Assembly (NCBI RefSeq): GCF_001700505.1
Contig: NZ_MAPV01000037.1
Coordinates: 1 to 64,000, forward strand
DNA from: Streptomyces mutomycini
Lineage (GTDB): Bacteria > Actinomycetota > Actinomycetes > Streptomycetales > Streptomycetaceae
Length of the DNA: 64,000 nt
Direction of reading: 5' to 3'
The notes under the pieces were generated by a model. That model ran no database searches. It had not been told where the DNA came from and saw only the letters and a program-made list of their open reading frames with translations. Made by a program: the position numbers and the translations under genes. Below, one piece after another: positions 1 to 64,000 of this stretch; positions within the stretch are counted from its first letter, which is position 1; the number at the start of each line of letters is the position of its first letter.

Positions 1-2
1 CC

Positions 3-1340
3 CCGAGCTCCCCGCCACCGAGCCCCCCCGCTCCGGCCCCGGACGCGTCGGTCCCCTCGGGTCATACCAGCGGTCACGGAACCTCGTCGGCCCGACACTC
101 TCCGTCCTCTTCACACGACCACCGGGCAAGGGCCACCGCCTGGGCGGGGGCGCGCGCTCTGGCCGAGCGTCTCGGCCGTGCCGCTCCCCTCGCCGCCCAC
201 CGGCTCCCTCTCGACCGGGCTCTCGGGCATGTCCTGTCCGAGGCCGTTGTCGCGCTCACTGATCTGCCGTCGTTCGACACCTCGGCGATGGACGGCTGGG
301 CCGTCGCGGGGCCGGGCCCCTGGAGCGTGCGGGAGGGCGAAGGGCTGCTCGCCGGACGCGGAGCGGCAGAGCCGCTCCCGGACGGGCAGGCCCTCCGGAT
401 CGCCACCGGCGCACGTCTTCCGGCGGACGCCACTGCCGTCATCCGCAGCGAGCATGCACACTGCGACGAGGCCAAGGGGCTGCTGCACGCCACCCGCGAA
501 GTCGTCCCTGGCCAGGACATCCGGCCCCGGGGGCAGGAATGCAGGTCCGGTGACGAGCTCCTTCCCGTCGGAACCGTGGTGACCCCGCCGGTTCTCGGCC
601 TGGCGGCTGCCGCGGGTTACGACGCCCTTGTAGCCGTACCCCGACCCCGTGTGGACGTCTTCGTCCTCGGTGACGAGCTACTCACCGCGGGGCTCCCGCG
701 GGACGGGCTGATCCGGGACGCGCTCGGCCCCATGCTGGCCCCTTGGCTCCGCTCTTTGGGGGCCGAGGTCGCCGAGCCCAGGCGCCTCGACGATGACGCC
801 GAGGCGCTTCGTCATGCTCTCGTCTCGTCCGATGCCGATCTGATCCTCACCACGGGCGGGACAGCGTCCGGCCCGGTGGACCACGTCCACCCGGTCCTGG
901 CCGACATCGGGGCCGAGCTACTGGTCGACGGAGTGGCTGTGCGTCCTGGCCATCCGATGCTGCTGGCGCGGCTCGCAGAGGGCGGCCCTTGCCTGGTGGG
1001 CCTGCCCGGCAACCCCCTCGCCGCGGTGTCCGGGCTGCTGACGCTGGCCGAGCCTCTGCTCCGGGCAATCGCAGGCAGGTCCGCTCCGGACCGCTACAGC
1101 GCACCCGTCCACGAAGAGGTGCACGGGCACCCGCATGACACCCGGCTGATCCCTGTGGTCCATCGCGACGAAAGCGTCGTGGCCCTCCATTACAACGGCC
1201 CCGCCATGCTCCGGGGGATCGCCGCCGCGGACGGGCTGGCCGTGGTGCCGCCCGGCGGGGTACGGTCCGGCACCGAGGTGGAGATCCTCGATCTACCGTG
1301 GGCCTCGGCGTCGCCGTGGACGGAAGGGTGTTTCACGTGA
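3..1340 (+). CDS. moeA: molybdopterin molybdenumtransferase, 5' end cut by window edge
   Basis: This enzyme inserts molybdate into adenylylated molybdopterin, the last step of molybdenum cofactor synthesis, in the cytoplasm. The frame is open from base 3 with no ATG or GTG before 288. The conserved MoeA N-terminal motif FDTSAMDGWAV straddles that ATG (288 encodes the M of SAMDG), so 288 is not the start and the real start lies left of the window. The MoCF-binding part reads TTGGTASGPVDH and later LPGNPLAAVSG, the two signature loops. The C-terminal domain IV ends at base 1340. The stop overlaps the next gene's GTG as GTGA, which suggests coupled translation with the potassium channel. Family membership is clear; the N-terminal length is unknown. 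Confidence 0.9.
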   Translation, partial: PSSPPPSPPAPAPDASVPSGHTSGHGTSSARHSPSSSHDHRARATAWAGARALAERLGRAAPLAAHRLPLDRALGHVLSEAVVALTDLPSFDTSAMDGWAVAGPGPWSVREGEGLLAGRGAAEPLPDGQALRIATGARLPADATAVIRSEHAHCDEAKGLLHATREVVPGQDIRPRGQECRSGDELLPVGTVVTPPVLGLAAAAGYDALVAVPRPRVDVFVLGDELLTAGLPRDGLIRDALGPMLAPWLRSLGAEVAEPRRLDDDAEALRHALVSSDADLILTTGGTASGPVDHVHPVLADIGAELLVDGVAVRPGHPMLLARLAEGGPCLVGLPGNPLAAVSGLLTLAEPLLRAIAGRSAPDRYSAPVHEEVHGHPHDTRLIPVVHRDESVVALHYNGPAMLRGIAAADGLAVVPPGGVRSGTEVEILDLPWASASPWTEGCFT

Positions 1341-1343
1341 AAC
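1330..1343. other. parS: parS centromere site (perfect)
   Basis: The 14-bp palindrome GTTTCACGTGAAAC is the Streptomyces consensus for ParB binding. It covers the last codons of moeA and the start codon of the channel gene, so the site constrains both coding sequences. ParB bound at such sites nucleates the partition complex near oriC. The match is exact. Confidence 0.9.
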
Positions 1344-2440
1344 TTCCCGGCCACGACGCAATGGCCAGGCGCGCAGACGAACATGTCGTCCCGACCCGGG
1401 TGCTTCTGCCCCGGAGGGTGGTCGACAGGCCGCTGCGTCAGGTGGCGAAGCGACTGGCGATGGCTCTCACGGTGCTGGCCACCACGGTCTTCATCGTCTG
1501 GGCCGACCGTGACGGATACCACGACAACGCGGACGACAAGGTCGACTTCCTCGACGCCGTCTACTACGCGACAGTGACGCTGTCGACGACCGGCTACGGC
1601 GACATCGTCCCGTACAGCGACCCGGCCCGGCTCGTGAACGTGGTGCTGGTGACGCCGTTGCGCGTGCTCTTCCTGATCATCCTGGTCGGCACCACCCTTG
1701 AGGTCCTGACGGAACGGACCCGGGAGGACTTTCGCCTGAACCGTTGGAGAACCAACTTGCGTGAACACACAGTGGTCGTCGGCTTCGGCACGAAGGGCCG
1801 ATCGGCGATCCAGACGCTCTGTGCCACCGGTCTCAAGAAGGACCAGATCGTCATTGTCGATCCGGCCGGAAAGGTGATCGAAGCCGCCAACGCCGAAGGC
1901 TTCGTCGGTGTGCTGGGCGATGCGACACGCAGCGATGTGCTGTTGCGAGCCGAACTTCAGAAGGCTCGTCAGATCATCATCGCCACCCAGCGCGATGACA
2001 CCGCCGTACTGGTCGCCTTGACCGCGCGTCAGCTCAACCGGGGCGCCAAGATCGTGGCTGCTGTGCGCGAGGAGGAGAACGCGCCACTGCTCCGGCAGTC
2101 CGGCGCCGACGCCGTGATCACCAGCGCGAGCGCTGCGGGCCGTCTGCTCGGGCTGTCAGTCCTCAGTCCCAGCGCGGGCACGGTGATGGAGGATCTGATC
2201 CAGCAGGGCAGCGGGCTCGATCTGGTCGAACGGCCGGTCATAAAGGCCGAGGTGGGCAAGAGCGTCCGGGAGACCGACGACCTGGTGGTCAGTGTCCTGC
2301 GTGGCCACCGGCTTCTCGGCTACGACGACCCGGCGGCCAGTCCGCTGCAGCTGACGGACCGGCTGATCACGATCGTGCGGGCCTCTCCGCTCCACACCTC
2401 GTCGGCGAACCATCCCCAGCAGCCCAACCAGCGGCCGTAG
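1337..2440 (+). CDS. two-TM potassium channel with cytoplasmic RCK (TrkA-N) domain
   Basis: This is a predicted K+ channel of the inner membrane. After a basic N-terminus there is one membrane helix (about residues 40-58), a pore helix with the selectivity filter TTGYGD near residue 85, and a second helix (about 100-122). An RCK/TrkA-N Rossmann domain starting at VVVGFGTKG (near 140) binds nucleotide and gates the pore. A TrkA-C-like tail ends the 367-residue protein. I chose GTG 1337: GGAAGGG lies 8 bases upstream, and the codon overlaps the moeA stop (GTGA). A longer frame from 1298 would put 13 residues inside moeA and has no ribosome site. Unlike the RCK protein at 49169-51181, the filter here is intact. 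Confidence 0.88.
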   Translation: MKLPGHDAMARRADEHVVPTRVLLPRRVVDRPLRQVAKRLAMALTVLATTVFIVWADRDGYHDNADDKVDFLDAVYYATVTLSTTGYGDIVPYSDPARLVNVVLVTPLRVLFLIILVGTTLEVLTERTREDFRLNRWRTNLREHTVVVGFGTKGRSAIQTLCATGLKKDQIVIVDPAGKVIEAANAEGFVGVLGDATRSDVLLRAELQKARQIIIATQRDDTAVLVALTARQLNRGAKIVAAVREEENAPLLRQSGADAVITSASAAGRLLGLSVLSPSAGTVMEDLIQQGSGLDLVERPVIKAEVGKSVRETDDLVVSVLRGHRLLGYDDPAASPLQLTDRLITIVRASPLHTSSANHPQQPNQRP

Positions 2441-2520
2441 CGCGCAGGATCAGGGTGTGACGCCTCGGGATCCGGGCGCGACGCAGCCAGGTCCGCCCGC
2501 GTCCGGGACGCTGTACGGAG

Positions 2521-2526
2521 TAGCCT
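2521..2526 (+). promoter_or_regulatory. -10 box TAGCCT, leaderless start
   Basis: TAGCCT ends 7 bases before ATG 2534, the spacing expected when transcription begins at the start codon. No good ribosome site fits that ATG. No -35 box is evident. Confidence 0.45.
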
Positions 2527-2533
2527 CGCGGCC

Positions 2534-3520
2534 ATGCATGCGATCACGATCCCCGAACCCGGCGGCCCCGAAGCGCTCGTATGGGCCGAGGTCCCCGATC
2601 CCGTACCAGGCGAGGGCGAGGTACTCGTCGAGGTCGTGTCCAGCGCGGTCAACCGGGCCGACGTTCTGCAGCGGCAGGGTTTCTACAATCCTCCGCCCGG
2701 CGCCTCGCCCTACCCCGGCCTCGAGTGCGCGGGCCGCATCGCGGCACTCGGCCCCGGGGTGACCGGGTGGTCCGTGGGCGACGAGGTCTGCGGACTGCTC
2801 GCGGGCGGCGGATACGCGCAGAAGGTCGCCGTGCCGGCCGGGCAGCTGCTGCCCGTGCCCGACGGCGTGGACCTGACGCAGGCCGCCGCGCTGCCCGAGG
2901 TGGCGGCCACCGTCTGGTCCAACGTCTTCATGGTGGCCCACCTGCGCCCCGGTGAGACGCTTCTGGTGCACGGCGGGTCCAGCGGGATCGGCACTATGGC
3001 GATCCAGCTCGCAAAGGCAGTCGGCGCGCGCGTCGCGGTGACTGCGGGGAGTCCCGGGAAGCTGGCGCGTTGTCAGGAACTCGGCGCCGACATCCTCATC
3101 GACTACCGCGAGCAGGACTTCGTCGAGGAACTGCGCAAGGCGACGGACGGTGCGGGAGCGGATGTGATCCTCGACATCGTCGGGGCGAAGTATCTGGACC
3201 GGAACGTGCGGGCACTGGCGGTGAACGGCCGTCTCGCCATCATCGGCCTCCAGGGCGGAGCGAAGGGCGAGCTGAACCTCAGCGCCCTGCTGAGCAAGCG
3301 GGCCGCCGTCACGGCGACCTCGCTGCGCGCGCGGCCGCTCGCGGAGAAGGCCGCGATCATCGCGGCGGTACGCGAACATGTGTGGCCGCTGCTCGCCGAT
3401 GGCGTCGTCCGGCCCGTCGTGGACCGCACGGTGCCGATGGCGGAGGCAGCGGAGGCACACCGGCTGATGGAGTCCAGCAGCCACGTCGGCAAGATCCTCC
3501 TCGCGGCGCCGGCGGTCTGA
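2534..3520 (+). CDS. NAD(P)H:quinone oxidoreductase, MDR family
   Basis: This 328-residue zinc-free medium-chain dehydrogenase resembles Qor/TP53I3-type quinone reductases, which use NADPH. The N-terminal GroES-like domain carries NRADVLQRQGFYNPPPG, typical of the quinone reductase branch. The cofactor domain has the nucleotide loop VHGGSSGIGTMAIQLAK near residue 145, and ILDIVGAKYLDRN follows. No catalytic zinc cysteines are seen. The gene runs toward bpa, and a strong hairpin at 3614-3658 separates the two. The natural substrate is unknown. Confidence 0.85.
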   Translation: MHAITIPEPGGPEALVWAEVPDPVPGEGEVLVEVVSSAVNRADVLQRQGFYNPPPGASPYPGLECAGRIAALGPGVTGWSVGDEVCGLLAGGGYAQKVAVPAGQLLPVPDGVDLTQAAALPEVAATVWSNVFMVAHLRPGETLLVHGGSSGIGTMAIQLAKAVGARVAVTAGSPGKLARCQELGADILIDYREQDFVEELRKATDGAGADVILDIVGAKYLDRNVRALAVNGRLAIIGLQGGAKGELNLSALLSKRAAVTATSLRARPLAEKAAIIAAVREHVWPLLADGVVRPVVDRTVPMAEAAEAHRLMESSSHVGKILLAAPAV

Positions 3521-3613
3521 CCGGCGCAGGCCTGACCGGCGCACGCCTGACGTCGAACGGCCCGAGGCGCGGAAACGCGACGCACCACGACGCCCACCAC
3601 AGGCTGGCAAACG

Positions 3614-3658
3614 CCGGGGCCCGGCACACATCGCGACATCGCGAGTGCCGGGCCCCGG
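3614..3658. terminator. bidirectional hairpin between qor-like gene and bpa
   Basis: Fourteen-base arms (3614-3627 and 3645-3658) pair perfectly, and the intervening TCGCGACATCGCGA can form a second short helix inside. It sits between convergent genes. Confidence 0.7.
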
Positions 3659-3687
3659 TGCGTACCGCGGTCGGTGGAGGACTGGTG

Positions 3688-4254
3688 CTACAGATAAGGG
3701 CCGGAGCGTGCCGGACCGTGCGGATCGACGCCGCCTTCCTCGTCCTCATGCCCGACACCCGGAGGAAGGGCACGGCGCATGGACTCCAGTTGCGCACGGG
3801 CCGCCATCTGCTGGGCGAACAGTGCCGTCTGAATACCGTGGAAGAGCCCCTCCAGCCACCCGACCAGCTGGGCCTGCGCGATCCGCAGCTCGGCTTCGGA
3901 AGGAACGGACTCCTCGGTGAACGGCAGCGAGAGGCGTTCCAGCTCCTCCACGAGCTCCGGCGCCAGACCGTCCTCGAGCTCCTTCACCGAGCTCGCGTGG
4001 ATCTCCTTCAGCCTGACCCGGCTCGCCTCGTCGAGAGGAGCCGCCCTGACCTCCTCCAGAAGCTGCTTGATCATGCTGCCGATGCGCATGACCTTCGCGG
4101 GCTGCTCGACCATCTCCGTCACCGGTACCTCGCGCGACTCGTCGTCACCGCCACCGCCGCCGATGGCCATTCCGTCCTGCCCCACCACGAGGACTTGGGG
4201 GTGCTCCTGCGACCGTTCATTCCTCGGCATCTCCATGACGCCATTGTCTCGCAC
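3688..4254 (-). CDS. bpa: bacterial proteasome activator Bpa (DUF2587)
   Basis: Bpa forms a ring that docks on the 20S proteasome and opens its gate without ATP, feeding partly unfolded proteins to degradation. The 188-residue protein has an unstructured start (PRNERSQEH..., GGGGGDDES) and a four-helix bundle with the family signature EMVEQPAKVMRIGSMIKQLL near residue 45. Its mobile tail ends SGPYL. The M. tuberculosis protein (Rv3780) ends GQYL, a variant of the HbYX docking motif, so the GPYL end fits docking. GTG 4254 has GAGG 5 bases upstream; ATG at 4236 and ATG at 4230 are alternatives with poorer spacing. No proteasome core gene is in the window. Confidence 0.9.
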   Translation of the reverse strand: MRDNGVMEMPRNERSQEHPQVLVVGQDGMAIGGGGGDDESREVPVTEMVEQPAKVMRIGSMIKQLLEEVRAAPLDEASRVRLKEIHASSVKELEDGLAPELVEELERLSLPFTEESVPSEAELRIAQAQLVGWLEGLFHGIQTALFAQQMAARAQLESMRRALPPGVGHEDEEGGVDPHGPARSGPYL

Positions 4255-4445
4255 ACAGACCTCGCACCATGGTGGTGCCCCCGGAAATGGATGATCACCC
4301 TCTTCCAGGGTGCCGGGGCACAGAGGGCGCCGGGACCCCTATGGCGCTGAGGCATCTATGACACTGAGGCACCTATGGCACCGAGGCGACCGAGGGTGCC
4401 GGCACCGAGGGCGTCGGCGCATCGAGCCATCCGCAGCGGGCAGGG

Positions 4446-4946
4446 TCAGTTCGCGCGGCGCATGCGGAACGCCAGGAACGCCAGCCCCAGCCCGACCAGT
4501 GCGATTCCGCTGCCCAGCGACACGTCTCGCACATGCGGCAGGGCGGGCTCGTCCAGTGCCTGCCGCTGCCGTGGCGACTCACCCGGCTGCGGGAACGCCT
4601 CGGGCGGCGGTGTGAACGCGGGTACGTCCACGGGGTCCGGATCCGGTGGCATCTCGTCCGCCGTGGCCTCGGAGTCCGCGGTCTCCATGGGAGAGAGCGA
4701 CCGCCCGGGCCGAGCCCTGCCCTCCCCGGCCTGTCGGCCGGCCAGAGGCGGCTCCTCGGCGGAGGAGCTCACGGTGGGAGAAGGGGAGCCCGAGGGCTTC
4801 GCCGGTGCCAGGTGCCCCGGGCCGGCGGACGCCGTCGGTCCGTTGTCCCCGTATGCCCAGGCGGTGGGGCCGAGTGCCACGCAGACCACCGTCACCAGGC
4901 AGGCGACGCACCGTGACGACCGCGAAGCCGGGAGTCCTGGGGGCAT
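4446..4946 (-). CDS. secreted Pro-rich protein with C-terminal membrane anchor
   Basis: I do not recognise a family for this 166-residue protein. It has a signal peptide (basic SRSSRC, hydrophobic VACLVTVVCVALGPTAWA, cleavage near residue 31), then a low-complexity Pro/Ser/Glu-rich stretch. It ends with one membrane helix (GSGIALVGLGLAFLAFRM) and a basic RRAN tail that would stay inside the cell. This is the layout of a surface-exposed, tail-anchored protein without an LPXTG sortase motif. It lies between bpa and a PASTA kinase on the same strand. No function can be assigned. Confidence 0.6.
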   Translation of the reverse strand: MPPGLPASRSSRCVACLVTVVCVALGPTAWAYGDNGPTASAGPGHLAPAKPSGSPSPTVSSSAEEPPLAGRQAGEGRARPGRSLSPMETADSEATADEMPPDPDPVDVPAFTPPPEAFPQPGESPRQRQALDEPALPHVRDVSLGSGIALVGLGLAFLAFRMRRAN

Positions 4947-5073
4947 GAGATCAGCGTCACATGCCTTGATGTCTCCAGCATCCCGGAGACGCCCGTAAGC
5001 CGCATCTCACCCGCGGGCCGGAACAGCCCGGCCGAAGGCGGCGGGAGCGGACGGTGGAGAAGGGAAGGGCCGG

Positions 5074-6705
5074 TCAGGCCGGGTCCCCCGTAGCGATCCG
5101 CAGTTCGAAGTGCGCGCCCCGCTCCGGCACGGCCGTGCCCGTGGTCGGGAACTGGTCGGTGACCTGGTCCTCGGCGTAGGTGTTGCCCTCCACCTCGATG
5201 ACCTTGACCGTCCAGCCGGCCGCGTCCGCACAGGACCTTGCGGAGATGATGTCCTTGTAGACGAAGTTCGGGGCCTGGACCTTCGCCGGGTCGTTCGAGT
5301 CCTCGGTGGCGTCGGTGCAGTCCTCCTCGTCCATCGTCCGGTTCCGCTCCGGGGGCTTGTGCTCCCCGGCGGCGGTGGACTCGCTGGAACTCGGGTCGCC
5401 GCCCTTGGCGTTCTCCGATTCGCCGCCCATGTTCAGGTAGGCGACCAGGCCGCCGATCGCGACCAGGGCGACCACGATCGACCCCAGGACGACCGGCATG
5501 TTGCGCTTGGATCCGCTGCTGCCGCCGGAGCCGGTCGCCGTCTGCGGCGACATGGCGTGCGGGGGCGGGGAATGCTGTCCCAGGTGCGCCGGAGTCCCGT
5601 AAGGCTGAGCCGCCTGCGGGTAGCCGTAGCCCGGCGTGGGAGCGGGGGTCGGAACGCCGTAAGGACCCGGCTGGTGCTGCGGGTGGGTTTGCGGCTGGTA
5701 CGGCGTCTGCACGCCCTGCGGCGGCGCGGTGGCCTGGTCGACGGGCGGGAAGACCGCCGAGCCGACGCCCGAGCCGCTGTTCGCCGGGGTGACGCCGCCG
5801 ATGATCGCGGGGGCGCCCGCGGGGCCGTTCGCGCTCAGCACGCGCGCGACCTCGTCCTGCATCGCCGCGGCGCTCGGGAAGCGCTCGTTCGGGTTCTTCT
5901 TCAGCGCGCGGGCGACCAGGGCGTCCATCGCGGGGGTGACCGACCGGTTGATGCTCGACGGGGCGACCGGCTCCTCCTGCACATGCGCGTAAGCGATGGC
6001 GAGCGGGGAGTCCGCATCGAACGGGATGCGCCCCGTGAGCAGCTGGAAGAGCATGATGCCGACCGAGTAGAGGTCGGAGCGCGCGTCGACGCCGCGGCCG
6101 AGCGCCTGCTCGGGGGAGAGGTACTGAGGGGTGCCGACGACCATTCCGGTCTGCGTCATCGACGTGACGCCCGACTGCATGGCCCGGGCGATACCGAAGT
6201 CCATCACCTTGACGACGCCGCGCTTGGTCATCATGACGTTGCCGGGCTTGATGTCGCGGTGGACGAGGCCCATCTCGTGGCTGGTCTCCAGGGCGGCCAG
6301 CACATCGGCCGTCACCTTGAGCGCCTTGTCGGCGGGCATCGCGCCGTACTGCTGGATGTCCGACTGGAGCACGGAGCCGAGGGGCTGCCCCTCGACGTAC
6401 TCCATGACGATGTACGGCATCAGTGCGCCGCCGAGCTCGTCCTCGCCCGTGTCGAACACCGAGACGATGTTGGTGTGCTGCAGCTTGGCGACGGCCTGCG
6501 CCTCGCGCCGGAACCGCTCGCGGAAGGACTGCTCGCGCCCCAGTTCCGTGTGCAGCGTCTTGATGGCGACCTGCCGGTCCAGTGCGGAGTCGTACGCGAG
6601 GTAGACGGACGCCATGCCGCCCTCGCCGAGAAGATCGCGCAGCTGGTAGCGGCCGCCGGCCACGGAACCGCCCGCGTAGCGCCCCTGTGCGCCGTCGTGG
6701 CTCAT
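5074..6705 (-). CDS. PknB-type Ser/Thr protein kinase with one PASTA domain
   Basis: This transmembrane signalling kinase has its kinase domain inside the cell and its sensor outside. Catalytic features are the glycine loop LGEGGMASVY (near residue 22), the lysine in VAIKTL, the catalytic loop VHRDIKPGNV (near 140), DFG in VMDFGIAR, and GTPQYLSPEQA in the activation segment. A Gln/Pro/Tyr-rich linker leads to one helix (VVLGSIVVALVAIGGLVAYL). The extracellular end is a single PASTA repeat (about the last 65 residues), the module that binds peptidoglycan fragments in PknB/Stk kinases. ATG 6705 has GAGGGGG about 9 bases upstream; the longer frame to 6816 adds unrelated Arg-rich sequence. The gene is divergent from a second kinase at 7000. 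Confidence 0.92.
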   Translation of the reverse strand: MSHDGAQGRYAGGSVAGGRYQLRDLLGEGGMASVYLAYDSALDRQVAIKTLHTELGREQSFRERFRREAQAVAKLQHTNIVSVFDTGEDELGGALMPYIVMEYVEGQPLGSVLQSDIQQYGAMPADKALKVTADVLAALETSHEMGLVHRDIKPGNVMMTKRGVVKVMDFGIARAMQSGVTSMTQTGMVVGTPQYLSPEQALGRGVDARSDLYSVGIMLFQLLTGRIPFDADSPLAIAYAHVQEEPVAPSSINRSVTPAMDALVARALKKNPNERFPSAAAMQDEVARVLSANGPAGAPAIIGGVTPANSGSGVGSAVFPPVDQATAPPQGVQTPYQPQTHPQHQPGPYGVPTPAPTPGYGYPQAAQPYGTPAHLGQHSPPPHAMSPQTATGSGGSSGSKRNMPVVLGSIVVALVAIGGLVAYLNMGGESENAKGGDPSSSESTAAGEHKPPERNRTMDEEDCTDATEDSNDPAKVQAPNFVYKDIISARSCADAAGWTVKVIEVEGNTYAEDQVTDQFPTTGTAVPERGAHFELRIATGDPA

Positions 6706-6999
6706 GACTTGCATCCCCCTCGGCGCCCGACGGACGCGATCATCCCTGTTACCGGCCAAGTCTGCCCGAGGGGTACGACACGTCAAGCCGGGTGCCCGTT
6801 CCGTGACCCTACGCACAAGAAGCGTCTCGGAAGCGTTACAGGAAGCGCATGGAATTTGCGCGGACGGCGCGCGAGCCGATTGGATGGCCCGTCACTCTGA
6901 AAACGGGTGGGTGGCACAGAGGCTGTAGCGTGACGTGGCAATGCAGCAAAGCACCGTGAGAACCCGCGGACGCGCGGACAGAAACGACGGCGAGGACTG

Positions 7000-8607
7000 A
7001 TGGCACCCGATTCCGAAGCAAACGGCGGCGGAGTTTCGGATGGCACCGACTCCTGGGGTGTCGGCGGTGTGGTCGGAGACGGCCGTTACCGCATGACCCA
7101 CCGGCTCGGCCGCGGCGGCATGGCCGAGGTCTACGCCGCGGAGGACGTCCGTCTGGGACGCACGGTGGCAGTGAAGCTGCTCCGTTCCGACCTCGCCGAG
7201 GACCCGGTCTCCAAGGCCCGCTTCACGCGTGAGGCGCAGTCGGTCGCGGGGCTCAACCACCACGCGATCGTCGCCGTGTACGACTCCGGCGAGGACGTCG
7301 TGGGCGGGGCGACCGTGCCCTACATCGTCATGGAGCTCGTCGAGGGCAACACCATCCGTGACCTGCTGCTTCAGGCCGAGGCCCCGCCGCCCGAGCAGGC
7401 ACTGATCATCGTGTCGGGGGTCCTGGAAGCCCTGGCGTACTCCCACCAGCACGGCATCGTGCACCGTGACATCAAGCCGGCGAACGTGATCATCACGCAC
7501 TCCGGCGCGGTCAAGGTGATGGACTTCGGTATCGCCCGCGCGCTGCACGGCGCCCAGTCGACGATGACCCAGACCGGCATGGTCATGGGCACGCCGCAGT
7601 ACCTCTCCCCCGAGCAGGCGCTCGGCAAGGCGGTCGACCACCGCTCCGACCTGTACGCCACCGGCTGTCTGCTCTACGAGCTGCTGGCTCTGCGGCCCCC
7701 GTTCACGGGCGAGACCCCGCTCTCCGTCGTCTATCAGCACGTCCAGGACATGCCGGTCCCGCCCTCCCAGACCGAAGGCTCGGTCCCGCCGGAGCTGGAC
7801 GGGCTCGTCATGCGCTCCCTCGCGAAGGATCCGGACGACCGGTTCCAGAGCGCCGAGGAGATGCGCGGCCTCGTCCAGTACAGCCTGCAGATGCTTCAGG
7901 TCCAGGGCGGTCACACGGGCACGTGGAACACCGGCCCGGTCAACGCGAACGACGGCGGTCACACCGCTGCGATGAACATGGGCGGCAGTACGGCGGCCAT
8001 GGGGCGCCCGATGCACGGGGACACCTCGCAGGGCCCGATCCTGCCTCCCATGAACCCCGACGACGGGGCGTACGCCGGCGGTCATCACAACGGCGGTGGC
8101 CGCGGCAAGATGTGGCTGTTCGTCCTGCTCGCGCTGATCGCGATCGGTGCGGGTGTCGCCTTCGCGCTCCAGGCGGCCGGCGGTGGCGACACCAAGAAGC
8201 CCCCGGCCAAGCCCTCCACCTCGTCCTCCCCGTCGTCGACCCCGTCCTCTTCGGAGCCGACGGACGAGGAGACTGAGGAGACGGAGGAGACGGACGACTC
8301 CACCGGCGGCCAGTCGTGGCCCACCGAGGAGCCCACGTACACGCCGTCGGACGAACCGACCGAGCCGACGGAGGAGCCCTCGGAGACGCCCTCGTCGCCG
8401 GACCCGGCCACGGGCGGAACGTCCGACGGCGGTACGACGACGGACGGCGGCACCGGTGACGACGGTGGGACCACCGACGGCGGCACCGACGAGGGCACCA
8501 CCGGCGACGACTCGGGAGGGACGACGGACGGATCCACGGCCGGCGGCACCCCGGCGGGCACCGCGGCAGGCGCCGCCGCGGGTGCCACGGGCACGACCAC
8601 CGGGTAG
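7000..8607 (+). CDS. transmembrane Ser/Thr protein kinase with acidic Thr/Gly extracellular tail
   Basis: This 535-residue Hanks-type kinase has glycine loop LGRGGMAEVY, VAVKLL, VHRDIKPANV, VMDFGIAR and GTPQYLSPEQA. One helix (MWLFVLLALIAIGAGVAFAL, near residue 370) spans the membrane. The outer part has no PASTA or other recognisable sensor domain. It is a low-complexity tail of Ser/Pro, then Glu/Thr (TEETEETDDS), then Thr-Asp-Gly-Gly repeats and a final Ala/Gly run. GAGG lies 4 bases before ATG 7000. The kinase domain is very similar to the divergent neighbour at 5074-6705, which suggests an old duplication with different sensor ends. Confidence 0.92.
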   Translation: MAPDSEANGGGVSDGTDSWGVGGVVGDGRYRMTHRLGRGGMAEVYAAEDVRLGRTVAVKLLRSDLAEDPVSKARFTREAQSVAGLNHHAIVAVYDSGEDVVGGATVPYIVMELVEGNTIRDLLLQAEAPPPEQALIIVSGVLEALAYSHQHGIVHRDIKPANVIITHSGAVKVMDFGIARALHGAQSTMTQTGMVMGTPQYLSPEQALGKAVDHRSDLYATGCLLYELLALRPPFTGETPLSVVYQHVQDMPVPPSQTEGSVPPELDGLVMRSLAKDPDDRFQSAEEMRGLVQYSLQMLQVQGGHTGTWNTGPVNANDGGHTAAMNMGGSTAAMGRPMHGDTSQGPILPPMNPDDGAYAGGHHNGGGRGKMWLFVLLALIAIGAGVAFALQAAGGGDTKKPPAKPSTSSSPSSTPSSSEPTDEETEETEETDDSTGGQSWPTEEPTYTPSDEPTEPTEEPSETPSSPDPATGGTSDGGTTTDGGTGDDGGTTDGGTDEGTTGDDSGGTTDGSTAGGTPAGTAAGAAAGATGTTTG

Positions 8608-8644
8608 TGACGCCGGGCGCCGCGGGCAGTGGGGGCGGAGGCCC

Positions 8645-9700
8645 TCACCCCGTGAAGGCCTCGCCGACCGCCTCGTAGTGGCGCGTCCACCACACCGCCA
8701 GGGCCGACACCGCAGGGAACTGCGGGTCGGCCCTGCGGTCGTTGAGGCGGTAACGCCAGCGCAGTATCCAGAAGTCGTTGAGGCGCTCCCACCAGACCCG
8801 GTGCACCGCGGCCGCCAGCTCGGCCGCTCCGGCGCCCGCCGACCGGCGGTAGGCGCGGGCGTACGCCCGCACCTTCTCCAGCGCCAGCTCCCCGTCCGGC
8901 CGGACGAAGAAGATCGCCGCAGCCCGTACGGCCTCCTCCGCGCGCGGCTGTACACCGAGGCGGTCCCAGTCCACGATCGCGACGGGGTCGGCGCCCCGGT
9001 AGAGCAGATTGAGCGGGTGGAAGTCGCCGTGCACCCATCCCCTCGCAGAGCTTTCGGGTGTGGGCGGGCGGCGGTGCGCGTGCTGCTCCAGCAGGGCTCG
9101 CCGTTCGACGAGACGATGCACGGCGAGCTCGTCGAACGCGTCCCGGGGGCCCAGCCGCCGCGCCGCCGTGAGCAGCTCGTCGATCAGTGTGAACGTATCG
9201 GCGGGGTCGGGACTGCGGCCTCGGGCCGGAGGTGGCGGGTCCGCTTCCATGACCTGCTCCAGACCTGTGTGCACGGCTCCGAGGAGGGCCCCGAGCCGGC
9301 GTGACTGGGCGGTCGTCAGCTGGGTGCCGTCCCGGTGGAGGCCGTCCACCCAGCGGTGGAGGGCGTAACGCTGCCCGTCGATCACCGTGACCGTGTCACC
9401 CTGCGTGTCCGCGAGGGGAGGGGCGACCGGCACACCGAGCGAGTGCAGCCGCTGGGTCGCCCTGTGCTGCCGGACGATCGTGGCGTGGTCACCGCTGGCA
9501 TCGTCCAGGTGGTGCTTGTCGAGGTGGTGCTTGAGGAAGTACGAACCGCGGGTGGTGGACACGCGATAACCGTGGTTGAGCAGGCCCTTGCTGAGGGGTT
9601 CGCAGGCGAGGAGTTCGCCGGCGTCCGGGTGCCGGCGCAGGACCTCGCCGACCGGAGGGACAGGTGGGAAGGTCACAGATGAGCACAGCACTCGACACAT
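8645..9700 (-). CDS. APH-fold phosphotransferase family protein
   Basis: This 351-residue protein has the aminoglycoside phosphotransferase/choline kinase fold. The Brenner-type catalytic loop is VHGDFHPLNLLY (near residue 220), and the metal-binding aspartate follows in AIVDWDRLG. These transfer phosphate from ATP to small molecules, but the substrate is not predictable, and nothing here indicates antibiotic resistance. The gene starts 25 bases after the PNPOx gene on the same strand, so the two probably form an operon under the DosR-like box at 10278. The start is uncertain: ATG 9700 has no ribosome site, and in-frame GTG codons lie at 9691 and 9676. Confidence 0.8.
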   Translation of the reverse strand: MCRVLCSSVTFPPVPPVGEVLRRHPDAGELLACEPLSKGLLNHGYRVSTTRGSYFLKHHLDKHHLDDASGDHATIVRQHRATQRLHSLGVPVAPPLADTQGDTVTVIDGQRYALHRWVDGLHRDGTQLTTAQSRRLGALLGAVHTGLEQVMEADPPPPARGRSPDPADTFTLIDELLTAARRLGPRDAFDELAVHRLVERRALLEQHAHRRPPTPESSARGWVHGDFHPLNLLYRGADPVAIVDWDRLGVQPRAEEAVRAAAIFFVRPDGELALEKVRAYARAYRRSAGAGAAELAAAVHRVWWERLNDFWILRWRYRLNDRRADPQFPAVSALAVWWTRHYEAVGEAFTG

Positions 9701-9725
9701 GTTAGGTGACGCTACGTGTCTGCCC

Positions 9726-10220
9726 TTACGGGCTTGCGTCGAAAGCCAGAGTGTGCATATGGGCGAGGTGTGGATCGAGCCTCAGATACACGGGATCGAA
9801 CAGTTCGCCGTTGACCTCGGTCGGACCGGTCCCGAAGCGTTCACGCTGGTCGGAGGGTGGATGCACGATCTCGACCGGGCCGGTGAACTGCACCGACCAG
9901 AGGTCTCCCGCGCCACCACCGGACGCGGGGAGGCTGAAGTTGTCCGCCCCGTACGCGACGACGCTTCCGTCGCAGGACTCGTGGAAGCCGACCCCTCTGT
10001 GCATCCGCAGCACCACACGGCCCTCGATCACCAGGTGCCTGGCCACCGCGAGGAACGGCAGGGCGCGCATGCTCATGGCCATACGGCCGTGACGGACGCT
10101 GCCGAGCAGCTCGACGGCGCGGAGCCTGTCCGTGACGGAGGTACCGGAGGAACCCGCAGTGCCGGACGAGCCGGAACCAGTCACGGTTCCGGCGGTGTCG
10201 GAAGGGCGGCAAGAAAACAT
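9726..10220 (-). CDS. pyridoxamine 5'-phosphate oxidase-fold flavin-binding protein
   Basis: This 164-residue split-barrel protein belongs to the PNPOx-like family, which binds FMN, F420 or haem. The strands LGSVRHGRMAMSM, LPFLAVARHLVIEGRV and SVVAYGADNF, followed by WSVQFTGPVEIV, are characteristic. Residues 1-35 are a Ser/Thr/Gly-rich lead. ATG 10220 has GGAG about 9 bases upstream. The longer frame (to 10349) adds Pro/Arg-rich sequence that looks non-coding and would cover the DosR-like box. PNPOx-fold proteins are common DosR targets in mycobacteria, which agrees with the box 58 bases upstream and the DevR-like regulator next door. Substrate and cofactor are not known. Confidence 0.75.
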   Translation of the reverse strand: MFSCRPSDTAGTVTGSGSSGTAGSSGTSVTDRLRAVELLGSVRHGRMAMSMRALPFLAVARHLVIEGRVVLRMHRGVGFHESCDGSVVAYGADNFSLPASGGGAGDLWSVQFTGPVEIVHPPSDQRERFGTGPTEVNGELFDPVYLRLDPHLAHMHTLAFDASP

Positions 10221-10277
10221 GCCACCACTCTCCGGGACGGGTAGGAGCGGTGTAAGGGTCCGCGGCCCCGGCGGGCG

Positions 10278-10291
10278 GGGACCAAAGTCCC
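10278..10291 (-). promoter_or_regulatory. DosR/DevR-like binding box
   Basis: On the minus strand the site reads GGGACTTTGGTCCC, one mismatch from the mycobacterial DosR core GGGACTWWAGTCCC. It is 58 bases upstream of the PNPOx start, in promoter position, and next to a gene for a NarL/DevR-type regulator. The outer TTS/SAA bases of the long consensus are not present. Confidence 0.6.
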
Positions 10292-10362
10292 TGGCCGGGC
10301 CGGGGAGGTCCCTGGCGCCCCGGCGAGGCGGGGGCCAAGGTTCCGGCACCGTGTCCGCCCTC

Positions 10363-11022
10363 TCAGCGCTTCTCGGCCTGCAGCCTCGCCACGTACGCCG
10401 CCGCCTGGGACCGCCGCTCCATGCCCAGCTTGGAGAGCAGGCTGGAGACGTAGTTCTTGATGGTCTTCTCGGCCAGGTGCAGCCGCTCCCCGATCACCCG
10501 GTTCGTCAGCCCCTCGCCGATCAGGTCGAGAATCCGGCGCTCCTGGTCGGTGAGCCCGGCGAGCCGGTCGTCGGCCTTGCCGTCCTTGCCCTCGCGCAGC
10601 CGTTCCAGCACGCGTGCGGTGGCCGCCGGGTCCAGCAGGGATTTGCCGGCTGCCACGTCGCGCACGGCGCTGAGCAGCTCGTTGCCGCGGATGGCCTTCA
10701 GTACGTAACCCGAGGCGCCCGCCATGATCGCGTCGAAGAGGGCCTCGTCATCGGCGTACGAAGTGAGCATCAGGCACCTGATGTTCTCGTCCCGGGAGCG
10801 GACCTCGCGGCAGACCTCCACCCCGCTGCCGTCCGGCAGCCGCACGTCCAGGACGGCGACGTCGGGCCGGGTCGCGGGAATCCGGGCGAGCGCGTCCGCG
10901 GCTGTGCCGGCTTCGCCGACGACCTCGATGTCCTCCTCGGCGGTCAGCAGCTCATGGACGCCGCGCCGGACGACTTCGTGATCATCGAGCAGAAATACCC
11001 TGATTTTTCCTTCTTCGCGCAC
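10363..11022 (-). CDS. NarL/FixJ (DevR-like) response regulator
   Basis: This 219-residue two-component regulator has a receiver domain (about 5-120) with the acidic pair in FLLDDHE, the phospho-acceptor aspartate in [13 protein letters not shown], threonine in [11 protein letters not shown] and the lysine in YVLKAI. The LuxR-type helix-turn-helix (about 150-215) reads [25 protein letters not shown] and then [15 protein letters not shown], close to DevR/DosR. I chose GTG 11022, where only a weak GAGA precedes; GTG 11040 is another option. The longer frame to 11253 runs into an AT-rich control region. No histidine kinase is adjacent, so its partner is elsewhere. Confidence 0.88.
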
Positions 11023-11369
11023 ATTCGCAGTCTCACACACTCCCCTGCCGTTTGCTCTTCCCTGGGGCTGCCGGCCGGGATAACGTGCCGTTGTTCCGGC
11101 CGCCTGCCAGGGTGTTACCAGTGCTGTGACCAGCGAGAGTTCGCGGTTTTCGCGATTTACTTGGAAATCCAAGCAAAAACGCAGGTCACAAGGTGTTTCG
11201 CAGTTGTGCGGTGCACTGGGTAACGTGCTTATGACAGGCGCTCGCCGGGGCACCTGTCACGCCTGTTCCCGGCCGAGCGGCACCCACCCCGTGCACGGGC
11301 CCGGACCACAGGCGAGCCGCACTGGCTTCCCGGCCATCCCGGGGGCCGGACCGACGGAGGAGCACGCAC
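11023..11369. other. divergent control region, response regulator / bkd operon
   Basis: This 347-bp gene-free stretch lies between the minus-strand regulator and the plus-strand bkd operon. Its middle is unusually AT-rich and holds a 6-2-6 inverted repeat at 11160-11173, flanked by TGTGACC (11125-11131) and GGTCACA (11184-11190) in inverted orientation. I see no RNA gene. Confidence 0.6.
11160..11173. promoter_or_regulatory. inverted repeat CTTGGA-AA-TCCAAG, candidate operator
   Basis: A perfect 6-base inverted repeat with a 2-base centre sits in the AT-rich patch about 200 bases before bkdA. Location and symmetry suggest a protein-binding site. No specific regulator can be named from the sequence. 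Confidence 0.4.
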
Positions 11370-12530
11370 GTGACCGTGGAGAGCACTGCCGCGCGCAAAC
11401 CGCGACGCAGCAGCAAGCGGACCAGCGCCGCGAAGACGCCCGCGAAGACGCCGGAGGGTTCCGGCCCCCAGCTGGTACAGCTCCTGACGCCCGAGGGCGA
11501 GCGGGTCGAGCACCCGGACTTCGAGATCGACCTGAGCGCGGACGAGCTCCGCGGTCTTTACCGGGACATGGTCCTGACCCGGCGCTTCGACGCCGAGGCC
11601 ACGGCGCTGCAGCGCCAGGGCGAGCTGGGCCTGTGGGCCTCGCTGCTGGGCCAGGAGGCCGCGCAGATCGGCTCCGGCCGGGCGCTGCGCGACGACGACT
11701 ACGTCTTCCCGACCTACCGGGAGCACGGCGTCGCCTGGTGCCGGGGCGTCGACCCCACCAATCTGCTCGGGATGTTCCGGGGTGTGAACCACGGTGGCTG
11801 GGACCCGACCACCAACAACTTCCACCTGTACACGATCGTCATCGGCTCGCAGACGCTGCACGCCACCGGCTACGCCATGGGCGTCGCCAAGGACGGCGCG
11901 GACTCCGCCGTGATCGCGTACTTCGGTGACGGCGCCTCCAGCCAGGGCGATGTCGCGGAGGCGTTCACCTTCTCCGCCGTCTACAACGCCCCCGTCGTCT
12001 TCTTCTGCCAGAACAACCAGTGGGCGATCTCCGAGCCCACCGAGAAGCAGATGCGTGTGCCGCTCTACCAGCGCGCGCAGGGCTTCGGTTTCCCCGGCGT
12101 CCGGGTCGACGGCAACGACGTACTGGCGTGCCTGGCCGTCACCAGGTCGGCGCTGGAGCGTGCGCGACGGGGTGAGGGACCGACCCTCGTCGAGGCGTTC
12201 ACCTACCGGATGGGCGCCCACACCACCTCCGACGACCCGACCAAGTACCGGGCGGACGAGGAGCGGGCGGCCTGGGAGGCGAAGGACCCGATCCTGCGGC
12301 TGCGCACCTACATGGAGAAGCAGGACCTCGCCGACGCGGCGTACTTCACCGCGCTGGAGGAGGAGAGCGTGGCCCTCGGCAAGCGGGTGCGCGAAGTGGT
12401 GCGGGCCATGCCCGAACCGGACCGGCTGGCGATCTTCGACCACACCTATGCCGACGGCAATCCGCTCGTCGACGAGGAGCGCGCCCAGTTCGCCGCCTAC
12501 CAGGCATCGTTCGCCGAGGAGGGCAACTAG
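11370..12530 (+). CDS. bkdA: branched-chain 2-oxoacid dehydrogenase E1 alpha
   Basis: This thiamine-pyrophosphate subunit, together with E1 beta, decarboxylates the 2-oxoacids of valine, leucine and isoleucine and passes the acyl group to E2 lipoate. In Streptomyces this supplies branched acyl-CoA primers for fatty acids and polyketides. The 386-residue protein has the TPP motif FGDGASSQGDVAEAFTFS near residue 190 and the phosphorylation-loop region TYRMGAHTTSDDPTKYR typical of E1 alpha. GTG 11370 has GGAGGAG 7 bases upstream. The first 35 residues are Lys/Arg/Thr/Ala-rich and probably disordered. It is the first gene of a tight three-gene operon. Confidence 0.93.
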   Translation: MTVESTAARKPRRSSKRTSAAKTPAKTPEGSGPQLVQLLTPEGERVEHPDFEIDLSADELRGLYRDMVLTRRFDAEATALQRQGELGLWASLLGQEAAQIGSGRALRDDDYVFPTYREHGVAWCRGVDPTNLLGMFRGVNHGGWDPTTNNFHLYTIVIGSQTLHATGYAMGVAKDGADSAVIAYFGDGASSQGDVAEAFTFSAVYNAPVVFFCQNNQWAISEPTEKQMRVPLYQRAQGFGFPGVRVDGNDVLACLAVTRSALERARRGEGPTLVEAFTYRMGAHTTSDDPTKYRADEERAAWEAKDPILRLRTYMEKQDLADAAYFTALEEESVALGKRVREVVRAMPEPDRLAIFDHTYADGNPLVDEERAQFAAYQASFAEEGN

Positions 12531-12532
12531 CC

Positions 12533-13513
12533 ATGGCCGCTGAGAAGATGTCCATCGCGAAGGCGCTCAACGAGTCGCTGCGCAAGGCTCTCGAGACCGA
12601 CCCCAAGGTCCTCATCATGGGTGAGGACGTCGGCAAGCTCGGCGGGGTCTTCCGGATCACGGACGGGCTGCAGAAGGACTTCGGCGAGGACCGGGTCATC
12701 GACACCCCGCTCGCAGAGTCCGGCATCGTCGGCACGGCGATCGGCCTGGCCCTGCGCGGCTACCGCCCGGTGGTCGAGATCCAGTTCGACGGCTTCGTGT
12801 TTCCCGCGTACGACCAGATCGTCACGCAGCTCGCCAAGATGCACGCCCGTTCGCTCGGCAAGATCAAGCTGCCGGTCGTCGTCCGCATCCCGTACGGAGG
12901 CGGCATCGGTGCCGTCGAGCACCACAGTGAGTCGCCCGAAGCGCTGTTCGCACACGTGGCGGGCCTGAAGGTCGTCTCGCCGTCGAACGCGAGCGACGCC
13001 TACTGGATGATGCAGCAGGCCGTCCAGAGTGACGATCCGATCATCTTCTTCGAGCCCAAGCGGCGGTACTGGGACAAGAGCGAGATCGACACCGAGTCCA
13101 TCCCCGGCCCGCTCCACAAGGCCGCCGTGGCCCGGGAGGGCAGCGACCTCACGCTCGTCGCTTACGGCCCCATGGTGAAGGTCTGCCTGGAGGCGGCCGC
13201 CGCCGCGCAGGAGGAGGGCAAGTCGATCGAGGTCCTGGACCTGCGGTCGATGTCCCCGATCGACTTCGACGCCGTGCAGACCTCGGTCGAGAAGACGGGC
13301 CGGCTCGTGGTGGTCCACGAGGCGCCGGTGTTCTACGGCTCGGGGGCCGAGATCGCGGCCCGCATCACGGAGCGCTGCTTCTATCATCTCGAAGCGCCGG
13401 TGCTGAGGGTCGGCGGCTATCACGCCCCCTATCCGCCGGCCAGGCTCGAGGACGAGTACCTTCCGGGTCTCGACCGGGTGCTCGACGCCGTCGACCGCTC
13501 GCTGGCGTACTGA
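12533..13513 (+). CDS. bkdB: branched-chain 2-oxoacid dehydrogenase E1 beta
   Basis: This is the partner subunit of E1; the alpha2beta2 tetramer forms the TPP active site. The 326-residue protein has the transketolase pyrimidine domain (about 5-180; GEDVGKLGGVFRITDGL, DTPLAESGIVGTAIG, YGGGIGAVEHHSESPE) and the C-terminal transketolase domain (about 200-320; VLDLRSMSPIDFD, VVVHEAPVFYG). Two bases separate it from the bkdA stop, with GAGGAGGGC in the end of bkdA as the ribosome site, so translation is probably coupled. Confidence 0.93.
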   Translation: MAAEKMSIAKALNESLRKALETDPKVLIMGEDVGKLGGVFRITDGLQKDFGEDRVIDTPLAESGIVGTAIGLALRGYRPVVEIQFDGFVFPAYDQIVTQLAKMHARSLGKIKLPVVVRIPYGGGIGAVEHHSESPEALFAHVAGLKVVSPSNASDAYWMMQQAVQSDDPIIFFEPKRRYWDKSEIDTESIPGPLHKAAVAREGSDLTLVAYGPMVKVCLEAAAAAQEEGKSIEVLDLRSMSPIDFDAVQTSVEKTGRLVVVHEAPVFYGSGAEIAARITERCFYHLEAPVLRVGGYHAPYPPARLEDEYLPGLDRVLDAVDRSLAY

Positions 13514-13524
13514 GGAGAGGGGTC

Positions 13525-14928
13525 GTGACGACGATGACCGAAACGTCTGCTCGTTTCCGCGAGTTCAAGATGCCCGATGTGGGCGAAGGGCTGACCGAGG
13601 CGGAAATCCTCAAGTGGTTCGTCCAGCCCGGCGACACCGTCACCGACGGCCAGGTGGTGTGCGAGGTCGAGACGGCCAAGGCCGCTGTGGAACTGCCGAT
13701 CCCGTTCGACGGGGTGGTGCACGAGCTGCGCTTCCCCGAGGGCACGACCGTCGACGTCGGCGAGGTGATCATCGCGGTGGACGTGGCACCGGGCAGTGAT
13801 GACGCCCCGGCCGCGGAGACCGCCCCGGCAGTGGTCCAGCAGCCCGTGGAGGAGGCCGAGCCGGAGGCACCCAAGGGCCGCCAGCCGGTACTCGTCGGCT
13901 ACGGCGTGGCCGAGTCCTCCACCAAGCGCCGTGCCCGCAGGGGCGCCGGGGTCCCGGGCCCGGCCGCCGCCGCGGTCCAGGCCGAGATCAACGGCCACGG
14001 TGCGAAGGCCGCGGAGAGCCGTCCGCTCGCCAAGCCGCCGGTACGCAAGCTGGCGAAGGACCTCGGCATCGACCTGGCGACGGTGACCCCGACCGGCGAG
14101 GGCGGCGTCATCACGCGCGAGGACGTGCACGCGGCCGCCGCGCCGGCTCCCGCCGAGGCCCCTGTACGGACCGAGGTGAGCGCCGAGGTCCCCGCGCCGG
14201 CGGTGGCTTCTTCACCGGCCCCGGCGGGCCGGGAGACCCGCATCCCGGTCAAGGGCGTGCGCAAGGCCATCGCGCAGGCCATGGTCGGCAGCGCCTTCAC
14301 CGCGCCGCACGTCACCGAGTTCGTGACCGTCGACGTGACGCGCACGATGAAGCTCGTGGCGGAGCTCAAGGAAGACAAGGACATGGCGGGAGTCCGGGTC
14401 AATCCGCTCCTGATCATCGCCAAGGCGCTCCTGGTCGCGATCAGGCGCAACCCGGCGGTCAACGCCGCCTGGGACGAGGCCAGCCAGGAGATCGTCCAGA
14501 AGCACTACGTCAATCTGGGCATCGCCGCCGCGACCCCGCGTGGTCTGATCGTGCCGAACATCAAGGACGCCCACGACATGACCCTGCCCCAGCTGGGCGA
14601 GGCGCTGGGTGAGCTGGTCTCCACGGCGCGCGAGGGCAGGACGTCCCCGGCGGCCATGGCGGGCGGCACGGTGACCATCACCAACGTCGGCGTCTTCGGC
14701 GTCGACACGGGTACGCCGATCCTCAACTCGGGCGAGTCCGCGATCCTCGCGATCGGGACGATCAAGCCCCAGCCCTGGGTCCACAAGGGCAAGGTGAAGC
14801 CCCGTCAGGTGACCACGCTGGCGCTCTCCTTCGACCACCGGCTGGTCGACGGCGAGCTCGGTTCCAAGGTGCTCGCGGACGTCGCGGCGATCCTGGAGCA
14901 GCCGAAGCGGCTGATCACCTGGGGCTAG
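13525..14928 (+). CDS. bkdC: branched-chain 2-oxoacid dehydrogenase E2 acyltransferase
   Basis: This core subunit moves the acyl group from lipoyl-lysine to coenzyme A. The 467-residue order is one lipoyl domain (about 12-87, lipoylated lysine in VETAKAAVE), an Ala/Pro-rich linker, a peripheral-subunit binding domain (about 172-205, VRKLAKDLGIDLATVTPTGE), a second Ala/Pro linker, and the catalytic domain (about 240-467) with SFDHRLVDGELG near the end. GTG 13525 follows GAGGAGAGG; ATG 13534 is possible. No E3 (lipoamide dehydrogenase) gene follows, so E3 is supplied from elsewhere, and a strong hairpin closes the operon. Confidence 0.93.
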   Translation: MTTMTETSARFREFKMPDVGEGLTEAEILKWFVQPGDTVTDGQVVCEVETAKAAVELPIPFDGVVHELRFPEGTTVDVGEVIIAVDVAPGSDDAPAAETAPAVVQQPVEEAEPEAPKGRQPVLVGYGVAESSTKRRARRGAGVPGPAAAAVQAEINGHGAKAAESRPLAKPPVRKLAKDLGIDLATVTPTGEGGVITREDVHAAAAPAPAEAPVRTEVSAEVPAPAVASSPAPAGRETRIPVKGVRKAIAQAMVGSAFTAPHVTEFVTVDVTRTMKLVAELKEDKDMAGVRVNPLLIIAKALLVAIRRNPAVNAAWDEASQEIVQKHYVNLGIAAATPRGLIVPNIKDAHDMTLPQLGEALGELVSTAREGRTSPAAMAGGTVTITNVGVFGVDTGTPILNSGESAILAIGTIKPQPWVHKGKVKPRQVTTLALSFDHRLVDGELGSKVLADVAAILEQPKRLITWG

Positions 14929-14933
14929 GAAGC

Positions 14934-14979
14934 CACGCAGAGGGGCCCGCCGCGCGGATGCGGCGGGCCCCTCTGCGTG
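14934..14979. terminator. bkd operon terminator
   Basis: Twenty-base arms pair perfectly around a 6-base loop directly after bkdC. No T-run follows, as is usual in Streptomyces. It also faces the convergent DD-peptidase gene. Confidence 0.8.
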
Positions 14980-15034
14980 TGTGCGTTCCCGCTTGCGCGA
15001 TTTCGCCTGCGTGTCTCAGCCCGGGCGGGCCGGG

Positions 15035-15913
15035 TTACTTCTTGAAGCCGTAGTCCAGGAGCTTCTTCGCGTCGGCCGTCCGGGTGGTCGCCGACGTCGA
15101 GGTGAGGACGGTCCCGATGACCGTCTTTCCACTGCGGGTCGCGGCGAAGACCAGGCAGTACTTGGCCGTCGGGCCCGAGCCGGTCTTCACACCGATCATG
15201 CCGGTGTAGCTGCCCAGCATGGCGTTGGAGTTGGACCACGACATGTAGCGGTAGCCACCGGACTTGGTCGTGACCTTCTGCTTCGTCGACTTCGTCTTCA
15301 CGATCGTGCGGAACGTGGAGTTCTTCATCGCGCTACTGGCGATCTTCGTGAGGTCGCGCGGCGTGGAGTAGTTCGAGCCACTGCCGATGCCGTCGAACGA
15401 GTCGAAGTGGGTGTTCTTCAGGCCCAGGCTCTGCGCCGAGGCGTTCATCTTGCCGATGAAGGACTTCACCCGGGCGGCACGCGTGGAACCGGAGCCGAAC
15501 TTGTCGGCGAGTGCGTACGCGGCGTCACAGCCCGACGGCAGCATCAGGCCGTACAGGAGCTGGCGGACCGTGACCTTGTCTCCGACGATCAGCCGGGCGG
15601 ACGAGGCGGTCTTCGAGACGATGTAGTCGCTGTACGCCTTCTGGACGGTGACCTTGGCGTCGAGGTTCAGGTTCTTCTGCGCCAGCACCACCTTGGCGGT
15701 CATGATCTTCGTCGTCGAGCCGGTGGAGCGGCGGGTGTCCGCGGCTTTCCCGTAGAGCGTCTTCGCGGTGCCGTTGTTCATCACGAAGCCGCCCTTGGCG
15801 GTGATCGTGGGTGTCGGCGGTGTCGCCGCCTGCGCCGAGGAGGCGAACGCGCTGCCCGCGAGGACCGCACCCGCGGTGAGAGCCACGGTTGCCGCAACGG
15901 TGGTGCGGTTCAT
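15035..15913 (-). CDS. D-Ala-D-Ala carboxypeptidase/transpeptidase, K15-like, secreted
   Basis: This low-molecular-weight penicillin-binding protein trims or crosslinks peptidoglycan outside the cell. The signal peptide runs MNRTTVAATVALTAGAVLAG to about residue 30 (AQA cleavage). Active-site motifs are STTK (SxxK, near residue 65), PSGC (third-motif SxC, in GLMLPSGCDAAYA) and VKTGSG (KTG). The Cys in place of Asn in the SxN motif is the known hallmark of the Streptomyces K15 DD-transpeptidase. Start choice: ATG 15913 has a poorly spaced AAGG; an in-frame TTG at 15934 has GGAG 8 bases upstream and would add 7 residues. It converges on bkdC. Confidence 0.9.
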   Translation of the reverse strand: MNRTTVAATVALTAGAVLAGSAFASSAQAATPPTPTITAKGGFVMNNGTAKTLYGKAADTRRSTGSTTKIMTAKVVLAQKNLNLDAKVTVQKAYSDYIVSKTASSARLIVGDKVTVRQLLYGLMLPSGCDAAYALADKFGSGSTRAARVKSFIGKMNASAQSLGLKNTHFDSFDGIGSGSNYSTPRDLTKIASSAMKNSTFRTIVKTKSTKQKVTTKSGGYRYMSWSNSNAMLGSYTGMIGVKTGSGPTAKYCLVFAATRSGKTVIGTVLTSTSATTRTADAKKLLDYGFKK

Positions 15914-16228
15914 TGCCTTAAGGCCGATGTTCAAGTCGAACGCTCCAAATACACCCGGAATGCGGCCACATGGGGTGCCGCTCGGTGGTGAGACTCGCGA
16001 GGTGGCCGGATGGATGTACTCCCGTACGGGTGAATCATTTCCGGGCGGACGGATCATACGAAGCGGAGCCGGGGCCGGGGTGCGGCGGGGTGCCGGAAGG
16101 TGCACGGGCCCGCGCCGCGGGGCTGTCCGCATCGCGCACCGGCGCGGGTCGCGGGGGGCCGGGCCGCGCCCCGGTCCGGATCGCGGACGCGAGGGCGGAC
16201 GTACCCATCTTGTATCTATGCTGTGTGC
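15914..16228. other. divergent intergenic region, DD-peptidase / GntR regulator
   Basis: This stretch holds promoters for two divergent genes. The left part is mixed composition; the right part is very GC-rich up to the -10 box at 16217. I see no RNA gene or hairpin worth naming. Confidence 0.4.
16217..16222 (+). promoter_or_regulatory. -10 box TATGCT, leaderless start of GntR gene
   Basis: TATGCT ends 6 bases before ATG 16229, and no ribosome site is present. The overlapping stretch TTGTATCTATGC (16210-16221) could also be an autoregulatory GntR operator, which is inference. Confidence 0.45.
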
Positions 16229-16918
16229 ATGCCCGTCGCCCCCATCGCGTCACCCCCTGCCCCTGCCCGCAAGGCGGACCCGAAGCCGCCGCCGGCGGCG
16301 GAGCGCGTCTACACCCACATCAAGGAAGCGGTCCTCGACCGCCGCTACGAGGGCGGTACGTTCCTCACGGAGGGCGACCTGGCCGAGACCGTGGGCGTGT
16401 CCCGGACCCCGGTGCGGGAGGCGCTGCTGCGCCTTGAGGTCGAAGGGCTGATCAGGCTCTACCCGAAGAAGGGCGCGCTGGTGCTCGCGGTCTCCGCGCA
16501 GGAGATCTCCGACGTGGTGGAGACCCGGCTGCTCGTGGAGGAGTTCGCCGCACGCAAGGCCGTGCCCGCACCGCCACAGCTGATAGCCAGGCTCGAACAG
16601 CTACTGGAGGAGCAGCGGGAGCTCGCCGAGGCGGGCGATCTGGCCGCCGTGTCCGTCAAGGACCGCTGCTTCCACGCCGAGATCGTGAAGAACGCGGGAA
16701 ACGAGATCCTCTCGCGTCTCTACGACCAGCTCAGGGACCGGCAGTTGCGGATGGGCGTCGCCGTGATGGAGGCGCACCCCGGCCGGATCGCCGCCAACAT
16801 CACCGAGCACGCCGAACTGCTGGAGGCCATCAGGGCCGGAGATGCCGAGGGCGCCGCACAGGTCGTACGGCGCCACGTCGGCCGCGTCAGGGTGCTGGTC
16901 CGGGGTGAGGACCGATGA
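16229..16918 (+). CDS. GntR-family (FCD) transcription regulator
   Basis: This 229-residue regulator has an N-terminal winged helix-turn-helix (about 20-90; RVYTHIKEAVLDRRYEGG, DLAETVGVSRTPVREALLRL) and an FCD ligand-binding domain (about 100-225; ETRLLVEEFAARKA, FHAEIVKNAGNEIL, HAELLEAIRAGD, VRRHVGRVR). Such proteins usually bind a small acid through a metal centre and repress neighbours. Its stop overlaps the ATG of the MFS transporter (ATGA), so the two are coupled, and the regulator probably controls this transporter. The ligand is unknown. The frame extends upstream, but that sequence is Arg/Pro-rich filler. Confidence 0.88.
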   Translation: MPVAPIASPPAPARKADPKPPPAAERVYTHIKEAVLDRRYEGGTFLTEGDLAETVGVSRTPVREALLRLEVEGLIRLYPKKGALVLAVSAQEISDVVETRLLVEEFAARKAVPAPPQLIARLEQLLEEQRELAEAGDLAAVSVKDRCFHAEIVKNAGNEILSRLYDQLRDRQLRMGVAVMEAHPGRIAANITEHAELLEAIRAGDAEGAAQVVRRHVGRVRVLVRGEDR

Positions 16919-18222
16919 CCTCCGCGGCCCCCACCCTCTCCCTGCCGGGTGACCCGCCCGGCGGCCGGCGTGCCGCCTGGGTCTGGGGTATCGGCGTCGC
17001 GGTCTACTTCGTCGCCATCATCTTCCGGACGAGTCTGGGCGTGGCCGGACTCGACGCCGCCGACCGCTTCGACGTCAACGCCTCGGCCCTGTCGACGTTC
17101 TCCATCCTTCAGCTCCTCGTCTATGCCGGCATGCAGATACCCGTGGGTCTCATGGTCGACCGGCTCGGCACCAAGAAGGTCCTCACCATCGGGGTGGTGC
17201 TCTTCACCCTCGGGCAGCTGGGCTTCGCGCTCTCCCCCTCGTACGGCATGGCGCTCGCCTCCCGCGCGCTGCTCGGCTGCGGTGACGCGATGACGTTCAT
17301 CAGCGTGCTGCGGCTCGGCGCCCGGTGGTTCCCGGCCCGCCGCGGGCCGCTGATCGGGCAGGTGGCCGCCCTCTTCGGGATGGCGGGCAACCTCGTCTCG
17401 ACCCTCTTCATCGCCCGCGCGCTGCACGGGTTCGGGTGGACCGCGACCTTCGTCGGCAGCTCGCTGGCGGGCGTGCTGGTGCTGGGCCTGCTGCTGCTCT
17501 TCCTCAAGGACCACCCCGAGGGCCACGAGCCGCCCCCCGCCGAGCACGCCGGAGCGGCGTACGTGCGGAAGCAGATCGCCGCTTCCTGGCGGGAGCCCGG
17601 CACCCGCCTGGGCATGTGGGTGCACTTCACCACGCAGTTCCCCGCCATGGTCTTCCTGCTGCTGTGGGGCATGCCGTTCCTGGTCGAGGCGCAGGGGCTC
17701 AGCAGGGGTACCGCCGGTGAGCTGCTCACCCTGGTGGTGCTCTCCAACATGGTGGTGGGGCTCGTCTACGGGCAGATCATCGCCCGCCACCACGCGGCGC
17801 GCGCCCCGCTGGCCCTGGGTACGGTCGCGATGACCGCGCTGCTCTGGGCGTCCACGATCTTCTATCCCGGCGGCCACGCGCCGATGTGGTTGCTGATCAC
17901 CCTGTGCGTGGTGCTCGGATCGTGCGGCCCGGCCTCGATGATCGGCTTCGACTTCGGCCGGCCGGCCAATCCGCCGGAACGCCAGGGCACCGCTTCGGGC
18001 ATCGTCAACATGGGCGGATTCATCGCCTCGATGACGACGCTGTTCGCTGTCGGTGTACTGCTGGACGCGACCGGCGACAACTACCGCGTCGCGTTCGCCT
18101 CGGTCTTCGTCCTGGAGGCACTCGGAGTCGTGCAGATCCTGCGGCTGCACGCCCGCGCCACGTACAGGGAGCGCGACCACCACGTCGTCAGCCGGGTCGA
18201 AGCCGTACACGTGCCCGTCTGA
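16915..18222 (+). CDS. major facilitator superfamily transporter
   Basis: This 435-residue protein has about 12 membrane helices in two halves. The first half carries the MFS motif-A region GLMVDRLGTKKVLTIG near residue 80 and LLGCGDAMTFISVLRLGARWF. The second half holds SMIGFDFGRPANPPERQGTASGIVNMGGF near residue 345. It resembles NarK/anion:cation-symporter-type sugar acid and drug permeases. Substrate cannot be named; the coupled FCD regulator suggests an organic acid. It ends before a strong convergent hairpin. Confidence 0.85.
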   Translation: MTSAAPTLSLPGDPPGGRRAAWVWGIGVAVYFVAIIFRTSLGVAGLDAADRFDVNASALSTFSILQLLVYAGMQIPVGLMVDRLGTKKVLTIGVVLFTLGQLGFALSPSYGMALASRALLGCGDAMTFISVLRLGARWFPARRGPLIGQVAALFGMAGNLVSTLFIARALHGFGWTATFVGSSLAGVLVLGLLLLFLKDHPEGHEPPPAEHAGAAYVRKQIAASWREPGTRLGMWVHFTTQFPAMVFLLLWGMPFLVEAQGLSRGTAGELLTLVVLSNMVVGLVYGQIIARHHAARAPLALGTVAMTALLWASTIFYPGGHAPMWLLITLCVVLGSCGPASMIGFDFGRPANPPERQGTASGIVNMGGFIASMTTLFAVGVLLDATGDNYRVAFASVFVLEALGVVQILRLHARATYRERDHHVVSRVEAVHVPV

Positions 18223-18233
18223 CGGTGTCCCGG

Positions 18234-18274
18234 CGGCGCGCCCGTCCCGGTCCGCCGGCGGGACGGGCGCGCCG
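18234..18274. terminator. bidirectional hairpin after MFS gene
   Basis: Fifteen-base perfect arms (18234-18248, 18260-18274) with an 11-base loop lie between convergent genes. Confidence 0.7.
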
Positions 18275-18282
18275 GGTCCCCG

Positions 18283-19107
18283 TTACGGGGTCACGGCGAA
18301 GTGGCGCAGGATCTCGGCAGCCAGGTCCTGGTCGCCGTCGATCTTGATCCGGTCCTCCACGGCCTGCGCCCGTACGCGGCCGCAGGCCAGCCGGTAGTAC
18401 GTCTCCCAGTCCATCGCCAGGGTCGCCGCGGGGCCCAGGGACGGCGCACCGTCGACCGTGCCGCGGCCCTCGCCGTCGACCCTGACCGTCCGCAGGAACT
18501 CCAGCGGGCCGTGCACGTCGAAGACGACGGCCGAATTGGGAGGCGCGCCCGCGTCCTTGGCGACCACCTTCGCCAGGCCGATGAGCAGCGTGTCCCGGAC
18601 GATCAGGGCGCCGGGGGAATCCAGATTGCCGGGCTGTCCCAGCGTCGTGCGCAGGTCCTGCTCGTGCACCCAGACGTCGAAGGCCCGCATGCGCAGTGCC
18701 AGTTCCAGCGTCTGCTCGGCGCCGAGCGGTGCCCGCACCATCGTCTCGGGGGCGCGTGACTCGTTGCGCAGCTGACGCATGCGCCGGATGAGCGTGTACT
18801 CCAGCTCCGAGGTCATCTCCGGCGCGGTGTGGTGGCGCCGTACGTCGACCTGCATCTCCATGTAGCGCTGGTTGTCGTTCTGCACGTGGTACAGATCCCG
18901 CGGCAGCGTGTGGATCGGGCGGGGGTCGCCGAGCTGTTCGCACTCCATGCCGATGACGTGCGAGACGATGTCGCGCACCGACCACCCCGGGCAGGGCGTC
19001 CGACGGTTCCACTCCGCCTCGGCGAGCGGCTTGACAAGCTCGGATATCGACTCGACGGAGTGGGTCCAGGCATCGGCGTAGGTCTGGAGGCTGGGATGGA
19101 CGGTCAC
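18283..19107 (-). CDS. maleylpyruvate isomerase-family (DinB/MDMPI) protein
   Basis: This 274-residue protein has the mycothiol-dependent maleylpyruvate isomerase N-terminal fold (a DinB-like four-helix bundle). The signature lies near residue 40 (RTPCPGWSVRDIVSHVIGME), and histidines such as the one in DIVSHVIG are candidate metal ligands. The C-terminal half (about 170-270) is an SCP2-like domain of the MDMPI_C type. Most Streptomyces members have no known substrate. GTG 19107 follows GAGGGG; the frame extends to 19173 without support. Confidence 0.75.
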   Translation of the reverse strand: MTVHPSLQTYADAWTHSVESISELVKPLAEAEWNRRTPCPGWSVRDIVSHVIGMECEQLGDPRPIHTLPRDLYHVQNDNQRYMEMQVDVRRHHTAPEMTSELEYTLIRRMRQLRNESRAPETMVRAPLGAEQTLELALRMRAFDVWVHEQDLRTTLGQPGNLDSPGALIVRDTLLIGLAKVVAKDAGAPPNSAVVFDVHGPLEFLRTVRVDGEGRGTVDGAPSLGPAATLAMDWETYYRLACGRVRAQAVEDRIKIDGDQDLAAEILRHFAVTP

Positions 19108-19304
19108 GGGACCCCTCGTGCGGTTCTGCGGTGCATGGGCTGGAGAGCAGGGAGTGCCGACGGGGGCCGGCACCGACGGTGCTGTCTGCGGGCTGCGTGG
19201 GAGGTTCGCTCGCTAAGTTACGCTGCGAGCAGGCACCCCGGCAGTGCTTTCGTGTGACGATCGTAGGCCCGCGTTGACGGCTTCCATGCCAGGACGGTGG
19301 TAGT

Positions 19305-20102
19305 GTGCACGCCTCCCTCATCCAGATAGCAGTAAACCCGGACGAATCGATCAATTCCCGTAGAGAGCACGCGGCTTCGCTGGTCGTCGCACAGCGGGGT
19401 GCGGACCTCGTGGTCCTCCCGGAGCTCTGGCCGGTCGGTGCGTTCGCCTATACCGCGTTCGCCGACGAGGCCGAACCGCTGCACGGACCCACGCACGACA
19501 TCATGGCGAAGGCGGCGGCGGAGGCCGGGGTCTGGCTGCACGCCGGATCGTTCGTCGAGCGCGCCGAGGACGGCGTCCTCTACAACACCTCGCTGGTGTT
19601 CTCGCCCGAGGGTGAGCGGGCCGCCGCGTACCGCAAGATTCACCGCTTCGGCTTCGACAAGGGCGAGGCCGTGCTGATGGGGGCCGGCGACGAACTCGTC
19701 ACCGTCGCCCTGCCGGAGACCTGCCTCGGCCTCGCCACCTGCTACGACCTGCGCTTCCCCGAGCAGTTCCGGGGCCTCGTCGACGCGGGGGCCGAAACCC
19801 TGGTCGTCTCGGCCGGCTGGCCAGAGCGCCGTCGTTCGCACTGGACGCTGCTGGCGCAGGCCCGCGCCGTCGAGAACCAGGCGTACGTCCTGGCGGTCGG
19901 GTCGGCGGGCACCAACGGGGGCGTCGAGCAGGCGGGTCACAGCATCGTCGTCGACCCGTGGGGCGAGGTGCTCGCCGAGGCCGGGGCGGGCGAGGAGGTG
20001 CTCACCGTGGAATTCGACCCGGCGAGGGTCGGTACCACCCGCGAGCAGTTCCCGGCTCTCAAGGACCGCCGCCTGGGCCTTGCACGGCGCCGCCTGTCCT
20101 GA
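19305..20102 (+). CDS. carbon-nitrogen hydrolase (nitrilase superfamily)
   Basis: This 265-residue amidohydrolase has all three catalytic residues: Glu in VVLPELWPVGAF (near 40), Lys in AYRKIHRFGF (near 112) and Cys in GLATCYDLRFPEQF (near 148). The arrangement fits the Nit/omega-amidase branch, which hydrolyses small amides such as ketoglutaramate; the exact substrate is inferred only. GTG 19305 has a weak upstream GGTGG. The stop precedes a parS site in a perfect palindrome at 20119-20154. Confidence 0.85.
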   Translation: MHASLIQIAVNPDESINSRREHAASLVVAQRGADLVVLPELWPVGAFAYTAFADEAEPLHGPTHDIMAKAAAEAGVWLHAGSFVERAEDGVLYNTSLVFSPEGERAAAYRKIHRFGFDKGEAVLMGAGDELVTVALPETCLGLATCYDLRFPEQFRGLVDAGAETLVVSAGWPERRRSHWTLLAQARAVENQAYVLAVGSAGTNGGVEQAGHSIVVDPWGEVLAEAGAGEEVLTVEFDPARVGTTREQFPALKDRRLGLARRRLS

Positions 20103-20118
20103 GCCGCACGGACGCGTC

Positions 20119-20154
20119 CCGGTGGCCCGGTTTCACGTGAAACCGGGCCACCGG
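20119..20154. terminator. 36-bp perfect palindrome containing parS; probable bidirectional terminator
   Basis: Eighteen bases on each side of the parS centre are exact inverted copies with no loop. The site lies between the convergent nitrilase and LURP genes, so it probably combines transcription termination with ParB binding. Confidence 0.7.
20130..20143. other. parS: parS centromere site (perfect)
   Basis: The second exact GTTTCACGTGAAAC in the window is intergenic and forms the centre of a longer palindrome. Confidence 0.9.
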
Positions 20155-20170
20155 CCTGTCCGGTCCGTTC

Positions 20171-20665
20171 TCAGTCGTCGTCGCGTTCCTTGTCCGCGAG
20201 GACGATCACGCACACTGCCACCGCGAGGAGCAGGGGCACGTCGGCGTCCTCGCGCACGATGTCGACGCCGTAGGTGTCGCGAACGGTCAGCCAGCGCCGC
20301 GAAACCTGGGCGAGCAGCTCACCGTCGTAGTCGATGGCGAATTCCCGGTCCAGGATCTTGCCGCTGACGTCCAGTTCGGTGCCGTCCAACAGGGTGACCC
20401 GGTAGTGGTTGCGCAGCAGCGAGAGGCGCTTCCGCTTGATCTTGGCGAGCTCGTCGCCGTCCCGTTCGATGAGCATGGTGTCGCGGAGGCTGATCAGCTT
20501 CTGGCGGATCTCCACCAGGACGCGGCCGTTCGTGTCCTTCAGCTCGAAGGTGTCACGGAGCCGCATGGCCTTGCCGTCGACGAGGAAGAGCTTCCGCCCG
20601 TCCGCGTCCTCGATCCAGTAGTCGTCGCCGACGCCGAACAGTCGCTCACGTACGAGAAGTCTCAT
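20171..20665 (-). CDS. LURP-one-related (YxjI-type) protein
   Basis: This 164-residue protein has the tubby-like beta-barrel of the LURP-one/YxjI family, seen as alternating strands: RLFGVGDDYWIEDADG, KLFLVDGKAMRL, RDTFELKDTNGRVL, TMLIERDGDELAKI and ILDREFAIDYDGELLAQVSRR. The final hydrophobic stretch (DVPLLLAVAVCVIVLA) may pack inside the barrel or touch the membrane. The molecular role of bacterial members is unknown. Its start codon overlaps a possible but unlikely ATG of the divergent gene (CATG at 20663-20666). Confidence 0.85.
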   Translation of the reverse strand: MRLLVRERLFGVGDDYWIEDADGRKLFLVDGKAMRLRDTFELKDTNGRVLVEIRQKLISLRDTMLIERDGDELAKIKRKRLSLLRNHYRVTLLDGTELDVSGKILDREFAIDYDGELLAQVSRRWLTVRDTYGVDIVREDADVPLLLAVAVCVIVLADKERDDD

Positions 20666-20729
20666 GGATCACAGGTTCCCCGACGCCCTGCCGGAATGCG
20701 CGCAGGCCACGGTGCTGTTGACTGTTGTC

Positions 20730-22541
20730 ATGACAGCACGTGCACGTGTCCGCGCCCCCGAACTGATCGGCAAGGGCGGCTGGCTCAATACAGGCGACCG
20801 GCAGTACACCCTTGCTGACCTGCGAGGACGCATTGTCATTCTGGATTTCTGGACATTCTGCTGCGTGAACTGTCTGCATGTGCTCGACGAGCTGCGCGAG
20901 CTGGAGGAGAAGCACCGCGACACCGTGGTGATCATCGGTGTCCACTCCCCGAAGTTCGTGCATGAGGCGGAACACCAGGCCGTGGTCGACGCCGTCGAGC
21001 GGTACGAGGTGCACCACCCCGTCCTCGACGACCCCGAACTCGCCACCTGGAAGCAGTACGCCGTCCGGGCCTGGCCCACGCTCGTCGTCGTGGACCCCGA
21101 GGGCTACGTCGTGGCCCAGCACGCCGGCGAGGGGCACGCGCACGCCATCGAGAAGCTCGTCGAGGAGCTGGAGGCCGAGCACGCCGCGAAGGGCACGCTG
21201 CGCCGCGGTGACGGCCCGTACGTCGCTCCGGAGCCGGTCGCCACACACCTGCGGTTCCCCGGCAAGGCGCTCGCCCTCCCCGACGGAGGCTTCCTGGTCA
21301 CGGACACCACACGGCACCGCCTGGTCGAGCTGGACGCCGACGGCGAGACCGTACGGGGTCACTTCGGCGCCGGTGAGCGCGGGTTCGCGGACGGCGGCCG
21401 CGACGGGGCCCGGTTCAGCGAACCGCAGGGTCTCGCCGTCCTGCCCGACGGCCGGATCGCCGTCGCGGACACGGTCAACCACGCGATCAGGGCGCTCGAC
21501 CTGGCGACGGGCGAGACGACCACACTCGCCGGGACGGGGCGCCAGTGGTGGCAGGGCTCGGCCACCAGCGGCCCGGCCACGGAGGTGGACCTGTCGTCGC
21601 CGTGGGACATCGCCTGGTTCGGCGGCCGGCTGTGGATCGCGATGGCCGGGGTGCACCAGCTGTGGACATACGACCCCGATCGGGGAACGGTGCGGGTCGC
21701 CGCGGGGACGACCAACGAGGGCCTGGTCGACGGGCCCGGGGACGAGGCGTGGTTCGCGCAGCCGTCCGGTCTGGCCGCCGCGGGCGACCGGCTCTGGGTC
21801 GCCGACTCCGAGACCTCCGCACTGCGCTACGTGGATCTGGAGGGCGCGGTCCACACGGTCGTCGGTACCGGTCTCTTCGACTTCGGCCACCGCGACGGCC
21901 CCGCCGGCCAGGCGCTCCTCCAGCATCCGCTGGGCGTCACCGCGCTTCCGGACGGCTCCGTCGCCGTGAGCGACACCTACAACCACGCGCTGCGGCGCTA
22001 CGACCCGGAGAGCGGCCAGGTCACCACGCTGGCCACGGACCTGCGGGAGCCCAGCGACGCGGTGCTGGCGGACGGCGATCTGGTCGTCGTCGAGTCCGCA
22101 CGCCACCGGCTGACCAGGCTCCGGCTTCCCGAGGAGGCCGTGCGGGTGGCGGACCGGGCCCACCGCACCCGGCGGGCGGCCACCGAGGTCGCCGCCGGCA
22201 CCCTGCGACTGGACGTGGTCTTCCAGGCGCCGGCCGGTCAGAAGCTGGACACCCGGTACGGCCCCTCGACCCGGCTGCTCGTCTCCTCGACCCCGCCGGA
22301 GCTGCTGGCCGGGGGATCGGGGCCGGGCACGGACCTGAGCCGTGACCTGGTCCTGGCGGACGACGTCACCGAGGGCGTCCTGCACGTGTCCGCGATGGCG
22401 GCCTCCTGCGACGACGACCCGGCGAACGAGTACCCGGCCTGCCATGTGCACCAGCAGGACTGGGGCGTCCCCGTCAGCGTCACCGCCGGAGGGGCTTCCA
22501 GGCTCCCGCTGGTGCTGGCCGGGATGGACGAGCAGGGCTGA
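20730..22541 (+). CDS. thioredoxin-like protein with NHL repeats (NHLRC2-like)
   Basis: This 603-residue protein joins an N-terminal thioredoxin-like domain (about 1-150; ILDFWTFCCVNCLHVLDEL with a CxxC-type redox pair) to a six-bladed NHL beta-propeller (about 170-480; repeats such as FSEPQGLAVLPDGRIAVADT and QHPLGVTALPDGSVAVSDT) and a C-terminal beta-rich region. The WTFCCVNC active site matches animal NHLRC2. No signal peptide is seen, so it is cytoplasmic. I chose ATG 20730; ATG 20664 would abut the divergent start and leave no promoter room. The function is unproven and a thiol-redox scaffold is the likely type. Confidence 0.85.
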   Translation: MTARARVRAPELIGKGGWLNTGDRQYTLADLRGRIVILDFWTFCCVNCLHVLDELRELEEKHRDTVVIIGVHSPKFVHEAEHQAVVDAVERYEVHHPVLDDPELATWKQYAVRAWPTLVVVDPEGYVVAQHAGEGHAHAIEKLVEELEAEHAAKGTLRRGDGPYVAPEPVATHLRFPGKALALPDGGFLVTDTTRHRLVELDADGETVRGHFGAGERGFADGGRDGARFSEPQGLAVLPDGRIAVADTVNHAIRALDLATGETTTLAGTGRQWWQGSATSGPATEVDLSSPWDIAWFGGRLWIAMAGVHQLWTYDPDRGTVRVAAGTTNEGLVDGPGDEAWFAQPSGLAAAGDRLWVADSETSALRYVDLEGAVHTVVGTGLFDFGHRDGPAGQALLQHPLGVTALPDGSVAVSDTYNHALRRYDPESGQVTTLATDLREPSDAVLADGDLVVVESARHRLTRLRLPEEAVRVADRAHRTRRAATEVAAGTLRLDVVFQAPAGQKLDTRYGPSTRLLVSSTPPELLAGGSGPGTDLSRDLVLADDVTEGVLHVSAMAASCDDDPANEYPACHVHQQDWGVPVSVTAGGASRLPLVLAGMDEQG

Positions 22542-22551
22542 CGAAGCAGGG

Positions 22552-22581
22552 CCCGCCGGCGCCGTTCGCGCCGGCCGGGCG
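22552..22581. terminator. probable terminator hairpin
   Basis: CCGGCGC (22557-22563) pairs with GCGCCGG (22569-22575), and a few more outer base pairs form with a one-base bulge. It lies between convergent genes. Confidence 0.45.
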
Positions 22582-22594
22582 GCTGCCCGTCAGG

Positions 22595-22816
22595 TCACTG
22601 GTAGCGGCGCTCGTCCTCCGTTACGACGGTGGTTGTGGGCGGCACGACCATGCGGCGGCGACGCGCGATGCTCACGTAGACGAAGACCCCGACGAGGCCG
22701 ACGAGCATCATGATCCAGCCGACCAGGTCGACGTTGACGGTATCCATCTCCCAGTCGGTGGCGAAAGCCAGAATCGCCCCGGCACCTATCAGGAGAATGC
22801 ATCCTCCGAGTCCCAT
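22595..22816 (-). CDS. DUF6458 small membrane protein
   Basis: This 73-residue protein has two membrane helices (GGCILLIGAGAILAFATDW and VDLVGWIMMLVGLVGVFVYV) joined by a short acidic loop, then a basic RRRR cluster and a polar tail. It matches the small actinobacterial DUF6458 family by layout and by the MGLGGCILLIGAGAILAFA start. Function is unknown. GAGGCGGAAATC upstream is an adequate ribosome site. Confidence 0.75.
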   Translation of the reverse strand: MGLGGCILLIGAGAILAFATDWEMDTVNVDLVGWIMMLVGLVGVFVYVSIARRRRMVVPPTTTVVTEDERRYQ

Positions 22817-22921
22817 GATTTCCGCCTCCTCGACGGCCCGGTGACTCCGGGCCGGTGTACGGGTCGCGTACCCGGCCCGGCAACAACCATGTCCGTGCGG
22901 GCGGCCGGGACGGTGCGGGGG

Positions 22922-24220
22922 TCAGCCGGCGAGGAACGCCACGAGCGCGTTGGCCAGGAGATACGGGTCGTCGGCGCCGCAGAGTTCGCGTGCGCTGTGC
23001 ATCGAAAGGATCGCCACACCGATGTCGACGGTCCGGATACCGTGCCGTGCCGCGGTGATCGGGCCGATCGTCGTGCCGCACGGCATCGAGTTGTTGGAGA
23101 CGAACGTCTGCCAGGGGACGCCCGCCTTCTCGCAGGCCTCGGCGAACACGGCGCGGCCGCCGCCGTCGGTCGCGTAGCGCATGTTGACGTTGACCTTGAG
23201 GATCGGCCCTCCGTTGGCCACCGGGTGGTGCGTCGGGTCGTGCCGCTCGGCGTAGTTGGGGTGGACGGCGTGGCCGGTGTCCGAGGAGAGGCAGACGGTC
23301 CCGGCGAAGGCCCGGGCGCGGTCCTCGTACGAACCGCCACGGGCGAAGACGGAACGCTCCAGGACCGTGCCGAGCAGCGGGCCGTCGGCGCCGGTGTCGG
23401 ACTGGGAGCCGTTCTCCTCGTGGTCGAAGGCGGCCAGCACGGGGATGTAGGGGATCTCGGCGTCCGGCTGCGTGGTCACGGCTGCGAGAGCGGCCGTCGC
23501 GGCGTGCACGGAGAGCAGGTTGTCCATGCGCGGTCCCGCGAGCAGCTCACGGTCGCGGCCCAGGTAGGCGGGCGGCTCGACGGGGTGCGGCATGAGGTCC
23601 CAGCCGGTGATCTCCGCGGGGTCGACACCCGCCTCCCCGGCGACGAAGCGGATGAGGTCGCCCTCCTCGACCTCACCGAGCCCCCAGATCGGCTGCATGT
23701 GCTTCTGACGGTCGAGCTTCAGGCCGTCGGGGTTTGCGGACCGGTCCAGGTGCACGGCCAGCTGGGGAACCCTCAGCAGCGGCCGGTCGATGTCGACCAG
23801 CCGGTGGGTGCCGTCACGCAGGGACAGGCGGCCTGCGAGACCGAGGTCCCGGTCCAGCCAGGTGTTCAGGAGCGTCCCGCCGTAGATCTCGACGGCGATC
23901 TGGCGCCAGCCGTACGCGCCCGTGTCGGGCAGCGGCTTGACCCGCAGGTTGGGGGAGTCGGTGTGGGCACCCACGATCCGGAACGGGGTGTGGGCGCCGG
24001 CACCCTCCGGCACGTACCAGGCCACGATCGCACCGCCCCGCAGGACGTACTTCCCGCCCGTGGACCCGTCCCACGCATCCGTCTCCTCGACCTGCCGGAA
24101 TCCGGCCTTCTCCAGGCGCGCGGCTGCTGCGGCGACGGCGTGGTACGGGGAAGGGGAGGCCATCAGGAAGGCCATCAGATCGTCGGTGTGCCCGCGGTCG
24201 AAGCGGAGGGGAGAGCTCAT
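22922..24220 (-). CDS. M18-family aspartyl-type aminopeptidase
   Basis: This 432-residue cytoplasmic di-zinc exopeptidase removes N-terminal, mainly acidic, residues. Zinc-site segments are VGAHTDSPNLRVKP (His and Asp, near 85), FDHEENGSQSDTGADG (catalytic Glu, near 245) and SSDTGHAVHPNYAERHDP (near 295). MHSARELCGADD near 400 supplies the last histidine. PCGTTIGPITAARHGIRTVDIG is typical for M18. ATG 24220 follows GTGAGGAAC; the frame reaches 24277 but without a ribosome site. It is the DNPEP/ApeB type. Confidence 0.88.
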   Translation of the reverse strand: MSSPLRFDRGHTDDLMAFLMASPSPYHAVAAAAARLEKAGFRQVEETDAWDGSTGGKYVLRGGAIVAWYVPEGAGAHTPFRIVGAHTDSPNLRVKPLPDTGAYGWRQIAVEIYGGTLLNTWLDRDLGLAGRLSLRDGTHRLVDIDRPLLRVPQLAVHLDRSANPDGLKLDRQKHMQPIWGLGEVEEGDLIRFVAGEAGVDPAEITGWDLMPHPVEPPAYLGRDRELLAGPRMDNLLSVHAATAALAAVTTQPDAEIPYIPVLAAFDHEENGSQSDTGADGPLLGTVLERSVFARGGSYEDRARAFAGTVCLSSDTGHAVHPNYAERHDPTHHPVANGGPILKVNVNMRYATDGGGRAVFAEACEKAGVPWQTFVSNNSMPCGTTIGPITAARHGIRTVDIGVAILSMHSARELCGADDPYLLANALVAFLAG

Positions 24221-24305
24221 GTTCCTCACTGTAACGACGGCCCACAGAGGCGGTTCACTGCGTACGGCGGCTGCCATCGGTCCGTGTCCGAAAGTTGACC
24301 CCGAA

Positions 24306-24353
24306 CACGACGACGCCGCCGTCCGGTGGAATCGGGACGGCGGCGTCGTCGTG
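24306..24353. terminator. strong hairpin downstream of the acyl-CoA dehydrogenase gene
   Basis: Nineteen-base perfect arms (24306-24324, 24335-24353) with a 10-base loop lie just after the minus-strand dehydrogenase gene and before the M18 gene's promoter. Confidence 0.75.
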
Positions 24354-24369
24354 CTCGGGCCGGGAGGGG

Positions 24370-26196
24370 CTAGAACGCGGCCTCGTCCAGCTCCATCAGC
24401 GAGTTGTCGACGTTCTCGGCCAGAGCGCGCTCGCCGGAGACACCCGGCAGGATGTTCGTGGCGAAGAACTTCGCCGCGGCGATCTTGCCCCGGTAGAAGG
24501 CGGCGTCCTTGGCGGAGGCGTTGCGCAGCTTCTCGGAGGCCACGACCGCGCCCTTGAGCAGCAGGTAGCCGACGACGACATCGCCGGAGACCATCAGGAG
24601 GCGGGTGGTGTTGAGGCCCACCTTGTAGATGTTCTTGACGTCCTCGCCGGTCGCGGTGAGGTCGGTGATCATCGTGCCGACGATCGCCTCCAGGTCCACC
24701 GCGGCCTTGGCGAGGTTGTCCAGCGGGCCGGACAGCTCCTCGTTGCCCTGGGCGCCCGCGAGGAACTTCTTGATCTCCTCGGAGAGGGCGTTCAGCGAGG
24801 CGCCCTGGTCACGGACGATCTTCCGGAAGAAGAAGTCCTGCCCCTGGATCGCCGTCGTGCCCTCGTAAAGGGTGTCGATCTTGGCGTCACGGATGTACTG
24901 CTCGACCGGGTACTCCTGGAGGTACCCGGAGCCGCCGAAGGTCTGGAGCGACTGCGCGAGCTGCTCGTAGGACTTCTCGGAGCCGTAGCCCTTCACGATG
25001 GGGAGCAGCAGGTCGTTGAGGCCGTTGAGCGCCTTGGCGTCCCCGCCCGCGGCCTCCTCCGCCTGGATCGCGTCCTGGACCGAGGCCGTGTACAGCACGA
25101 GCGAGCGCATGCCCTCGGCGTACGCCTTCTGCGTCATGAGGGAGCGGCGGACGTCGGGGTGGTGCGTGATGGTGACCTTGGGGGCCGTCTTGTCCATGAA
25201 CTGCGACAGGTCGGTGCCCTGGACGCGCTCCTTGGCGTACTCCAGCGCGTTGAGGTAGCCCGTGGACAGGGCCGCGATGGCCTTCGTGCCGACCATCATG
25301 CGGGCGAACTCGATGATGCGGAACATCTGGCGGATGCCGTCGTGCTTGTCGCCGATGAGCCAGCCCTTGGCGGGGTGCTGGTCGCCGAAGGTCATCTCGC
25401 AGGTGTTCGACGCCTTGAGGCCCATCTTGTGCTCGACGTTCGTCGCGTACACGCCGTTGCGCTCGGCGAGCTCGCCCGTGGTCCAGTCGAAGTGGAACTT
25501 CGGGACCATGAAGAGCGAGAGGCCCTTCGTGCCGGGTCCGGCCCCCTCGGGGCGGGCCAGCACGTAGTGGATGATGTTCTCGGACATGTCGTGCTCGCCC
25601 GAGGTGATGAAGCGCTTCACACCCTCGATGTGCCAGGAGCCGTCCTCCTGCTCGACCGCCTTCGTGCGGCCGGCGCCGACGTCCGAACCGGCGTCCGGCT
25701 CGGTCAGCACCATGGTCGAGCCCCACTGCTTCTCGACGGCGATCTCGGCGATCTTCTTCTGCGCCTCGTTGCCCTCGTCGAAGAGGATGCCGGCGAAGGC
25801 CGGGCCGGAGGAGTACATCCAGACGGCCGGGTTGGCGCCCAGCAGAAGCTCCGCGTAGCCCCAGATCAGGGAGCGCGGGGAGGTCGTGCCGCCGATCTCC
25901 TCGGGGAGGCCCAGGCGCCAGTACTCGGAGTCCATGAACGCCTGGTACGACTTCTTGAAGGAAGCCGGGACCGGCGCGGTGTTGGTCTCGGGGTCGAAGA
26001 CCGGCGGGTTGCGGTCGGCGTCGGCGTACGAGTCGGCGAGCTCGTTCTCCGCGAGGCGGGTGACCTCGTCGAGGATGCTCTTCGCGGTCTCGACGTCCAT
26101 CTCCGCGAACGGACCGGTGCCGTACAGCTTGTCGCGCCCGAGGACCTCGAAGAGGTTGAACTCGATGTCGCGGAGATTCGACTTGTAGTGCCCCAT
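24370..26196 (-). CDS. acyl-CoA dehydrogenase, large FadE5-like type
   Basis: This FAD enzyme makes trans-2-enoyl-CoA from acyl-CoA in beta-oxidation. At 608 residues it is longer than the classical 380-residue class. It has the extended N-terminal domain ([20 protein letters not shown]), the central beta domain with [18 protein letters not shown] and [12 protein letters not shown], and the C-terminal helices. The catalytic base lies in [19 protein letters not shown] near residue 445. The layout resembles mycobacterial FadE5 and the AcdA/DUF1974-like long class. ATG 26196 has GGAG 7 bases upstream. It stands alone between terminators; an electron-transfer flavoprotein must come from elsewhere. 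Confidence 0.9.
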
Positions 26197-26354
26197 GGGA
26201 AGGCTCCGTAATCAATAGCAGCGGCGCGCAGCGCCCCGTGGAGGAGTGAGGTTCGGGCGGCGGACGGCCTGGCGTGGGTATATCACCTGACCCCTCCGAT
26301 GATGCTACCCGTCAGTAATAAGACGCAACCCCTCAAGGCACAGATGTGTCCGAT

Positions 26355-26360
26355 TACTCT
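26355..26360 (+). promoter_or_regulatory. -10 box TACTCT, leaderless start
   Basis: TACTCT ends 7 bases before ATG 26368, and there is no ribosome site. Confidence 0.45.
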
Positions 26361-26367
26361 TTGCCGC

Positions 26368-26808
26368 ATGTATGGCTACGACCAGCACCAGGGTGCACAG
26401 CAGCAGATGGGCGGCGGCTACGGCGAGCAGCCGTTGTACCCCGAGCCCTCGCCGCCGTCCCTGGCCGACGCGGTACGGGCCTTCACGACCGGTTCGCTGT
26501 CCGCGGAGGACTTCCAGCAGATCTTCGCCACGGCCAAGGTCTACTGCCCGCGCGGCGACAATCCCGGCTTCCTGGCCCTCCACAACACCCAGCAGCCGGT
26601 GATCCCCATGTTCACGACGCTCAAGGAGCTCCGGAGCTACGCGGGCAAGGAGTCCAAGTACTTCGTGATCACCGGCGCCGAGGTGATCGACCTGCTGCCG
26701 ACCGGCTACGGGTTCGTCCTGGACATGGAGGGCGACCACCGCGTGGTCTTCGACGCCAAGGCGGTGGAGCAGATGGTGGACTTCGCGATGCGCCGCATGT
26801 ACGGCTGA
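26368..26808 (+). CDS. SseB-domain protein
   Basis: This 146-residue protein has a Gln/Gly/Tyr-rich N-terminus (about 1-30) followed by an SseB N-terminal-type fold (about 35-145). Family-like segments are LADAVRAFTTGSLSAEDF, VYCPRGDNPGFLALHNTQQP, VIPMFTTLKELRSYAGKESK and ITGAEVIDLLPTGYGFVLD. Streptomyces carry several such proteins near secretion and stress loci, with no biochemical role established. The ATG at 26368 fits a leaderless message. The gene ends before a 14-bp hairpin. Confidence 0.75.
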   Translation: MYGYDQHQGAQQQMGGGYGEQPLYPEPSPPSLADAVRAFTTGSLSAEDFQQIFATAKVYCPRGDNPGFLALHNTQQPVIPMFTTLKELRSYAGKESKYFVITGAEVIDLLPTGYGFVLDMEGDHRVVFDAKAVEQMVDFAMRRMYG

Positions 26809-26830
26809 GCGTCCGCGTCCCCAGGTGGCC

Positions 26831-26863
26831 CGAGGGCCCGCACCGTTCCGGTGCGGGCCCTCG
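26831..26863. terminator. terminator of sseB-like gene
   Basis: Perfect 14-base arms with a 5-base loop follow 22 bases after the stop codon. Confidence 0.75.
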
Positions 26864-26906
26864 TTGCTGTCCGGGGGCAGCGGGAATGGATGCCGCCTTG
26901 CAAGAT

Positions 26907-26926
26907 GTTCACTGTTCAACTAAATT
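26907..26926 (+). promoter_or_regulatory. tandem 7-mer operator plus -10 box of pirin gene
   Basis: GTTCACT and GTTCAAC stand in direct tandem (26907-26920), immediately followed by the likely -10 box TAAATT (26921-26926). The LLM promoter at 47750-47776 has the same order on the other strand. A repressor binding here would cover the promoter. Confidence 0.55.
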
Positions 26927-26956
26927 GGGATCAGAAGACTCCCGGAGGTGGCTCCC

Positions 26957-27913
26957 ATGCCCGCAGTGACCGTCGAAAACCCGCTGACCCTTCCGAAGGT
27001 CGCGGCCCAGGCCGAGGCCGTGGCCCGCCCCGTACTGACCGTCACGACCGCACCGAGCGGTTTCGAGGGCGAGGGGTTCCCGGTGCGGCGCGCCTTCGCC
27101 GGGATCAACTACCGGCACCTCGACCCGTTCATCATGATGGACCAGATGGGCGAGGTGGAGTACGCCGCGGGCGAGCCGAAGGGGACTCCCTGGCACCCGC
27201 ACCGCGGCTTCGAGACCGTCACGTACATCATCGACGGGAGCTTCATCCACCAGGACAGCAACGGTGGCGGCGGTTCCATCGAGAACGGTGACACCCAGTG
27301 GATGACGGCCGGCTCCGGCCTCCTCCACATCGAGACGCCGCCGGAGGCCCTCGTCATGTCCGGCGGCCTCTTCCACGGCCTCCAGCTCTGGGTGAACCTG
27401 CCGAAGTCCGACAAGATGATGGCGCCGCGCTACCAGGACATCCGTGGCGGCCAGGTCCAGCTCCTCGCCTCCCCGGACGGCGGTGCGCTGCTCCGTGTCA
27501 TCGCCGGTGAGCTCGACGGCCACGAGGGCCCGGGCATCACGCACACCCCGATCACCATGGTCCACGCGACGGTCCGGCCGGGCGCCGAGGTCACGCTGCC
27601 CTGGCGCGAGGAGTTCAACGGCCTCGCGTACGTCCTCGCCGGGCGCGGCAGCGTCGGCATGGAGCGCCGCCCCGTCCACACCGGACAGACCGCGGTCTTC
27701 GGCAAGGGGTCCTCGCTGACCGTCCGCGCCGACGAGGCGCAGGACGGCAACTCGCCCGACCTGGAGGTGGTGCTGCTCGGCGGGCGCCCGATCCGTGAGC
27801 CCATGGCGCACTACGGGCCGTTCGTCATGAACACCCAGGACGAGCTCAAGCAGGCCTTCGAGGACTTCCAGAAGGGCCGGCTGGGCACCGTTCCCGCCGT
27901 ACACGGGATGTAG
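26957..27913 (+). CDS. pirin-family cupin protein
   Basis: This 318-residue bicupin has its N-terminal metal site (about 50-130) in PWHPHRGFETVTYIIDG, which holds the paired histidines, and in HIETPPEALVMSGG. The C-terminal cupin (about 190-270) contains EFNGLAYVLAGRGSVG and lacks obvious metal ligands, as usual for pirins. Bacterial pirins include quercetin 2,3-dioxygenases and redox-responsive regulators; the activity here is unknown. ATG 26957 has GGAGG 8 bases upstream; GTG 26948 lies inside that ribosome site. The promoter carries the tandem GTTCAAC-type operator. Confidence 0.88.
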   Translation: MPAVTVENPLTLPKVAAQAEAVARPVLTVTTAPSGFEGEGFPVRRAFAGINYRHLDPFIMMDQMGEVEYAAGEPKGTPWHPHRGFETVTYIIDGSFIHQDSNGGGGSIENGDTQWMTAGSGLLHIETPPEALVMSGGLFHGLQLWVNLPKSDKMMAPRYQDIRGGQVQLLASPDGGALLRVIAGELDGHEGPGITHTPITMVHATVRPGAEVTLPWREEFNGLAYVLAGRGSVGMERRPVHTGQTAVFGKGSSLTVRADEAQDGNSPDLEVVLLGGRPIREPMAHYGPFVMNTQDELKQAFEDFQKGRLGTVPAVHGM

Positions 27914-28152
27914 CGCAACCGCACGGCTCCGCAAGGGCATCGGGCGCGGTGACGAACTGCCGGGACCGGACCTGCGTCCTGCGCCCGCGTCCGGTGCCCG
28001 CACCGCGGACTCCCCCGGGGTGCGGGCATCGTCGGAGGGCGGGGCGCATCCTCCCTGCGGACCACGGCATGTGACGTGGCGTCCGGCGGACGACGTCACC
28101 CGTACGCCCGCGCGGAAGGGCCACCGCTCCCGGCCCGTGATCGGGTGGGAGG

Positions 28153-29229
28153 GTGCCTACCCGCAAGCCCCTCCTGCCCGACGTCGCGCGGCGTACGGCC
28201 GCCTGGTGCGGTGTCCTGCTCCTGGCCGCCGGCGTCGCGGCAGTGGCCATCTGGCTCTGTGTAGCGCTCAAGACCGCGGTCACCCCGGTCCTGCTGGCCC
28301 TGCTCGGCACGGCGCTGCTGGGCCCCGTCCAGCGCTGGCTGACGGCTCACAGGGTGAACCGTTCGGTGGCGGCCGGACTGACCTGCGCCGCGCTCGTAGC
28401 GGTGGTCGGGGGCGCCGGCTACATCGTCGTCACCGCACTCGTCAACAGCGGCGAACAGATCGTGGACTCGCTGAAGGACACCGCGCAGTGGGTCATCGAC
28501 CACTTCGACATCGAGGGCGTGGCCGATGTGGACGATCTCGCGGACAACGCCAAGGAACTCGTCGGGAAGTTCGGCGCCAGCGCGGCGGGCGGACTGCTCA
28601 GCGGGATCAGCCTCATCGGGTCGCTCGTCGCCACGAGCGTCCTGGCGCTGCTGCTGACCTTCTTCTTCCTCCGCGACTCCGACCGTGCCGCGAGCCTCGC
28701 CCACAGCATCGCCCCGCGCGGCACGGGCGCCCTCGTGGAGGCCATGGGGCGCAGGGCCTTCGAGGCCGTCGAGGGGTTCATGCGCGGAACCACCTTCATC
28801 GCCCTGATCGACGCGCTGTGCATCACGGTGGGCCTGCTGATCCTGCGGGTGCCGGGTGCGGCGGGGCTCGGAGCGCTGGTGTTCGTCGGCGCCTACATCC
28901 CGTACCTGGGGGCGTTCCTCTCCGGCGCAGTCGCCGTGCTCGTCGCCCTCGCGGACCGGGGCTTCGTCATCGCGCTCTGGGTGCTGGGGGTGGTGCTCGC
29001 CGTCCAGGTGCTGGAGGGCCATGTGCTCCAGCCCGTCATCCAGAGCCGTACCGTCCAGATGCACCCCGCCATGATCATGGTCGCGCTGACCGCGGGCGCG
29101 AGCGTCGCGGGGCTGCTGGGCATGCTGCTGGCGGTGCCCCTGTGCGCCGCGGCCTCCGGGGTGATCGGCGAACTCCGCAAGGGGTACGAGGCCGGCGGCG
29201 ACCAGCCCGCGGTGCCCGGGAGCTCATGA
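28153..29229 (+). CDS. AI-2E (PerM/YdiK) family membrane protein
   Basis: This 358-residue multi-pass protein has about 7-8 helices, including GVLLLAAGVAAVAIWLCVAL, VTPVLLALLGTALLG, LVATSVLALLLTFFFLRDSD, LIDALCITVGLLILRVPGAA, GLGALVFVGAYIPYLGAFL and SVAGLLGMLLAVPLCAAASGV. The region GAYIPYLGAFLSGAVAVLVAL and the segment EGHVLQPVIQSRTVQMHP near residue 290 are family signatures. Members export small molecules or ions; only a few act on autoinducer-2. GTG 28153 is the first possible start after an in-frame stop, but GGGAGG touches it, so a later start is possible. The gene converges on, and overlaps by 6 bases, the SpoIIE gene. Confidence 0.82.
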   Translation: MPTRKPLLPDVARRTAAWCGVLLLAAGVAAVAIWLCVALKTAVTPVLLALLGTALLGPVQRWLTAHRVNRSVAAGLTCAALVAVVGGAGYIVVTALVNSGEQIVDSLKDTAQWVIDHFDIEGVADVDDLADNAKELVGKFGASAAGGLLSGISLIGSLVATSVLALLLTFFFLRDSDRAASLAHSIAPRGTGALVEAMGRRAFEAVEGFMRGTTFIALIDALCITVGLLILRVPGAAGLGALVFVGAYIPYLGAFLSGAVAVLVALADRGFVIALWVLGVVLAVQVLEGHVLQPVIQSRTVQMHPAMIMVALTAGASVAGLLGMLLAVPLCAAASGVIGELRKGYEAGGDQPAVPGSS

Positions 29230-31338
29230 GCCGACGAAAACGCTCGGCTCCGCCGACTCGTACAGCTCGAACCAGATCGACTTCCCCTCGCCCCTCGGGT
29301 CCACCCCCCACGCGGCGGCGAGCATCTCCATCAGCATCAGCCCGCGGCCGCTGGACGCCATCTCCCCCGGCCGCCGCTTGTGCGGAAGCTCGTCGCTGGC
29401 GTCGGCCACCTCGACACGCAGCCGCCGCTCGCCCCGCTCTCCCGTCACCTCCGCCACGAGCAGCGCGTCCCCGTCCGTGTGCATGAGCACGTTCGTGGAC
29501 ATCTCGGAGACCATCAGCTCCGCGGAGTCGACCTGCTCCGCGTCCGCCCAGTCGTGCAGCAGCTCCCGCACCTGCTGCCGGGCGGCCGCGACGCGCTCGG
29601 GCTCCGCCTGGGCGATGGTCATGGCCGAGCGCCGCCCCGGGGCCCTGCGCGTACGCAGTCCGTCGCGGCGCAGCAGCAGGACCGCGATGTCATCCTCACG
29701 GCGGTCCACCAGCGGTCCGGTCGTGTAGTGCGAGTCGGGGCCGTGCACTGCCTGTACGAGGGCGTCCGCGAGCTCCTCCAGGTCCTTGACGGGCTTCTCC
29801 AGGACCGGCCTGAGCCTGGTCCATCCGGTGGCCATGTCGTGTCCGCCGGTCTCGATGAGCCCGTCCGTGCACAGCATGATCGTCTCGCCGGGCCCCAGGA
29901 CGACGCGGGTCGTCGGGTAGTCGGCGTCCTTCTCGACGCCCAGGGGCAGCCCTCCGGCCGTCTGCCGGATCACCGCGGTGCCGTCGATGCTGATCACCAC
30001 GGGGTCCGGGTGGCCCGCCCGTGCGACGTCGAGGGTCCCGGTCTCGGGGTCGGCCTCCGCGTACAGGCAGGTCGCGAAGCGCGTCGCGTCGGACGGCTCC
30101 TCCCCGTCCGCCAGGTCGTACGCCTCCGTCAGCCCTGACAGGAAGCGGGAGGCGCGGGAGAGCACGGCATCGGGGCGGTGTCCCTCGGAGGCGTACGCGC
30201 GCAGTGCGATCCGCAGCTGGCCCATCAGGCCCGCCGCCCGCACGTCGTGGCCCTGGACGTCGCCGATCACGAGGGCGATACGGCCGTTGGGGAGCGGGAT
30301 CGTGTCGTACCAGTCGCCGCCGACCTGGAGTCCGCCTCCCGTCGGGATGTAGCGGGCCGCGACCACCAGCCCGGGCACGCCGGGGCCGAGGGACGGCTTC
30401 ATCGCCCTCTGCAGGCCCAGCGACAGCTCGCGCTCGGTCTCGGCCGCACCGGCGCGGGTCAGGGCCTGGGCGAGCATCCTGGCCACCGTCGTCAGCACGG
30501 AGCGCTCGTCCGGCGAGAAGGCCACGCTGTGGCGGAACCCGGCCATCCAGGCGCCCATGGTGATCCCCGACGAGATCAGCGGCAGGAAGGCCCAGGAGCG
30601 GCGCCCGAAATCACGGGCGAGGGGCCAGGCCGCCGGGAAGCGCTCCCGGTACTCCTCGGGAGAAGCCAGATAGATGGCCTGCCCGGTGCGCACGACCTCG
30701 GCGGCCGGATAGTCCGTCTGCAGGGGCATGTCGGTGAACGGCTTCTCGTCGCCGACGTTGTGCCCGTGGTGCCCGACGACCGTCAGCCGCTCACCCGAGA
30801 CCCCGAAGACGGCGAGCCCGTCCGGCGAGAAGCCGGGCATGGAGAGCGAACCGGCGACCCGCAGGACCTCCTCGGTGGACCCCGCCTCGGCCAGCGCCCG
30901 CCCGGCGTCCAGCAGGAACGCTTCCCGCGACCGTCGCCAGTCGCCCGTGAGCGGGGTCTGCGCCGCGGATGCCTCCGGGGGCTGGGCGACCTCCTGGAGA
31001 ATGCCCATCAGTACGTACTGGTGACGGCCGGGCGAGTCGACCGGGACCGGCTTCGACCGGCTGCGCACCGTCCGTACCACCGCGCCGTGCTCGTCCACGA
31101 TCCGCAGCCGGGCCTCGGCGACGGTGTCCTCGGCGATCGCGAAGTTCACCACGCCGTCGATCTCGTTCCAGTCGGCGGGGTGGAAGCGCGGGCGCACCTC
31201 CTCGCCGGGGCGCACGACGGGCTCGGCGGGCAGGCCCAGGAGTCTTGCCGCCTCGGCGTCGAGCGATACCGTGCCCGCGGAGCTGTCCCAGCTCCACATG
31301 CCCGTTCCGATCGCAGCCAGGATCTCCTCGGTACGCAT
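29224..31338 (-). CDS. PAS-GAF-SpoIIE phosphatase with histidine-kinase-like ATPase domain
   Basis: This 704-residue partner-switching regulator has a PAS sensor (about 1-115, IGTGMWSWDSSAGTVSLD), a GAF domain (about 145-300) and a PP2C/SpoIIE phosphatase (about 320-530; VGGDWYDTIPLPNGRIALVIGDVQGHD, LGPGETIMLCTDGLIE). A HATPase_c domain ends the protein (about 570-700; VSEMSTNVLMHTDGDAL, SSGRGLMLMEMLA). It should both phosphorylate and dephosphorylate anti-anti-sigma proteins and so control alternative sigma factors, whose genes are not nearby. TAAAGT 6 bases before the ATG suggests a leaderless message. Confidence 0.88.
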   Translation of the reverse strand: MRTEEILAAIGTGMWSWDSSAGTVSLDAEAARLLGLPAEPVVRPGEEVRPRFHPADWNEIDGVVNFAIAEDTVAEARLRIVDEHGAVVRTVRSRSKPVPVDSPGRHQYVLMGILQEVAQPPEASAAQTPLTGDWRRSREAFLLDAGRALAEAGSTEEVLRVAGSLSMPGFSPDGLAVFGVSGERLTVVGHHGHNVGDEKPFTDMPLQTDYPAAEVVRTGQAIYLASPEEYRERFPAAWPLARDFGRRSWAFLPLISSGITMGAWMAGFRHSVAFSPDERSVLTTVARMLAQALTRAGAAETERELSLGLQRAMKPSLGPGVPGLVVAARYIPTGGGLQVGGDWYDTIPLPNGRIALVIGDVQGHDVRAAGLMGQLRIALRAYASEGHRPDAVLSRASRFLSGLTEAYDLADGEEPSDATRFATCLYAEADPETGTLDVARAGHPDPVVISIDGTAVIRQTAGGLPLGVEKDADYPTTRVVLGPGETIMLCTDGLIETGGHDMATGWTRLRPVLEKPVKDLEELADALVQAVHGPDSHYTTGPLVDRREDDIAVLLLRRDGLRTRRAPGRRSAMTIAQAEPERVAAARQQVRELLHDWADAEQVDSAELMVSEMSTNVLMHTDGDALLVAEVTGERGERRLRVEVADASDELPHKRRPGEMASSGRGLMLMEMLAAAWGVDPRGEGKSIWFELYESAEPSVFVGS

Positions 31339-31344
31339 TGCCCC

Positions 31345-31350
31345 ACTTTA
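31345..31350 (-). promoter_or_regulatory. -10 box TAAAGT of SpoIIE-type gene
   Basis: On the minus strand TAAAGT ends 6 bases before the ATG at 31338, as in leaderless promoters. Confidence 0.4.
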
Positions 31351-31524
31351 GGAAGATGTTCTGCGCGGTCGCCACCGAGGGACCGCCTCCGGCGGCCGCC
31401 CTCCGGGGGCCGTCGGGTGCGTCTCGGACAGCCGTGCGGCGACAATGCCAATGAAGCGGTGTGTCCACGGGCGGTAGCCTGGGGTGTCAATCCACCCCGA
31501 ACCGCGAAGACTGGATGAACGACG

Positions 31525-33342
31525 ATGCATCGGTACAGGTCCCACACCTGCGGCGAGCTCCGCGCCTCTGACGTCGGCTCCGACGTCCGGCTGAGCGGCT
31601 GGCTGCACAATCGCCGAGACCTGGGTGGCATCCTCTTCATCGATCTGCGCGACCACTACGGTCTGGTGCAGCTCGTCGCCCGCCCGGGCACCCCCGGCAA
31701 CGACGCCCTGTCGAAGCTGACCAAGGAGACCGTCGTCCGGATCGACGGCAAGGTCTCCGCGCGCGGCGCCGACAACGTCAACCCGGAGCTCCCGACCGGT
31801 GAGATCGAGATCGAGGTCACCGAGGTCGAGGTGCTGGGCGAGGCCGCCCCGCTGCCCTTCACGATCAACGCCGAGGACGGGGTCAACGAGGAGCGGCGCC
31901 TGGAGTACCGCTTCCTCGACCTGCGCCGCGAGCGCATGCACCGCAACATCATGCTGCGCTCGTCCGTCATCGCCTCGATCCGCTCCAAGATGGTGGCCCT
32001 CGGCTTCAACGAGATGGCGACCCCGATCCTCGCCGCGACGTCCCCCGAGGGCGCCCGCGACTTCGTGGTCCCGTCCCGTCTGAACCCGGGCAAGTTCTAC
32101 GCCCTTCCGCAGGCCCCGCAGCAGTTCAAGCAGCTGCTGATGATCTCCGGCTTCGACCGCTACTTCCAGATCGCGCCGTGCTTCCGCGACGAGGACGCAC
32201 GCGCCGACCGGTCGCCCGGCGAGTTCTACCAGCTCGACGTCGAGATGTCGTTCGTCGAGCAGGAGGACGTCTTCCAGCCGATCGAGAAGCTCATGACCGA
32301 GCTCTTCGAGGAGTTCGGCAACGGCCGCCACGTGACCTCGCCGTTCCCGCGCATCCCCTTCCGTGAGTCGATGCTGAAGTACGGCAACGACAAGCCGGAC
32401 CTGCGGGCCCAGCTGGAACTCGTCGACATCTCCGACATCTTCGCGGACTCGGAGTTCAAGGCCTTCGCCGGCAAGCACGTCCGCGCCCTTCCGGTACCGG
32501 ACACCGCGGGCCAGTCCCGGAAGTTCTTCGACGGTCTCGGCGCGTACGCGGTCGAGCACGGCGCCAAGGGCCTCGCCTGGGTGCGCGTCGGCGAGGACGG
32601 CACCCTGGCGGGCCCGATCGCCAAGTTCCTCACCGAGACGGACATCAAGACCCTCACCGAGCGTCTCTCCCTCGTGCCCGGACACGCCGTCTTCTTCGGT
32701 GCGGGCGAGTTCGACGAGGTCTCCAAGATCATGTCCGTCGTCCGCGTCGAGGCCGCCAAGCGCGCCGGTCACTTCGAGGAGGGCGTCTTCCGCTTCTGCT
32801 GGATCGTCGACTTCCCGATGTACGAGAAGGACGAGGACACCGGCAGGATCGACTTCTCGCACAACCCGTTCTCCATGCCCCAGGGCGGCATGAAGGACCT
32901 GGAGGAGAAGGACCCGCTCGACATCCTGGCGTGGCAGTACGACATCGTCTGCAACGGCATCGAGCTGTCCTCCGGTGCCATCCGTAACCACGAGCCCGAG
33001 GTCATGCTGAAGGCCTTCGCGATCGCCGGTTACGAGGCGGAGACCGTCGAGAGGGAGTTCGCGGGCATGCTGCGCGCGTTCCGTCTCGGCGCCCCGCCGC
33101 ACGGTGGCATCGCCCCGGGCGTCGACCGCATTGTGATGCTGCTCGCCGACGAGCCCAACATCCGCGAGACGATCGCCTTCCCGCTCAACGGCAACGCCCA
33201 GGACCTGATGATGGGTGCTCCGTCCGTGCTGGACGAGGCCCGGCTGCGCGAGCTGAACATCCAGCTCCGTAAGCCCGCCGCGCCGGCGAAGGACAAGGCC
33301 GAGGCCAAGGACTCGGTGGCGAGGGACACCGGCGCGAAGTAG
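31525..33342 (+). CDS. aspS: aspartyl-tRNA synthetase
   Basis: This class II enzyme charges tRNA-Asp, possibly also tRNA-Asn in non-discriminating forms. The 605-residue bacterial type has an OB anticodon domain (about 1-110, [21 protein letters not shown]), class II motif 1, and motif 2 in [20 protein letters not shown] near residue 220. The GAD insertion domain (about 300-420) is present, and motif 3 in [18 protein letters not shown] is near 535. A Lys/Ala/Glu-rich tail ends the protein. ATG 31525 has no strong ribosome site. The gene is monocistronic, closed by a 19-bp hairpin that carries a parS-like sequence. Confidence 0.95.
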
Positions 33343-33362
33343 GCGTCGGCGATTCCGCTCCG

Positions 33363-33376
33363 GTTCCACGTGAAAC
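33363..33376. other. parS: parS-like site, one mismatch
   Basis: The site reads GTTCCACGTGAAAC, 13 of 14 bases of parS. A second half-site (GTTTCACGT, 33402-33410) lies in the opposite arm of the aspS terminator. Confidence 0.55.
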
Positions 33377-33409
33377 AGTCCCCGGCCACCGGCCGGGGAC
33401 TGTTTCACG
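33369..33409. terminator. aspS terminator
   Basis: Perfect 19-base arms (33369-33387, 33391-33409) with a 3-base loop lie 27 bases after the aspS stop. Confidence 0.8.
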
Positions 33410-33659
33410 TTTCGGTGCTGCCGGTGGGGACCCGCACACAAGAAGGACCTGACCCGCCGCCGGGTGATCCTCGCCGGTGGAGCGGTCCACGGTTCCGGGC
33501 TCTCTTCCTGCGTACGGGTGGACCATGCGGGACTTTGCGGACCTCGGGTGCCCGGACCGGGTACATCCCGATGGCCCTCGGTTCCGGTTCGGCGCCGTCG
33601 GGCCCGGCACGGACTGGCACGGGAAGTGCTCGTCCGCCCTCACCGAGGAGTTCCGCACC

Positions 33660-34421
33660 GTGTCCGTCCCGCGTCGCCCGTACGTCATGCTCGTCGCCCT
33701 GTGCCTGCTGGTCATCGGCTGTTCCGCCGGGGCGGTGCAGACCTTCGACCCGTCTGGACCCCGCGATGCGGCCGGTCCCGGACCGGCAGCCGCGGAAGCC
33801 CGTTCCGTGGAGCCCCTCCGCCGCCCTGGGGAGATTCCGGATCTGGGTCCGCGGACCCGGGCGCAGATCCCCGCAGAGACCCGGCAGGTCGTCGTGGTGA
33901 CCGGCCAGGGTCCGGATTCGAACCGATCCGCGGTGGTGCTCCACAACCTCGACGACCCCGCTCTCGGCTGGAGACCCGGGGCGGGCCCCTGGCCCGCCCA
34001 CAACGGCAGGGAGGGCTGGACGGACCACCATCTCGCTGGCGACCTCCGGTCCCCCGTCGGGGTCTTCGGCCTCACCGACGCGGGCGGGCGGCTGCCGGAC
34101 CCCGGCTCCCTGCTTCCGTACGACGAGCAGTCCCGTTTCGCGGTGAGTGGCGAGGGCTTCCTGGGGGAGCCGCTCGAAGGCTCCTTCGACTACGTCGTCG
34201 CCATCAACTACAACCGCACCCCCGGCACGAGTCCGCTGGACCGCACCCGGCCGCTCGGCGGGGAACGGGGCGGCGGCATCTGGGTCCACGTGGACCACGG
34301 TGGCCCCACCCAGGGCTGCGTCTCACTGACCGAGGACCGGATGCGAGAGCTCCTGCTCACCCTGGACCCCGCGAAGTACCCCGTGATCGTGATGGGGGAC
34401 GCCGCGTCGCTGGCCCGGTGA
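33660..34421 (+). CDS. L,D-transpeptidase (YkuD)-like lipoprotein
   Basis: This 253-residue exported protein starts with a lipoprotein signal (SVPRRPYVMLVALCLLVIGC, lipobox LVIGC, cysteine at about 20), so it is probably membrane-anchored outside. The C-terminal catalytic-like segment has VHVDHGGPTQGCVSLTEDRM, matching the YkuD motif with active-site Cys and upstream His. It resembles Streptomyces L,D-transpeptidase homologues that crosslink or tether peptidoglycan, although the ErfK-like core is divergent and activity is unproven. GTG 33660 has GAGGAG 9 bases upstream. The longer frame to 33477 would bury the signal peptide internally. Confidence 0.78.
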   Translation: MSVPRRPYVMLVALCLLVIGCSAGAVQTFDPSGPRDAAGPGPAAAEARSVEPLRRPGEIPDLGPRTRAQIPAETRQVVVVTGQGPDSNRSAVVLHNLDDPALGWRPGAGPWPAHNGREGWTDHHLAGDLRSPVGVFGLTDAGGRLPDPGSLLPYDEQSRFAVSGEGFLGEPLEGSFDYVVAINYNRTPGTSPLDRTRPLGGERGGGIWVHVDHGGPTQGCVSLTEDRMRELLLTLDPAKYPVIVMGDAASLAR

Positions 34422-34439
34422 GACGAGGAACGGCTCGTA

Positions 34440-34485
34440 CGCAGGAGCCCGGGCCCCGATGTCTCCGGGGGCCCGGGCTCCTGCG
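34440..34485. terminator. bidirectional hairpin between YkuD gene and metG
   Basis: Perfect 18-base arms (34440-34457, 34468-34485) with a 10-base loop lie between convergent genes. Confidence 0.8.
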
Positions 34486-34498
34486 GCGCGTATGCCGC

Positions 34499-36112
34499 TT
34501 ACGCGGGCTTCTCCTCCAGACGCGGGAACAGCACCGCGCCCTTCGTCACCGTCGAGCCGACGGGCAGCCGGCCCCAGTCGCCCGCGTCCCCCACCCGCTG
34601 GTCGGCCAGGGCGCCGAGGGACGCCTCCGCGCCCAGGGACTCCCACAGCTTCTGCGAGGTGTCCGGCATCACGGCGTTCAGCAGGACCGCGACACCGCGC
34701 AGCGACTCGGCCGCCGTGTACAGGATGGTCGCCAGCCGGGCCTGGCCCTCCGGCGACTCGTCCTTGGCGACCTTCCACGGCTCCTGCTCCGTGATGTAGC
34801 CGTTGACCTGCTTCACGAAGTCGAAGACCGCCAGGATGCCGCCCTGGAAGTCCAGCTCCTCGCCGATCTTCAGGTCCGCCGCGGCGACGGCCCGCGCGAG
34901 GCCCTCCTGGACCGCCCGCTCGGCGTCACCGGATGCCGTGGCCTCCGGGAGCGCGCCGCCGAAGTACTTGCCGACCATGGCCGCGACGCGCGAGGCGAGG
35001 TTGCCGTAGTCGTTGGCGAGCTCCGAGGTGTAGCGGGCGCTGAAGTCCTCCCAGGAGAACGAGCCGTCGCTGCCGTACGCGATGGCCCGCAGGAAGTACC
35101 AGCGGTACGCGTCCACGCCGAAGTGCGAGGTCAGGTCCTGCGGCTTGATGCCCGTCAGGTTCGACTTGGACATCTTCTCGCCGCCGACCATCAGCCAGCC
35201 GTTGGCGACGACCTTGCCGGGGACCGGCAGGCCCTGCGCCATCAGCATCGCCGGCCAGATGACCGAGTGGAAGCGCAGGATGTCCTTGCCGATCAGGTGC
35301 ACGTCCGCCGGGAAGGTGCCGTCGAACTTCTCCTGGTTGGCGCCGTAGCCGACCGCCGTCGCGTAGTTGAGCAGGGCGTCGATCCACACGTAGATGACGT
35401 GCTTCGGGTCCCACGGCACCGGGACGCCCCAGTCGAACGTGGAGCGGGAGATCGACAGGTCCTGCAGGCCCTGCTTGACGAAGTTCACGATCTCGTTGCG
35501 GGCGGACTCGGGCTGGATGAAGCCCGGGTTGGCCGCGTAGAACTCCATGAGCTTCGGGCCGTACTCGCTCAGCTTGAAGAAGTAGTTCTCCTCCTTGAGG
35601 AGCTCCACCGGCTTCTTGTGGATCGGGCACAGTTTCGTGCCGTCCTCGGACTCGATCAGGTCGCCGGGGAGTTTGTACTCCTCGCAGCCCACGCAGTACG
35701 GGCCTTCGTACCCGCCCTTGTAGATCTGGTCCTTGTCGAACAGGTCCTGCACGAACTCCTGCACACGGTCCGTGTGCCGCTTCTCCGTCGTACGGATGAA
35801 GTCGTCGTTCGCGATGTTCAGGTGCTCCCAGAGGGGCTTCCATGCCTCCTCGACGAGCTTGTCGCACCAGGCCTGGGGCGTGACGTCGTTCGCCTCGGCC
35901 GTGCGCATGATCTTCTGACCGTGCTCGTCCGTGCCGGTGAGGTACCACACCTTCTCGCCGCGCTGGCGGTGCCAGCGGGTGAGCACGTCGCCTGCGACGG
36001 TCGTATAGGCGTGGCCCAGGTGAGGAGCGTCGTTGACGTAGTAGATGGGGGTCGATACGTAGAAACTCTTCACGCCGTCGCCCCCTTGCTTCTCGGATCC
36101 AGTGGCCGCCAT
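34499..36112 (-). CDS. metG: methionyl-tRNA synthetase
   Basis: This class I enzyme charges tRNA-Met and initiator tRNA. The 537-residue protein has the HIGH-type signature PHLGHAY (near residue 28) and a zinc knuckle with CVGCEEYKL and CPIHKK, so one Cys pair plus Cys/His. The KMSKS loop is at EKMSKSNLTG near 325, followed by the helical anticodon domain. It ends without the EMAP-like tRNA-binding domain found in longer forms. ATG 36112 has AGGA about 8 bases upstream. It is convergent with the YkuD gene across a strong hairpin. Confidence 0.95.
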   Translation of the reverse strand: MAATGSEKQGGDGVKSFYVSTPIYYVNDAPHLGHAYTTVAGDVLTRWHRQRGEKVWYLTGTDEHGQKIMRTAEANDVTPQAWCDKLVEEAWKPLWEHLNIANDDFIRTTEKRHTDRVQEFVQDLFDKDQIYKGGYEGPYCVGCEEYKLPGDLIESEDGTKLCPIHKKPVELLKEENYFFKLSEYGPKLMEFYAANPGFIQPESARNEIVNFVKQGLQDLSISRSTFDWGVPVPWDPKHVIYVWIDALLNYATAVGYGANQEKFDGTFPADVHLIGKDILRFHSVIWPAMLMAQGLPVPGKVVANGWLMVGGEKMSKSNLTGIKPQDLTSHFGVDAYRWYFLRAIAYGSDGSFSWEDFSARYTSELANDYGNLASRVAAMVGKYFGGALPEATASGDAERAVQEGLARAVAAADLKIGEELDFQGGILAVFDFVKQVNGYITEQEPWKVAKDESPEGQARLATILYTAAESLRGVAVLLNAVMPDTSQKLWESLGAEASLGALADQRVGDAGDWGRLPVGSTVTKGAVLFPRLEEKPA

Positions 36113-36457
36113 GGTCGAAATCCTAACGGTCCGTGGAAGATCCACTCACATCGATAAGGGGTACCCGGCCGCGGAGAGCTTCGTGAACCTCGACGACCCG
36201 TCGCCGGAGGACCTCGCACGGACCCGGCAGACGCTGCTGGACGACAACCGGCGCAGAGCGGGCGCACGGCGGGCGACCTGGCGCAGGTGGCCGCGGAGGA
36301 GGCCGCGCGGCCCCTGGCGGCGGTGGAGCGGTCGCCCTCGTCCCTCCCGCAGATCGCGGTCGCGGCCGATCCCTGCCTCGTCCTCCCACGGCGGTACGGC
36401 CACGGCGGTACCCGGCCCGGAGGGCGGGATCGCCGTGACCGTACGGCTGTCGGTGGA
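36113..36457. other. gene-poor stretch between metG and the VWA gene
   Basis: Several overlapping frames are open here, but none has a family signature or convincing ribosome site. One plus-strand frame gives an acidic stretch SFVNLDDPSPEDLARTRQ near 36180-36240 with plausible composition, then turns Arg-rich, which may be the remnant of a decayed gene. metG promoter elements should also lie here. Confidence 0.4.
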
Positions 36458-38230
36458 TCAGTCCTCCGCGACGAACCCTCGGGCGGTGGCCCAGGCGGGG
36501 AGCGCGGCGAGTACCTTGCGGTAGAGCGTCGCGTCCGGCACCTCGCGCGGGGCTGGGCCCGCGTGGAAGAAGCCGGCGTTCTCGACGTCCAGCCTGCGCA
36601 GGAAGTCGAAGCCCTTCGCGTCCTCGTCGCCGAACGCGACGAACTGGAAGAACAGCGGCAGCCGTGCCGCGTCCGCCAGGGCCTGCTTGGCCGCCACCTT
36701 GGCGTCCGGGGCGCCGTCCGTCTGGAAGACCACAAGGGCCGGGCCCGTGGCGCCGGACTTCTCGTAGTGTGCGACGACCTCCTCGACGGCCCGGTGGTAG
36801 TTCGTACGGCCCAGGCGGCCGAGGCCCGCGTTCAGCTCGTCGATCCGGCCCTCGTGGGCGGTGAGGTCGATCGCCCCCGTGCCGTCGATGTCGGTCGAGA
36901 AGAAGACGACGGGCACGGTGGCGTCCGCGTCGAGGTGCGCGGCGAGCGCCAGGGTGCGGTCGCCCAGGTGCTGGGCGCTGCCGTCCTTGTAGAACGGCCG
37001 CATGGATCCGGACCGGTCGAGCACCAGATAGACGGTGGCCCGCAGCCCGGTCAGGCCGTGGGCCTTGAGCCCGGCCTGCGCGGCCTTGTACGGCTCGACG
37101 AGCCCGGGCGCCGCGGCCTTGACCCGGGCGAGGGAGACGGCGGGCTTGCCGCCGGCGCCGGCGGGTGCGGTCTCGGGTGCTGCCTCGGCCTCGGGGGCGG
37201 CCTCGGATGCGGCGGCGGGCTCGACCTCGACGGCCTCCGGCTCGGGCACGACGACCGGTTCGGCGACGGGCTCGGCGACGGCGGCAGGTTCGGGCGCGGC
37301 CACCGGCTCGGCGACGGCGGGCTCCGGCTCGGCCTCCTGCTCGGCCTTCGGCGCTGCGGGTTCGGGTGCGGCCTCGGGCTCGGGCTCGGCGACGGGCTCC
37401 TGCTCGGCCACCGGCGCTTCGGGCTCGGCGACGGCGGGCTCCGGCTCGGCCTCCTGCTCGGCCTTCGGCGCTGCGGGTTCGGGTGCGGCCTCGGGCTCGG
37501 CGACGGGCTCGACGGTGGCGACGGGCTCGGCGGCCGGTTCGTCGACGGCCTCGGTCTTCGGCTCGGTGGCCACCTCGGCAGCAGAAGTCGCGGCAGCAGG
37601 AGTCTCAGCAGCAGGCGCTTCGGCAGCGGCGGCCTCGGTAACGGGCGCTTCAGTAACTGCGGCCTCGGCAGCGGGCGCTTCAGCAGCGGGCGACTCGGCG
37701 GCGGAGGTGGAAGAAGGCTCCTCGACCGCAGGTGACGCCGCGACAGGCTCGGCCGCTTCGGCCACCGCCTCGGGCGCGACGTCGGATTCGGGAGCGGTCC
37801 CGGCCGCGGCCTCCGGCTCCGGATCCATGTCGATCGTGATCGGGGCCGCGGCAACCGGCGCGGGCTCGGCGTCCGTGGCGTCCGCAGCCGCCTCCGGGGC
37901 GGACCCCTGGGCCGGGACCCTCGGCGCGGGCGTGGCCGTCGACGTGGCCGCGGAGTTGGCTGCCGCCTTGTCGAACGCCGCCGCCACCAGGTCCGACGCC
38001 TTGCCGCTGTCGCTGTCGCTGTCGCTGTCGTGCTCGGCACCGGCTGACCGGTCCGAGGGGGAGGCCGGGGCCGGTACCGAGGCCTTCGCGGGCTCGGCCG
38101 CCGAAGTGGCGGTCTCCGGCTCCGTCTCCGTGGGCTGGGTGCGCTCGGCCTGGGGCGGGACGGTGGCCGTGGTCGGCTCGTCCTGCTCCGTCCGGCCGAA
38201 CACCTTGCGCAGCAAGCTCCGAATGCCCAT
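36458..38230 (-). CDS. VWA-domain (TerF/TerY-like) protein with long acidic linker
   Basis: This 590-residue protein has a short conserved start ([15 protein letters not shown]), then about 330 residues of Ala/Glu/Pro low complexity containing DSDSDSDSG and a 39-residue duplicated block. The C-terminal von Willebrand A domain (about 385-590) has the MIDAS motif LDRSGSM and downstream [11 protein letters not shown]. The VWA part matches those of tellurium-resistance and stress clusters (TerF/TerY). No signal peptide is seen. I chose ATG 38230 (AAGG upstream); the frame reaches 38248 without a ribosome site. The role is unknown; TerB at 60703 belongs to the same ter repertoire. Confidence 0.85.
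37305..37503. repeat. direct repeat inside VWA gene, 117-bp period
   Basis: About 82 identical bases occur at 37305-37386 and again at 37422-37503, a 117-base (39-codon) offset, so the frame is kept. It lies in the Ala/Glu/Pro linker and is likely length-variable. Confidence 0.7.
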
Positions 38231-38531
38231 GGGCGAGGCCTTTCGCATGAGTTGATGAGGTGGGTGCGATAAACGTCCGTACTGCGGGAATTTGATCCCT
38301 GGCCAGGGCGGATACGTAAGGTTAGCGGCCGGATCCGGCCGTTCGGCGGCGCGGCCCGCCCCTGAGCCAACCGAGCTCCAACCGAGTCGTCACCGAGTCC
38401 TGGACGGGCGCCCGGACGGCCGGGAGGGCATCGGTGTCCCGGACTTCACCCTCTGTTCACCGGCAGTCCCACGTACGGCGCGGATACGCACCTACCGTCA
38501 CGCATGACACACAGACGGAGGGACGAAAAAC
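38231..38531. other. divergent intergenic region VWA gene / PhoX
   Basis: This 301-bp region holds the PHO box (38443-38464) near the PhoX side. The rest has no hairpin or RNA gene I can support. Confidence 0.5.
38443..38464 (+). promoter_or_regulatory. PHO box (PhoP operator)
   Basis: Two consecutive 11-base direct repeat units, ACTTCACCCTC and TGTTCACCGGC, match the Streptomyces PhoP consensus built on GTTCACC every 11 bases. The unit lies 67 bases before the PhoX start, so phosphate starvation should activate it. Confidence 0.7.
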
Positions 38532-40592
38532 GTGCGCAATCTGCTGCCGCTCATCGGCTCGCACCCGGGCGGGCGCTCTGCGCTGACCTGCCGCTACCGC
38601 TGCGGGGACGCCTGCTTCCAGGAGATCCCCAACACCAGCGACAACGAGTACGCCGGCGACATCATCGCCGGTGCCCTGTCACGCCGGTCGATGATGCGCG
38701 CCGCAGCCGTGGTGACCGTGGCCGCCGCAGCGGGAACGGCCGCGCTCGCCGGTCCGGCGGCCACGGACGCCGAGGCCGCGCCGCTCGCGGGCCGTCCGGG
38801 CGGCAAGCCGAAGCCCACTCCTTCGGGGGCCCGGGGCCTGCGCTTCGCGGCGGTCGCGCCCAACAAGGACGACAAGGTCACGATCCCTGACGGCTACGGC
38901 CAGAACGTCGTGATCCGCTGGGGCGAACCGATTCTGCGCGGTGCTCCCGCCTTCGACCCGGACAAGCAGTCCGCGAAGGCGCAGTCGGGCCAGTTCGGTT
39001 ACAACAACGACTTCCTCTCCCTTCTCCCGCTCCGCGGTGAGCGGGGCCGTCAGGTCATGGTCGCCAACCACGAGTACACGGACGAGATCCTGATGTTCCG
39101 TGGATACGATCCGGCCAGTCCCACCCGTGAGCAGGTCGAGATCGCCTGGGCCGCGCACGGACTCTCCGTGGTCGTCGTGCAGGAGGAGAACCGCACCGGC
39201 AGGCTCGCGCCGGTCAACCGCCACCCGCTGAACCGCCGTCTCACCGCGACCAGCGAATTCCAGGTCACCGGCCCGGCCGCGGGCAGCCCGTTGCTCCGTA
39301 CCTCCGCCGACCGCACAGGCCGCAAGGTGCTCGGCACCCTGAACAACTGCGCGGGCGGCACCACCCCTTGGGGCACCACGCTGCACGGCGAGGAGAACTT
39401 CAACCAGTACTTCGCCAACGGCTCCAGCGACACCGACAAGCGGTACGGCATCGGCACGGCCGCGACCGAGCGCAAGTGGGAGCGGTTCGACAAGCGCTTC
39501 GACCTGGCGCAGGAGCCCAACGAGGCACACCGCTTCGGATGGGTCGTCGAGCTCGACCCGTACGACCCCGACTCCACGCCCCGCAAGCGGACCGCGCTCG
39601 GCCGGTTCAAGCACGAGGCCGCGCAGCCCCGGCTCACCGCCGACGGGCGTCCGGTGGTCTACATGGGCGACGACGAACGGTTCGACTACTTCTACAAGTT
39701 CGTCTCCAGCAAGCAGATGAGGAAGGGGAACTCGCGGGCGGCCAGGGAGCACAACCTCACGCTGCTGGACGAGGGAACCCTCTACGTCGCCAAGCTGACC
39801 GGCGACTCCCCGGCCGCGGAGTTCGACGGCACGGGCAAGCTCCCCTCGGACGGCGAGTTCGACGGCAGCGGCGTCTGGATCCCGCTCGCCACGGGCACCA
39901 CCTCACACGTCCCGGGCATGACCGCCGAGGAGGTGTACGTCTTTACCCGGCTGGCCGGTGACAAGGTCGGCGCGACGAAGATGGACCGCCCCGAGGACGT
40001 CGAGCCCTCGCCGCGCACCGGCCGCGTCTATGTCGCCCTGACGAACAACACCGACCGCGGCAAGGCGGGCAAGGCCGGCGCGGACGAGGCCAACCCGCGC
40101 AATGCCAACAAGCACGGACAGATCCTGGAGCTCGCGGAGCACTGGGACGACCCTGCGGGTGACGGGTTCGCCTGGCGGCTCTTCCTCGTCGCGGGTGATC
40201 CGGAGGACCCGGCGACGTACTTCTCCGGTTTCCCCAAGGAGGGGGTCAGCCCCATCTCCTGTCCGGACAACGTGGCCTTCGACGACCACGGCAATCTGTG
40301 GATCTCCACGGACGGCAACCAGCTCGGCTCGCACGACGGACTGTTCGGCGTGGCGACTCAGGGCGAACGGCGGGGTGAGCTGCGGCAGTTCCTGACCGTG
40401 CCGACCGGTGCGGAGACCTGTGGCCCGGTGATCCAGGACCGGCGTGTCCTCGTCGCCGTGCAGCACCCGGGCGAGGTCGACGGCGCCTCCGTCGAGAAGC
40501 CGGCGAGTACCTGGCCGGACGGGCCGGGCCGGATCGTCCGCCCCTCGGTCGTCGCCGTCTGGCGCAAGGACGGCAGCGACATCGGCGTCTGA
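38532..40592 (+). CDS. PhoX-family alkaline phosphatase (DUF839)
   Basis: This 686-residue exported calcium/iron-dependent phosphatase releases phosphate from organic esters. A cytoplasmic lead of about 50 residues (MRNLLPLIGSHPGGRSALTC) precedes a twin-arginine signal (SRRSMMRAAAVVTV, near residue 50), the normal PhoX layout. Propeller segments include NNDFLSLLPLRGERGRQVMVANHEYTDE, NNCAGGTTPWGTTLHGEENF and RPEDVEPSPRTGRVYVALTNN, which carry the metal ligands. GTG 38532 has GGAGGGA about 10 bases upstream, and a PHO box precedes it. A 20-bp hairpin ends the transcript. Confidence 0.9.
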   Translation: MRNLLPLIGSHPGGRSALTCRYRCGDACFQEIPNTSDNEYAGDIIAGALSRRSMMRAAAVVTVAAAAGTAALAGPAATDAEAAPLAGRPGGKPKPTPSGARGLRFAAVAPNKDDKVTIPDGYGQNVVIRWGEPILRGAPAFDPDKQSAKAQSGQFGYNNDFLSLLPLRGERGRQVMVANHEYTDEILMFRGYDPASPTREQVEIAWAAHGLSVVVVQEENRTGRLAPVNRHPLNRRLTATSEFQVTGPAAGSPLLRTSADRTGRKVLGTLNNCAGGTTPWGTTLHGEENFNQYFANGSSDTDKRYGIGTAATERKWERFDKRFDLAQEPNEAHRFGWVVELDPYDPDSTPRKRTALGRFKHEAAQPRLTADGRPVVYMGDDERFDYFYKFVSSKQMRKGNSRAAREHNLTLLDEGTLYVAKLTGDSPAAEFDGTGKLPSDGEFDGSGVWIPLATGTTSHVPGMTAEEVYVFTRLAGDKVGATKMDRPEDVEPSPRTGRVYVALTNNTDRGKAGKAGADEANPRNANKHGQILELAEHWDDPAGDGFAWRLFLVAGDPEDPATYFSGFPKEGVSPISCPDNVAFDDHGNLWISTDGNQLGSHDGLFGVATQGERRGELRQFLTVPTGAETCGPVIQDRRVLVAVQHPGEVDGASVEKPASTWPDGPGRIVRPSVVAVWRKDGSDIGV

Positions 40593-40706
40593 ACCGGAAG
40601 CCCTCCTGCGTCCTGTGTCCGCTGTCCGCGCGGTGCGTGCCCGAGGGGCGTCCGATCGCGCGTCGCTCGGATGTGCCCCAGGGGGACCGCGGTGCGGCGC
40701 CGGCGT

Positions 40707-40750
40707 GACCGGCCGGTGTGCCTGATGGCGATCAGGCACACCGGCCGGTC
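40707..40750. terminator. PhoX gene terminator
   Basis: Perfect 20-base arms with a 4-base loop follow 115 bases after the stop. Confidence 0.85.
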
Positions 40751-40823
40751 CGTTCGCGCGGGCCGGCGGACGAGGCGTACGCCGGTCCCTCGGAAGACCG
40801 TCCGGTGCGGGTGCCGGGCGGTC

Positions 40824-40829
40824 TAGAGT
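40824..40829 (+). promoter_or_regulatory. -10 box TAGAGT, leaderless start
   Basis: TAGAGT ends 7 bases before ATG 40837, and no ribosome site is present. Confidence 0.5.
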
Positions 40830-40836
40830 CGTACCC

Positions 40837-41256
40837 ATGGTTTCCGGTGAGGCGCCGCAGGCGGAGGGAAGCGTCCGGACCGACGCCTGGGTCTGGGCGG
40901 TCCGGCTGACGAAGACCCGGTCGGAGGCGGCTGCCGCCTGCCGGGCGGGACACGTGCGGGTCAACGGCGAGCGCGCGAAGCCCGCCCAGGCCCTGCGTAC
41001 GGGCGACGAGGTGCGGCTGCGGCACGCGGGCCGGGACCGGATCGTGGTCGTCTCCAAGATCGTGAAGAAGCGGGTGGGCCCGCCGGTGGCGGCCGAGTGC
41101 TTCGTCGACAACAGCCCGCCCCCTCCGCCGCGCGATACGGCGGTCCAGATCCCGGTCCGCGACCGGGGCACGGGCCGCCCGACCAAGCGGGACCGCCGCG
41201 AGATGGAACGCCTCCAGGGCCCGCGGGCCCAGCCCGGCCAGGACGGCAGGACCTGA
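40837..41256 (+). CDS. S4-domain RNA-binding protein (Hsp15-like)
   Basis: This 139-residue protein has an N-terminal S4 domain (about 14-75): VRTDAWVWAVRLTKTRSEAAAAC, RAGHVRVNGERAKPAQ, LRTGDEVRLR. In E. coli the similar Hsp15 binds stalled 50S subunits carrying nascent chains. The tail (about 90-139) is Pro- and Arg-rich and basic, fitting RNA binding. It is transcribed alone from a leaderless promoter and converges on an MDR oxidoreductase 11 bases away with no obvious hairpin. Confidence 0.85.
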   Translation: MVSGEAPQAEGSVRTDAWVWAVRLTKTRSEAAAACRAGHVRVNGERAKPAQALRTGDEVRLRHAGRDRIVVVSKIVKKRVGPPVAAECFVDNSPPPPPRDTAVQIPVRDRGTGRPTKRDRREMERLQGPRAQPGQDGRT

Positions 41257-41267
41257 GGGCCTGTCCT

Positions 41268-42209
41268 TCAGACGGCGAAGACGGTCTTGCCGCGAGCCCC
41301 GCCGGCGCGGTTCTGGGCGAGCGCCTGCGGAGCCTTCTCCAGGGGGAGCTCCATGTCGATGGGCACGGCCAGCTCCCCACGTGCCACCGCCGAGGCGAGC
41401 TCGTCCAGCACTGCGGCGGTCGGGGCGAGCCGGAAGTCGGCCCAGGCGATGCCCGGAGGTGCCGCGACGCCCCTGGTGGTGACGGCGACGCCGCCTTCGC
41501 GCACCAGGGCGGCGTACGAGGCGAACGAGGCGGTGTCCGTCGAGACGAGGTCGACGAGCGCGTCGACGCCGCCCGGGTACAGGTCGCGCACCGCGGCTTC
41601 GAGCGCCTCGGGGCCGGAGGTCGTGTCGACGGTGGCGGTGGCGCCGAGTGCCTTCATCCGCCGCCCTTCGTCGCCCCGCACGGCGGCGACGACCGCTGTC
41701 CCGCGGGCCGCCGCAAGCTGGGTCAGGAAGCTGCCGACGCCGCCCGTAGCCCCGATGACCAGCAGGCTCAGCCCGCTGCGTACAGCCGTGCTCGTCAGGA
41801 TCTGGGTGGCCGTCGCACCGGCCGAGGGGAGCGCCGCGGCGACCTGGAGCGGCACACCGGGAGGGACCAGGGCGATCGGGGAGTCCTGCGGTACGCACAC
41901 GTACTCGCCGTACGCCCCGCACCGCCCGAGGGGAGGTGCGGTCACCCGGCCGAACACCGGGTCGCCGACCCGGAAGGTGTTGTCGCCACTGCCGATCATG
42001 TCCACCCGGCCCGCGAAATCCGTGCCCAGGACGAGTGGGAACACATGCGGGACGGCCTCACCCGGAGCTCCGTCCGCGGTCTGCCAGTCCAGCGGGTTGA
42101 GAGCCGCGTACTCGACCTTCACCCGTACCTCGCCAGCCCCGGGGCCGGGCTTCGGCACCTCGACGAGACAGGGCTCCGCACGGAACGCGCTGACGGCGAT
42201 GGCTCGCAT
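41268..42209 (-). CDS. NADP-dependent zinc-free MDR oxidoreductase
   Basis: This 313-residue protein has a GroES-like N-terminus (VEYAALNPLDWQTADGAPG, FPLVLGTDFAGRV) and a Rossmann domain with LLVIGATGGVGSFLTQLAAARG near 155. It resembles AdhX/quinone-reductase-like MDR enzymes. ATG 42209 follows AGAGG; the frame extends 18 residues further without support. It is 87 bases downstream of the membrane-protein gene at 42297 on the same strand. The substrate is unknown, and it is only distantly like the oxidoreductase at 2534. Confidence 0.8.
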   Translation of the reverse strand: MRAIAVSAFRAEPCLVEVPKPGPGAGEVRVKVEYAALNPLDWQTADGAPGEAVPHVFPLVLGTDFAGRVDMIGSGDNTFRVGDPVFGRVTAPPLGRCGAYGEYVCVPQDSPIALVPPGVPLQVAAALPSAGATATQILTSTAVRSGLSLLVIGATGGVGSFLTQLAAARGTAVVAAVRGDEGRRMKALGATATVDTTSGPEALEAAVRDLYPGGVDALVDLVSTDTASFASYAALVREGGVAVTTRGVAAPPGIAWADFRLAPTAAVLDELASAVARGELAVPIDMELPLEKAPQALAQNRAGGARGKTVFAV

Positions 42210-42296
42210 CGGCAGACCTCTCACTCGCCCCCTGCTCTCACGCATCCCACTCTCGCCCGGCACACCCGCCCGCGCACGTCGGATCCCAGGTACGGA

Positions 42297-43184
42297 TCAG
42301 CCGTGGTGGGCGAGCCCGGCCGGGCTGCGCCGGGCCGCCAGGACCCGGCCCACCAGGCCGCCGACCACCAGGACCGCCCCCACGAGGAGCACGATCCACA
42401 CCGTCGTCCGCAGGGAGGCGGTCAGCGCGTCGTAGACCGCGGCGGCCGCGTCCCGGTCGGTTCCGGGCACCTGGCCGAGGACCCGGGCGCGGCCTACGGC
42501 GACGGCGATCCGCAGCAGCGCCGCGCCGAGCACCAGCCCGGCGCCGGCCACGGCCGCGGTCGTCAGGCAGGCCCGCGTGCCACCGCGCAGAAGCACGAGA
42601 GCGAGCACGAGGACGAGCAGCACCACCGTCCCGGCCGCAGGCCGGACACCGAGGTACCGCAACCACCTGAACGAATGCCGCAGTTCGTCGGCGCGGTCGG
42701 CGGACAGCACGGTGATCGAGGTCTCCTGGACCGGGATCCGGTCGGCGAACGGCACCCCGTCGCTGACCAGCTCCCTCTTGACCTCCTCGATCACCGGCGC
42801 CAGATCGATGGTCACCGCCTGTCCGTCGTCCCCGTGCAGTGCGGCGGTCACCTCCCGGTGCGCCGCCCGGTTCGCGCTGTCCCAGGCGCGTCGGAAGGCG
42901 TCGGTCGTGGTGAACGACAGCGCGGTCTCCCGCAGGAACTGCCCGACGGTCTCCTGGAGCGGACCGACGTCGATGTTCTTCATCGCCTCGTCCGTGACCA
43001 GCGTGGCCACGGTGCTCTGTACATCCGCGTCGGAGGCCAGGGGGGATACGGCGGCGAGATAGCGGTCCGTGTCGTCGAGTTCGAGATCGACCCAGGCCGA
43101 GAGGGCGCTCACCGGGACCAGCACGGTGAGCAGGACGAGCAGTACCGCCGACAGAGCCGCTGAGAGATAGGTCCGCACGGACAC
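42297..43184 (-). CDS. uncharacterised membrane protein with large external loop
   Basis: This 295-residue protein has an N-terminal helix (SALSAVLLVLLTVLVPVSAL), an extracytoplasmic region of about 140 residues, and three C-terminal helices (AGTVVLLVLVLALVLL, AAVAGAGLVLGAALLRIAVAV, VWIVLLVGAVLVVGGLVGRVLAA). The layout is common in Streptomyces integral-membrane proteins of unknown function. The start is uncertain: GTG 43184 is favoured because the predicted helix follows directly. ATG 43307 would overlap the divergent gene's ATG (CATG) and add Arg/Pro-rich sequence. Confidence 0.55.
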   Translation of the reverse strand: MSVRTYLSAALSAVLLVLLTVLVPVSALSAWVDLELDDTDRYLAAVSPLASDADVQSTVATLVTDEAMKNIDVGPLQETVGQFLRETALSFTTTDAFRRAWDSANRAAHREVTAALHGDDGQAVTIDLAPVIEEVKRELVSDGVPFADRIPVQETSITVLSADRADELRHSFRWLRYLGVRPAAGTVVLLVLVLALVLLRGGTRACLTTAAVAGAGLVLGAALLRIAVAVGRARVLGQVPGTDRDAAAAVYDALTASLRTTVWIVLLVGAVLVVGGLVGRVLAARRSPAGLAHHG

Positions 43185-43305
43185 CAGCCAATCCCGGGCG
43201 CCGTCCGGGCGCTCCGGGCCGTAGGCCGTTCGAGTTGCCGGGCGGCCCGGCCGGGTGTGCGCTGGAGGAACACGGGGACGGGGGCGACGGAAGGAGCTGT
43301 GCGCC

Positions 43306-43716
43306 ATGGTCACACACGCAACGATGCCGACGCGCCGCCGTGCGCATGCGCGCACCCCTGCCCGGCGGGGGCACACCGCGCTGTCCTGGGCCATGCCCCT
43401 CGCTCTGGGCGTGATCGTCGGCTTCTGGGCCTTCTTCATCAAACGCGACGGCGCGGCGACCACCGGCGGTCAGATCTGGCTCGGTGTCGTCTCCGGGGTG
43501 GTCTTCGCCGCGCTCTGCTACGCCCTCGTGCGGATCAGGTGGTCCTTGCCCCGCGAACTGCGCGCCGGGGCGTTCGGCGCGCTGACCGGCGGCACGATCG
43601 GCTTCCTCTCCAGCCTGAACGGCAACAGCGTGCTGACGTCGTCCGTGCTCGGGCTGGTACTGGCCGCGGGGATGGCCGCCACGATGTTCTACGTGTACTA
43701 CACCCGCGAGGGCTGA
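43306..43716 (+). CDS. small membrane protein, four helices
   Basis: This 136-residue protein has a basic N-terminus (TRRRAHARTPARRG) and four hydrophobic segments (ALSWAMPLALGVIVGFWAFF, IWLGVVSGVVFAALCYALV, AGAFGALTGGTIGFLSSLN, VLGLVLAAGMAATMFYVYY). No family is recognised. ATG 43306 has GGAAGGAG upstream. It is followed by a 17-bp hairpin. Confidence 0.65.
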   Translation: MVTHATMPTRRRAHARTPARRGHTALSWAMPLALGVIVGFWAFFIKRDGAATTGGQIWLGVVSGVVFAALCYALVRIRWSLPRELRAGAFGALTGGTIGFLSSLNGNSVLTSSVLGLVLAAGMAATMFYVYYTREG

Positions 43717-43738
43717 CCCGGCGGTCCTTCGGGAACGA

Positions 43739-43780
43739 AGGGGTGCGGCCGCCGGGACACGTTCCGGCGGCCGCACCCCT
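43739..43780. terminator. terminator of small membrane protein gene
   Basis: Perfect 17-base arms (43739-43755, 43764-43780) with an 8-base loop lie 22 bases after the stop. Confidence 0.75.
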
Positions 43781-43950
43781 GCGTCGTGGTCCGGCTCGAA
43801 CCCGCTACCGAGGCGCACCGTGTCATCGTGGCCCGTATCCGTCCTCGGGCCGGGCGGCTGCCGGGCCGAGCGGCACGGTGGTTGACCTTCCCCGCCGGGT
43901 AAGCCCCAGCATCGGCGGGGCCGGGCGCATCCGTCCGGCGCGAGGAGGCC

Positions 43951-45086
43951 GTGGTGGGAGACGAAGGCGGGGCGTCGGGGCGCGCGGGGCTGGTGACGAT
44001 CGGGGAGTTCGCCCGGCTGTCCAGGCTCTCGGCGAAGGCCCTGCGCCGCTACGACGAGCTGGGGCTGCTCCGCCCCGCACTGGTGGATCCGGTGAGCGGC
44101 TACCGCTACTACGACCGGACGCAGGCGGAGGCGGCACGACTGGTGGCGTGGCTGCGCCGGATCGGGATGCCGCTCGCCCGGATCGCCGAGGTGGTGGCGC
44201 TCGACGACGGCGCGGCCGCCGCGGAGGTCCGCGCCTTCTGGGCGGGCGTGGAGGCCGAGACGGCCGCCCGCCGGGAGCTCGCGGTCTTCCTCGCGGACCA
44301 TCTGTCAGCGAAGGAGAACGCCATCATGCCGAACGGCAACGAAACGGGCCGTGGGCCGGTCCCCCTGGGAATCCGCTACGCGGCACTGGCCCACCCCGGT
44401 GCGGTGCGCACCTCTCAGCAGGACACGGCGTACGCGGGCGCACGGCTCCTCGCCGTGGCCGACGGCTTCGGGGCGGGCGGTGCGGGGGCGAGCGCGGCCG
44501 CGGTCGACGCGCTGAAGCCGGCGGCGCGCGGCGCGGTGAACGCCTCGGACCTGCTCGGCGCGCTGCACGACGCCGCGGAATCCGCCGCACGGGCGGTACG
44601 CGACGCCGTGGGTGGTGACGCGGCCCCGGCCGAGTCCGGGACCACGCTCACGGCACTGGTGTGGACCGGTGAGCGGCTTGGCGTCGTGCACATCGGGGAC
44701 TCCCGGGCCTATGTGCTCCGCGGTGGCGAGCTCTTCCGGATCACGCACGACCACACCCTGGTGCAGTCGATGATCGACGACGGCTCGCTGACCGAGGAGG
44801 AGGCGGCCTCGCACCCGCAGCGCGCGATGCTGCTCAGGGCCCTGGCGGGCGGTCCGGAGGGGCAGCCGGCCCGCCCGGACGTCCGGCTGCACGACACGCT
44901 GCCGGGGGACCGCTATCTGCTCTGCTCGGACGGGCTGTCGGCGGTCGTGGACGAGGCCGACGTGACCCGCACGGTCATCGCGGCGGACGGCCCGGACGCG
45001 GCCGTAGACGCTCTGGTCGCCCTGCCGGTGACGCGGGCGGCCCGGACAACGTGTCCTGTGTCGTCGCCGACGTCGTCGCCCTCTGA
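43951..45086 (+). CDS. MerR regulator fused to PP2C phosphatase, frameshifted near the end
   Basis: An N-terminal MerR DNA-binding domain (about 15-85; VTIGEFARLSRLSAKALRRY, GYRYYDRTQAEAARLVAWL) joins a PP2C-type Ser/Thr phosphatase (about 140-375; QQDTAYAG, LAVADGFGAG, VVHIGDSRAYVLRGGE, YLLCSDGLSAVVDE). In the literal frame the protein changes after ALVALP and runs unrelated to 45555, overlapping the opposite gene. In the next frame the expected ending AGGPDNVSCVVADVVAL and a stop at 45086 follow. One missing G near 45023 explains it (CTG-GCC-GGT-GAC). The lost part holds a metal-binding Asp, so the shift would inactivate the enzyme if real. The start is GTG 43951 or 43954, after GAGGAGG. 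Confidence 0.75.
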
Positions 45087-45181
45087 CATCGCGCCGCGCC
45101 GGAGCCGGGCCGGGACTGGAGGGGGACGGAGACAGGCTGGGGCGCGGACATGGGCCCGGCGTCGAGGGCCTCCCCGACGAC

Positions 45182-45484
45182 ATGTGCCCCTGCCCGCACC
45201 GGGGCTGCATGCTCAAGGGGCGGCTCGAGCTGCGGACCGGCGCGGACTCGCAGGTGTACGAGGCGGGCCAGGCGTTCTACTGGCCTCCCGGGCACGTCCC
45301 GGAGGCCCTGGAGGACTGCGAGTTCGTGGACTTCTCGCCCACGGTGGAGCTGGACCGGGTGATCAGCCGCATCACGTCCCAGGGCTGCATGCCACGAACG
45401 GGCGGGCCCCGCGATCACCGGGGCCCGCCCGTTCGCGGGCGGCGGACAGGCGGTTCCGGCCGGCTCAGTCGCGTACGACGGTGA
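45182..45484 (+). pseudogene. cupin-domain protein, 5'-truncated
   Basis: The segment GLPDDMCPCPH-GCMLKGRLELR, then VYEAGQAFYWPPGHVP and FVDFSPTVELDRV, matches the conserved middle and end of small actinobacterial cupins. The usual 35-45 N-terminal residues are missing, and upstream in-frame sequence back to 45108 is Gly/Arg/Asp-rich with no start codon. The literal frame begins at ATG 45182 and ends at 45484, reading through the hairpin at 45395-45435. It is probably a decayed gene next to the frameshifted phosphatase. Confidence 0.5.
45395..45435. terminator. bidirectional hairpin before universal stress gene
   Basis: Perfect 17-base arms (45395-45411, 45419-45435) with a 7-base loop are placed between convergent genes. 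Confidence 0.75.
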
Positions 45485-45887
45485 CCGGGCAGGTGGCGTG
45501 CTGGGTGACATGGAGGCTGACCGAGCCGAGGAGAGTCGCCTTGAAGCCGCTGTAGCCCCGGGCGCCGACCACCAGCAGGTTCGCGCCCCTGGAGCGTTCG
45601 AGCAGGGACAGGGCGGGATTACCGATCACGACGACCTTCTCCACCGCCGCCGCGCCCTCGGCGCCGAGGGCCTCCTCCAGCGCCTCGGTGAGCGCGGCCG
45701 TGGCCACCTCCTGCGGGTCGAAGTCCTCCGGCAGGCCGGGCATCAGGGATCCCCAGCTGGTCGCGGGGTACTCCCAGCTGTTGACCGCCTCGACGGTGTC
45801 GCCGGTCAGCTCGGCCTGGCGTACGGCCCAGCGCAGCGCCTTGATCGACGCGTCCGATCCGTCGACGCCCACGACGATCCTGCCCAT
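45465..45887 (-). CDS. universal stress protein (UspA family)
   Basis: This 140-residue single-domain USP has MGRIVVGVDGSDASIKALRWA at the start. The ATP-binding pattern lies at the end (VVGARGYSGFKATLLGSVSLHV, G-x2-G-x9-G-S type). It probably binds ATP and acts in stress or low-oxygen physiology; USPs are typical DosR targets in mycobacteria, but no DosR box is seen here. ATG 45887 has GGAGG 7 bases upstream. A long frame of the MerR-PP2C gene covers its 3' end on the other strand only because of the frameshift. Confidence 0.9.
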   Translation of the reverse strand: MGRIVVGVDGSDASIKALRWAVRQAELTGDTVEAVNSWEYPATSWGSLMPGLPEDFDPQEVATAALTEALEEALGAEGAAAVEKVVVIGNPALSLLERSRGANLLVVGARGYSGFKATLLGSVSLHVTQHATCPVTVVRD

Positions 45888-45980
45888 GTCTGCCTCCAGT
45901 GTGCTCGACCATGTACGGCATACAGGGAGTAACTGTATCCAGATGGGGCATCGGGGGCCGGGTGGCCCCCGATGCCGTGG

Positions 45981-46640
45981 TCAGCCGGTCCGGAGACCCG
46001 CGAGCTGCTGCGCGAAGGGGACGACGGCGTCCTCGCCGTCGTCGAGGGTGGGGACCCGGGTGGCGCCGGACACCGTCCGCCCCGTGACGGCGGAGGCGAG
46101 TTCGCCCCCCGCGCGCCGGATCCGGGAGGGCAGCCCTTCGGTGTACTCGTCCCCCTGCGATCCCCAGTCCTCCGACGCCGCGTACACGGACGTCGGCAGA
46201 ACGACGGCCCGCAGGTAGGCGAAGAGCGGGCGCATGGCGTGCTCCAGGACCAGCGAGTGCCTGGGCGTGCCGCCGGTCGCCGCGATCACGACGGGCTTGC
46301 CGGTCAGCGCGGTGTTGTCGACCAGGTCGAAGAAGGACTTGAACAGCCCGCTGTACGAGGCGGTGAAGACGGGCGTCACCGCGATCAGGCCGTCCGCCCC
46401 GGTCACCGCGTCGAGCGCCTTCCTCAGGCCGGCCGAGGGGAAGCCGGTGACCAGGTGGTTGGCGATGTCGACGGCGAGGTCGCGCAGCTCGACGACCTCG
46501 ACCTCGACGCGTCGGTCCTGGCCGGCCGCCAGCCTCTCGCGGGCGGCCCCGGCGAGCCGGTCGGCCAGCAGCCGGGTGGACGAGGGGCTGCTGAGCCCTG
46601 CCGCTACGGCCACGATCTTCAGGGGGGTGGTCTCGAACAC
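45981..46640 (-). CDS. NADPH-dependent FMN reductase (CE1759-type)
   Basis: This 219-residue flavodoxin-fold enzyme supplies reduced FMN. KIVAVAAGLSSPSSTRLLADRL starts the fold, VTPVFTASYSGLFKSFFDLVD covers the flavin-binding turn near residue 100, and TGKPVVIAATGGTPRHSLVLEHAMRPLF follows. It lies 5 bases after the LLM monooxygenase gene, so the two form a two-component flavin-dependent oxygenase system. GTG 46640 follows GGAGG. An apparent longer frame to 47312 is antisense-type filler. Confidence 0.87.
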   Translation of the reverse strand: MFETTPLKIVAVAAGLSSPSSTRLLADRLAGAARERLAAGQDRRVEVEVVELRDLAVDIANHLVTGFPSAGLRKALDAVTGADGLIAVTPVFTASYSGLFKSFFDLVDNTALTGKPVVIAATGGTPRHSLVLEHAMRPLFAYLRAVVLPTSVYAASEDWGSQGDEYTEGLPSRIRRAGGELASAVTGRTVSGATRVPTLDDGEDAVVPFAQQLAGLRTG

Positions 46641-46645
46641 GGTAC

Positions 46646-47740
46646 TCAGACCTCCTTCGGGGCGGCGGCGGCGCGGGCGGCGGCGACCGCGGGGTGGACG
46701 GGCGCGTCCGGCACTCCGGCCGGGCGCAGGCGGGCGAACTCCTTGCGCAGCACGGGCACGACCTCCTCGCCCAGGATGTCGAGCTGCTCCAGGACCGTCT
46801 TCAGCGGCAGTCCCGCGTGGTCCATCAGGAACAGCTGACGCTGGTAGTCGCCCACGTCCTCGCGGAAGGACAGGGTCCGCTCGATGACCTCCTGCGGAGA
46901 GCCGACGGTCAGTGGGGTCTGCTGGGTGAAGTCCTCCAGCGAGGGCCCGTGGCCGTAGACCGGCGCGTTGTCGAAGTACGGGCGGAACTCCCTTACCGCG
47001 TCCTGGGAGTTCCTGGCCATGAACACCTGGCCGCCGAGGCCGACGACGGCCTGCTCGGCGGTGCCGTGCCCGTAGTGGGCGTAACGGCGCCGGTAGAGGT
47101 CGACCATCTTCCTGGTGTGCTCCATGGGCCAGAAGATGTTGTTGTGGAAGAACCCGTCGCCGTAGTAGGCGGCCTGCTCGGCGATCTCCGGGGAGCGGAT
47201 GGAGCCGTGCCAGACGAACGGCGGGACGCCGTCCAGCGGGCGGGGGGTCGCGGTGAAGGACTGCAGCGGGGTGCGGAACTTCCCCTCCCAGTCGACGACG
47301 TCCTCGCGCCACAGCTTGTGCAGCAGCGCGTAGTTCTCGATCGCGAGCGGGATGCCCTGGCGGATGTCCTTGCCGAACCAGGGGTAGACCGGCCCGGTGT
47401 TGCCGCGGCCCATCATCAGGTCGACGCGGCCGTCGGCCAGGTGCTGGAGCGTGGCGTAGTCCTCGGCGATCTTCACCGGGTCGTTGGTGGTGATCAGCGT
47501 GGTGGAGGTGGAGAGGATCAGTTTCTCGGTGCGGGCGGCGATGTAGCCGAGCGTGGTCGTCGGCGAGGACGGGACGAACGGCGGGTTGTGGTGCTCACCG
47601 GTCGCGAAGACGTCGAGGCCCACTTCCTCCGCCTTGAGCGCGATCGCGAGGGTCGCCTTGATCCGCTCGTTCTCGCTCGGTGTCGTACCGGTCGTGGGGT
47701 CGGTGGTGACGTCCCCGACCGTGAAGATCCCGAACTGCAT
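46646..47740 (-). CDS. LLM-class flavin-dependent oxidoreductase (CE1758-type)
   Basis: This 364-residue TIM-barrel monooxygenase of the luciferase-like family uses reduced FMN from its operon partner. Characteristic segments are LDVFATGEHHNPPFVPSSP near residue 45, STSTTLITTNDPVKIAEDYATLQHLADGRV and LMMGRGNTGPVYPWFG. The substrate is unknown. ATG 47740 has GGAGG 9-10 bases upstream. Its promoter carries tandem GTTCAAC repeats matching the pirin promoter, which suggests control by the same redox or electrophile-sensing repressor. Confidence 0.87.
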   Translation of the reverse strand: MQFGIFTVGDVTTDPTTGTTPSENERIKATLAIALKAEEVGLDVFATGEHHNPPFVPSSPTTTLGYIAARTEKLILSTSTTLITTNDPVKIAEDYATLQHLADGRVDLMMGRGNTGPVYPWFGKDIRQGIPLAIENYALLHKLWREDVVDWEGKFRTPLQSFTATPRPLDGVPPFVWHGSIRSPEIAEQAAYYGDGFFHNNIFWPMEHTRKMVDLYRRRYAHYGHGTAEQAVVGLGGQVFMARNSQDAVREFRPYFDNAPVYGHGPSLEDFTQQTPLTVGSPQEVIERTLSFREDVGDYQRQLFLMDHAGLPLKTVLEQLDILGEEVVPVLRKEFARLRPAGVPDAPVHPAVAAARAAAAPKEV

Positions 47741-47749
47741 GGCGCCCGC

Positions 47750-47776
47750 CTCCGTGATTTTGGTTGAACGTTGAAC
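47750..47776 (-). promoter_or_regulatory. tandem GTTCAAC operator plus AT-rich -10 of LLM operon
   Basis: On the minus strand GTTCAAC-GTTCAAC (47776-47763) is followed directly by CAAAATC, the probable -10 region. Order and spacing match the pirin promoter at 26907. Confidence 0.55.
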
Positions 47777-47846
47777 TATGTGAACACACCCTACAACGGA
47801 GCACCCCCCTTCCCTATTCCGCCCGCTCCGCAGGATCGGTGCGCGT

Positions 47847-47852
47847 TACACT
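47847..47852 (+). promoter_or_regulatory. -10 box TACACT of trpS leader
   Basis: TACACT ends 7 bases before the leader-peptide ATG 47860, so the leader peptide itself is probably translated from a leaderless message. Confidence 0.55.
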
Positions 47853-47859
47853 CGCTGCC

Positions 47860-47901
47860 ATGACCTCCGTACCGTGCCGGACCTGGTGGCGCTCCTTTTA
47901 G
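47860..47901 (+). CDS. Trp-Trp leader peptide of trpS attenuator
   Basis: This 13-codon peptide MTSVPCRTWWRSF ends in TAG. Two adjacent Trp codons (47884-47889) lie at the base of the first hairpin arm. Ribosome stalling there, when charged tRNA-Trp is scarce, should change the RNA fold and allow trpS transcription. It is too short to be called as a normal gene; position, Trp doublet and overlapping hairpins support it. Confidence 0.75.
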   Translation: MTSVPCRTWWRSF

Positions 47902-47956
47902 GAGCGGCCACCTTCATCTGCACGGAACCAGGGCCGTTCGATCTTCGGACGGCCCT
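47885..47956 (+). promoter_or_regulatory. transcription attenuator of trpS
   Basis: Four segments can pair exclusively. Segment 1 (47885-47895) pairs with segment 2 (47901-47912, one bulge). Segment 2 bases 47902-47909 pair with segment 3 bases 47932-47939 (8 bp, one G-U). Segment 3 (47930-47940) pairs with segment 4 (47946-47956, 11 bp with one G-U) as the terminator. The Trp codons lie in segment 1, so stalling favours the 2-3 antiterminator. Confidence 0.7.
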
Positions 47957-48021
47957 CATCTGTGCCCCGGTGCTCCGCGACGGGCCGTCCTCCACGCATA
48001 CACCTCAGCGAGGAGACCCCC

Positions 48022-49080
48022 GTGACCCTGACCACCGGCCTGCCCGTCGGTCCCGCCGCGCGCCGCAGCGCCGAACTGGAGCAGCAGCTCGCCCTGGACC
48101 CGGGCCGCTTCCGCGTCCTCACCGGGGACCGGCCCACCGGGGCCCTGCACCTCGGGCACTACTTCGGCACCCTCCACAACCGGGTGCGCCTGCAGGACCT
48201 CGGCGTGGACGTCTTCGTGCTCATCGCCGACTACCAGGTCCTCACCGACCGGGACGTCGCCGAGCGCCTCACCGAACACGTGGAGGGGCTGCTCCTGGAC
48301 TACCTCGCCATCGGGATCGACCCCGCCCGTACGACGGTCTTCAACCACAGCGCGGTCCCCGCGCTCAACCAGCTGCTGCTGCCCTTCCTGTCCCTCGTCT
48401 CCGTCGCCGAACTGGGCCGCAACCCCACCGTGAAGGACGAGATCGCCCACTCCCGGCAGTCCGCCGTCAGCGGGCTCATGTACACCTACCCGGTGCACCA
48501 GGCCGCCGACATCCTGTTCTGCAAGGGCAACCTCGTGCCCGTCGGCCAGGACCAGCTGCCGCACCTTGAGGTCACCCGCACCGTCGCCCGGCGCTTCAAC
48601 GAGCGGTACGGCGACGTCTTCCCCGAACCCGACGCGCTGCTCTCCGCCGCGCCCCTGCTGCTCGGCACGGACGCCACCAAGATGAGCAAGAGCCGCGGCA
48701 ACTCCATCGCCCTGGGTGCCGACGCCGACGAGACCGCCCGGCTGATCAAGGGCGCCACCACCGACGCCGAGCGGCACATCACCTACGACCCCGGGCTGCG
48801 GCCCGGGGTGTCCAGCCTGGTGCTGCTGGCCGCGCTCTGCCTCGGCCGCGACCCGTACGAGGTCGCCGAGGAGATCGGGAACAGCGGTGCGGCCGGTCTG
48901 AAACGGACCGTGACGGAGGCGGTCAACGCCGCGATGGCCCCGATCCGCGCCAGGCGCGCGGAGTTGGCCCAGGACATGGGATACGTACGTGACGTGCTGC
49001 GCGCCGGCAACGAGCGGGCGAACGCCGTGGCCGAGGCGACCCTTCAGGAGGTGCGGGAAGCCATGGGGATGTTCAGCTAG
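48022..49080 (+). CDS. trpS: tryptophanyl-tRNA synthetase, probable auxiliary type
   Basis: This class I enzyme charges tRNA-Trp. The 352-residue protein has GDRPTGALHLGHYFGTLHN (HIGH-type, near residue 40), LIADYQVLTDRDV, GQDQLPHLEVTR and TKMSKSRGNSIALG (KMSKS, near 215). The ADYQVLTD segment differs from the common DQHAIT form and recalls the auxiliary, indolmycin-tolerant TrpRS of streptomycetes, which is also controlled by attenuation. Which of the organism's TrpRS copies this is cannot be settled here. GTG 48022 has GAGGAG 7 bases upstream. The attenuator precedes it. Confidence 0.9.
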   Translation: MTLTTGLPVGPAARRSAELEQQLALDPGRFRVLTGDRPTGALHLGHYFGTLHNRVRLQDLGVDVFVLIADYQVLTDRDVAERLTEHVEGLLLDYLAIGIDPARTTVFNHSAVPALNQLLLPFLSLVSVAELGRNPTVKDEIAHSRQSAVSGLMYTYPVHQAADILFCKGNLVPVGQDQLPHLEVTRTVARRFNERYGDVFPEPDALLSAAPLLLGTDATKMSKSRGNSIALGADADETARLIKGATTDAERHITYDPGLRPGVSSLVLLAALCLGRDPYEVAEEIGNSGAAGLKRTVTEAVNAAMAPIRARRAELAQDMGYVRDVLRAGNERANAVAEATLQEVREAMGMFS

Positions 49081-49108
49081 CGGCACGGGCCGGTGACGCG
49101 CACCGCGG

Positions 49109-49151
49109 CCCCGGCCCGCAGTACGCACCGCGCCCCCGGCCCGCAGTACGC
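49109..49151. repeat. 18-bp direct repeat downstream of trpS
   Basis: CCCCGGCCCGCAGTACGC occurs at 49109-49126 and 49134-49151. It lies between convergent genes, and no clear hairpin terminator is visible, so it may be a small local duplication. Confidence 0.5.
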
Positions 49152-49168
49152 GCGCCACGCGCCGTGGC

Positions 49169-51181
49169 TCAGTGGTGGGCCGCCGACCGCTGCCTGCGCA
49201 GCAGCTCCGCCAGGCCGCGCCGGGTCGCGGCGATCACCACCCGGTCGTCCCGCCGCAGCACATACCCCGGGTGAAGGTCCCAGACCAGCCCGGAGGGCCG
49301 GTCCGGGGTTCCCGGCCCCTCGGGGTCGAGGGGGTCGTACGGCGGTGCGGCGGCCAGGTCCGGGAGGCGGTCGCCCGGCGGTGTGGCGTCCAGGGCCAGG
49401 ACCCGCCACGCGCCCGCCCGGAAGGCCTGGTCGACGGTCCGTCCCTCCAGCTGGGGGTGCCCCGCCACCTCCAGGGCCGCGAAGAGCATCACCTTGCGCT
49501 CCACCGGGACCGCGCCCAGGATCTGCCGGCCCATCATGGCGACCGCGAACGCCGGTGCCGCCAGATGGGACACGGAACGGGAGCGGGTCAGGGCGTCCGG
49601 GTGGGCCGTGCGCAGGGTGCGGTAGACGGCGGTGGCGAATTCGTCGTCGTAGAGGCGCAGCGCCACCCGCAGGTCGGGCTTCACCGAGCGGGCGTACAGC
49701 GCGGCTTCGAGGTTCGTCGTGTCGATGCTCGTCAGGGCGAGCAGTGCCCGGGCACGGCGGATCTTGGCCGCTTCCAGGACGCCCTCCTGGGTCACGTCGC
49801 CCAGGACCGTCGGCACGTGCAGACTGCGTGCCAGCGGGATGCCGCGGGCCTCCGGGTCCTCCTCGACGACCACCACGGGGATGTCCAGCTCGCGGAGCCG
49901 CACCAGGACCCTGGTGCCGATCTTGCCGAGCCCCAGCAGGACCACGTGGCCGGACAGGCCGCGCGGCGGGCGGCGCAGCGAGGAGGCGGTGCGCAGCGTG
50001 CCGAACGCCTCCAGGACGGCGGCGACCAGCAGGGGCAGCAGCAGGAGTCCGGCCAGGCCGGACAGCAGCTGGATGACCTGGCGGGAATCCGAGTCGGTGT
50101 CCTCGACCGCCGGGTCGCCCATCGCCAGCAGGTCCAGCATGGTCAGGTAGGCGGCGTGCAGCGGGCTGTCGCCCGTGGTGATCACCGAGGCGACGGCCAG
50201 GGCGACGACGGCGGCCGCGACGCCCAGCGCCGACCAGCGCAGCCGCCGCGAGAAGACCTGGCCGAGCGGTGCTCCCCTGCCTCCCATGCGGGTGGGCGCC
50301 CGGTCGGGCCCGGCCTGGCTGATGGCCTCCAGGACGACCGTGCCCCGGCCCGTGGCGGCGTTCACGGTCGCCAGGTCGGGCAGGAGCTGGGGGCCCTCGT
50401 CGCCACTGCTGTCCGAGCCCTCGGTGCCGGCCGGGTCCTGGCTGGTGGAGGAGAGCAGAGCCAGGGTGCACAGCCCGGGGTCGGCGAGTTCGCCGGGCCG
50501 GGGCGGGGTGCGTTCGACGGCGCGCAGGAGCAGGCCCTCGGCCTGGATGACCTTGCTGCTGCCGGTCAGCGCGGTGGCGGCCAGGGCGGGGGCCGCGGTG
50601 TCGGCGTCGGACAGGACGGTGGTGGAGGCGTCCGTCGCGGCGGCGTCGAGACCGGGCATGGAGACGGCGGCCGCCTGGTCGAGCAGCGTCTCCAGGTGCT
50701 GTCCGAGCTTGCGGTTGTAGAGCCGGATGACGAGGCGCAGGCGCGGATTGAGACGGCGGGCCGTCAGGGCGGCACGGATGTTGAGCTCGTCGTCGTCGTA
50801 GACGAGCGCGAGCGCGGCGGCCCGGTCGACGCCCGCCTCCGCCAGTACGTCGTCGGAGGGCTCGCGGGCCTCCATGATGCGGACGGCCTCGACCCCGGCG
50901 TTCGTGTCGCCGTCACCGCCCCCGTTGCCCGCCCCGTTGCGGCTCATCGCCGCCGACATCCGGCCGAACAGGGCCCCGGCCCGCGCGCGTTGGGTCAGCG
51001 GCAGGTCGGGCTCGGTGGTGCCGGGGCCCGGTGGGACCAGGAGGGTGACCCGCTCCCCGTACACGTAGCGCAGTTCCACTGCGAGCCGGCGGGCGAGGGT
51101 GTCGTCGCCGCAGACCACCATGTGACCGTTGCTCGGGGGACGTTGGGGCTGTTGAGGAAGTGATGACACGTAACTCAGCAT
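49169..51181 (-). CDS. dual-RCK (TrkA-N) membrane protein without K+ filter
   Basis: This 670-residue protein has a first NAD-binding RCK domain (about 18-210; HMVVCGDDTLARRLAVEL), two membrane helices (about 320-345 and 380-405) and a second RCK domain (about 415-560; HVVLLGLGKIGTRVLVRLREL). The pore-like loop reads YLTMLDLLAMGDPAVED, with no TVGYGD selectivity filter. This may be a non-potassium channel of the CASTOR/POLLUX-like type or a membrane nucleotide sensor. ATG 51181 has GGAAGGAG upstream and lies 17 bases after the ATPase stop; it is the last gene of the four-gene operon. Confidence 0.8.
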   Translation of the reverse strand: MLSYVSSLPQQPQRPPSNGHMVVCGDDTLARRLAVELRYVYGERVTLLVPPGPGTTEPDLPLTQRARAGALFGRMSAAMSRNGAGNGGGDGDTNAGVEAVRIMEAREPSDDVLAEAGVDRAAALALVYDDDELNIRAALTARRLNPRLRLVIRLYNRKLGQHLETLLDQAAAVSMPGLDAAATDASTTVLSDADTAAPALAATALTGSSKVIQAEGLLLRAVERTPPRPGELADPGLCTLALLSSTSQDPAGTEGSDSSGDEGPQLLPDLATVNAATGRGTVVLEAISQAGPDRAPTRMGGRGAPLGQVFSRRLRWSALGVAAAVVALAVASVITTGDSPLHAAYLTMLDLLAMGDPAVEDTDSDSRQVIQLLSGLAGLLLLPLLVAAVLEAFGTLRTASSLRRPPRGLSGHVVLLGLGKIGTRVLVRLRELDIPVVVVEEDPEARGIPLARSLHVPTVLGDVTQEGVLEAAKIRRARALLALTSIDTTNLEAALYARSVKPDLRVALRLYDDEFATAVYRTLRTAHPDALTRSRSVSHLAAPAFAVAMMGRQILGAVPVERKVMLFAALEVAGHPQLEGRTVDQAFRAGAWRVLALDATPPGDRLPDLAAAPPYDPLDPEGPGTPDRPSGLVWDLHPGYVLRRDDRVVIAATRRGLAELLRRQRSAAHH

Positions 51182-51198
51182 GCCTTGCTCCTTCCGGT

Positions 51199-54100
51199 TC
51201 AGCCGGGCGTGTCGGTGATCATCGCGTGACGGGGGTGCGGACCCGCCTCCGGGCGGCTGGGGCCTGCGGCCCGTTCGATGGCCGCCTCGACCGCCGCGAG
51301 CCGGTCCGCCAGCAGACCCAGCGCCCCGACCGCGCGGGAGGCCGGGTCGCCCTCCGGTCCGCCGAGGGCCTGCGCGCGCACGTAGGAGGCGTTGACCGCG
51401 GCCCGGCGCTCCGCCTGTGCCGGGGTGAGCGTGCCCCGCAGGGCGGCCAGCTTCAGCAGGTTCGACTCGGCTCCCGTGGTGAGCGTCTGGGCCTCGCCCG
51501 CGTAGTGGTCGTCGATGACGGCGGCGAGCTCGGCGTCGTTCATGACGGGCACGATCCGCTCCGCGATCTTGTTCATGTCGCGGTAGGAGCCCTGGAGGCG
51601 GAACGGCGGTTCGGTGCGCGCCGAGTCCGTCTGCGCGGCCGACGCGATGTACGCCGCGTTCACCGCGAGGACGGTGTCCCGGGCGGTCAGCAGATGGCGC
51701 AGGACGCCGACGATCCGGTCGAGTTCGGCGGGAGCACAGGGGTGTTCCAGGCGGTCGGCGGGGGCGGGGGGACCCGTGCCCGAGGCGAGGCGCACGAGCA
51801 GGTCGAGGTCGCTCCGGGGGCGGGCCGCGAGCGGGGCCAGCACCGGGTTGGCGGCCAGGGCGTTCTCGACGAAGCTCAGGGCGAATACCTCGTCCCGGCC
51901 GCTCAGGACCTCGCCGAGGTTCCAGACGTCCGCCCGGTTGGCGAGCATGTCCGGAATACGGAAGCGGGCGCCGGACTCCGTGTACGGATTGCCCGCCATC
52001 ACCACGGCGAACCGCTTCCCCCGCAGGTCGTAGCTGCGCGGCTCGCCGTCGCGCACGCCCTCGACCCGTCGGGTGGCATCGCAGAGCGGAATGAACTTCT
52101 GGAGCAGCTCGGGTGAGGTGTGCTGGATGTCGTCCAGATACAGAACGGTGTTGTTGCCCGACTCCAGCGCGAAGTTGATCTTCTCGACCTCCCGGCGCGC
52201 GGTCGCGCCGCGGGCCTGCGCGGGGTCGAGGGACGTCACGTCATGGCCGAGGTTCGGCCCGCTGACCTTGACGAGGACCATCCCGAGCCGTTCGGCGACG
52301 TACTCCATGAGCGTCGTCTTGCCGTAGCCGGGCGGCGACACGAGGAGCAGCAGCCCCTGCGAGTCGGTGCGCCGGCCCGCATCGGCCGTGCCGAGCTGTT
52401 TGGCGAGGCTGTCGCCGATGAGGGGCAGGTACACCTCGTCGAGCAGCCGGTTGCGGACGAACGCCGGCATGACGCGCGGCCGGTGGTCGTCCAGCCGCAG
52501 CCGGGTGCGTTCCGCGGCGACCAGGGAGGTGCGCAGCCGCTGGTACGCACGGAAGCCGGGGACGGTTTCGGTCCGGAACGCGGCCGTACGGGCGAGGAGT
52601 TCGTCCAGCCGCACCGTCAGCTTTCCCCCGGCGGTGCGCGGGTGGTCGCCGAGCAGGCCCTCGACCGTCGCGGTGAGCGGGGCCTCGCAGCCGTACCGCT
52701 CCAGCTCCGGGCACAGCTCCACGGCGACGGCCTCCGCGAGGTCCCCGTCGTCCGCGTCCGAGCCGCTCGCGGCGGCGTAGGAGGTGAGCCAGCCCTCAAC
52801 CAGCCGGCGCCGGGCCGGGAGGTCTCCGGAGAGGGCGGCCAGGTCCTCGTCGTACGCCGAAGTGCCCACCGCGCGGCGGAACTTGTCCAGGAGCGTGCGG
52901 ACCGGGGCGCTCGTGACGAACCCGGCGGGACCGCTGGTCAGCTCCTCGAAGAGGTACTCGGCGACACTGTCCCGCACCTCCATCGCCGCGGCCCACTCCC
53001 CCTGGAGCACGGCGACGGCGGGGGCGAGCCCGAAGGTGTCGCGGGCGCGTGCCAGCGAGGCGGCCTGACGCCGCCAGGACGTGCGCAGGGCGTCGTCGGC
53101 CCCGTGCGCCCAGAAGAGCTGCGCCGCCGCGCGCACCGAGGGCGGGAAGCGCAGCAGGCCCGCGCGGGACCGGAGCCGCAGCAGGACGGTCAGGATCGCG
53201 GTGGCGTCCTCGTCGTGCACACCGCGCCGGTAGCCCTCGTCGTATGCGGACGCCGCCGCTTCCCGTACGAGCGCGGCGAGGTCCGGCACGTCGGCCAGGG
53301 CGTCTGCGCCGTGCTCGTCGAGCAGCCGGGCGGCCAGGTGCTCGGCGCGGTAGACGGCCGCCGTCTCGGAGGGCAGCAGCTGGTCCCAGTAGGGCCGGGT
53401 CGCCGCGAACTCCGGGTCGGTGACCGGGGCCCGGTAGTCCGTGCCGGTCAGTGCGAAGGCGAGCCGGTCGCCGGACGGGACCAGGGTCAGGTCGAACGGC
53501 TGGGTGTTCACCGCGAACCGGTGCCGGCCAAGCCGGATCACCGACCCGCCGTCCGCGTACAGCTCGCCCCGGTCGCGCAGAGCGCGCCCCGCCTCCTGCC
53601 GGGCCGCCTTCAGCCGTCCCTCCAGCTCCTCGGCGCGGACGGGGTCGCCGAGCGTACGGAGTTCGCCGGCGGTGCGACGGACCTTGGCGACCATGGGGTC
53701 GGAGGCGAAGTACGTGTGGACGGCGTCCTGGTCCTCCAGGCCCGCCAGCCGCCTGGAGACCGTCTCCATGACCCGGGACGCGGAGTCCGCGAGCCGCTCC
53801 GCACGCCGGGCGCGGGCATCCTGAAGCATCTCCTTACGGCCCGAGAACGCCTCGTACACCTCCGTACGCCGCTCGGCCAGCCTGGCCAGGAAGTCGTCGG
53901 ACTCAGCGAAGCGGGACTCCAGGTCCTCCAGCCGGAGCATCACCCCGGCCAGCTGCTCGTCGCAGGCCCCGGGGGAGTCCGCCGAGGCGAGCGCCCCCGT
54001 GACGGCCTGCCCGAGCAGGGCGAACTCGGCGGCGAACTCGGCCCGCCCCTCCCGGGCCACCAGCTCCCTGCGCCTGGCGCCCAGGGCCGCGCGGGCGCGG

Positions 54101-56085
54101 TTGGCGTCGCCCAGGACCCCGGCGATCCGCTCCAGGACCGACGTACGCACGGTGGCGTCGCCCATGTCCAGGCCGGTGACGACGTCCGTGACCGTCCCGA
54201 GGCCGTCCGTGATCTCCGTCAGCCGGTCCCCGGCTGCGGAGGCGTCGGCGACGGTGTCCAGTCCTGCGGCGTCGTCGGTGATCCGGGCGAGGTCCTCGTG
54301 GTAACCGGCGAACGCGTCCTCGCGGGCGAGGAAGGCGACCGCCCGCTGAGCGGCCGATGCCATATCCCGTTCGGTCTCCTCGCGGAGCGCGGCGATGCGG
54401 TCCGTGTCGGCGTACCGCATCTCGGCGAGGGTGGCCAGATGGCCGTGTGCGCGGCGCAGTTCGGTGAGCCGGCCGACCCAGGCGGCGGCCGAGCGCGGGG
54501 CCTCGCCGCGGATGCGACGGACCAGGGCCGTGAGTCCGGCGGCCGCCTCGTCGAGCGCCTCGGCGGCCTGCCCGGTCAGCTCCTGGACCGCTCCGAACTC
54601 GGCCAGCACCCGCACCGCGGTGGCCCGCAGCTCCTCCAGCGGCTCGGCGAGCGCGCCCAGCCCGGGGTCGGTGAGCCAGTGGTAGCGGTCGCCGGCCCGG
54701 CCGCAGTCGGCGACGAGCCGGTCGTACACGGCGGCGGTCGGCGGCATGTCCCGTACGCCGTGCGCAAGGGCCAGACAGTCGGAGATCCCCCGCACCAGGT
54801 CGGCGTTGCCGGTCCGGGCGAGCGGGCCCGTGCCGGCGGGCCGGGAGGCGGCGAAGGTGTCGGAGACGAAGGGGGTCGCCCAGCGCTGCAGCGGGTGGAC
54901 CCGCCCCGGCCCGTCGGCACCGTCCTTGAGCAGGACCAGGGTGCCGTCGTCGAGGAGGGCGTGGCCCCGGCCGGTCAGCGGGGTGGCGACCTCCTGGCGG
55001 ATCAGGTTGTAGGGGAGGAGCAGGGCGCGGCTGCCGTCCCGGGACCGGAAGACGTACAGCACGTCCTCGCCGTTCGGCGAGGGGACCGCGTCCTCGAAGA
55101 CGGGGTCGCCGAGCTCCCCGGCCGTGTCGAAGGTCCTGGCGGTGCCGGTGGCGAGGTAGTAGCCGCCGGGGAAGATGATCCCCTGGTCCTCGGGCAGCAG
55201 GCGGCAGGACGGTCCGATCCCGTCGAGGCGCAGCACGGTCGACAGCAGTGTGTTGAAGACCAGGTGCCGCCAGGCCTCCTCCTTGTACGGGCGGACCCGC
55301 AGCAGGATCAGCGGCCCGGCCACCGCGTACTCGACGGCGGCGTCCGCCAGGGACTGCAGCGGCTCGTCGACGGGCTCCTCGTAGATCCCCTCGGGGGACT
55401 CGGTGCCGCCGGTGGTCCTGACGGTGAGAGTGCCGCCCAGCGTGTCCACGAAGACCTTGTCCAGGACCGCGATGTACGGGTGCCGGCCGGGCACATGGGC
55501 GTCGCGCCCCACGGGGGTCCAGTCGAAGTCGTGCGACGGCGGGAAGACGTGGTCACGGTCGCCGCGGGCGTCGAGGAACGCTCCGGGCCCACCGTCGGCG
55601 CCCAGCGCCCAGCGCAGGACACGGATGTCCTCGGCGGTCTCCCCGGTACGGAAGACGGCGAGCAGCCGGCCGTTGACGCGCCGCAGCCGGAGCAGCCGGG
55701 CGTCGCGGTAGTAGCGGTGCAGGCCGGCGAACTCCCGTACGAAGGCCTCGTCGTCCAGGAGCCCGGCCTGCGACTCCTCCAGGCCGGGTTCGCGGAGGGC
55801 GAGCACGTCACCGACCCCGGCGTCGGCCCGCGCGCCCGGACCGCGCTCGAAGCCGAACAGCAGGCGCCCGCCCACGGCGACCAGATCGCGGGCCACCGAG
55901 GCGTGCCCCGTGTGCACCTGTTCGGTGGCGAGCAGGCGCAGCCCCGAGGACCCGAACTCCTCGGTCCGGCGGCCGTTGAGCGCCTCGGCCCGCCGGATCA
56001 GCTCGCCGGCCTGCTCGCGGAGCCGTCGCCGGAGCACCTCGTAGGCATCCGCATCGGCATCGGTGAGGGTGATGTCGCGGTCCAT
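51199..56085 (-). CDS. giant DUF3686-type AAA ATPase ('DNA repair ATPase')
   Basis: This 1628-residue protein is of the DUF3686 class, often labelled DNA repair ATPase without direct proof. The N-terminal part (about 1-430) is beta-rich, and the middle (about 450-950) is predicted to be long helices or coiled coil. The AAA+ module near 1270-1460 has Walker A PPGYGKTTL, Walker B VLYLDDIQH, sensor AGNPY and a candidate arginine in MLANRADVW. The fold resembles MoxR/AAA_5 remodellers. ATG 56085 follows GGGAG. No DNA-binding motif is visible, and the operon partners are membrane proteins, so a membrane-linked remodeller is as likely as DNA repair. Confidence 0.85.
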   Translation of the reverse strand: MDRDITLTDADADAYEVLRRRLREQAGELIRRAEALNGRRTEEFGSSGLRLLATEQVHTGHASVARDLVAVGGRLLFGFERGPGARADAGVGDVLALREPGLEESQAGLLDDEAFVREFAGLHRYYRDARLLRLRRVNGRLLAVFRTGETAEDIRVLRWALGADGGPGAFLDARGDRDHVFPPSHDFDWTPVGRDAHVPGRHPYIAVLDKVFVDTLGGTLTVRTTGGTESPEGIYEEPVDEPLQSLADAAVEYAVAGPLILLRVRPYKEEAWRHLVFNTLLSTVLRLDGIGPSCRLLPEDQGIIFPGGYYLATGTARTFDTAGELGDPVFEDAVPSPNGEDVLYVFRSRDGSRALLLPYNLIRQEVATPLTGRGHALLDDGTLVLLKDGADGPGRVHPLQRWATPFVSDTFAASRPAGTGPLARTGNADLVRGISDCLALAHGVRDMPPTAAVYDRLVADCGRAGDRYHWLTDPGLGALAEPLEELRATAVRVLAEFGAVQELTGQAAEALDEAAAGLTALVRRIRGEAPRSAAAWVGRLTELRRAHGHLATLAEMRYADTDRIAALREETERDMASAAQRAVAFLAREDAFAGYHEDLARITDDAAGLDTVADASAAGDRLTEITDGLGTVTDVVTGLDMGDATVRTSVLERIAGVLGDANRARAALGARRRELVAREGRAEFAAEFALLGQAVTGALASADSPGACDEQLAGVMLRLEDLESRFAESDDFLARLAERRTEVYEAFSGRKEMLQDARARRAERLADSASRVMETVSRRLAGLEDQDAVHTYFASDPMVAKVRRTAGELRTLGDPVRAEELEGRLKAARQEAGRALRDRGELYADGGSVIRLGRHRFAVNTQPFDLTLVPSGDRLAFALTGTDYRAPVTDPEFAATRPYWDQLLPSETAAVYRAEHLAARLLDEHGADALADVPDLAALVREAAASAYDEGYRRGVHDEDATAILTVLLRLRSRAGLLRFPPSVRAAAQLFWAHGADDALRTSWRRQAASLARARDTFGLAPAVAVLQGEWAAAMEVRDSVAEYLFEELTSGPAGFVTSAPVRTLLDKFRRAVGTSAYDEDLAALSGDLPARRRLVEGWLTSYAAASGSDADDGDLAEAVAVELCPELERYGCEAPLTATVEGLLGDHPRTAGGKLTVRLDELLARTAAFRTETVPGFRAYQRLRTSLVAAERTRLRLDDHRPRVMPAFVRNRLLDEVYLPLIGDSLAKQLGTADAGRRTDSQGLLLLVSPPGYGKTTLMEYVAERLGMVLVKVSGPNLGHDVTSLDPAQARGATARREVEKINFALESGNNTVLYLDDIQHTSPELLQKFIPLCDATRRVEGVRDGEPRSYDLRGKRFAVVMAGNPYTESGARFRIPDMLANRADVWNLGEVLSGRDEVFALSFVENALAANPVLAPLAARPRSDLDLLVRLASGTGPPAPADRLEHPCAPAELDRIVGVLRHLLTARDTVLAVNAAYIASAAQTDSARTEPPFRLQGSYRDMNKIAERIVPVMNDAELAAVIDDHYAGEAQTLTTGAESNLLKLAALRGTLTPAQAERRAAVNASYVRAQALGGPEGDPASRAVGALGLLADRLAAVEAAIERAAGPSRPEAGPHPRHAMITDTPG

Positions 56086-56311
56086 GCGTGAAGCTCCCTA
56101 CGAGATGACGTCCGACAACCCGGGCCGCCCGCCGTCGCGGCCCCTTTCCCACAGCCGTGCCCCGGCCCGGCAGATCCTTCGGCGGCCGCCGTGGGCCGCC
56201 CGCCGGTGGCGGCCCCTTCTCCGGCCAGCGACCGGCCCGGTCGTGCAGCCCCGGCGACGCACGGGCGCCCGGGCCCGAAGGGCGGAGGACCCCGCCCTTC
56301 GGTACGACGGC

Positions 56312-58519
56312 CTACTGGACGAAGGCCGTCCCGTTCGGCGAGGCCGTCCCGTTCGCCGAGGCCGTCCCGTTCGCGGCGGACGCTGCCGAGCCCGACCCGT
56401 TCGTCGAAGTCGCTCCCGGGCCCGCCCCGCCCGGTGACGGCGCTCCCGAGGCCGCTCCCGTCAGGGACGAGACCGTCATCCCCGCCAGCCCCAGCTCCTC
56501 CGCCGCGGCGAGCAGCTGCTTCACCTGCCCCGAGGCCGCACCCGGCGACCGCATCAGCCGCGTCAGGAGCGCCGACACCGTCAGGTTCCGCACGTCGCCC
56601 GTGGACACGGAGCCCAGCACCCGCGTCAGGTCCTCCGTGAACGACCCCCGTCCGTCCAGCCACGGCCCGGCCAGCGCCTGCGCGGTCCTCGAGTTCTCCA
56701 CGAACCCGTCCACGCTCCGACCCAGCGAGACTGACGACACCAGCCGGTCGAAGAAGACGGAGTCGCCCCCGACGATGTCGATGTCCGCGTTCTCCAGCCC
56801 CGTCGCCAGCACCCTCGCCTGGGCCTCGGCGACCTGCCGCTGGACATCGAACTCCGCGAGCCGGATCTCCTTCTCGGCGTCCAGCCGCAGCCGGTACTCC
56901 TCGTGCCCGCGCGACGCGTCGTCGAGCGCCGCCATCGCCGCGGCCTTCTGTGTGAGCCCGCCGGCCTCGGCCTTCAGCCTCTCGCCGATCACCGCCGCGT
57001 CCGCGGACGCCTGCGCCTGAGTCCCCTCCGCGACCGCCAGGGCCTTGAGACGGGCCCCCTCCGCCTCGGCCATGAGCCGGGCCTGAGTGGCCTGGGCCTC
57101 CGCGCGGCCCGCCTTCTCCGTGACCTCGGCCTCCGCGTCCCGGACCCGCACCTGTGCGAGGCCCTCCGCGGCGCTCTCCGCCCGGACGCCCTCCGCGAGC
57201 CGAAGCTTCGCCTGCGCGTCGAGGTCGGCGGTCTTCAGCCGGGCCTCCGCGAGCGTCAGCTGCTCGGCCGCCAGGTGGACCGCCGCGGATTCCGCGGCCT
57301 CCGCCGCCTTGATGTCCTTGACCAGCTTCTCCTGGGCCTCCGCCTCCGCCGCGATGATCACGGACCTGCGGGTGCGCTCCGACTCCTCGACGGCCCGCAG
57401 CGTCAGGATCGACTCCTCCTGCTCGGCGACCGTGCGGTCCACGGCGATCCGCTCCCGGATCACGTCCGCGACCTCACGGCGCTCGGCCTCGACCTCCTTC
57501 GTCGCGGCGATCCGGTTGAGCTCGGTCTCCCGCTCGCGCCCGATGACCTCCAGCAGCCGGTCCTTCTCGATGCGCTCGTTCTCCACCGCGATGACCCGCT
57601 CACGGTTCTTCTGTGCGACGGCGACCTCGCGGGCCTGGTTCTCCCGCTGGATGCCGAGCTGCTCCTCGGTACGGATGAACGCGCCCTGCGAACCGAGCCG
57701 CTCCTCCTCCTGGACCCGGGCGGTGGCCGACTCCTCGCGGGCCCGCAGCGTCTCGACCTCGCGGCGCTGCTTGATCTCCGCCTCGGCCTGACGCCGCTCC
57801 AGCTCCAGGATGGTCTCGCGGGCGTCGACGTCCTGCCGGGTGATCTCCTTCTGCTCGGTGCGCTGGAACTCGTTGGTCCGCACGTGCTCGATCGACGTCA
57901 GTTCGGTGATCTTCCGGATGCCCTGCGCGTCCAGGATGTTCGCGCCGTCGAGCTGCGCCATCGGCGTCTGCTCCAGGAAGTCGATCGCCGCGTCGTCGAG
58001 GTGATAGCCGTTCAGGTCGGTCCCGATGACCCGGATGATCCGGTCCCGGAACTCCTCACGCTTGGTGTACAGGTCGACGAAGTCGAGCTGCTTGCCGACG
58101 GTCTTGAGCGCCTCGGAGAACTTCGCGGCGAAGAACTCCTGGATGGCGGCCTTGTCGCTCGCCCGCTCCGTACCGATGGCCTGCGCGACCTTGATGACGT
58201 CCTCGACGGTCTTGTTGACCCGGACGAAGAAGGTGATGTGGATGTCGGCGCGGATGTTGTCCTGGCAGATCAGGCCCTCGCGCCCGGTCCGGCGGATCTC
58301 GATGGTCTTCACCGAGATGTCCATGGTCTCGGCCTTGTGCAGCACCGGCAGGACCACTGCGCCGGTGAAGGTGACATCGACCTTCTTGGTCTTGGAGATG
58401 ATCAGCGCCTTACCCTGCTCGACCTTGCGGAAGAGGCGGGTGACGACGAAGACCAGGGCGATGGTGATGAGCAGGACAACGGCGACGAGCAAGCCGATGC
58501 CCAGGGAGATGGCTTCCAT
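56312..58519 (-). CDS. flotillin-family (YqiK-like) membrane scaffold
   Basis: This 735-residue SPFH/flotillin protein has an N-terminal membrane helix (LGIGLLVAVVLLITIALVFVV), the SPFH/band-7 domain (about 30-210; MDISVKTIEIRRTGREGLICQDN, ITFFVRVNKTVEDVIKVAQA) and a long charged coiled coil (about 210-600, many Glu/Arg/Ala heptads such as REVETLRAREESATARVQEEER). The Gly/Ser/Asn-Thr tail repeats NGTASANGTASPNGTA. Flotillins organise membrane microdomains. It lies 102 bases after the YqiJ-like gene and 226 bases before the AAA gene. ATG 58519 has AAGGA upstream. Confidence 0.9.
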   Translation of the reverse strand: MEAISLGIGLLVAVVLLITIALVFVVTRLFRKVEQGKALIISKTKKVDVTFTGAVVLPVLHKAETMDISVKTIEIRRTGREGLICQDNIRADIHITFFVRVNKTVEDVIKVAQAIGTERASDKAAIQEFFAAKFSEALKTVGKQLDFVDLYTKREEFRDRIIRVIGTDLNGYHLDDAAIDFLEQTPMAQLDGANILDAQGIRKITELTSIEHVRTNEFQRTEQKEITRQDVDARETILELERRQAEAEIKQRREVETLRAREESATARVQEEERLGSQGAFIRTEEQLGIQRENQAREVAVAQKNRERVIAVENERIEKDRLLEVIGRERETELNRIAATKEVEAERREVADVIRERIAVDRTVAEQEESILTLRAVEESERTRRSVIIAAEAEAQEKLVKDIKAAEAAESAAVHLAAEQLTLAEARLKTADLDAQAKLRLAEGVRAESAAEGLAQVRVRDAEAEVTEKAGRAEAQATQARLMAEAEGARLKALAVAEGTQAQASADAAVIGERLKAEAGGLTQKAAAMAALDDASRGHEEYRLRLDAEKEIRLAEFDVQRQVAEAQARVLATGLENADIDIVGGDSVFFDRLVSSVSLGRSVDGFVENSRTAQALAGPWLDGRGSFTEDLTRVLGSVSTGDVRNLTVSALLTRLMRSPGAASGQVKQLLAAAEELGLAGMTVSSLTGAASGAPSPGGAGPGATSTNGSGSAASAANGTASANGTASPNGTAFVQ

Positions 58520-58621
58520 GACAGTCCTTGACGGCTGGTGGGACGTACGGAGATGAGGGCGCGCCCCGTATGACGGCGCGCGGAACCACGGGCCCCGGGG
58601 CCCGGAGGACGATGAAGCGGG

Positions 58622-59260
58622 TCAGCCGGCCTTGCGCGGCAGCGGGCGCGGGGCGAGCGCCGCGTCGTACGGCGAGACCCAGAAGAACTCGCCGTCGGCG
58701 TCGTACGCGTAGAGGAGTCCCGTACTGCCGGAGGTGAGGACGTCACCCGGAGCGGGCTTCCCCATCGGCTGGCGTACCTGCACGATCGCGGTCGACCCGT
58801 CGGCAGCCGCGACCTCGGCCTGCCCGAAGTCGGCACTGACGGATCCCGTACGGATCGTGCAGACCTGACCCACGAAGTCCTCCCGGGATGGAGGAGGTTC
58901 CGCGGCGAAGTACCGGCGGAATCGGCGTACGAGCATGCGGACCACCCCCCGGGCGATCAGGAGCGCCCCCGCCAGGACGGCGAGGTGGAGAACGGCCCGC
59001 AGGGTGCCGGTGGCTCCGCTCCGGAGCACCAGGACCGAGCCGGTCAGGCAGGTGCACCAGGAGACGACGACGAACAGTGAGGCCGACACGGAGACGGGCA
59101 CCCCGCCCAAGCCGGCTGCCTCGGTGTCCAGGTCGGTGTCGAACGAGTCGTGTCCGGCCGCACCGGCGAGCACCAGCAGCCAGAAGCAGACGACGACCAC
59201 CAGGGCCGCGCCGAGGACGACGGCGGGGAAGGTGACCGCCGCGGAGAGGAATTCGTTCAT
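58622..59260 (-). CDS. YqiJ-like (DUF1449) membrane protein with OB fold
   Basis: This 212-residue protein has helices near 8-32 (AVVLGAALVVVVCFWLLVLAG), 57-80 (ASLFVVVSWCTCLTGSVLVL) and 88-108 (AVLHLAVLAGALLIARGVVR), then an NfeD-like OB barrel (about 125-200; GQVCTIRTGSVSADFGQAEV, TAIVQVRQPM, GDVLTSGSTGLLYAY). The MNEFLSAAVTFPAVV start resembles DUF1449. In E. coli yqiJ-yqiK the same pair (OB protein and flotillin) is adjacent. ATG 59260 is chosen; the enormous frame to 61909 is not coding beyond this. Confidence 0.75.
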   Translation of the reverse strand: MNEFLSAAVTFPAVVLGAALVVVVCFWLLVLAGAAGHDSFDTDLDTEAAGLGGVPVSVSASLFVVVSWCTCLTGSVLVLRSGATGTLRAVLHLAVLAGALLIARGVVRMLVRRFRRYFAAEPPPSREDFVGQVCTIRTGSVSADFGQAEVAAADGSTAIVQVRQPMGKPAPGDVLTSGSTGLLYAYDADGEFFWVSPYDAALAPRPLPRKAG

Positions 59261-59551
59261 CCGGTACTGCCCCCGTCCCACCTGACGCGCTTCGGGAGCC
59301 CGGACGGCGGCCGCACGGGGTGCCGGCGCTGCGGCACCGCGAACGGCCCCGCAGCAACCGGTTCCTTCCCCCGTGATACCCCGTAACCCCCGTGCTTCCC
59401 CCGTGTGTTGCTGAGCAGATCGTGCCAGTCGGGGCCGCCCCGGCGCATTGCCGGAATCCGGCAGGCTTCGCCGGTCCCGTCTGCCGGGCACCGGCATAGG
59501 TCCTCGTGCGTTGGTGAGGTGACAGCCGAGTCGATTGCGGAGGAGTGTGCC

Positions 59552-60619
59552 GTGGCGGAGCCCGAGATCCCCGAGAGGTTCCTGGAGGGCTATGCCCGCA
59601 TCCTGTCCGAGGTCGCCGAGACGGGGCGCCGGCTGACCAGGGACGAGCTGGAGACGCGGCGCAGCCTCGGCCGCGAGGCCGCGGAGGCGGGACACCAGCT
59701 GCGGGCCCTGGTGCGGCTCCACCTCTCCCGGACCCGCACCGCCTGGCCGCGCGGCGCGTGGGACGCGGCGGCCGGCGACGCCGTGCTGGGTGCCGTGGAG
59801 CAGACGGTCGACGCCTTCGCGGAGGGCTTCGAGCGGGCACAGCGCCTCACCGTGCGGCGGGAGGAGGCGGCGCGGCGGGAGTTCATCGACGACCTGCTGT
59901 ACGGGCGCAGTGACATGGGCAGGCTGGCGGAGCGCGCCACGCGGTTCGGGCTGCGGCTCTCGCGTGCCCACGCCGTCGCGGTCGCGGCGGGCCCCGAGGC
60001 GTACACCGAGTCCGACGCGGTGCCCCGCAGTGTGGAGGCGGCGATGCTCGCGCGCTTCAGCGGCCGGAAGATCCTGCTCACGACGAAGGACGGGCGCCTC
60101 GTCTGTATCGCCCCCGGCAGTCAGCCGGACGTCCTGCGGTACTTCGCCAAACAGGCCCACGCCGCGACGGACGGCCACCAGGTCGCGGTCGGCCGCCCGC
60201 ACCGCGGCCCCGGCGGAGTGGTCCACTCCTACGACGAGGCGCTCGAAGCCCTCGGTCTGGCTGAGCGTATGAAGCTCGACGACCCGGTGCTGTACGCCGC
60301 CGACCTGCTGGTCTATCCCGTCCTGACCAGGGACCGGCAGGCGATGGCCGATCTGGTGCGCAGCGAGCTCGGCCCGCTCAGGGAGGCGAGGGGTGGCGCG
60401 GAGCCCCTCCTGCGGACGCTGTCCGTGTACTTCGACGCGGGGTGCGTCGCCGCTGAGACGGCCCGCCGGCTGTCCCTGAGCGTGCGTGCGCTGACCTACC
60501 GGCTGGAGCGGATACACCAGCTGACCGGCTCCGACCCGTCCGACCCGGTGCACCGTTACGCGCTGCAGACGGCGGTGATCGGCGCCCGGCTGATGGACTG
60601 GCCGGCGAAGGAGCTCTGA
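59552..60619 (+). CDS. PucR/CdaR-type transcription regulator
   Basis: This 355-residue regulator has a RsbRD-like helical N-terminus (about 5-110; RFLEGYARILSEVAETGRRL, EFIDDLLYGRSDMG), a GGDEF-like middle domain (about 130-270) and the PucR C-terminal helix-turn-helix (about 285-350; FDAGCVAAETARRLSLSVRALTYRL, RYALQTAVIGARLM). GTG 59552 has GGAGGAG 6 bases upstream. It is divergent from the YqiJ-flotillin operon, so it may regulate it. The signal is not known. Confidence 0.85.
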   Translation: MAEPEIPERFLEGYARILSEVAETGRRLTRDELETRRSLGREAAEAGHQLRALVRLHLSRTRTAWPRGAWDAAAGDAVLGAVEQTVDAFAEGFERAQRLTVRREEAARREFIDDLLYGRSDMGRLAERATRFGLRLSRAHAVAVAAGPEAYTESDAVPRSVEAAMLARFSGRKILLTTKDGRLVCIAPGSQPDVLRYFAKQAHAATDGHQVAVGRPHRGPGGVVHSYDEALEALGLAERMKLDDPVLYAADLLVYPVLTRDRQAMADLVRSELGPLREARGGAEPLLRTLSVYFDAGCVAAETARRLSLSVRALTYRLERIHQLTGSDPSDPVHRYALQTAVIGARLMDWPAKEL

Positions 60620-60651
60620 CCCGCGTCCCGGAGGCCCGCCGAGGGGGCCGT

Positions 60652-60691
60652 ACGGCGCGAGGCTCCGGGCCGGCCGGACGCCTCGCGCCGT
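60652..60691. terminator. bidirectional hairpin between PucR and TerB genes
   Basis: Perfect 12-base arms (60652-60663, 60680-60691) with a 16-base loop lie between convergent genes. Confidence 0.6.
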
Positions 60692-60702
60692 GGGGAGTGT
60701 CC

Positions 60703-61158
60703 TCAGAGGTCGAACTCGTGCGGCGGCAGGTCGAGCGCGAAGCACGCCTCGCGCACGACGGCCTGCTCCGACTTGTCGAAGTCGCCGTCCGCGCCGCCGA
60801 TCACGATGCCGATCTGGATGACGGCACGCGCCTCGGAGGGCTTCTTCTTCGCCTTGGCGATCTCCTGGAGGACGCTGACCTTGCCGAAGGCGAAGTCCGC
60901 GGTCAGCTTGTTCACATAGTCGTTGAAGCGGCGCTGAAGATCGTCCGCCGGGAAGTTCTGCAGCACGTCGTTGGTGGCGATCAGCGAGGCGACGCGCTGC
61001 CGCTCGGACGGGTCGATGGTGCCGTCCGCCGCGGAGACCAGGGCGCACATGGCCATGCTCGCGTCCCGGAACGCCCCGCTCTTCAGGTCGTTCTTCTTCG
61101 CCTCCAGCTGCGTCTGCATCGTCGACGCGGATTCCTTGATCCGATCCCAAAGGGCCAT
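60703..61158 (-). CDS. TerB-family tellurite-resistance-type protein
   Basis: This 151-residue helical TerB has the acidic metal-binding pattern in ALVSAADGTIDPSERQRV and IGIVIGGADGDFDKSEQAVV, two symmetric DG/DF-containing loops. TerB is the cytoplasmic core of Ter stress systems and often occurs with VWA and ATPase proteins. Here it is 1.5 kb from the flotillin-AAA operon across the PucR gene, but on its own promoter. ATG 61158 has a GGAGA-type site upstream. No other ter genes are adjacent. Confidence 0.88.
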   Translation of the reverse strand: MALWDRIKESASTMQTQLEAKKNDLKSGAFRDASMAMCALVSAADGTIDPSERQRVASLIATNDVLQNFPADDLQRRFNDYVNKLTADFAFGKVSVLQEIAKAKKKPSEARAVIQIGIVIGGADGDFDKSEQAVVREACFALDLPPHEFDL

Positions 61159-61206
61159 GACGTCTCCATACGTTGCGTTGCCTGTGGTGCGGGAACCAGT
61201 CGAACT

Positions 61207-61220
61207 CTACAGCTGTGTAG
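61207..61220. promoter_or_regulatory. BlaI/MecI-type operator CTACA-GCTG-TGTAG
   Basis: A perfect 5-4-5 inverted repeat containing the TACA...TGTA pattern of BlaI/MecI operators lies 75 bases before the blaI-like start and 49 bases before the divergent terB start. Autoregulation is probable, and effect on terB is possible. Confidence 0.55.
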
Positions 61221-61281
61221 AAGAACCGTGGGCGGCCGTCGCCGGCACGGCGGCCGAAGAGCCGGTGACGCGGCCACTCAG

Positions 61282-61287
61282 TAGGAT
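61282..61287 (+). promoter_or_regulatory. -10 box TAGGAT, leaderless start
   Basis: TAGGAT ends 7 bases before ATG 61295. The same bases also contain AGGA at ribosome-site distance, so the mode of initiation is ambiguous. Confidence 0.4.
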
Positions 61288-61294
61288 GCGGCGG

Positions 61295-61756
61295 ATGAAC
61301 AGGCCCACAGGTACGGACGACGGCAGCACCCGGGACGGCCCACGGCTGCCCAGGCGCGGCCAGGGACAGCTGGAGTCCCAGGTCCTGACCGTCCTGCGCT
61401 CGGCGGGCGGACCCGCGACGGCCGGCTGGGTGCAGGAGCACCTCGACGGCGACCTCGCCTACACCACGGTCATCACGATCCTCTCCCGCCTCTACGCGAA
61501 GAAGGCCGTGACCCGCACCCGGCAGGGCCGTTCCTACGCCTGGACCCCGGCCTCCGACGAGGCGGGCCTCGCAGCCCTGCGGATGCGCCGCGTCCTTGAC
61601 GGTGAGGACGACAGGGAGGCGGTCCTGGCCCGGTTCGTCTCCGCGCTGTCCCCGGGCGACGAGGCCCGGCTCCGCGCGCTGCTCTCCCGCGCGGCCGAGG
61701 ACCCGGACGACGGTTCCGGCGACGGCCGCCCCGGCTCCGCCGCTCCGGAAGGCTGA
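61295..61756 (+). CDS. BlaI/MecI/CopY-type repressor
   Basis: This 153-residue repressor has a winged helix (about 25-95): LESQVLTVLRSAGGPATAGW, LDGDLAYTTVITILSRLYAKKAVTRTRQGRSYAWTP. A dimerisation helix region with FVSALSPGDEARLRALL follows, where BlaI proteins are cleaved or regulated, and then a Pro/Gly tail. ATG 61295 is chosen over ATG 61286, 9 bases earlier. The M56 peptidase gene begins 11 bases after its stop, so the pair is co-transcribed. No beta-lactamase follows. Confidence 0.88.
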   Translation: MNRPTGTDDGSTRDGPRLPRRGQGQLESQVLTVLRSAGGPATAGWVQEHLDGDLAYTTVITILSRLYAKKAVTRTRQGRSYAWTPASDEAGLAALRMRRVLDGEDDREAVLARFVSALSPGDEARLRALLSRAAEDPDDGSGDGRPGSAAPEG

Positions 61757-61767
61757 GAGCCGCCACG

Positions 61768-62721
61768 ATGGGGGTCTTCGTCTACCTGCCACTCGTCCTG
61801 CCGCTGACCGCACTGCCCATGGCGCGCCTCGCCGAACAGCACCTGCACCCCAGGAGCGCCACCCGGCTGCTGGCCGCCGTGGGTTCGACCCTGGCCCTGT
61901 GCAGCACACTGTGCCTGGCCCTGCTCATGGTGGTGGGCACCGCCCAGCTCCCCGGAAACCCGCTGCCCGACGGCTGGTCGGACCCCGAGGTGCGCGCCGC
62001 GGTGCCCTACGAGGAGAAGGCGGGCCTGATCGCGATCGGCGTCCTGGCAGCGGTGGTGACGGCCTGGTGCAGCATGCTGCTGCGGCACGCCAGGACCCGT
62101 ATCCGCGCCGCCCGCGCCCTGCCGCCGTCAGCCGGCGACGGTTTCGCGGGGGGCCTCACGCTGGTCCCGTCCCCCCACCCGTACGCCTACGCCCTGCCGG
62201 GGCGGCGCGGGCGCGACGGACGGATCGTCGTGTCCACCGCGATGATGGACTGCTTGGACGCCGGCGAGCGCCGAGCGCTCGTCGCCCATGAACGCGCGCA
62301 CCTGGCCGGCCGTCACCACCGCTATCTGCTGGTGACCCAACTGGCGGCGCGCGCCAACCCGTTCCTGCTGCCCCTGCGTACGGCGGTGGCGTACAGCACC
62401 GAACGCTGGGCCGACGAGGAGGCGGCGTACGAGGTCGGCAGCCGCAGGGCCGTGGCGACCGCGGTCGCCACGGCGGCGCTGGTCTCGCACCGCCCGCCCG
62501 GCCCCGCCGTGCTCCCCGCCTTCGCGACGGCGGGCCCGGTGCCGCGCCGGGTGGCCGCGCTGCTCGACCCCGCGCCCCCGGCGGGGCTCTGGCCCCCGGC
62601 CTCCACGCATCTCGCCCTGGCGGCGGTGACCGCGACGGTGGGGACGGCGGCCTCGGCGCTGTCGTCGCTCAACGCGACGGTGACGCTCGTCGGCATCCTC
62701 CACGCGGCCACCCCGCTCTGA
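61768..62721 (+). CDS. M56-family membrane metallopeptidase (BlaR1-like, sensor-less)
   Basis: This 317-residue membrane protease has helices at the start (VFVYLPLVLPLTALPMARLA), near 30-60 and 90-110, and at the C-terminus. The zinc site HExxH is at ALVAHERAHLAGRHHRYLL near residue 175, with a third ligand probably in STERWADEEAAYEVG. The penicillin-binding sensor domain of BlaR1 is absent. Its presumed role is to cleave the BlaI-type repressor encoded upstream; the signal is unknown. Confidence 0.85.
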   Translation: MGVFVYLPLVLPLTALPMARLAEQHLHPRSATRLLAAVGSTLALCSTLCLALLMVVGTAQLPGNPLPDGWSDPEVRAAVPYEEKAGLIAIGVLAAVVTAWCSMLLRHARTRIRAARALPPSAGDGFAGGLTLVPSPHPYAYALPGRRGRDGRIVVSTAMMDCLDAGERRALVAHERAHLAGRHHRYLLVTQLAARANPFLLPLRTAVAYSTERWADEEAAYEVGSRRAVATAVATAALVSHRPPGPAVLPAFATAGPVPRRVAALLDPAPPAGLWPPASTHLALAAVTATVGTAASALSSLNATVTLVGILHAATPL

Positions 62722-62734
62722 CCCGCCGGGGACG

Positions 62735-64000
62735 TCAGCCGGAATCGCGGGAGTCGCGCCCGGCATGCTCCGGAGTGAGGTCGTCGTGCGACGGCATCGG
62801 CCGGCCGGCCCCCATGTCGTGGGGCGGCACCGGCTGACCGGCCGCGACGGCCGGCTTCTTCCCCCGGCCCGCGAGCAGCGCCTGGAGCTTCGAGGCGACC
62901 GGCTCCGTCCACCGGGCGGTGAGCGGACCGACGATCACCAGGATCAGCACGTAGGCGGTCGCGATGGGCCCGATGCGCGGTTCCGTCGCCACCGCCAGAC
63001 CGGCGATGACGATGGAGAACTCGCCGCGTGCGACCAGTGTGCCGCCCGCGCGCCAACGGCCCCGCGGACCGATCCCGGCCCGCCGGGAGGCGTACCAGCC
63101 GGTGCCGATCTTCGTGAAGACCGTGACGATCGCCAGCAGCGCCGCCGGGAGCAGCACGGGCGGGATCTCCGCCGGGTCGGTGGAGAGCCCGAAGAACACG
63201 AAGAACACGGCGGCGAAGAGGTCCCGCAGCGGGGTCAGCAGCTTGCGCGCGCCCTCGGCGACCTCACCGGACAGGGCGATGCCCACGAGGAACGCGCCGA
63301 CGGCGGCCGACACCTGGAGCTGCTGGGCCACCCCGGCCACCAGGACGGTGAGCCCGAGGACGACGAGCAGCAGCATCTCCGGGTTGTCGGAGGACACCGC
63401 ACGGCTGATGAGCCGCCCGTGCCGCAGCGCGAGGTACAGCACGAACCCGACGGTGCCGAGCGCGATCAGCAGCGCGATGCTGCCGCCGGCCAGACCGACA
63501 CCGGCCAGCATCGCGGTGAGCAGCGGCAGGTAGACGGCCATGGCGAGGTCCTCGATGACGAGGACACCGAGGATGACGGGCGTCTCGCGGTTGCCGAGCC
63601 GTCCCATGTCGGTCATCACCTTGGCGATCACGCCCGACGACGAGATCCAGGTGACCCCGGCCAGCGCGACGGCCCCGACGGGCCCCCACCCGAGCATCAG
63701 ACCGGCTATCGCGCCGGGCGTCGCGTTGAGCACGAAGTCGACGGCCCCCGACGGGTACTGCGTCTTGAGGCTGGTCACGAGCTCCGAGGCGCTGTACTCC
63801 AGTCCGAGCAGGAGCAGCAGCAGGATGACGCCTATCTCCGCCCCGATGGCGGTGAACTCCTCGCTGGCGCCGAGCGGCAGCAGCCCGCCCTCGCCGAACG
63901 CGAGCCCGGCCAGCAGGTAGAGCGGGATGGGCGAAAGACCTATCCGCCCGGCGAATCTCCCGATGATGCCGAGCCCCAGGATGACGGAGCCCAGCTCCAC
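62735..64000 (-). CDS. monovalent cation/proton antiporter (CPA2), 5' end at window edge
   Basis: This inner-membrane Na+ or K+/H+ antiporter has at least 421 residues and about 12-13 helices. Conserved parts include GLGIIGRFAGRIGLSPIPLYLL near the start, GAEIGVILLLLLLGLEYSA, VTWISSSGVIAKVMTDMG, VLVIEDLAMAVYLPLLTAM, LQVSAAVGAFLVGIALSG and FVFFGLSTDPAEIP. After about residue 365 a polar tail (KKPAVAAGQPVPPHDMGAG) ends the protein; no TrkA-N domain follows. The window ends at a GTG in frame, but relatives usually have a few residues more, so the start is probably beyond the edge. Confidence 0.88.
   Translation of the reverse strand: MELGSVILGLGIIGRFAGRIGLSPIPLYLLAGLAFGEGGLLPLGASEEFTAIGAEIGVILLLLLLGLEYSASELVTSLKTQYPSGAVDFVLNATPGAIAGLMLGWGPVGAVALAGVTWISSSGVIAKVMTDMGRLGNRETPVILGVLVIEDLAMAVYLPLLTAMLAGVGLAGGSIALLIALGTVGFVLYLALRHGRLISRAVSSDNPEMLLLVVLGLTVLVAGVAQQLQVSAAVGAFLVGIALSGEVAEGARKLLTPLRDLFAAVFFVFFGLSTDPAEIPPVLLPAALLAIVTVFTKIGTGWYASRRAGIGPRGRWRAGGTLVARGEFSIVIAGLAVATEPRIGPIATAYVLILVIVGPLTARWTEPVASKLQALLAGRGKKPAVAAGQPVPPHDMGAGRPMPSHDDLTPEHAGRDSRDSG

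Follow-up and report, generated by a model that had tools for sequence, protein, structure and literature searches.

We have found that a parS site of Streptomyces mutomycini forms the tip of a long, GC-rich hairpin placed midway between the stop codons of two convergent genes. The anatomy of this hairpin, the covariation of its arms and its dependence on gene ends are established, and a single short palindrome seems to serve two purposes, as a gene-end hairpin and as a ParB site. Our preferred explanation, which we hold to be probable, is that parS here tips a 3'-end hairpin of the ordinary Streptomyces kind, a putative U-poor terminator serving both convergent genes.

The element lies at 20119-20154 of the window, the whole 64,000-nt stretch of DNA that was analysed (contig NZ_MAPV01000037.1). 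These 36 bp equal their own reverse complement, with arms of 18 bp, and an exact parS 14-mer (GTTTCACGTGAAAC; 14 of 14 consensus bases) occupies their centre at 20130-20143. On each side, 11 further bp outside the 14-mer are thus complementary, for which base composition gives a chance of about 1.5e-6 per site. The initial annotation had described 18 matching bases on both sides of the centre, a symmetry beyond what parS needs and a position exactly between two convergent genes, and these points are borne out by the following features:

19305-20102, plus strand: carbon-nitrogen hydrolase gene (CN_hydrolase), 265 aa, left convergent partner (ORF; Pfam PF00795, E 3.6e-52)
20103-20118, unstranded: spacer of 16 nt between the hydrolase stop codon and the hairpin
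20119-20154, unstranded: perfect palindrome of 36 bp, RNA hairpin on either strand (reverse-complement identity; RNA folding)
20130-20143, unstranded: exact parS (GTTTCACGTGAAAC), hairpin apex (sequence match)
20155-20170, unstranded: spacer of 16 nt between the hairpin and the stop codon on its right
20171-20665, minus strand: LURP-one-related (LOR) gene, 164 aa, right convergent partner (ORF; Pfam PF04525, E 9.4e-26)

The element had also been called loop-less, which is true of the DNA palindrome and false of the RNA: transcripts of either strand fold as a 16-bp stem capped by an ACGU tetraloop, at -34.6 kcal/mol (z about -6 on both strands; 0 of 200 shuffles as stable). Next to the hairpin base, three T's occur among the first 10 nt of the plus strand and one among the first 10 of the minus strand, and on neither strand does a U-tract directly follow the hairpin, as it would in an E. 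coli-type rho-independent terminator. An Rfam search of 19900-20400 matched no family. The whole assembly (410 contigs) holds 15 exact copies of parS and encodes a ParB-family protein (TIGR00180, 205 bits, above cut-off); the copy at 20130-20143 has an arm of 18, and perfect arms of 15-20 bases are found at three others of the 15. Streptomyces ParB binds parS sites in ChIP-seq, according to the accessible parts of PMC4852455 and PMC12511625, and would presumably bind the copy at 20130-20143 as well.

Elsewhere in the window, at 33363-33405, a one-mismatch parS (GTTCCACGTGAAAC) lies 21 nt past a plus-strand gene. The outer end of a long hairpin is formed by the right half of this site (GAAAC) together with the closing GTTTC, and half a parS thus seems to act as the A/U end of an ordinary terminator-like stem.

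The same junction was compared in 80 named loci collected with the LURP-one-related protein as query. An exact parS lies within 400 nt after the LURP-one-related gene in 38 of the 80, namely in 37 of the 38 best matches and in L045. In the tree, the window adjoins Streptomyces sp. HB132 and [Kitasatospora] papulosa; L026, sister of L017, has no parS at this junction. A perfect arm of at least 13 bases is found in 15 of the 39 parS loci (window included). Arm sequence varies by lineage, yet the arms are complementary within each locus: at offsets 9-20 from the centre, 0.534 of cells are complementary, compared with 0.368 for right arms exchanged among loci; the maximum of 1000 swaps (0.452) stays below the real value. 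Fewer than 8 of the 12 arm positions are paired in 24 of the 39 loci. In some loci with short perfect arms, such as L006, L021, L034 and L038, the parS region folds as a long hairpin in a shifted register.

A second parS junction follows a gene with domains PF01743, PF12627 and PF01966, which we take to be CCA tRNA nucleotidyltransferase. It was followed through 61 Streptomyces genomes sampled evenly over the genus, and all 61 carry one or more exact parS in the 260 nt past the stop codon of this gene; the next called gene is on the opposite strand at every one of the 61 loci. Two parS are present in 54 junctions, one in 6 and three in 1, and where they are paired they typically form two hairpins, each closer to one stop codon. 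Arm pairing exceeds that of swapped arms at both sites (parS1, 0.611 versus 0.396, z 12.8; parS2, 0.748 versus 0.501, z 16.6). Between sister species, compensatory double changes numbered 34 at CCA parS1, 25 at CCA parS2 and 12 at the junction of the window (cherries only; 19, 15 and 11 pairs, respectively), compared with at most 8, 9 and 5 in slid-register controls. The large excess of double changes at the true register points to compensatory evolution of the hairpin around a constant core, and a hairpin kept by compensatory change is what would be looked for in an I-shaped terminator of Streptomyces.

The dependence on gene ends was examined in all 231 exact parS sites of 13 Streptomyces genomes. 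Their contexts come from strict calls of a simple, home-made, codon-based gene caller applied to genomes that are partly fragmented, and 9 of the 231, lying at edges, were kept as a separate class. Because arm position 8 is part of the 16-bp parS consensus and a 22-mer core recurs in genome G010, perfect-arm length was dropped in favour of the paired fraction at offsets 9-18, relative to swapped arms. The sites are related by descent, and swap tests leave this kinship in, while the sister-pair and slid-register counts remove part of it. Convergent sites within 100 nt of a stop codon show a paired fraction of 0.558 versus 0.329 in swapped arms (z 13.3, 78 sites), and codirectional sites within 100 nt after a stop show a moderate excess (z 4.2, 42 sites). 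No excess of arm pairing was seen in codirectional sites more than 100 nt from a stop (z 0.9, 46 sites), divergent sites (z 0.0, 11 sites), intragenic sites (z 0.4, 32 sites) or sites overlapping a gene end (z -2.1, 10 sites). These results are unchanged without G010. In other actinomycetes (59 of 79 genomes had a match; 30 loci were examined), the 57 parS included no class with a pairing excess and none called convergent. Taken together, the context tests and the null result outside Streptomyces indicate that the long arms belong to parS at Streptomyces 3' ends and not to parS or ParB binding per se. A survey of parS at gene-end hairpins in other Streptomyces, as the initial annotation had proposed, thus finds arm pairing near 3' ends to be recurrent.

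Several sites are worth recording individually. Codirectional-gap parS at L085:2994, L138:2501, L150:2506 and L191:2501 have perfect arms of 16-23 bases whose sequences differ by genome; the gap at L085:2994 follows a gene with a phosphoribosyltransferase domain. parS are often found close together, either in tight pairs whose starts are 18-24 bp apart or in pairs spaced by about 40-75 bp within double hairpins (L112, L143, L160, L189 and others). At 1330-1343 of the window, an exact parS lies in the 5' part of a 380-aa ORF (1298-2440; frame GTG TTT CAC GTG AAA) and also overlaps the 3' end of ORF 288-1340; similar sites in one cluster of parS loci have short arms. At L161:2577-2590, an ABC transporter gene (ABC_membrane/ABC_tran) has its GTG start codon inside parS. 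In the cluster of this type, parS overlaps a gene end in 9 of 16 members, and some members have a second parS alongside, sometimes long-armed.

Hairpin strength was compared between gaps with and without parS (40-300 bp, N-free, identical gaps counted once; 63 convergent, 195 codirectional and 37 divergent). The strongest 46-nt hairpin in convergent gaps has a median of -33.9 kcal/mol in the 39 with parS versus -33.0 in the 24 without; in divergent gaps the medians are -18.5 (5 gaps) and -21.5 kcal/mol (32 gaps), respectively. Convergent gaps are equally strong when free of parS, which implies that convergent Streptomyces genes usually carry such hairpins. At 50 convergent parS junctions (ten sites in junctions longer than 400 bp were left out), the strongest hairpin has parS at its apex in 21 and in its stem in 3, and lies elsewhere in 26. 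Double use of one sequence as parS and hairpin is therefore common without being universal. Where parS arms are short, another hairpin tends to take over, a weak trend (Spearman p 0.05 and 0.04, uncorrected for length or kinship) from an analysis in which the called junction lacked parS at 5 of the 61 CCA loci.

Arms that vary among species and yet are often perfect across many bases at once could also have a mutational origin, in which the parS palindrome promotes template switching by DNA polymerase, so that flank is copied onto flank with no selected function. A strand-specific test of G-U against A-C mismatches, meant to mark RNA-level selection, was null, and mismatches without strand bias are expected of a DNA-level process. 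In L042, set beside its near relatives, one arm resembles a copy of the other, as arm-to-arm copying would leave it. The excess is, however, confined to gene 3' ends, being lacking at codirectional parS distant from stops, at divergent and intragenic parS and at the 57 parS outside Streptomyces. The equal hairpins of parS-free convergent junctions moreover require a 3'-end explanation regardless. We regard template switching as an unlikely sole origin of the arms. Given the null mismatch test and the weak trend towards other hairpins, templated mutation may still contribute, and templating may supply variants on which selection acts.

The initial annotation had proposed a double-duty element that terminates transcription in both directions and binds ParB, so that transcription does not sweep ParB off its site. 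The first half, in which parS doubles as a 3'-end hairpin shared by both genes, is structurally well supported by the interspecies covariation of the arms, by the restriction to gene 3' ends and by an energy typical of parS-free convergent junctions. The purpose assigned to it gained no support. The view that a terminator is kept because transcription over parS would strip ParB or block its loading is favoured by the share of convergent junctions, which is 39 of 80 among parS gaps versus 24 of 215 among parS-free gaps from the same regions (odds ratio 7.6, orthologues counted separately). This enrichment is equally expected if convergent 3' regions merely permit palindromes. Many parS, moreover, lie in genes or over gene ends or start codons; the 32 intragenic sites among the 231, with the 10 more that overlap a gene end, indicate that transcribed parS sites are tolerated. 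In the accessible part of PMC10681803, RNA polymerase of E. coli and ParB condensates of B. subtilis are reported to disturb each other little in vitro, except for more long pauses. At 26 of the 50 convergent junctions with parS, moreover, a hairpin other than the parS one is the strongest. Insulation is, in our estimate, a quite unlikely reason for the pattern; protection from sweeping may be a by-product and is not needed to explain it.

A further reading would place the cause in ParB itself, with longer symmetry raising ParB loading or clamping at the strongest sites. In G010, many parS at loci L171-L183 share the 22-bp core CGAT-parS-ATCG, which is repeated in several contexts and is perhaps a species-specific longer ParB preference; some flank preference may thus exist in some species. 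At the junctions, however, arm pairing is kept and arm sequence is not, and the effect varies with gene context, as a protein's preference for sequence or symmetry should not. We judge ParB recognition very improbable as the source of the arms. Least probable of all, to the point of being hardly credible, is a DNA cruciform or topological element between the converging genes. The palindrome is perfect and the G-U strand test null, as a cruciform would have them. Convergent transcription generates positive supercoils, however, and these oppose cruciforms; parS-free junctions also match the hairpin energy, which needs no perfect DNA symmetry.

We therefore return to the gene-end hairpin tipped by parS. 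As described from Term-seq in the available text of PMC12207403, Streptomyces terminators have few U's (a benchmark of 3-4 in the 10 nt after the hairpin), have the longest and most stable hairpins, and place 3' ends about 4 nt from the stem; in S. griseus, structured non-motif 3' ends below -25 kcal/mol are likely I-shaped terminators (PMC8914203, in the part available). Together with the hairpin energy, this literature leads us to read 20119-20154 as a 3'-end hairpin that works in both directions, carries a ParB site at its tip and probably terminates or protects RNA. Several results count against this reading: the lack of a U-tract, most marked for the minus-strand transcript, the 26 convergent parS junctions whose strongest hairpin lies elsewhere, the 24 loci with few paired arm positions, the null mismatch test and the weakness of the trend towards other hairpins. 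In each transcript the arms would pair as a long GC-rich stem, with the parS half-sites closing it, and U-poor, very stable hairpins of this kind are the usual intrinsic (I-shaped) terminators of Streptomyces. The hairpin would stop, or fix, the transcript 3' ends of both convergent genes, either by stopping polymerase or by shielding ends made otherwise, for example by Rho and trimming. As duplex DNA, the central 14-16 bp of the same element would bind ParB. Outside the ParB site, selection would then act on the pairing of the arms and leave their sequence free, and would do so only at 3' ends that require a hairpin; a palindromic site may easily fit at, or grow into, the tip of a hairpin that a 3' end needs anyway.

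A bolder reading, which we offer tentatively and think more doubtful than not, is that Streptomyces built part of its centromere into terminators, the terminator hairpin at many 3' ends and the ParB loading site being one co-evolving element. If they are one element, ParB occupancy and termination may influence each other: ParB might, for example, be a roadblock that makes termination sharper, or termination might keep the loading site free. The number and position of parS would then be set partly by terminator evolution. Counts and mutants of parS treat the sites as ParB targets of 14-16 bp. Should many Streptomyces parS also be terminator tips, deleting or moving them would alter the 3' ends of neighbouring genes and confound segregation genetics. 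A terminator-tip role may also help to explain the frequent location of parS between convergent Streptomyces genes.

Among known systems, the chromosomal ParABS of Streptomyces shares with the present case the exact 14-bp parS (20130-20143), its 15 copies and a ParB-family gene. The ParABS literature treats parS as a short ParB target, whereas here it is also a hairpin apex. By word count, "terminator" and "intergenic" are absent from PMC12511625, PMC4852455 and PMC8743542, and the accessible part of the last, a parS census of 20 closed genomes, also lacks "convergent". A literature search by title and abstract found no description of parS in terminators; the oldest Streptomyces parS papers lay outside its scope, and an earlier mention is possible. 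The Bi-TEPs of S. clavuligerus, of which 55 are given genome-wide in the accessible part of PMC8269248 (a part in which parS is not mentioned), similarly use one region for the transcript ends of both strands, as predicted for 20119-20154. The A-tract/U-tract bidirectionality of Bi-TEPs, in contrast, is absent there. U-poor I-shaped Streptomyces terminators are alike in having a long, very stable, GC-rich hairpin shortly after the stop; the 10 nt next to the hairpin at 20119-20154 hold 1-3 U. This element differs in that its apex is fixed by the ParB site and in that its termination is predicted. The neisserial DNA uptake sequences (DUS) likewise place a DNA-handling signal in terminator hairpins, and closely spaced inverted DUS act as rho-independent terminators (PMC2397512, from the portion available). 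In DUS, two separate copies form the two arms and the signal serves uptake, whereas in the parS hairpin a single palindromic parS sits at the apex, the arms are free in sequence and the signal serves chromosome segregation. The parS hairpin would thus join the DNA uptake sequences as a second example of a signal for DNA handling that has merged with transcription terminators.

Follow-up and report, generated by a model that had tools for sequence, protein, structure and literature searches.

The trpS gene of Streptomyces mutomycini that is considered here, a gene for an auxiliary tryptophanyl-tRNA synthetase (TrpRS), is preceded by a short ORF with two adjacent Trp codons and by hairpins that compete with each other. 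An earlier note on this DNA had described the arrangement as a complete ribosome-mediated attenuator. The locus raises the question of whether trpS is really controlled in this way, and whether the leader peptide is translated from a transcript that begins with its own start codon. From the comparisons reported below, we regard it as very probable that the element controls the auxiliary TrpRS by ribosome-mediated attenuation of transcription and that its leader peptide is leaderless. Anatomy, conservation, covariation, and stall geometry all support this reading.

All features lie on the forward strand of the window, i.e. the whole stretch of 64,000 nt that was analyzed. On inspection, every element that had been listed upstream of trpS was present at its place. 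The leader ORF (47860-47901) comprises 13 codons and a TAG stop codon at 47899-47901 (ATG ACC TCC GTA CCG TGC CGG ACC TGG TGG CGC TCC TTT TAG) and encodes the peptide MTSVPCRTWWRSF. The tandem Trp codons 9 and 10 (TGG TGG, 47884-47889) are the predicted stall site and lie within segment 1, as trp-type attenuators require of their control codons. Segment 1 (47885-47896) and segment 2 (47900-47912) are the two arms of the 1-2 hairpin, which has 11 bp plus a closing U-A pair, one bulged G, and a folding energy of -20.3 kcal/mol. Nucleotides 47902-47909 of segment 2, the 5' arm of the antiterminator, can pair with 47932-47939 of segment 3 (47930-47940), resulting in a 2-3 helix of 8 bp including one G-U (-12.0 kcal/mol). 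Segment 3 as a whole pairs with segment 4 (47946-47956), the 3' arm of the terminator hairpin, and this 3-4 helix has 11 bp, also with one G-U (-20.5 kcal/mol). An additional outer stem, P0, which the earlier note did not contain, encloses the 1-2 hairpin. Its 5' strand CCGTGC (47872-47877) covers leader codons 5-6, and its 3' strand GCACGG (47920-47925) is located between segments 2 and 3. The -10 box TACACT (47847-47852) is separated by 7 nt from the leader ATG at 47860, in agreement with the previous description. The leader ORF has no Shine-Dalgarno (SD) motif, whereas trpS, which starts with GTG, encodes 352 aa (48022-49080), and begins 120 nt after the leader ORF, is preceded by GAGGAG (48010-48015). 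The attenuator region folded far more stably than expected from 200 dinucleotide shuffles (z = -6.1), none of which was as stable. A scan of 47000-49500 against Rfam yielded no family at its gathering score and chance matches only.

Relatives of the leader element were found at about 100 loci in Streptomyces, Streptosporangiales, Pseudonocardiales, and Microlunatus. Close relatives of the protein were present at 80 loci of genome contigs and in 36 of 199 Streptomyces genomes, and the host taxa included Streptomyces, Embleya, Peterkaempfera, genera of the Streptosporangiales, Saccharopolyspora, Kutzneria, Allokutzneria, and Microlunatus. Nearly all loci have a 13-codon leader that ends with WWRS or a near variant. 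The length of 13 codons is kept in 99/103 relatives, and 96 of these 99 leaders have the tandem Trp. In the other three (L004, L019, and L087), the first Trp codon is changed from TGG to CGG, yielding Arg-Trp, with all helices intact. Three loci in another family of the order (L153, L155, and L156) carry single-Trp leaders of the type VRSFxCASWRPS with GTG start codons, and the TrpRS encoded downstream is 66-68% identical (confirmed for L153 and L155). The existence of both kinds of variant means that the tandem Trp is not strictly required. At E ≤ 0.001, 80/392 genomes of the order gave a match to a covariance model of the element, R1; a few of these matches appear to be tRNA artefacts. The matches at L159, L161, L162, and L163 were discarded as attenuators and were read, judged from the sequence, as 3' ends of tRNAs followed by hairpins.

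Several loci deviate from the common pattern. Three of them (L104, L106, and L109) encode this type of TrpRS but lack the attenuator element. In Streptomyces sp. NBC_01016, an element with an IS4/IS5-type transposase (Pfam DUF4096, DDE_Tnp_1; L039:1942-2990) is inserted exactly between attenuator segments 1 and 2 and is accompanied by a CTTA-like target duplication; this natural disruption of the attenuator might render trpS constitutive. In Streptomyces sp. ERV7, the trpS locus is duplicated (L077 and L079, separated by about 8 kb), and each copy has an enlarged leader of 20 codons. One further locus (L146, G186:C15:95685-95787), near a contig end, has the attenuator hairpins without an ATG or GTG at the usual start and with no trpS gene seen adjoining, and it may be a decayed copy.

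The helices were examined in an alignment of 48 divergent sequences, A1. For P0, 1-2, and 3-4 together, 95.4% of the cells were paired, and 9 pairs were changed on both sides. None of 500 shuffles of the alignment matched the real one on any measure, and slid controls were paired to only 31-61%. The terminator helix 3-4 was the best paired of these (96.4%), and in the competing antiterminator 2-3 97.9% of the cells were paired. Compensatory changes also occurred in the antiterminator: pair 44-90 changed from A-U to G-C both where segment 1 has CCUC in place of CUCC and, separately, in Microlunatus, and in both Embleya loci A-U replaces G-C at pair 48-86. The mutually exclusive 2-3 and 3-4 helices are thus both preserved by compensatory change, and folding and covariation together confirm the three alternative helices as they had been proposed. 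In P0, 5 of the 6 pairs were changed on both sides, with 94.8% of the cells paired. Because the helices covary in the relatives, and because the window element was the sole match of the covariance model in its own genome (E = 5e-19), it is not a chance arrangement.

Cys 6 and the WWRS motif are also strongly conserved at the amino acid level. Conserved residues of the form Cys-x-x-Trp-Trp-Arg-Ser could belong to a peptide that, in the manner of TnaC, arrests the ribosome upon binding of a ligand such as Trp, and the leader would then not be a sensor of tRNA charging. However, the Cys codon is part of P0, which explains its near invariance; it is replaced by a Gly codon in Embleya, and in L060 the partner strand of P0 is altered as well. 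The Arg and Ser codons are, in turn, part of segment 1, and the leaders of another TrpRS class (see below) have the same length and architecture, but their peptide, xTTRTCTQLWWAA, is a different one. Pairing accounts for the conservation of the codons, and therefore we rejected peptide arrest, which we consider extremely improbable, in favor of a ribosome that responds to the charging of tRNA-Trp.

For the start of the leader transcript, the position of the -10 box is informative. In 82 of 82 non-redundant loci, a TAnnnT motif was found 6 or 7 nt before the leader start, whereas its background frequency is 0.0003 per site; an SD-like motif preceded the leader in 3 of these 82 loci. The initial choice of start codons had favored candidates with TAnnnT, and therefore a second count was made without start selection, using all ATG or GTG ORFs of 11-16 codons with WW on both strands of 665 kb of loci. 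In this count, TAnnnT ended 6 or 7 nt upstream in 99/102 ORFs, compared with 134 of all 10,524 ATGs (1.3%) in the same 665 kb. The window shows the configuration of a leaderless attenuator, with the start codon 5-7 nt downstream of a -10 box and no SD motif. The distance matches S. lividans, in which the -10 box lies on average 6.3 nt from the transcript start, also for leaderless genes, defined by a 5' UTR of 0-3 nt (PMC8079986). Hence, we predict a transcript start at about 47859-47860, at the leader ATG; as the gap is 7 nt in the window and 6 nt in most relatives, a 5' UTR of one nucleotide is possible. No -35 box was recognized by eye upstream of TACACT. An in-frame GTG at 47839 would allow a leader of 20 codons, and translation could accordingly begin there, or at the ATG with the help of upstream sequence, on a transcript with a normal 5' UTR from a promoter further upstream. 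This GTG is not conserved among the relatives, however, TAnnnT always stays 6-7 nt from the start although the sequence upstream varies, and SD-like motifs are missing in 79/82 relatives, which makes such a transcript very unlikely. The comparison supports the leaderless start that had been suggested for the leader. Peptide length, Trp codons, stop codon position, and the three helices with their compensatory changes are all preserved together with the TAnnnT spacing, and therefore ribosome-mediated attenuation with a leaderless leader is very likely.

The earlier note had seen the unusual point of the element in the absence of a 5' UTR. This was not borne out: RNA-seq mapping of transcript starts in S. 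lividans has shown that the leaders of trpS (trpL2), trpE (trpL1), leuS and leuA (leuL1 and leuL2), and ilvB (ilvL) are all leaderless (PMC8079986), and leaderless attenuators are described for mycobacteria in the account given in PMC9094748. The genome of the window itself contains a trpE leader, MFAQTTRNWWWTAHPAAR (L167:1589, C154), with TAGGGT 6 nt before its ATG, and this leader is probably leaderless too; the trpE locus L112 has no WW leader. The S. lividans leaders and the trpE leader together indicate that the leaderless architecture is the rule for Streptomyces Trp leaders and no oddity. Upstream of the other trpS gene of the genome (L002, C381), GACAAT is found 6 nt from the ATG, and the mRNA of this gene may be leaderless as well.

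How the switch would operate can be deduced from these elements. RNA polymerase would start at or beside the leader ATG, and the ribosome would load directly onto the 5'-terminal AUG. When charged tRNA-Trp is scarce, upon Trp starvation or in the presence of a TrpRS inhibitor, the ribosome would stall at codons 9-10 and cover segment 1, segment 2 would be free to pair with segment 3, and trpS would be transcribed. When tRNA-Trp is charged, the ribosome would proceed to the TAG in the 1-2 loop and cover segment 2, the 3-4 hairpin would form, and transcription would stop. The logic of stalling and release is that of E. coli trp. E. coli trpL shares the tandem Trp codons in segment 1, the stop codon between segments 1 and 2, the 2-3 antiterminator, and the 3-4 terminator, but it differs in having a 5' UTR with an SD motif before trpL and a strong U-run. 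If no ribosome is loaded, P0 and 1-2 would close over the leader, and 3-4 would form by default. P0 may close as soon as nt 66 emerges, which would hinder loading on the 5' AUG and lead to default termination under poor initiation, and we infer that P0 functions as a gate on ribosome loading. In C. glutamicum, where the ilvBNC leader is leaderless, the first hairpin has been suggested to act in a comparable way (PMC11857589).

Folds of partial transcripts with assumed ribosome edges were in accord with this scheme. When the RNA was free from nt 38 or 41, as with a ribosome halted at either of the two Trp codons, the minimum before segment 4 had been made was the 2-3 helix. When it was free from nt 53, with the ribosome at the stop codon, only the 3-4 helix could form. 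A stall at Cys 6, with the RNA free from nt 28, allowed the 1-2 hairpin to re-form, so that control would be specific to the Trp codons. With these assumed edges, a ribosome at the control codons frees segment 2, and a ribosome at the stop codon masks it.

The terminator of the window has a hairpin but no U-run. Segment 4 is followed by CATCTGTG, and in place of a T-run the hairpin is followed by CCCTCATCTGTG, a feature that also goes beyond the earlier note. The designation as a complete attenuator is therefore slightly overstated for the terminator. Intrinsic termination may, for the same reason, be weak or factor-assisted. The stall switch could thus work as described while the 3-4 hairpin acts via Rho or another factor, or lowers the translation of trpS; S. 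lividans trpL2 likewise has no uridine-rich stretch (PMC8079986), and folding hints at weak pairing near the SD motif of trpS. On the other hand, most relatives have a T-rich tail (in 86/102, at least 3 of the 7 nt that follow the last GGCC are T), the 3-4 hairpin ends more than 50 nt upstream of the trpS SD motif, and 3-4 is the helix that pairs best in the alignment. We therefore consider a non-intrinsic mode of action rather unlikely. In the window, 47920-47926, which includes the 3' strand of P0, can alternatively pair with 47959-47965 and extend the terminator stem. In this species, and likewise in L004, which is most closely related to it, sequence capable of this pairing stands in place of the U-run.

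The product of trpS is a tryptophan--tRNA ligase (TIGR00233 above cut-off; Pfam tRNA-synt_1b), one of two TrpRS of the genome, which are 34-35% identical to each other. Its best PDB matches are the TrpRS II entries of Deinococcus (D. radiodurans). One S. griseus genome contained only two TrpRS, one housekeeping-like and the other 88% identical to the window enzyme and preceded by a WWRS leader, and the window enzyme falls into the sequence clade of the latter. According to the summary in PMC6804068 of Vecchione and Sello 2009, S. griseus NBRC 13350 has SGR_2702 and SGR_3809, and the latter is indolmycin-resistant. By elimination, the window trpS is probably of the SGR_3809 type, an assignment that the earlier note did not make, and the enzyme is probably inhibitor-resistant as well. 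No published account of an attenuator at SGR_3809 was found in a search that covered literature other than Vecchione and Sello 2009/2010, and that this attenuator is conserved may already have been reported.

The earlier note had compared the locus with an auxiliary TrpRS of S. coelicolor. Attenuation of that gene, trpRS1, has indeed been reported (Vecchione and Sello 2010, as cited in PMC4787780), but S. coelicolor appears to have a TrpRS of another class, here called type ii, with 35% identity to the window enzyme (type iii). The window trpS is not a member of type ii, and a type-ii gene was absent from the window's own genome. Type ii occurred in 198/296 Streptomyces genomes. Its leader, xTTRTCTQLWWAA, resembles the published leader of S. 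lividans; the exact S. lividans leader had no match in the 393 sampled genomes, so it is assigned to type ii by the similarity of its peptide, MMTRTCTQLWRAA, to MMTRTCTQLWWAA in L174. TAnnnT was located 6-7 nt before the start in 28/28 type-ii loci, and P0, 1-2, and 3-4, which are laid out as in the window, were paired in 99% of the cells. R1 also matched weakly ahead of type-ii TrpRS in two genomes, and it aligned end to end with type-ii elements (best E = 6.5e-7, most 1e-5 to 1e-2). Type ii was present in 4 of 36 genomes with type iii versus 128 of 163 without it (Fisher P = 3e-14, a value that ignores relatedness), and three of the four genomes with both types are those with the attenuator-less loci L104, L106, and L109. 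The leaderless architecture is common to both classes, which are seldom found together in one genome. The likeness of their attenuators may reflect common descent or convergence. Tentatively, and with some doubt, one can imagine a single leaderless module common to two non-orthologous TrpRS classes that seldom co-occur, gated by the covarying stem P0, in which codons 5-6 pair with the RNA that separates segment 2 from segment 3, so that ribosome loading on the 5' AUG would be a second input, and in which the enzyme was swapped under a retained switch.

The attenuator is not novel in kind, as such elements are known in Streptomyces and other actinobacteria. Corynebacterial attenuators are reportedly leaderless. 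The closest described systems are S. coelicolor trpRS1 and S. lividans trpL2-trpS (Droste et al. 2021, PMC8079986), which share with the window the auxiliary TrpRS and a 13-codon Trp leader; S. lividans trpL2 also shares the competing hairpins, the poor U-tract, and the leaderless start, there mapped by RNA-seq, but its peptide has one Trp and its hairpin sequences differ. Upstream of trpS2 in S. avermitilis and of trpE in Streptomyces trp operons, classical Trp attenuators like that of the window were predicted by Seliverstov et al. 2005 (PMC1262725); their study is a prediction with one trpS genome and is silent on leaderless starts. Mycobacterial leaderless cysteine attenuators (Canestrari et al. 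2020, as cited in PMC9094748) have a leader peptide on a leaderless transcript, and corynebacterial ones (Neshat et al. 2014, as cited in PMC8079986) an attenuating leader peptide, as does the window, but according to these sources both involve other amino acids and genes. The S. griseus TrpRS SGR_3809, assigned by elimination, is probably the same type of gene as the window trpS. Taken together, the findings add the auxiliary TrpRS of the S. griseus type, as it occurs in several orders of actinobacteria, to a known and experimentally supported scheme. The roughly 100 natural variants, among them leaders with one Trp and a locus in which a transposon splits segment 1 from segment 2, make two aspects testable: the interplay of leaderless initiation versus leader folding, and the switching-on of a self-resistance synthetase.
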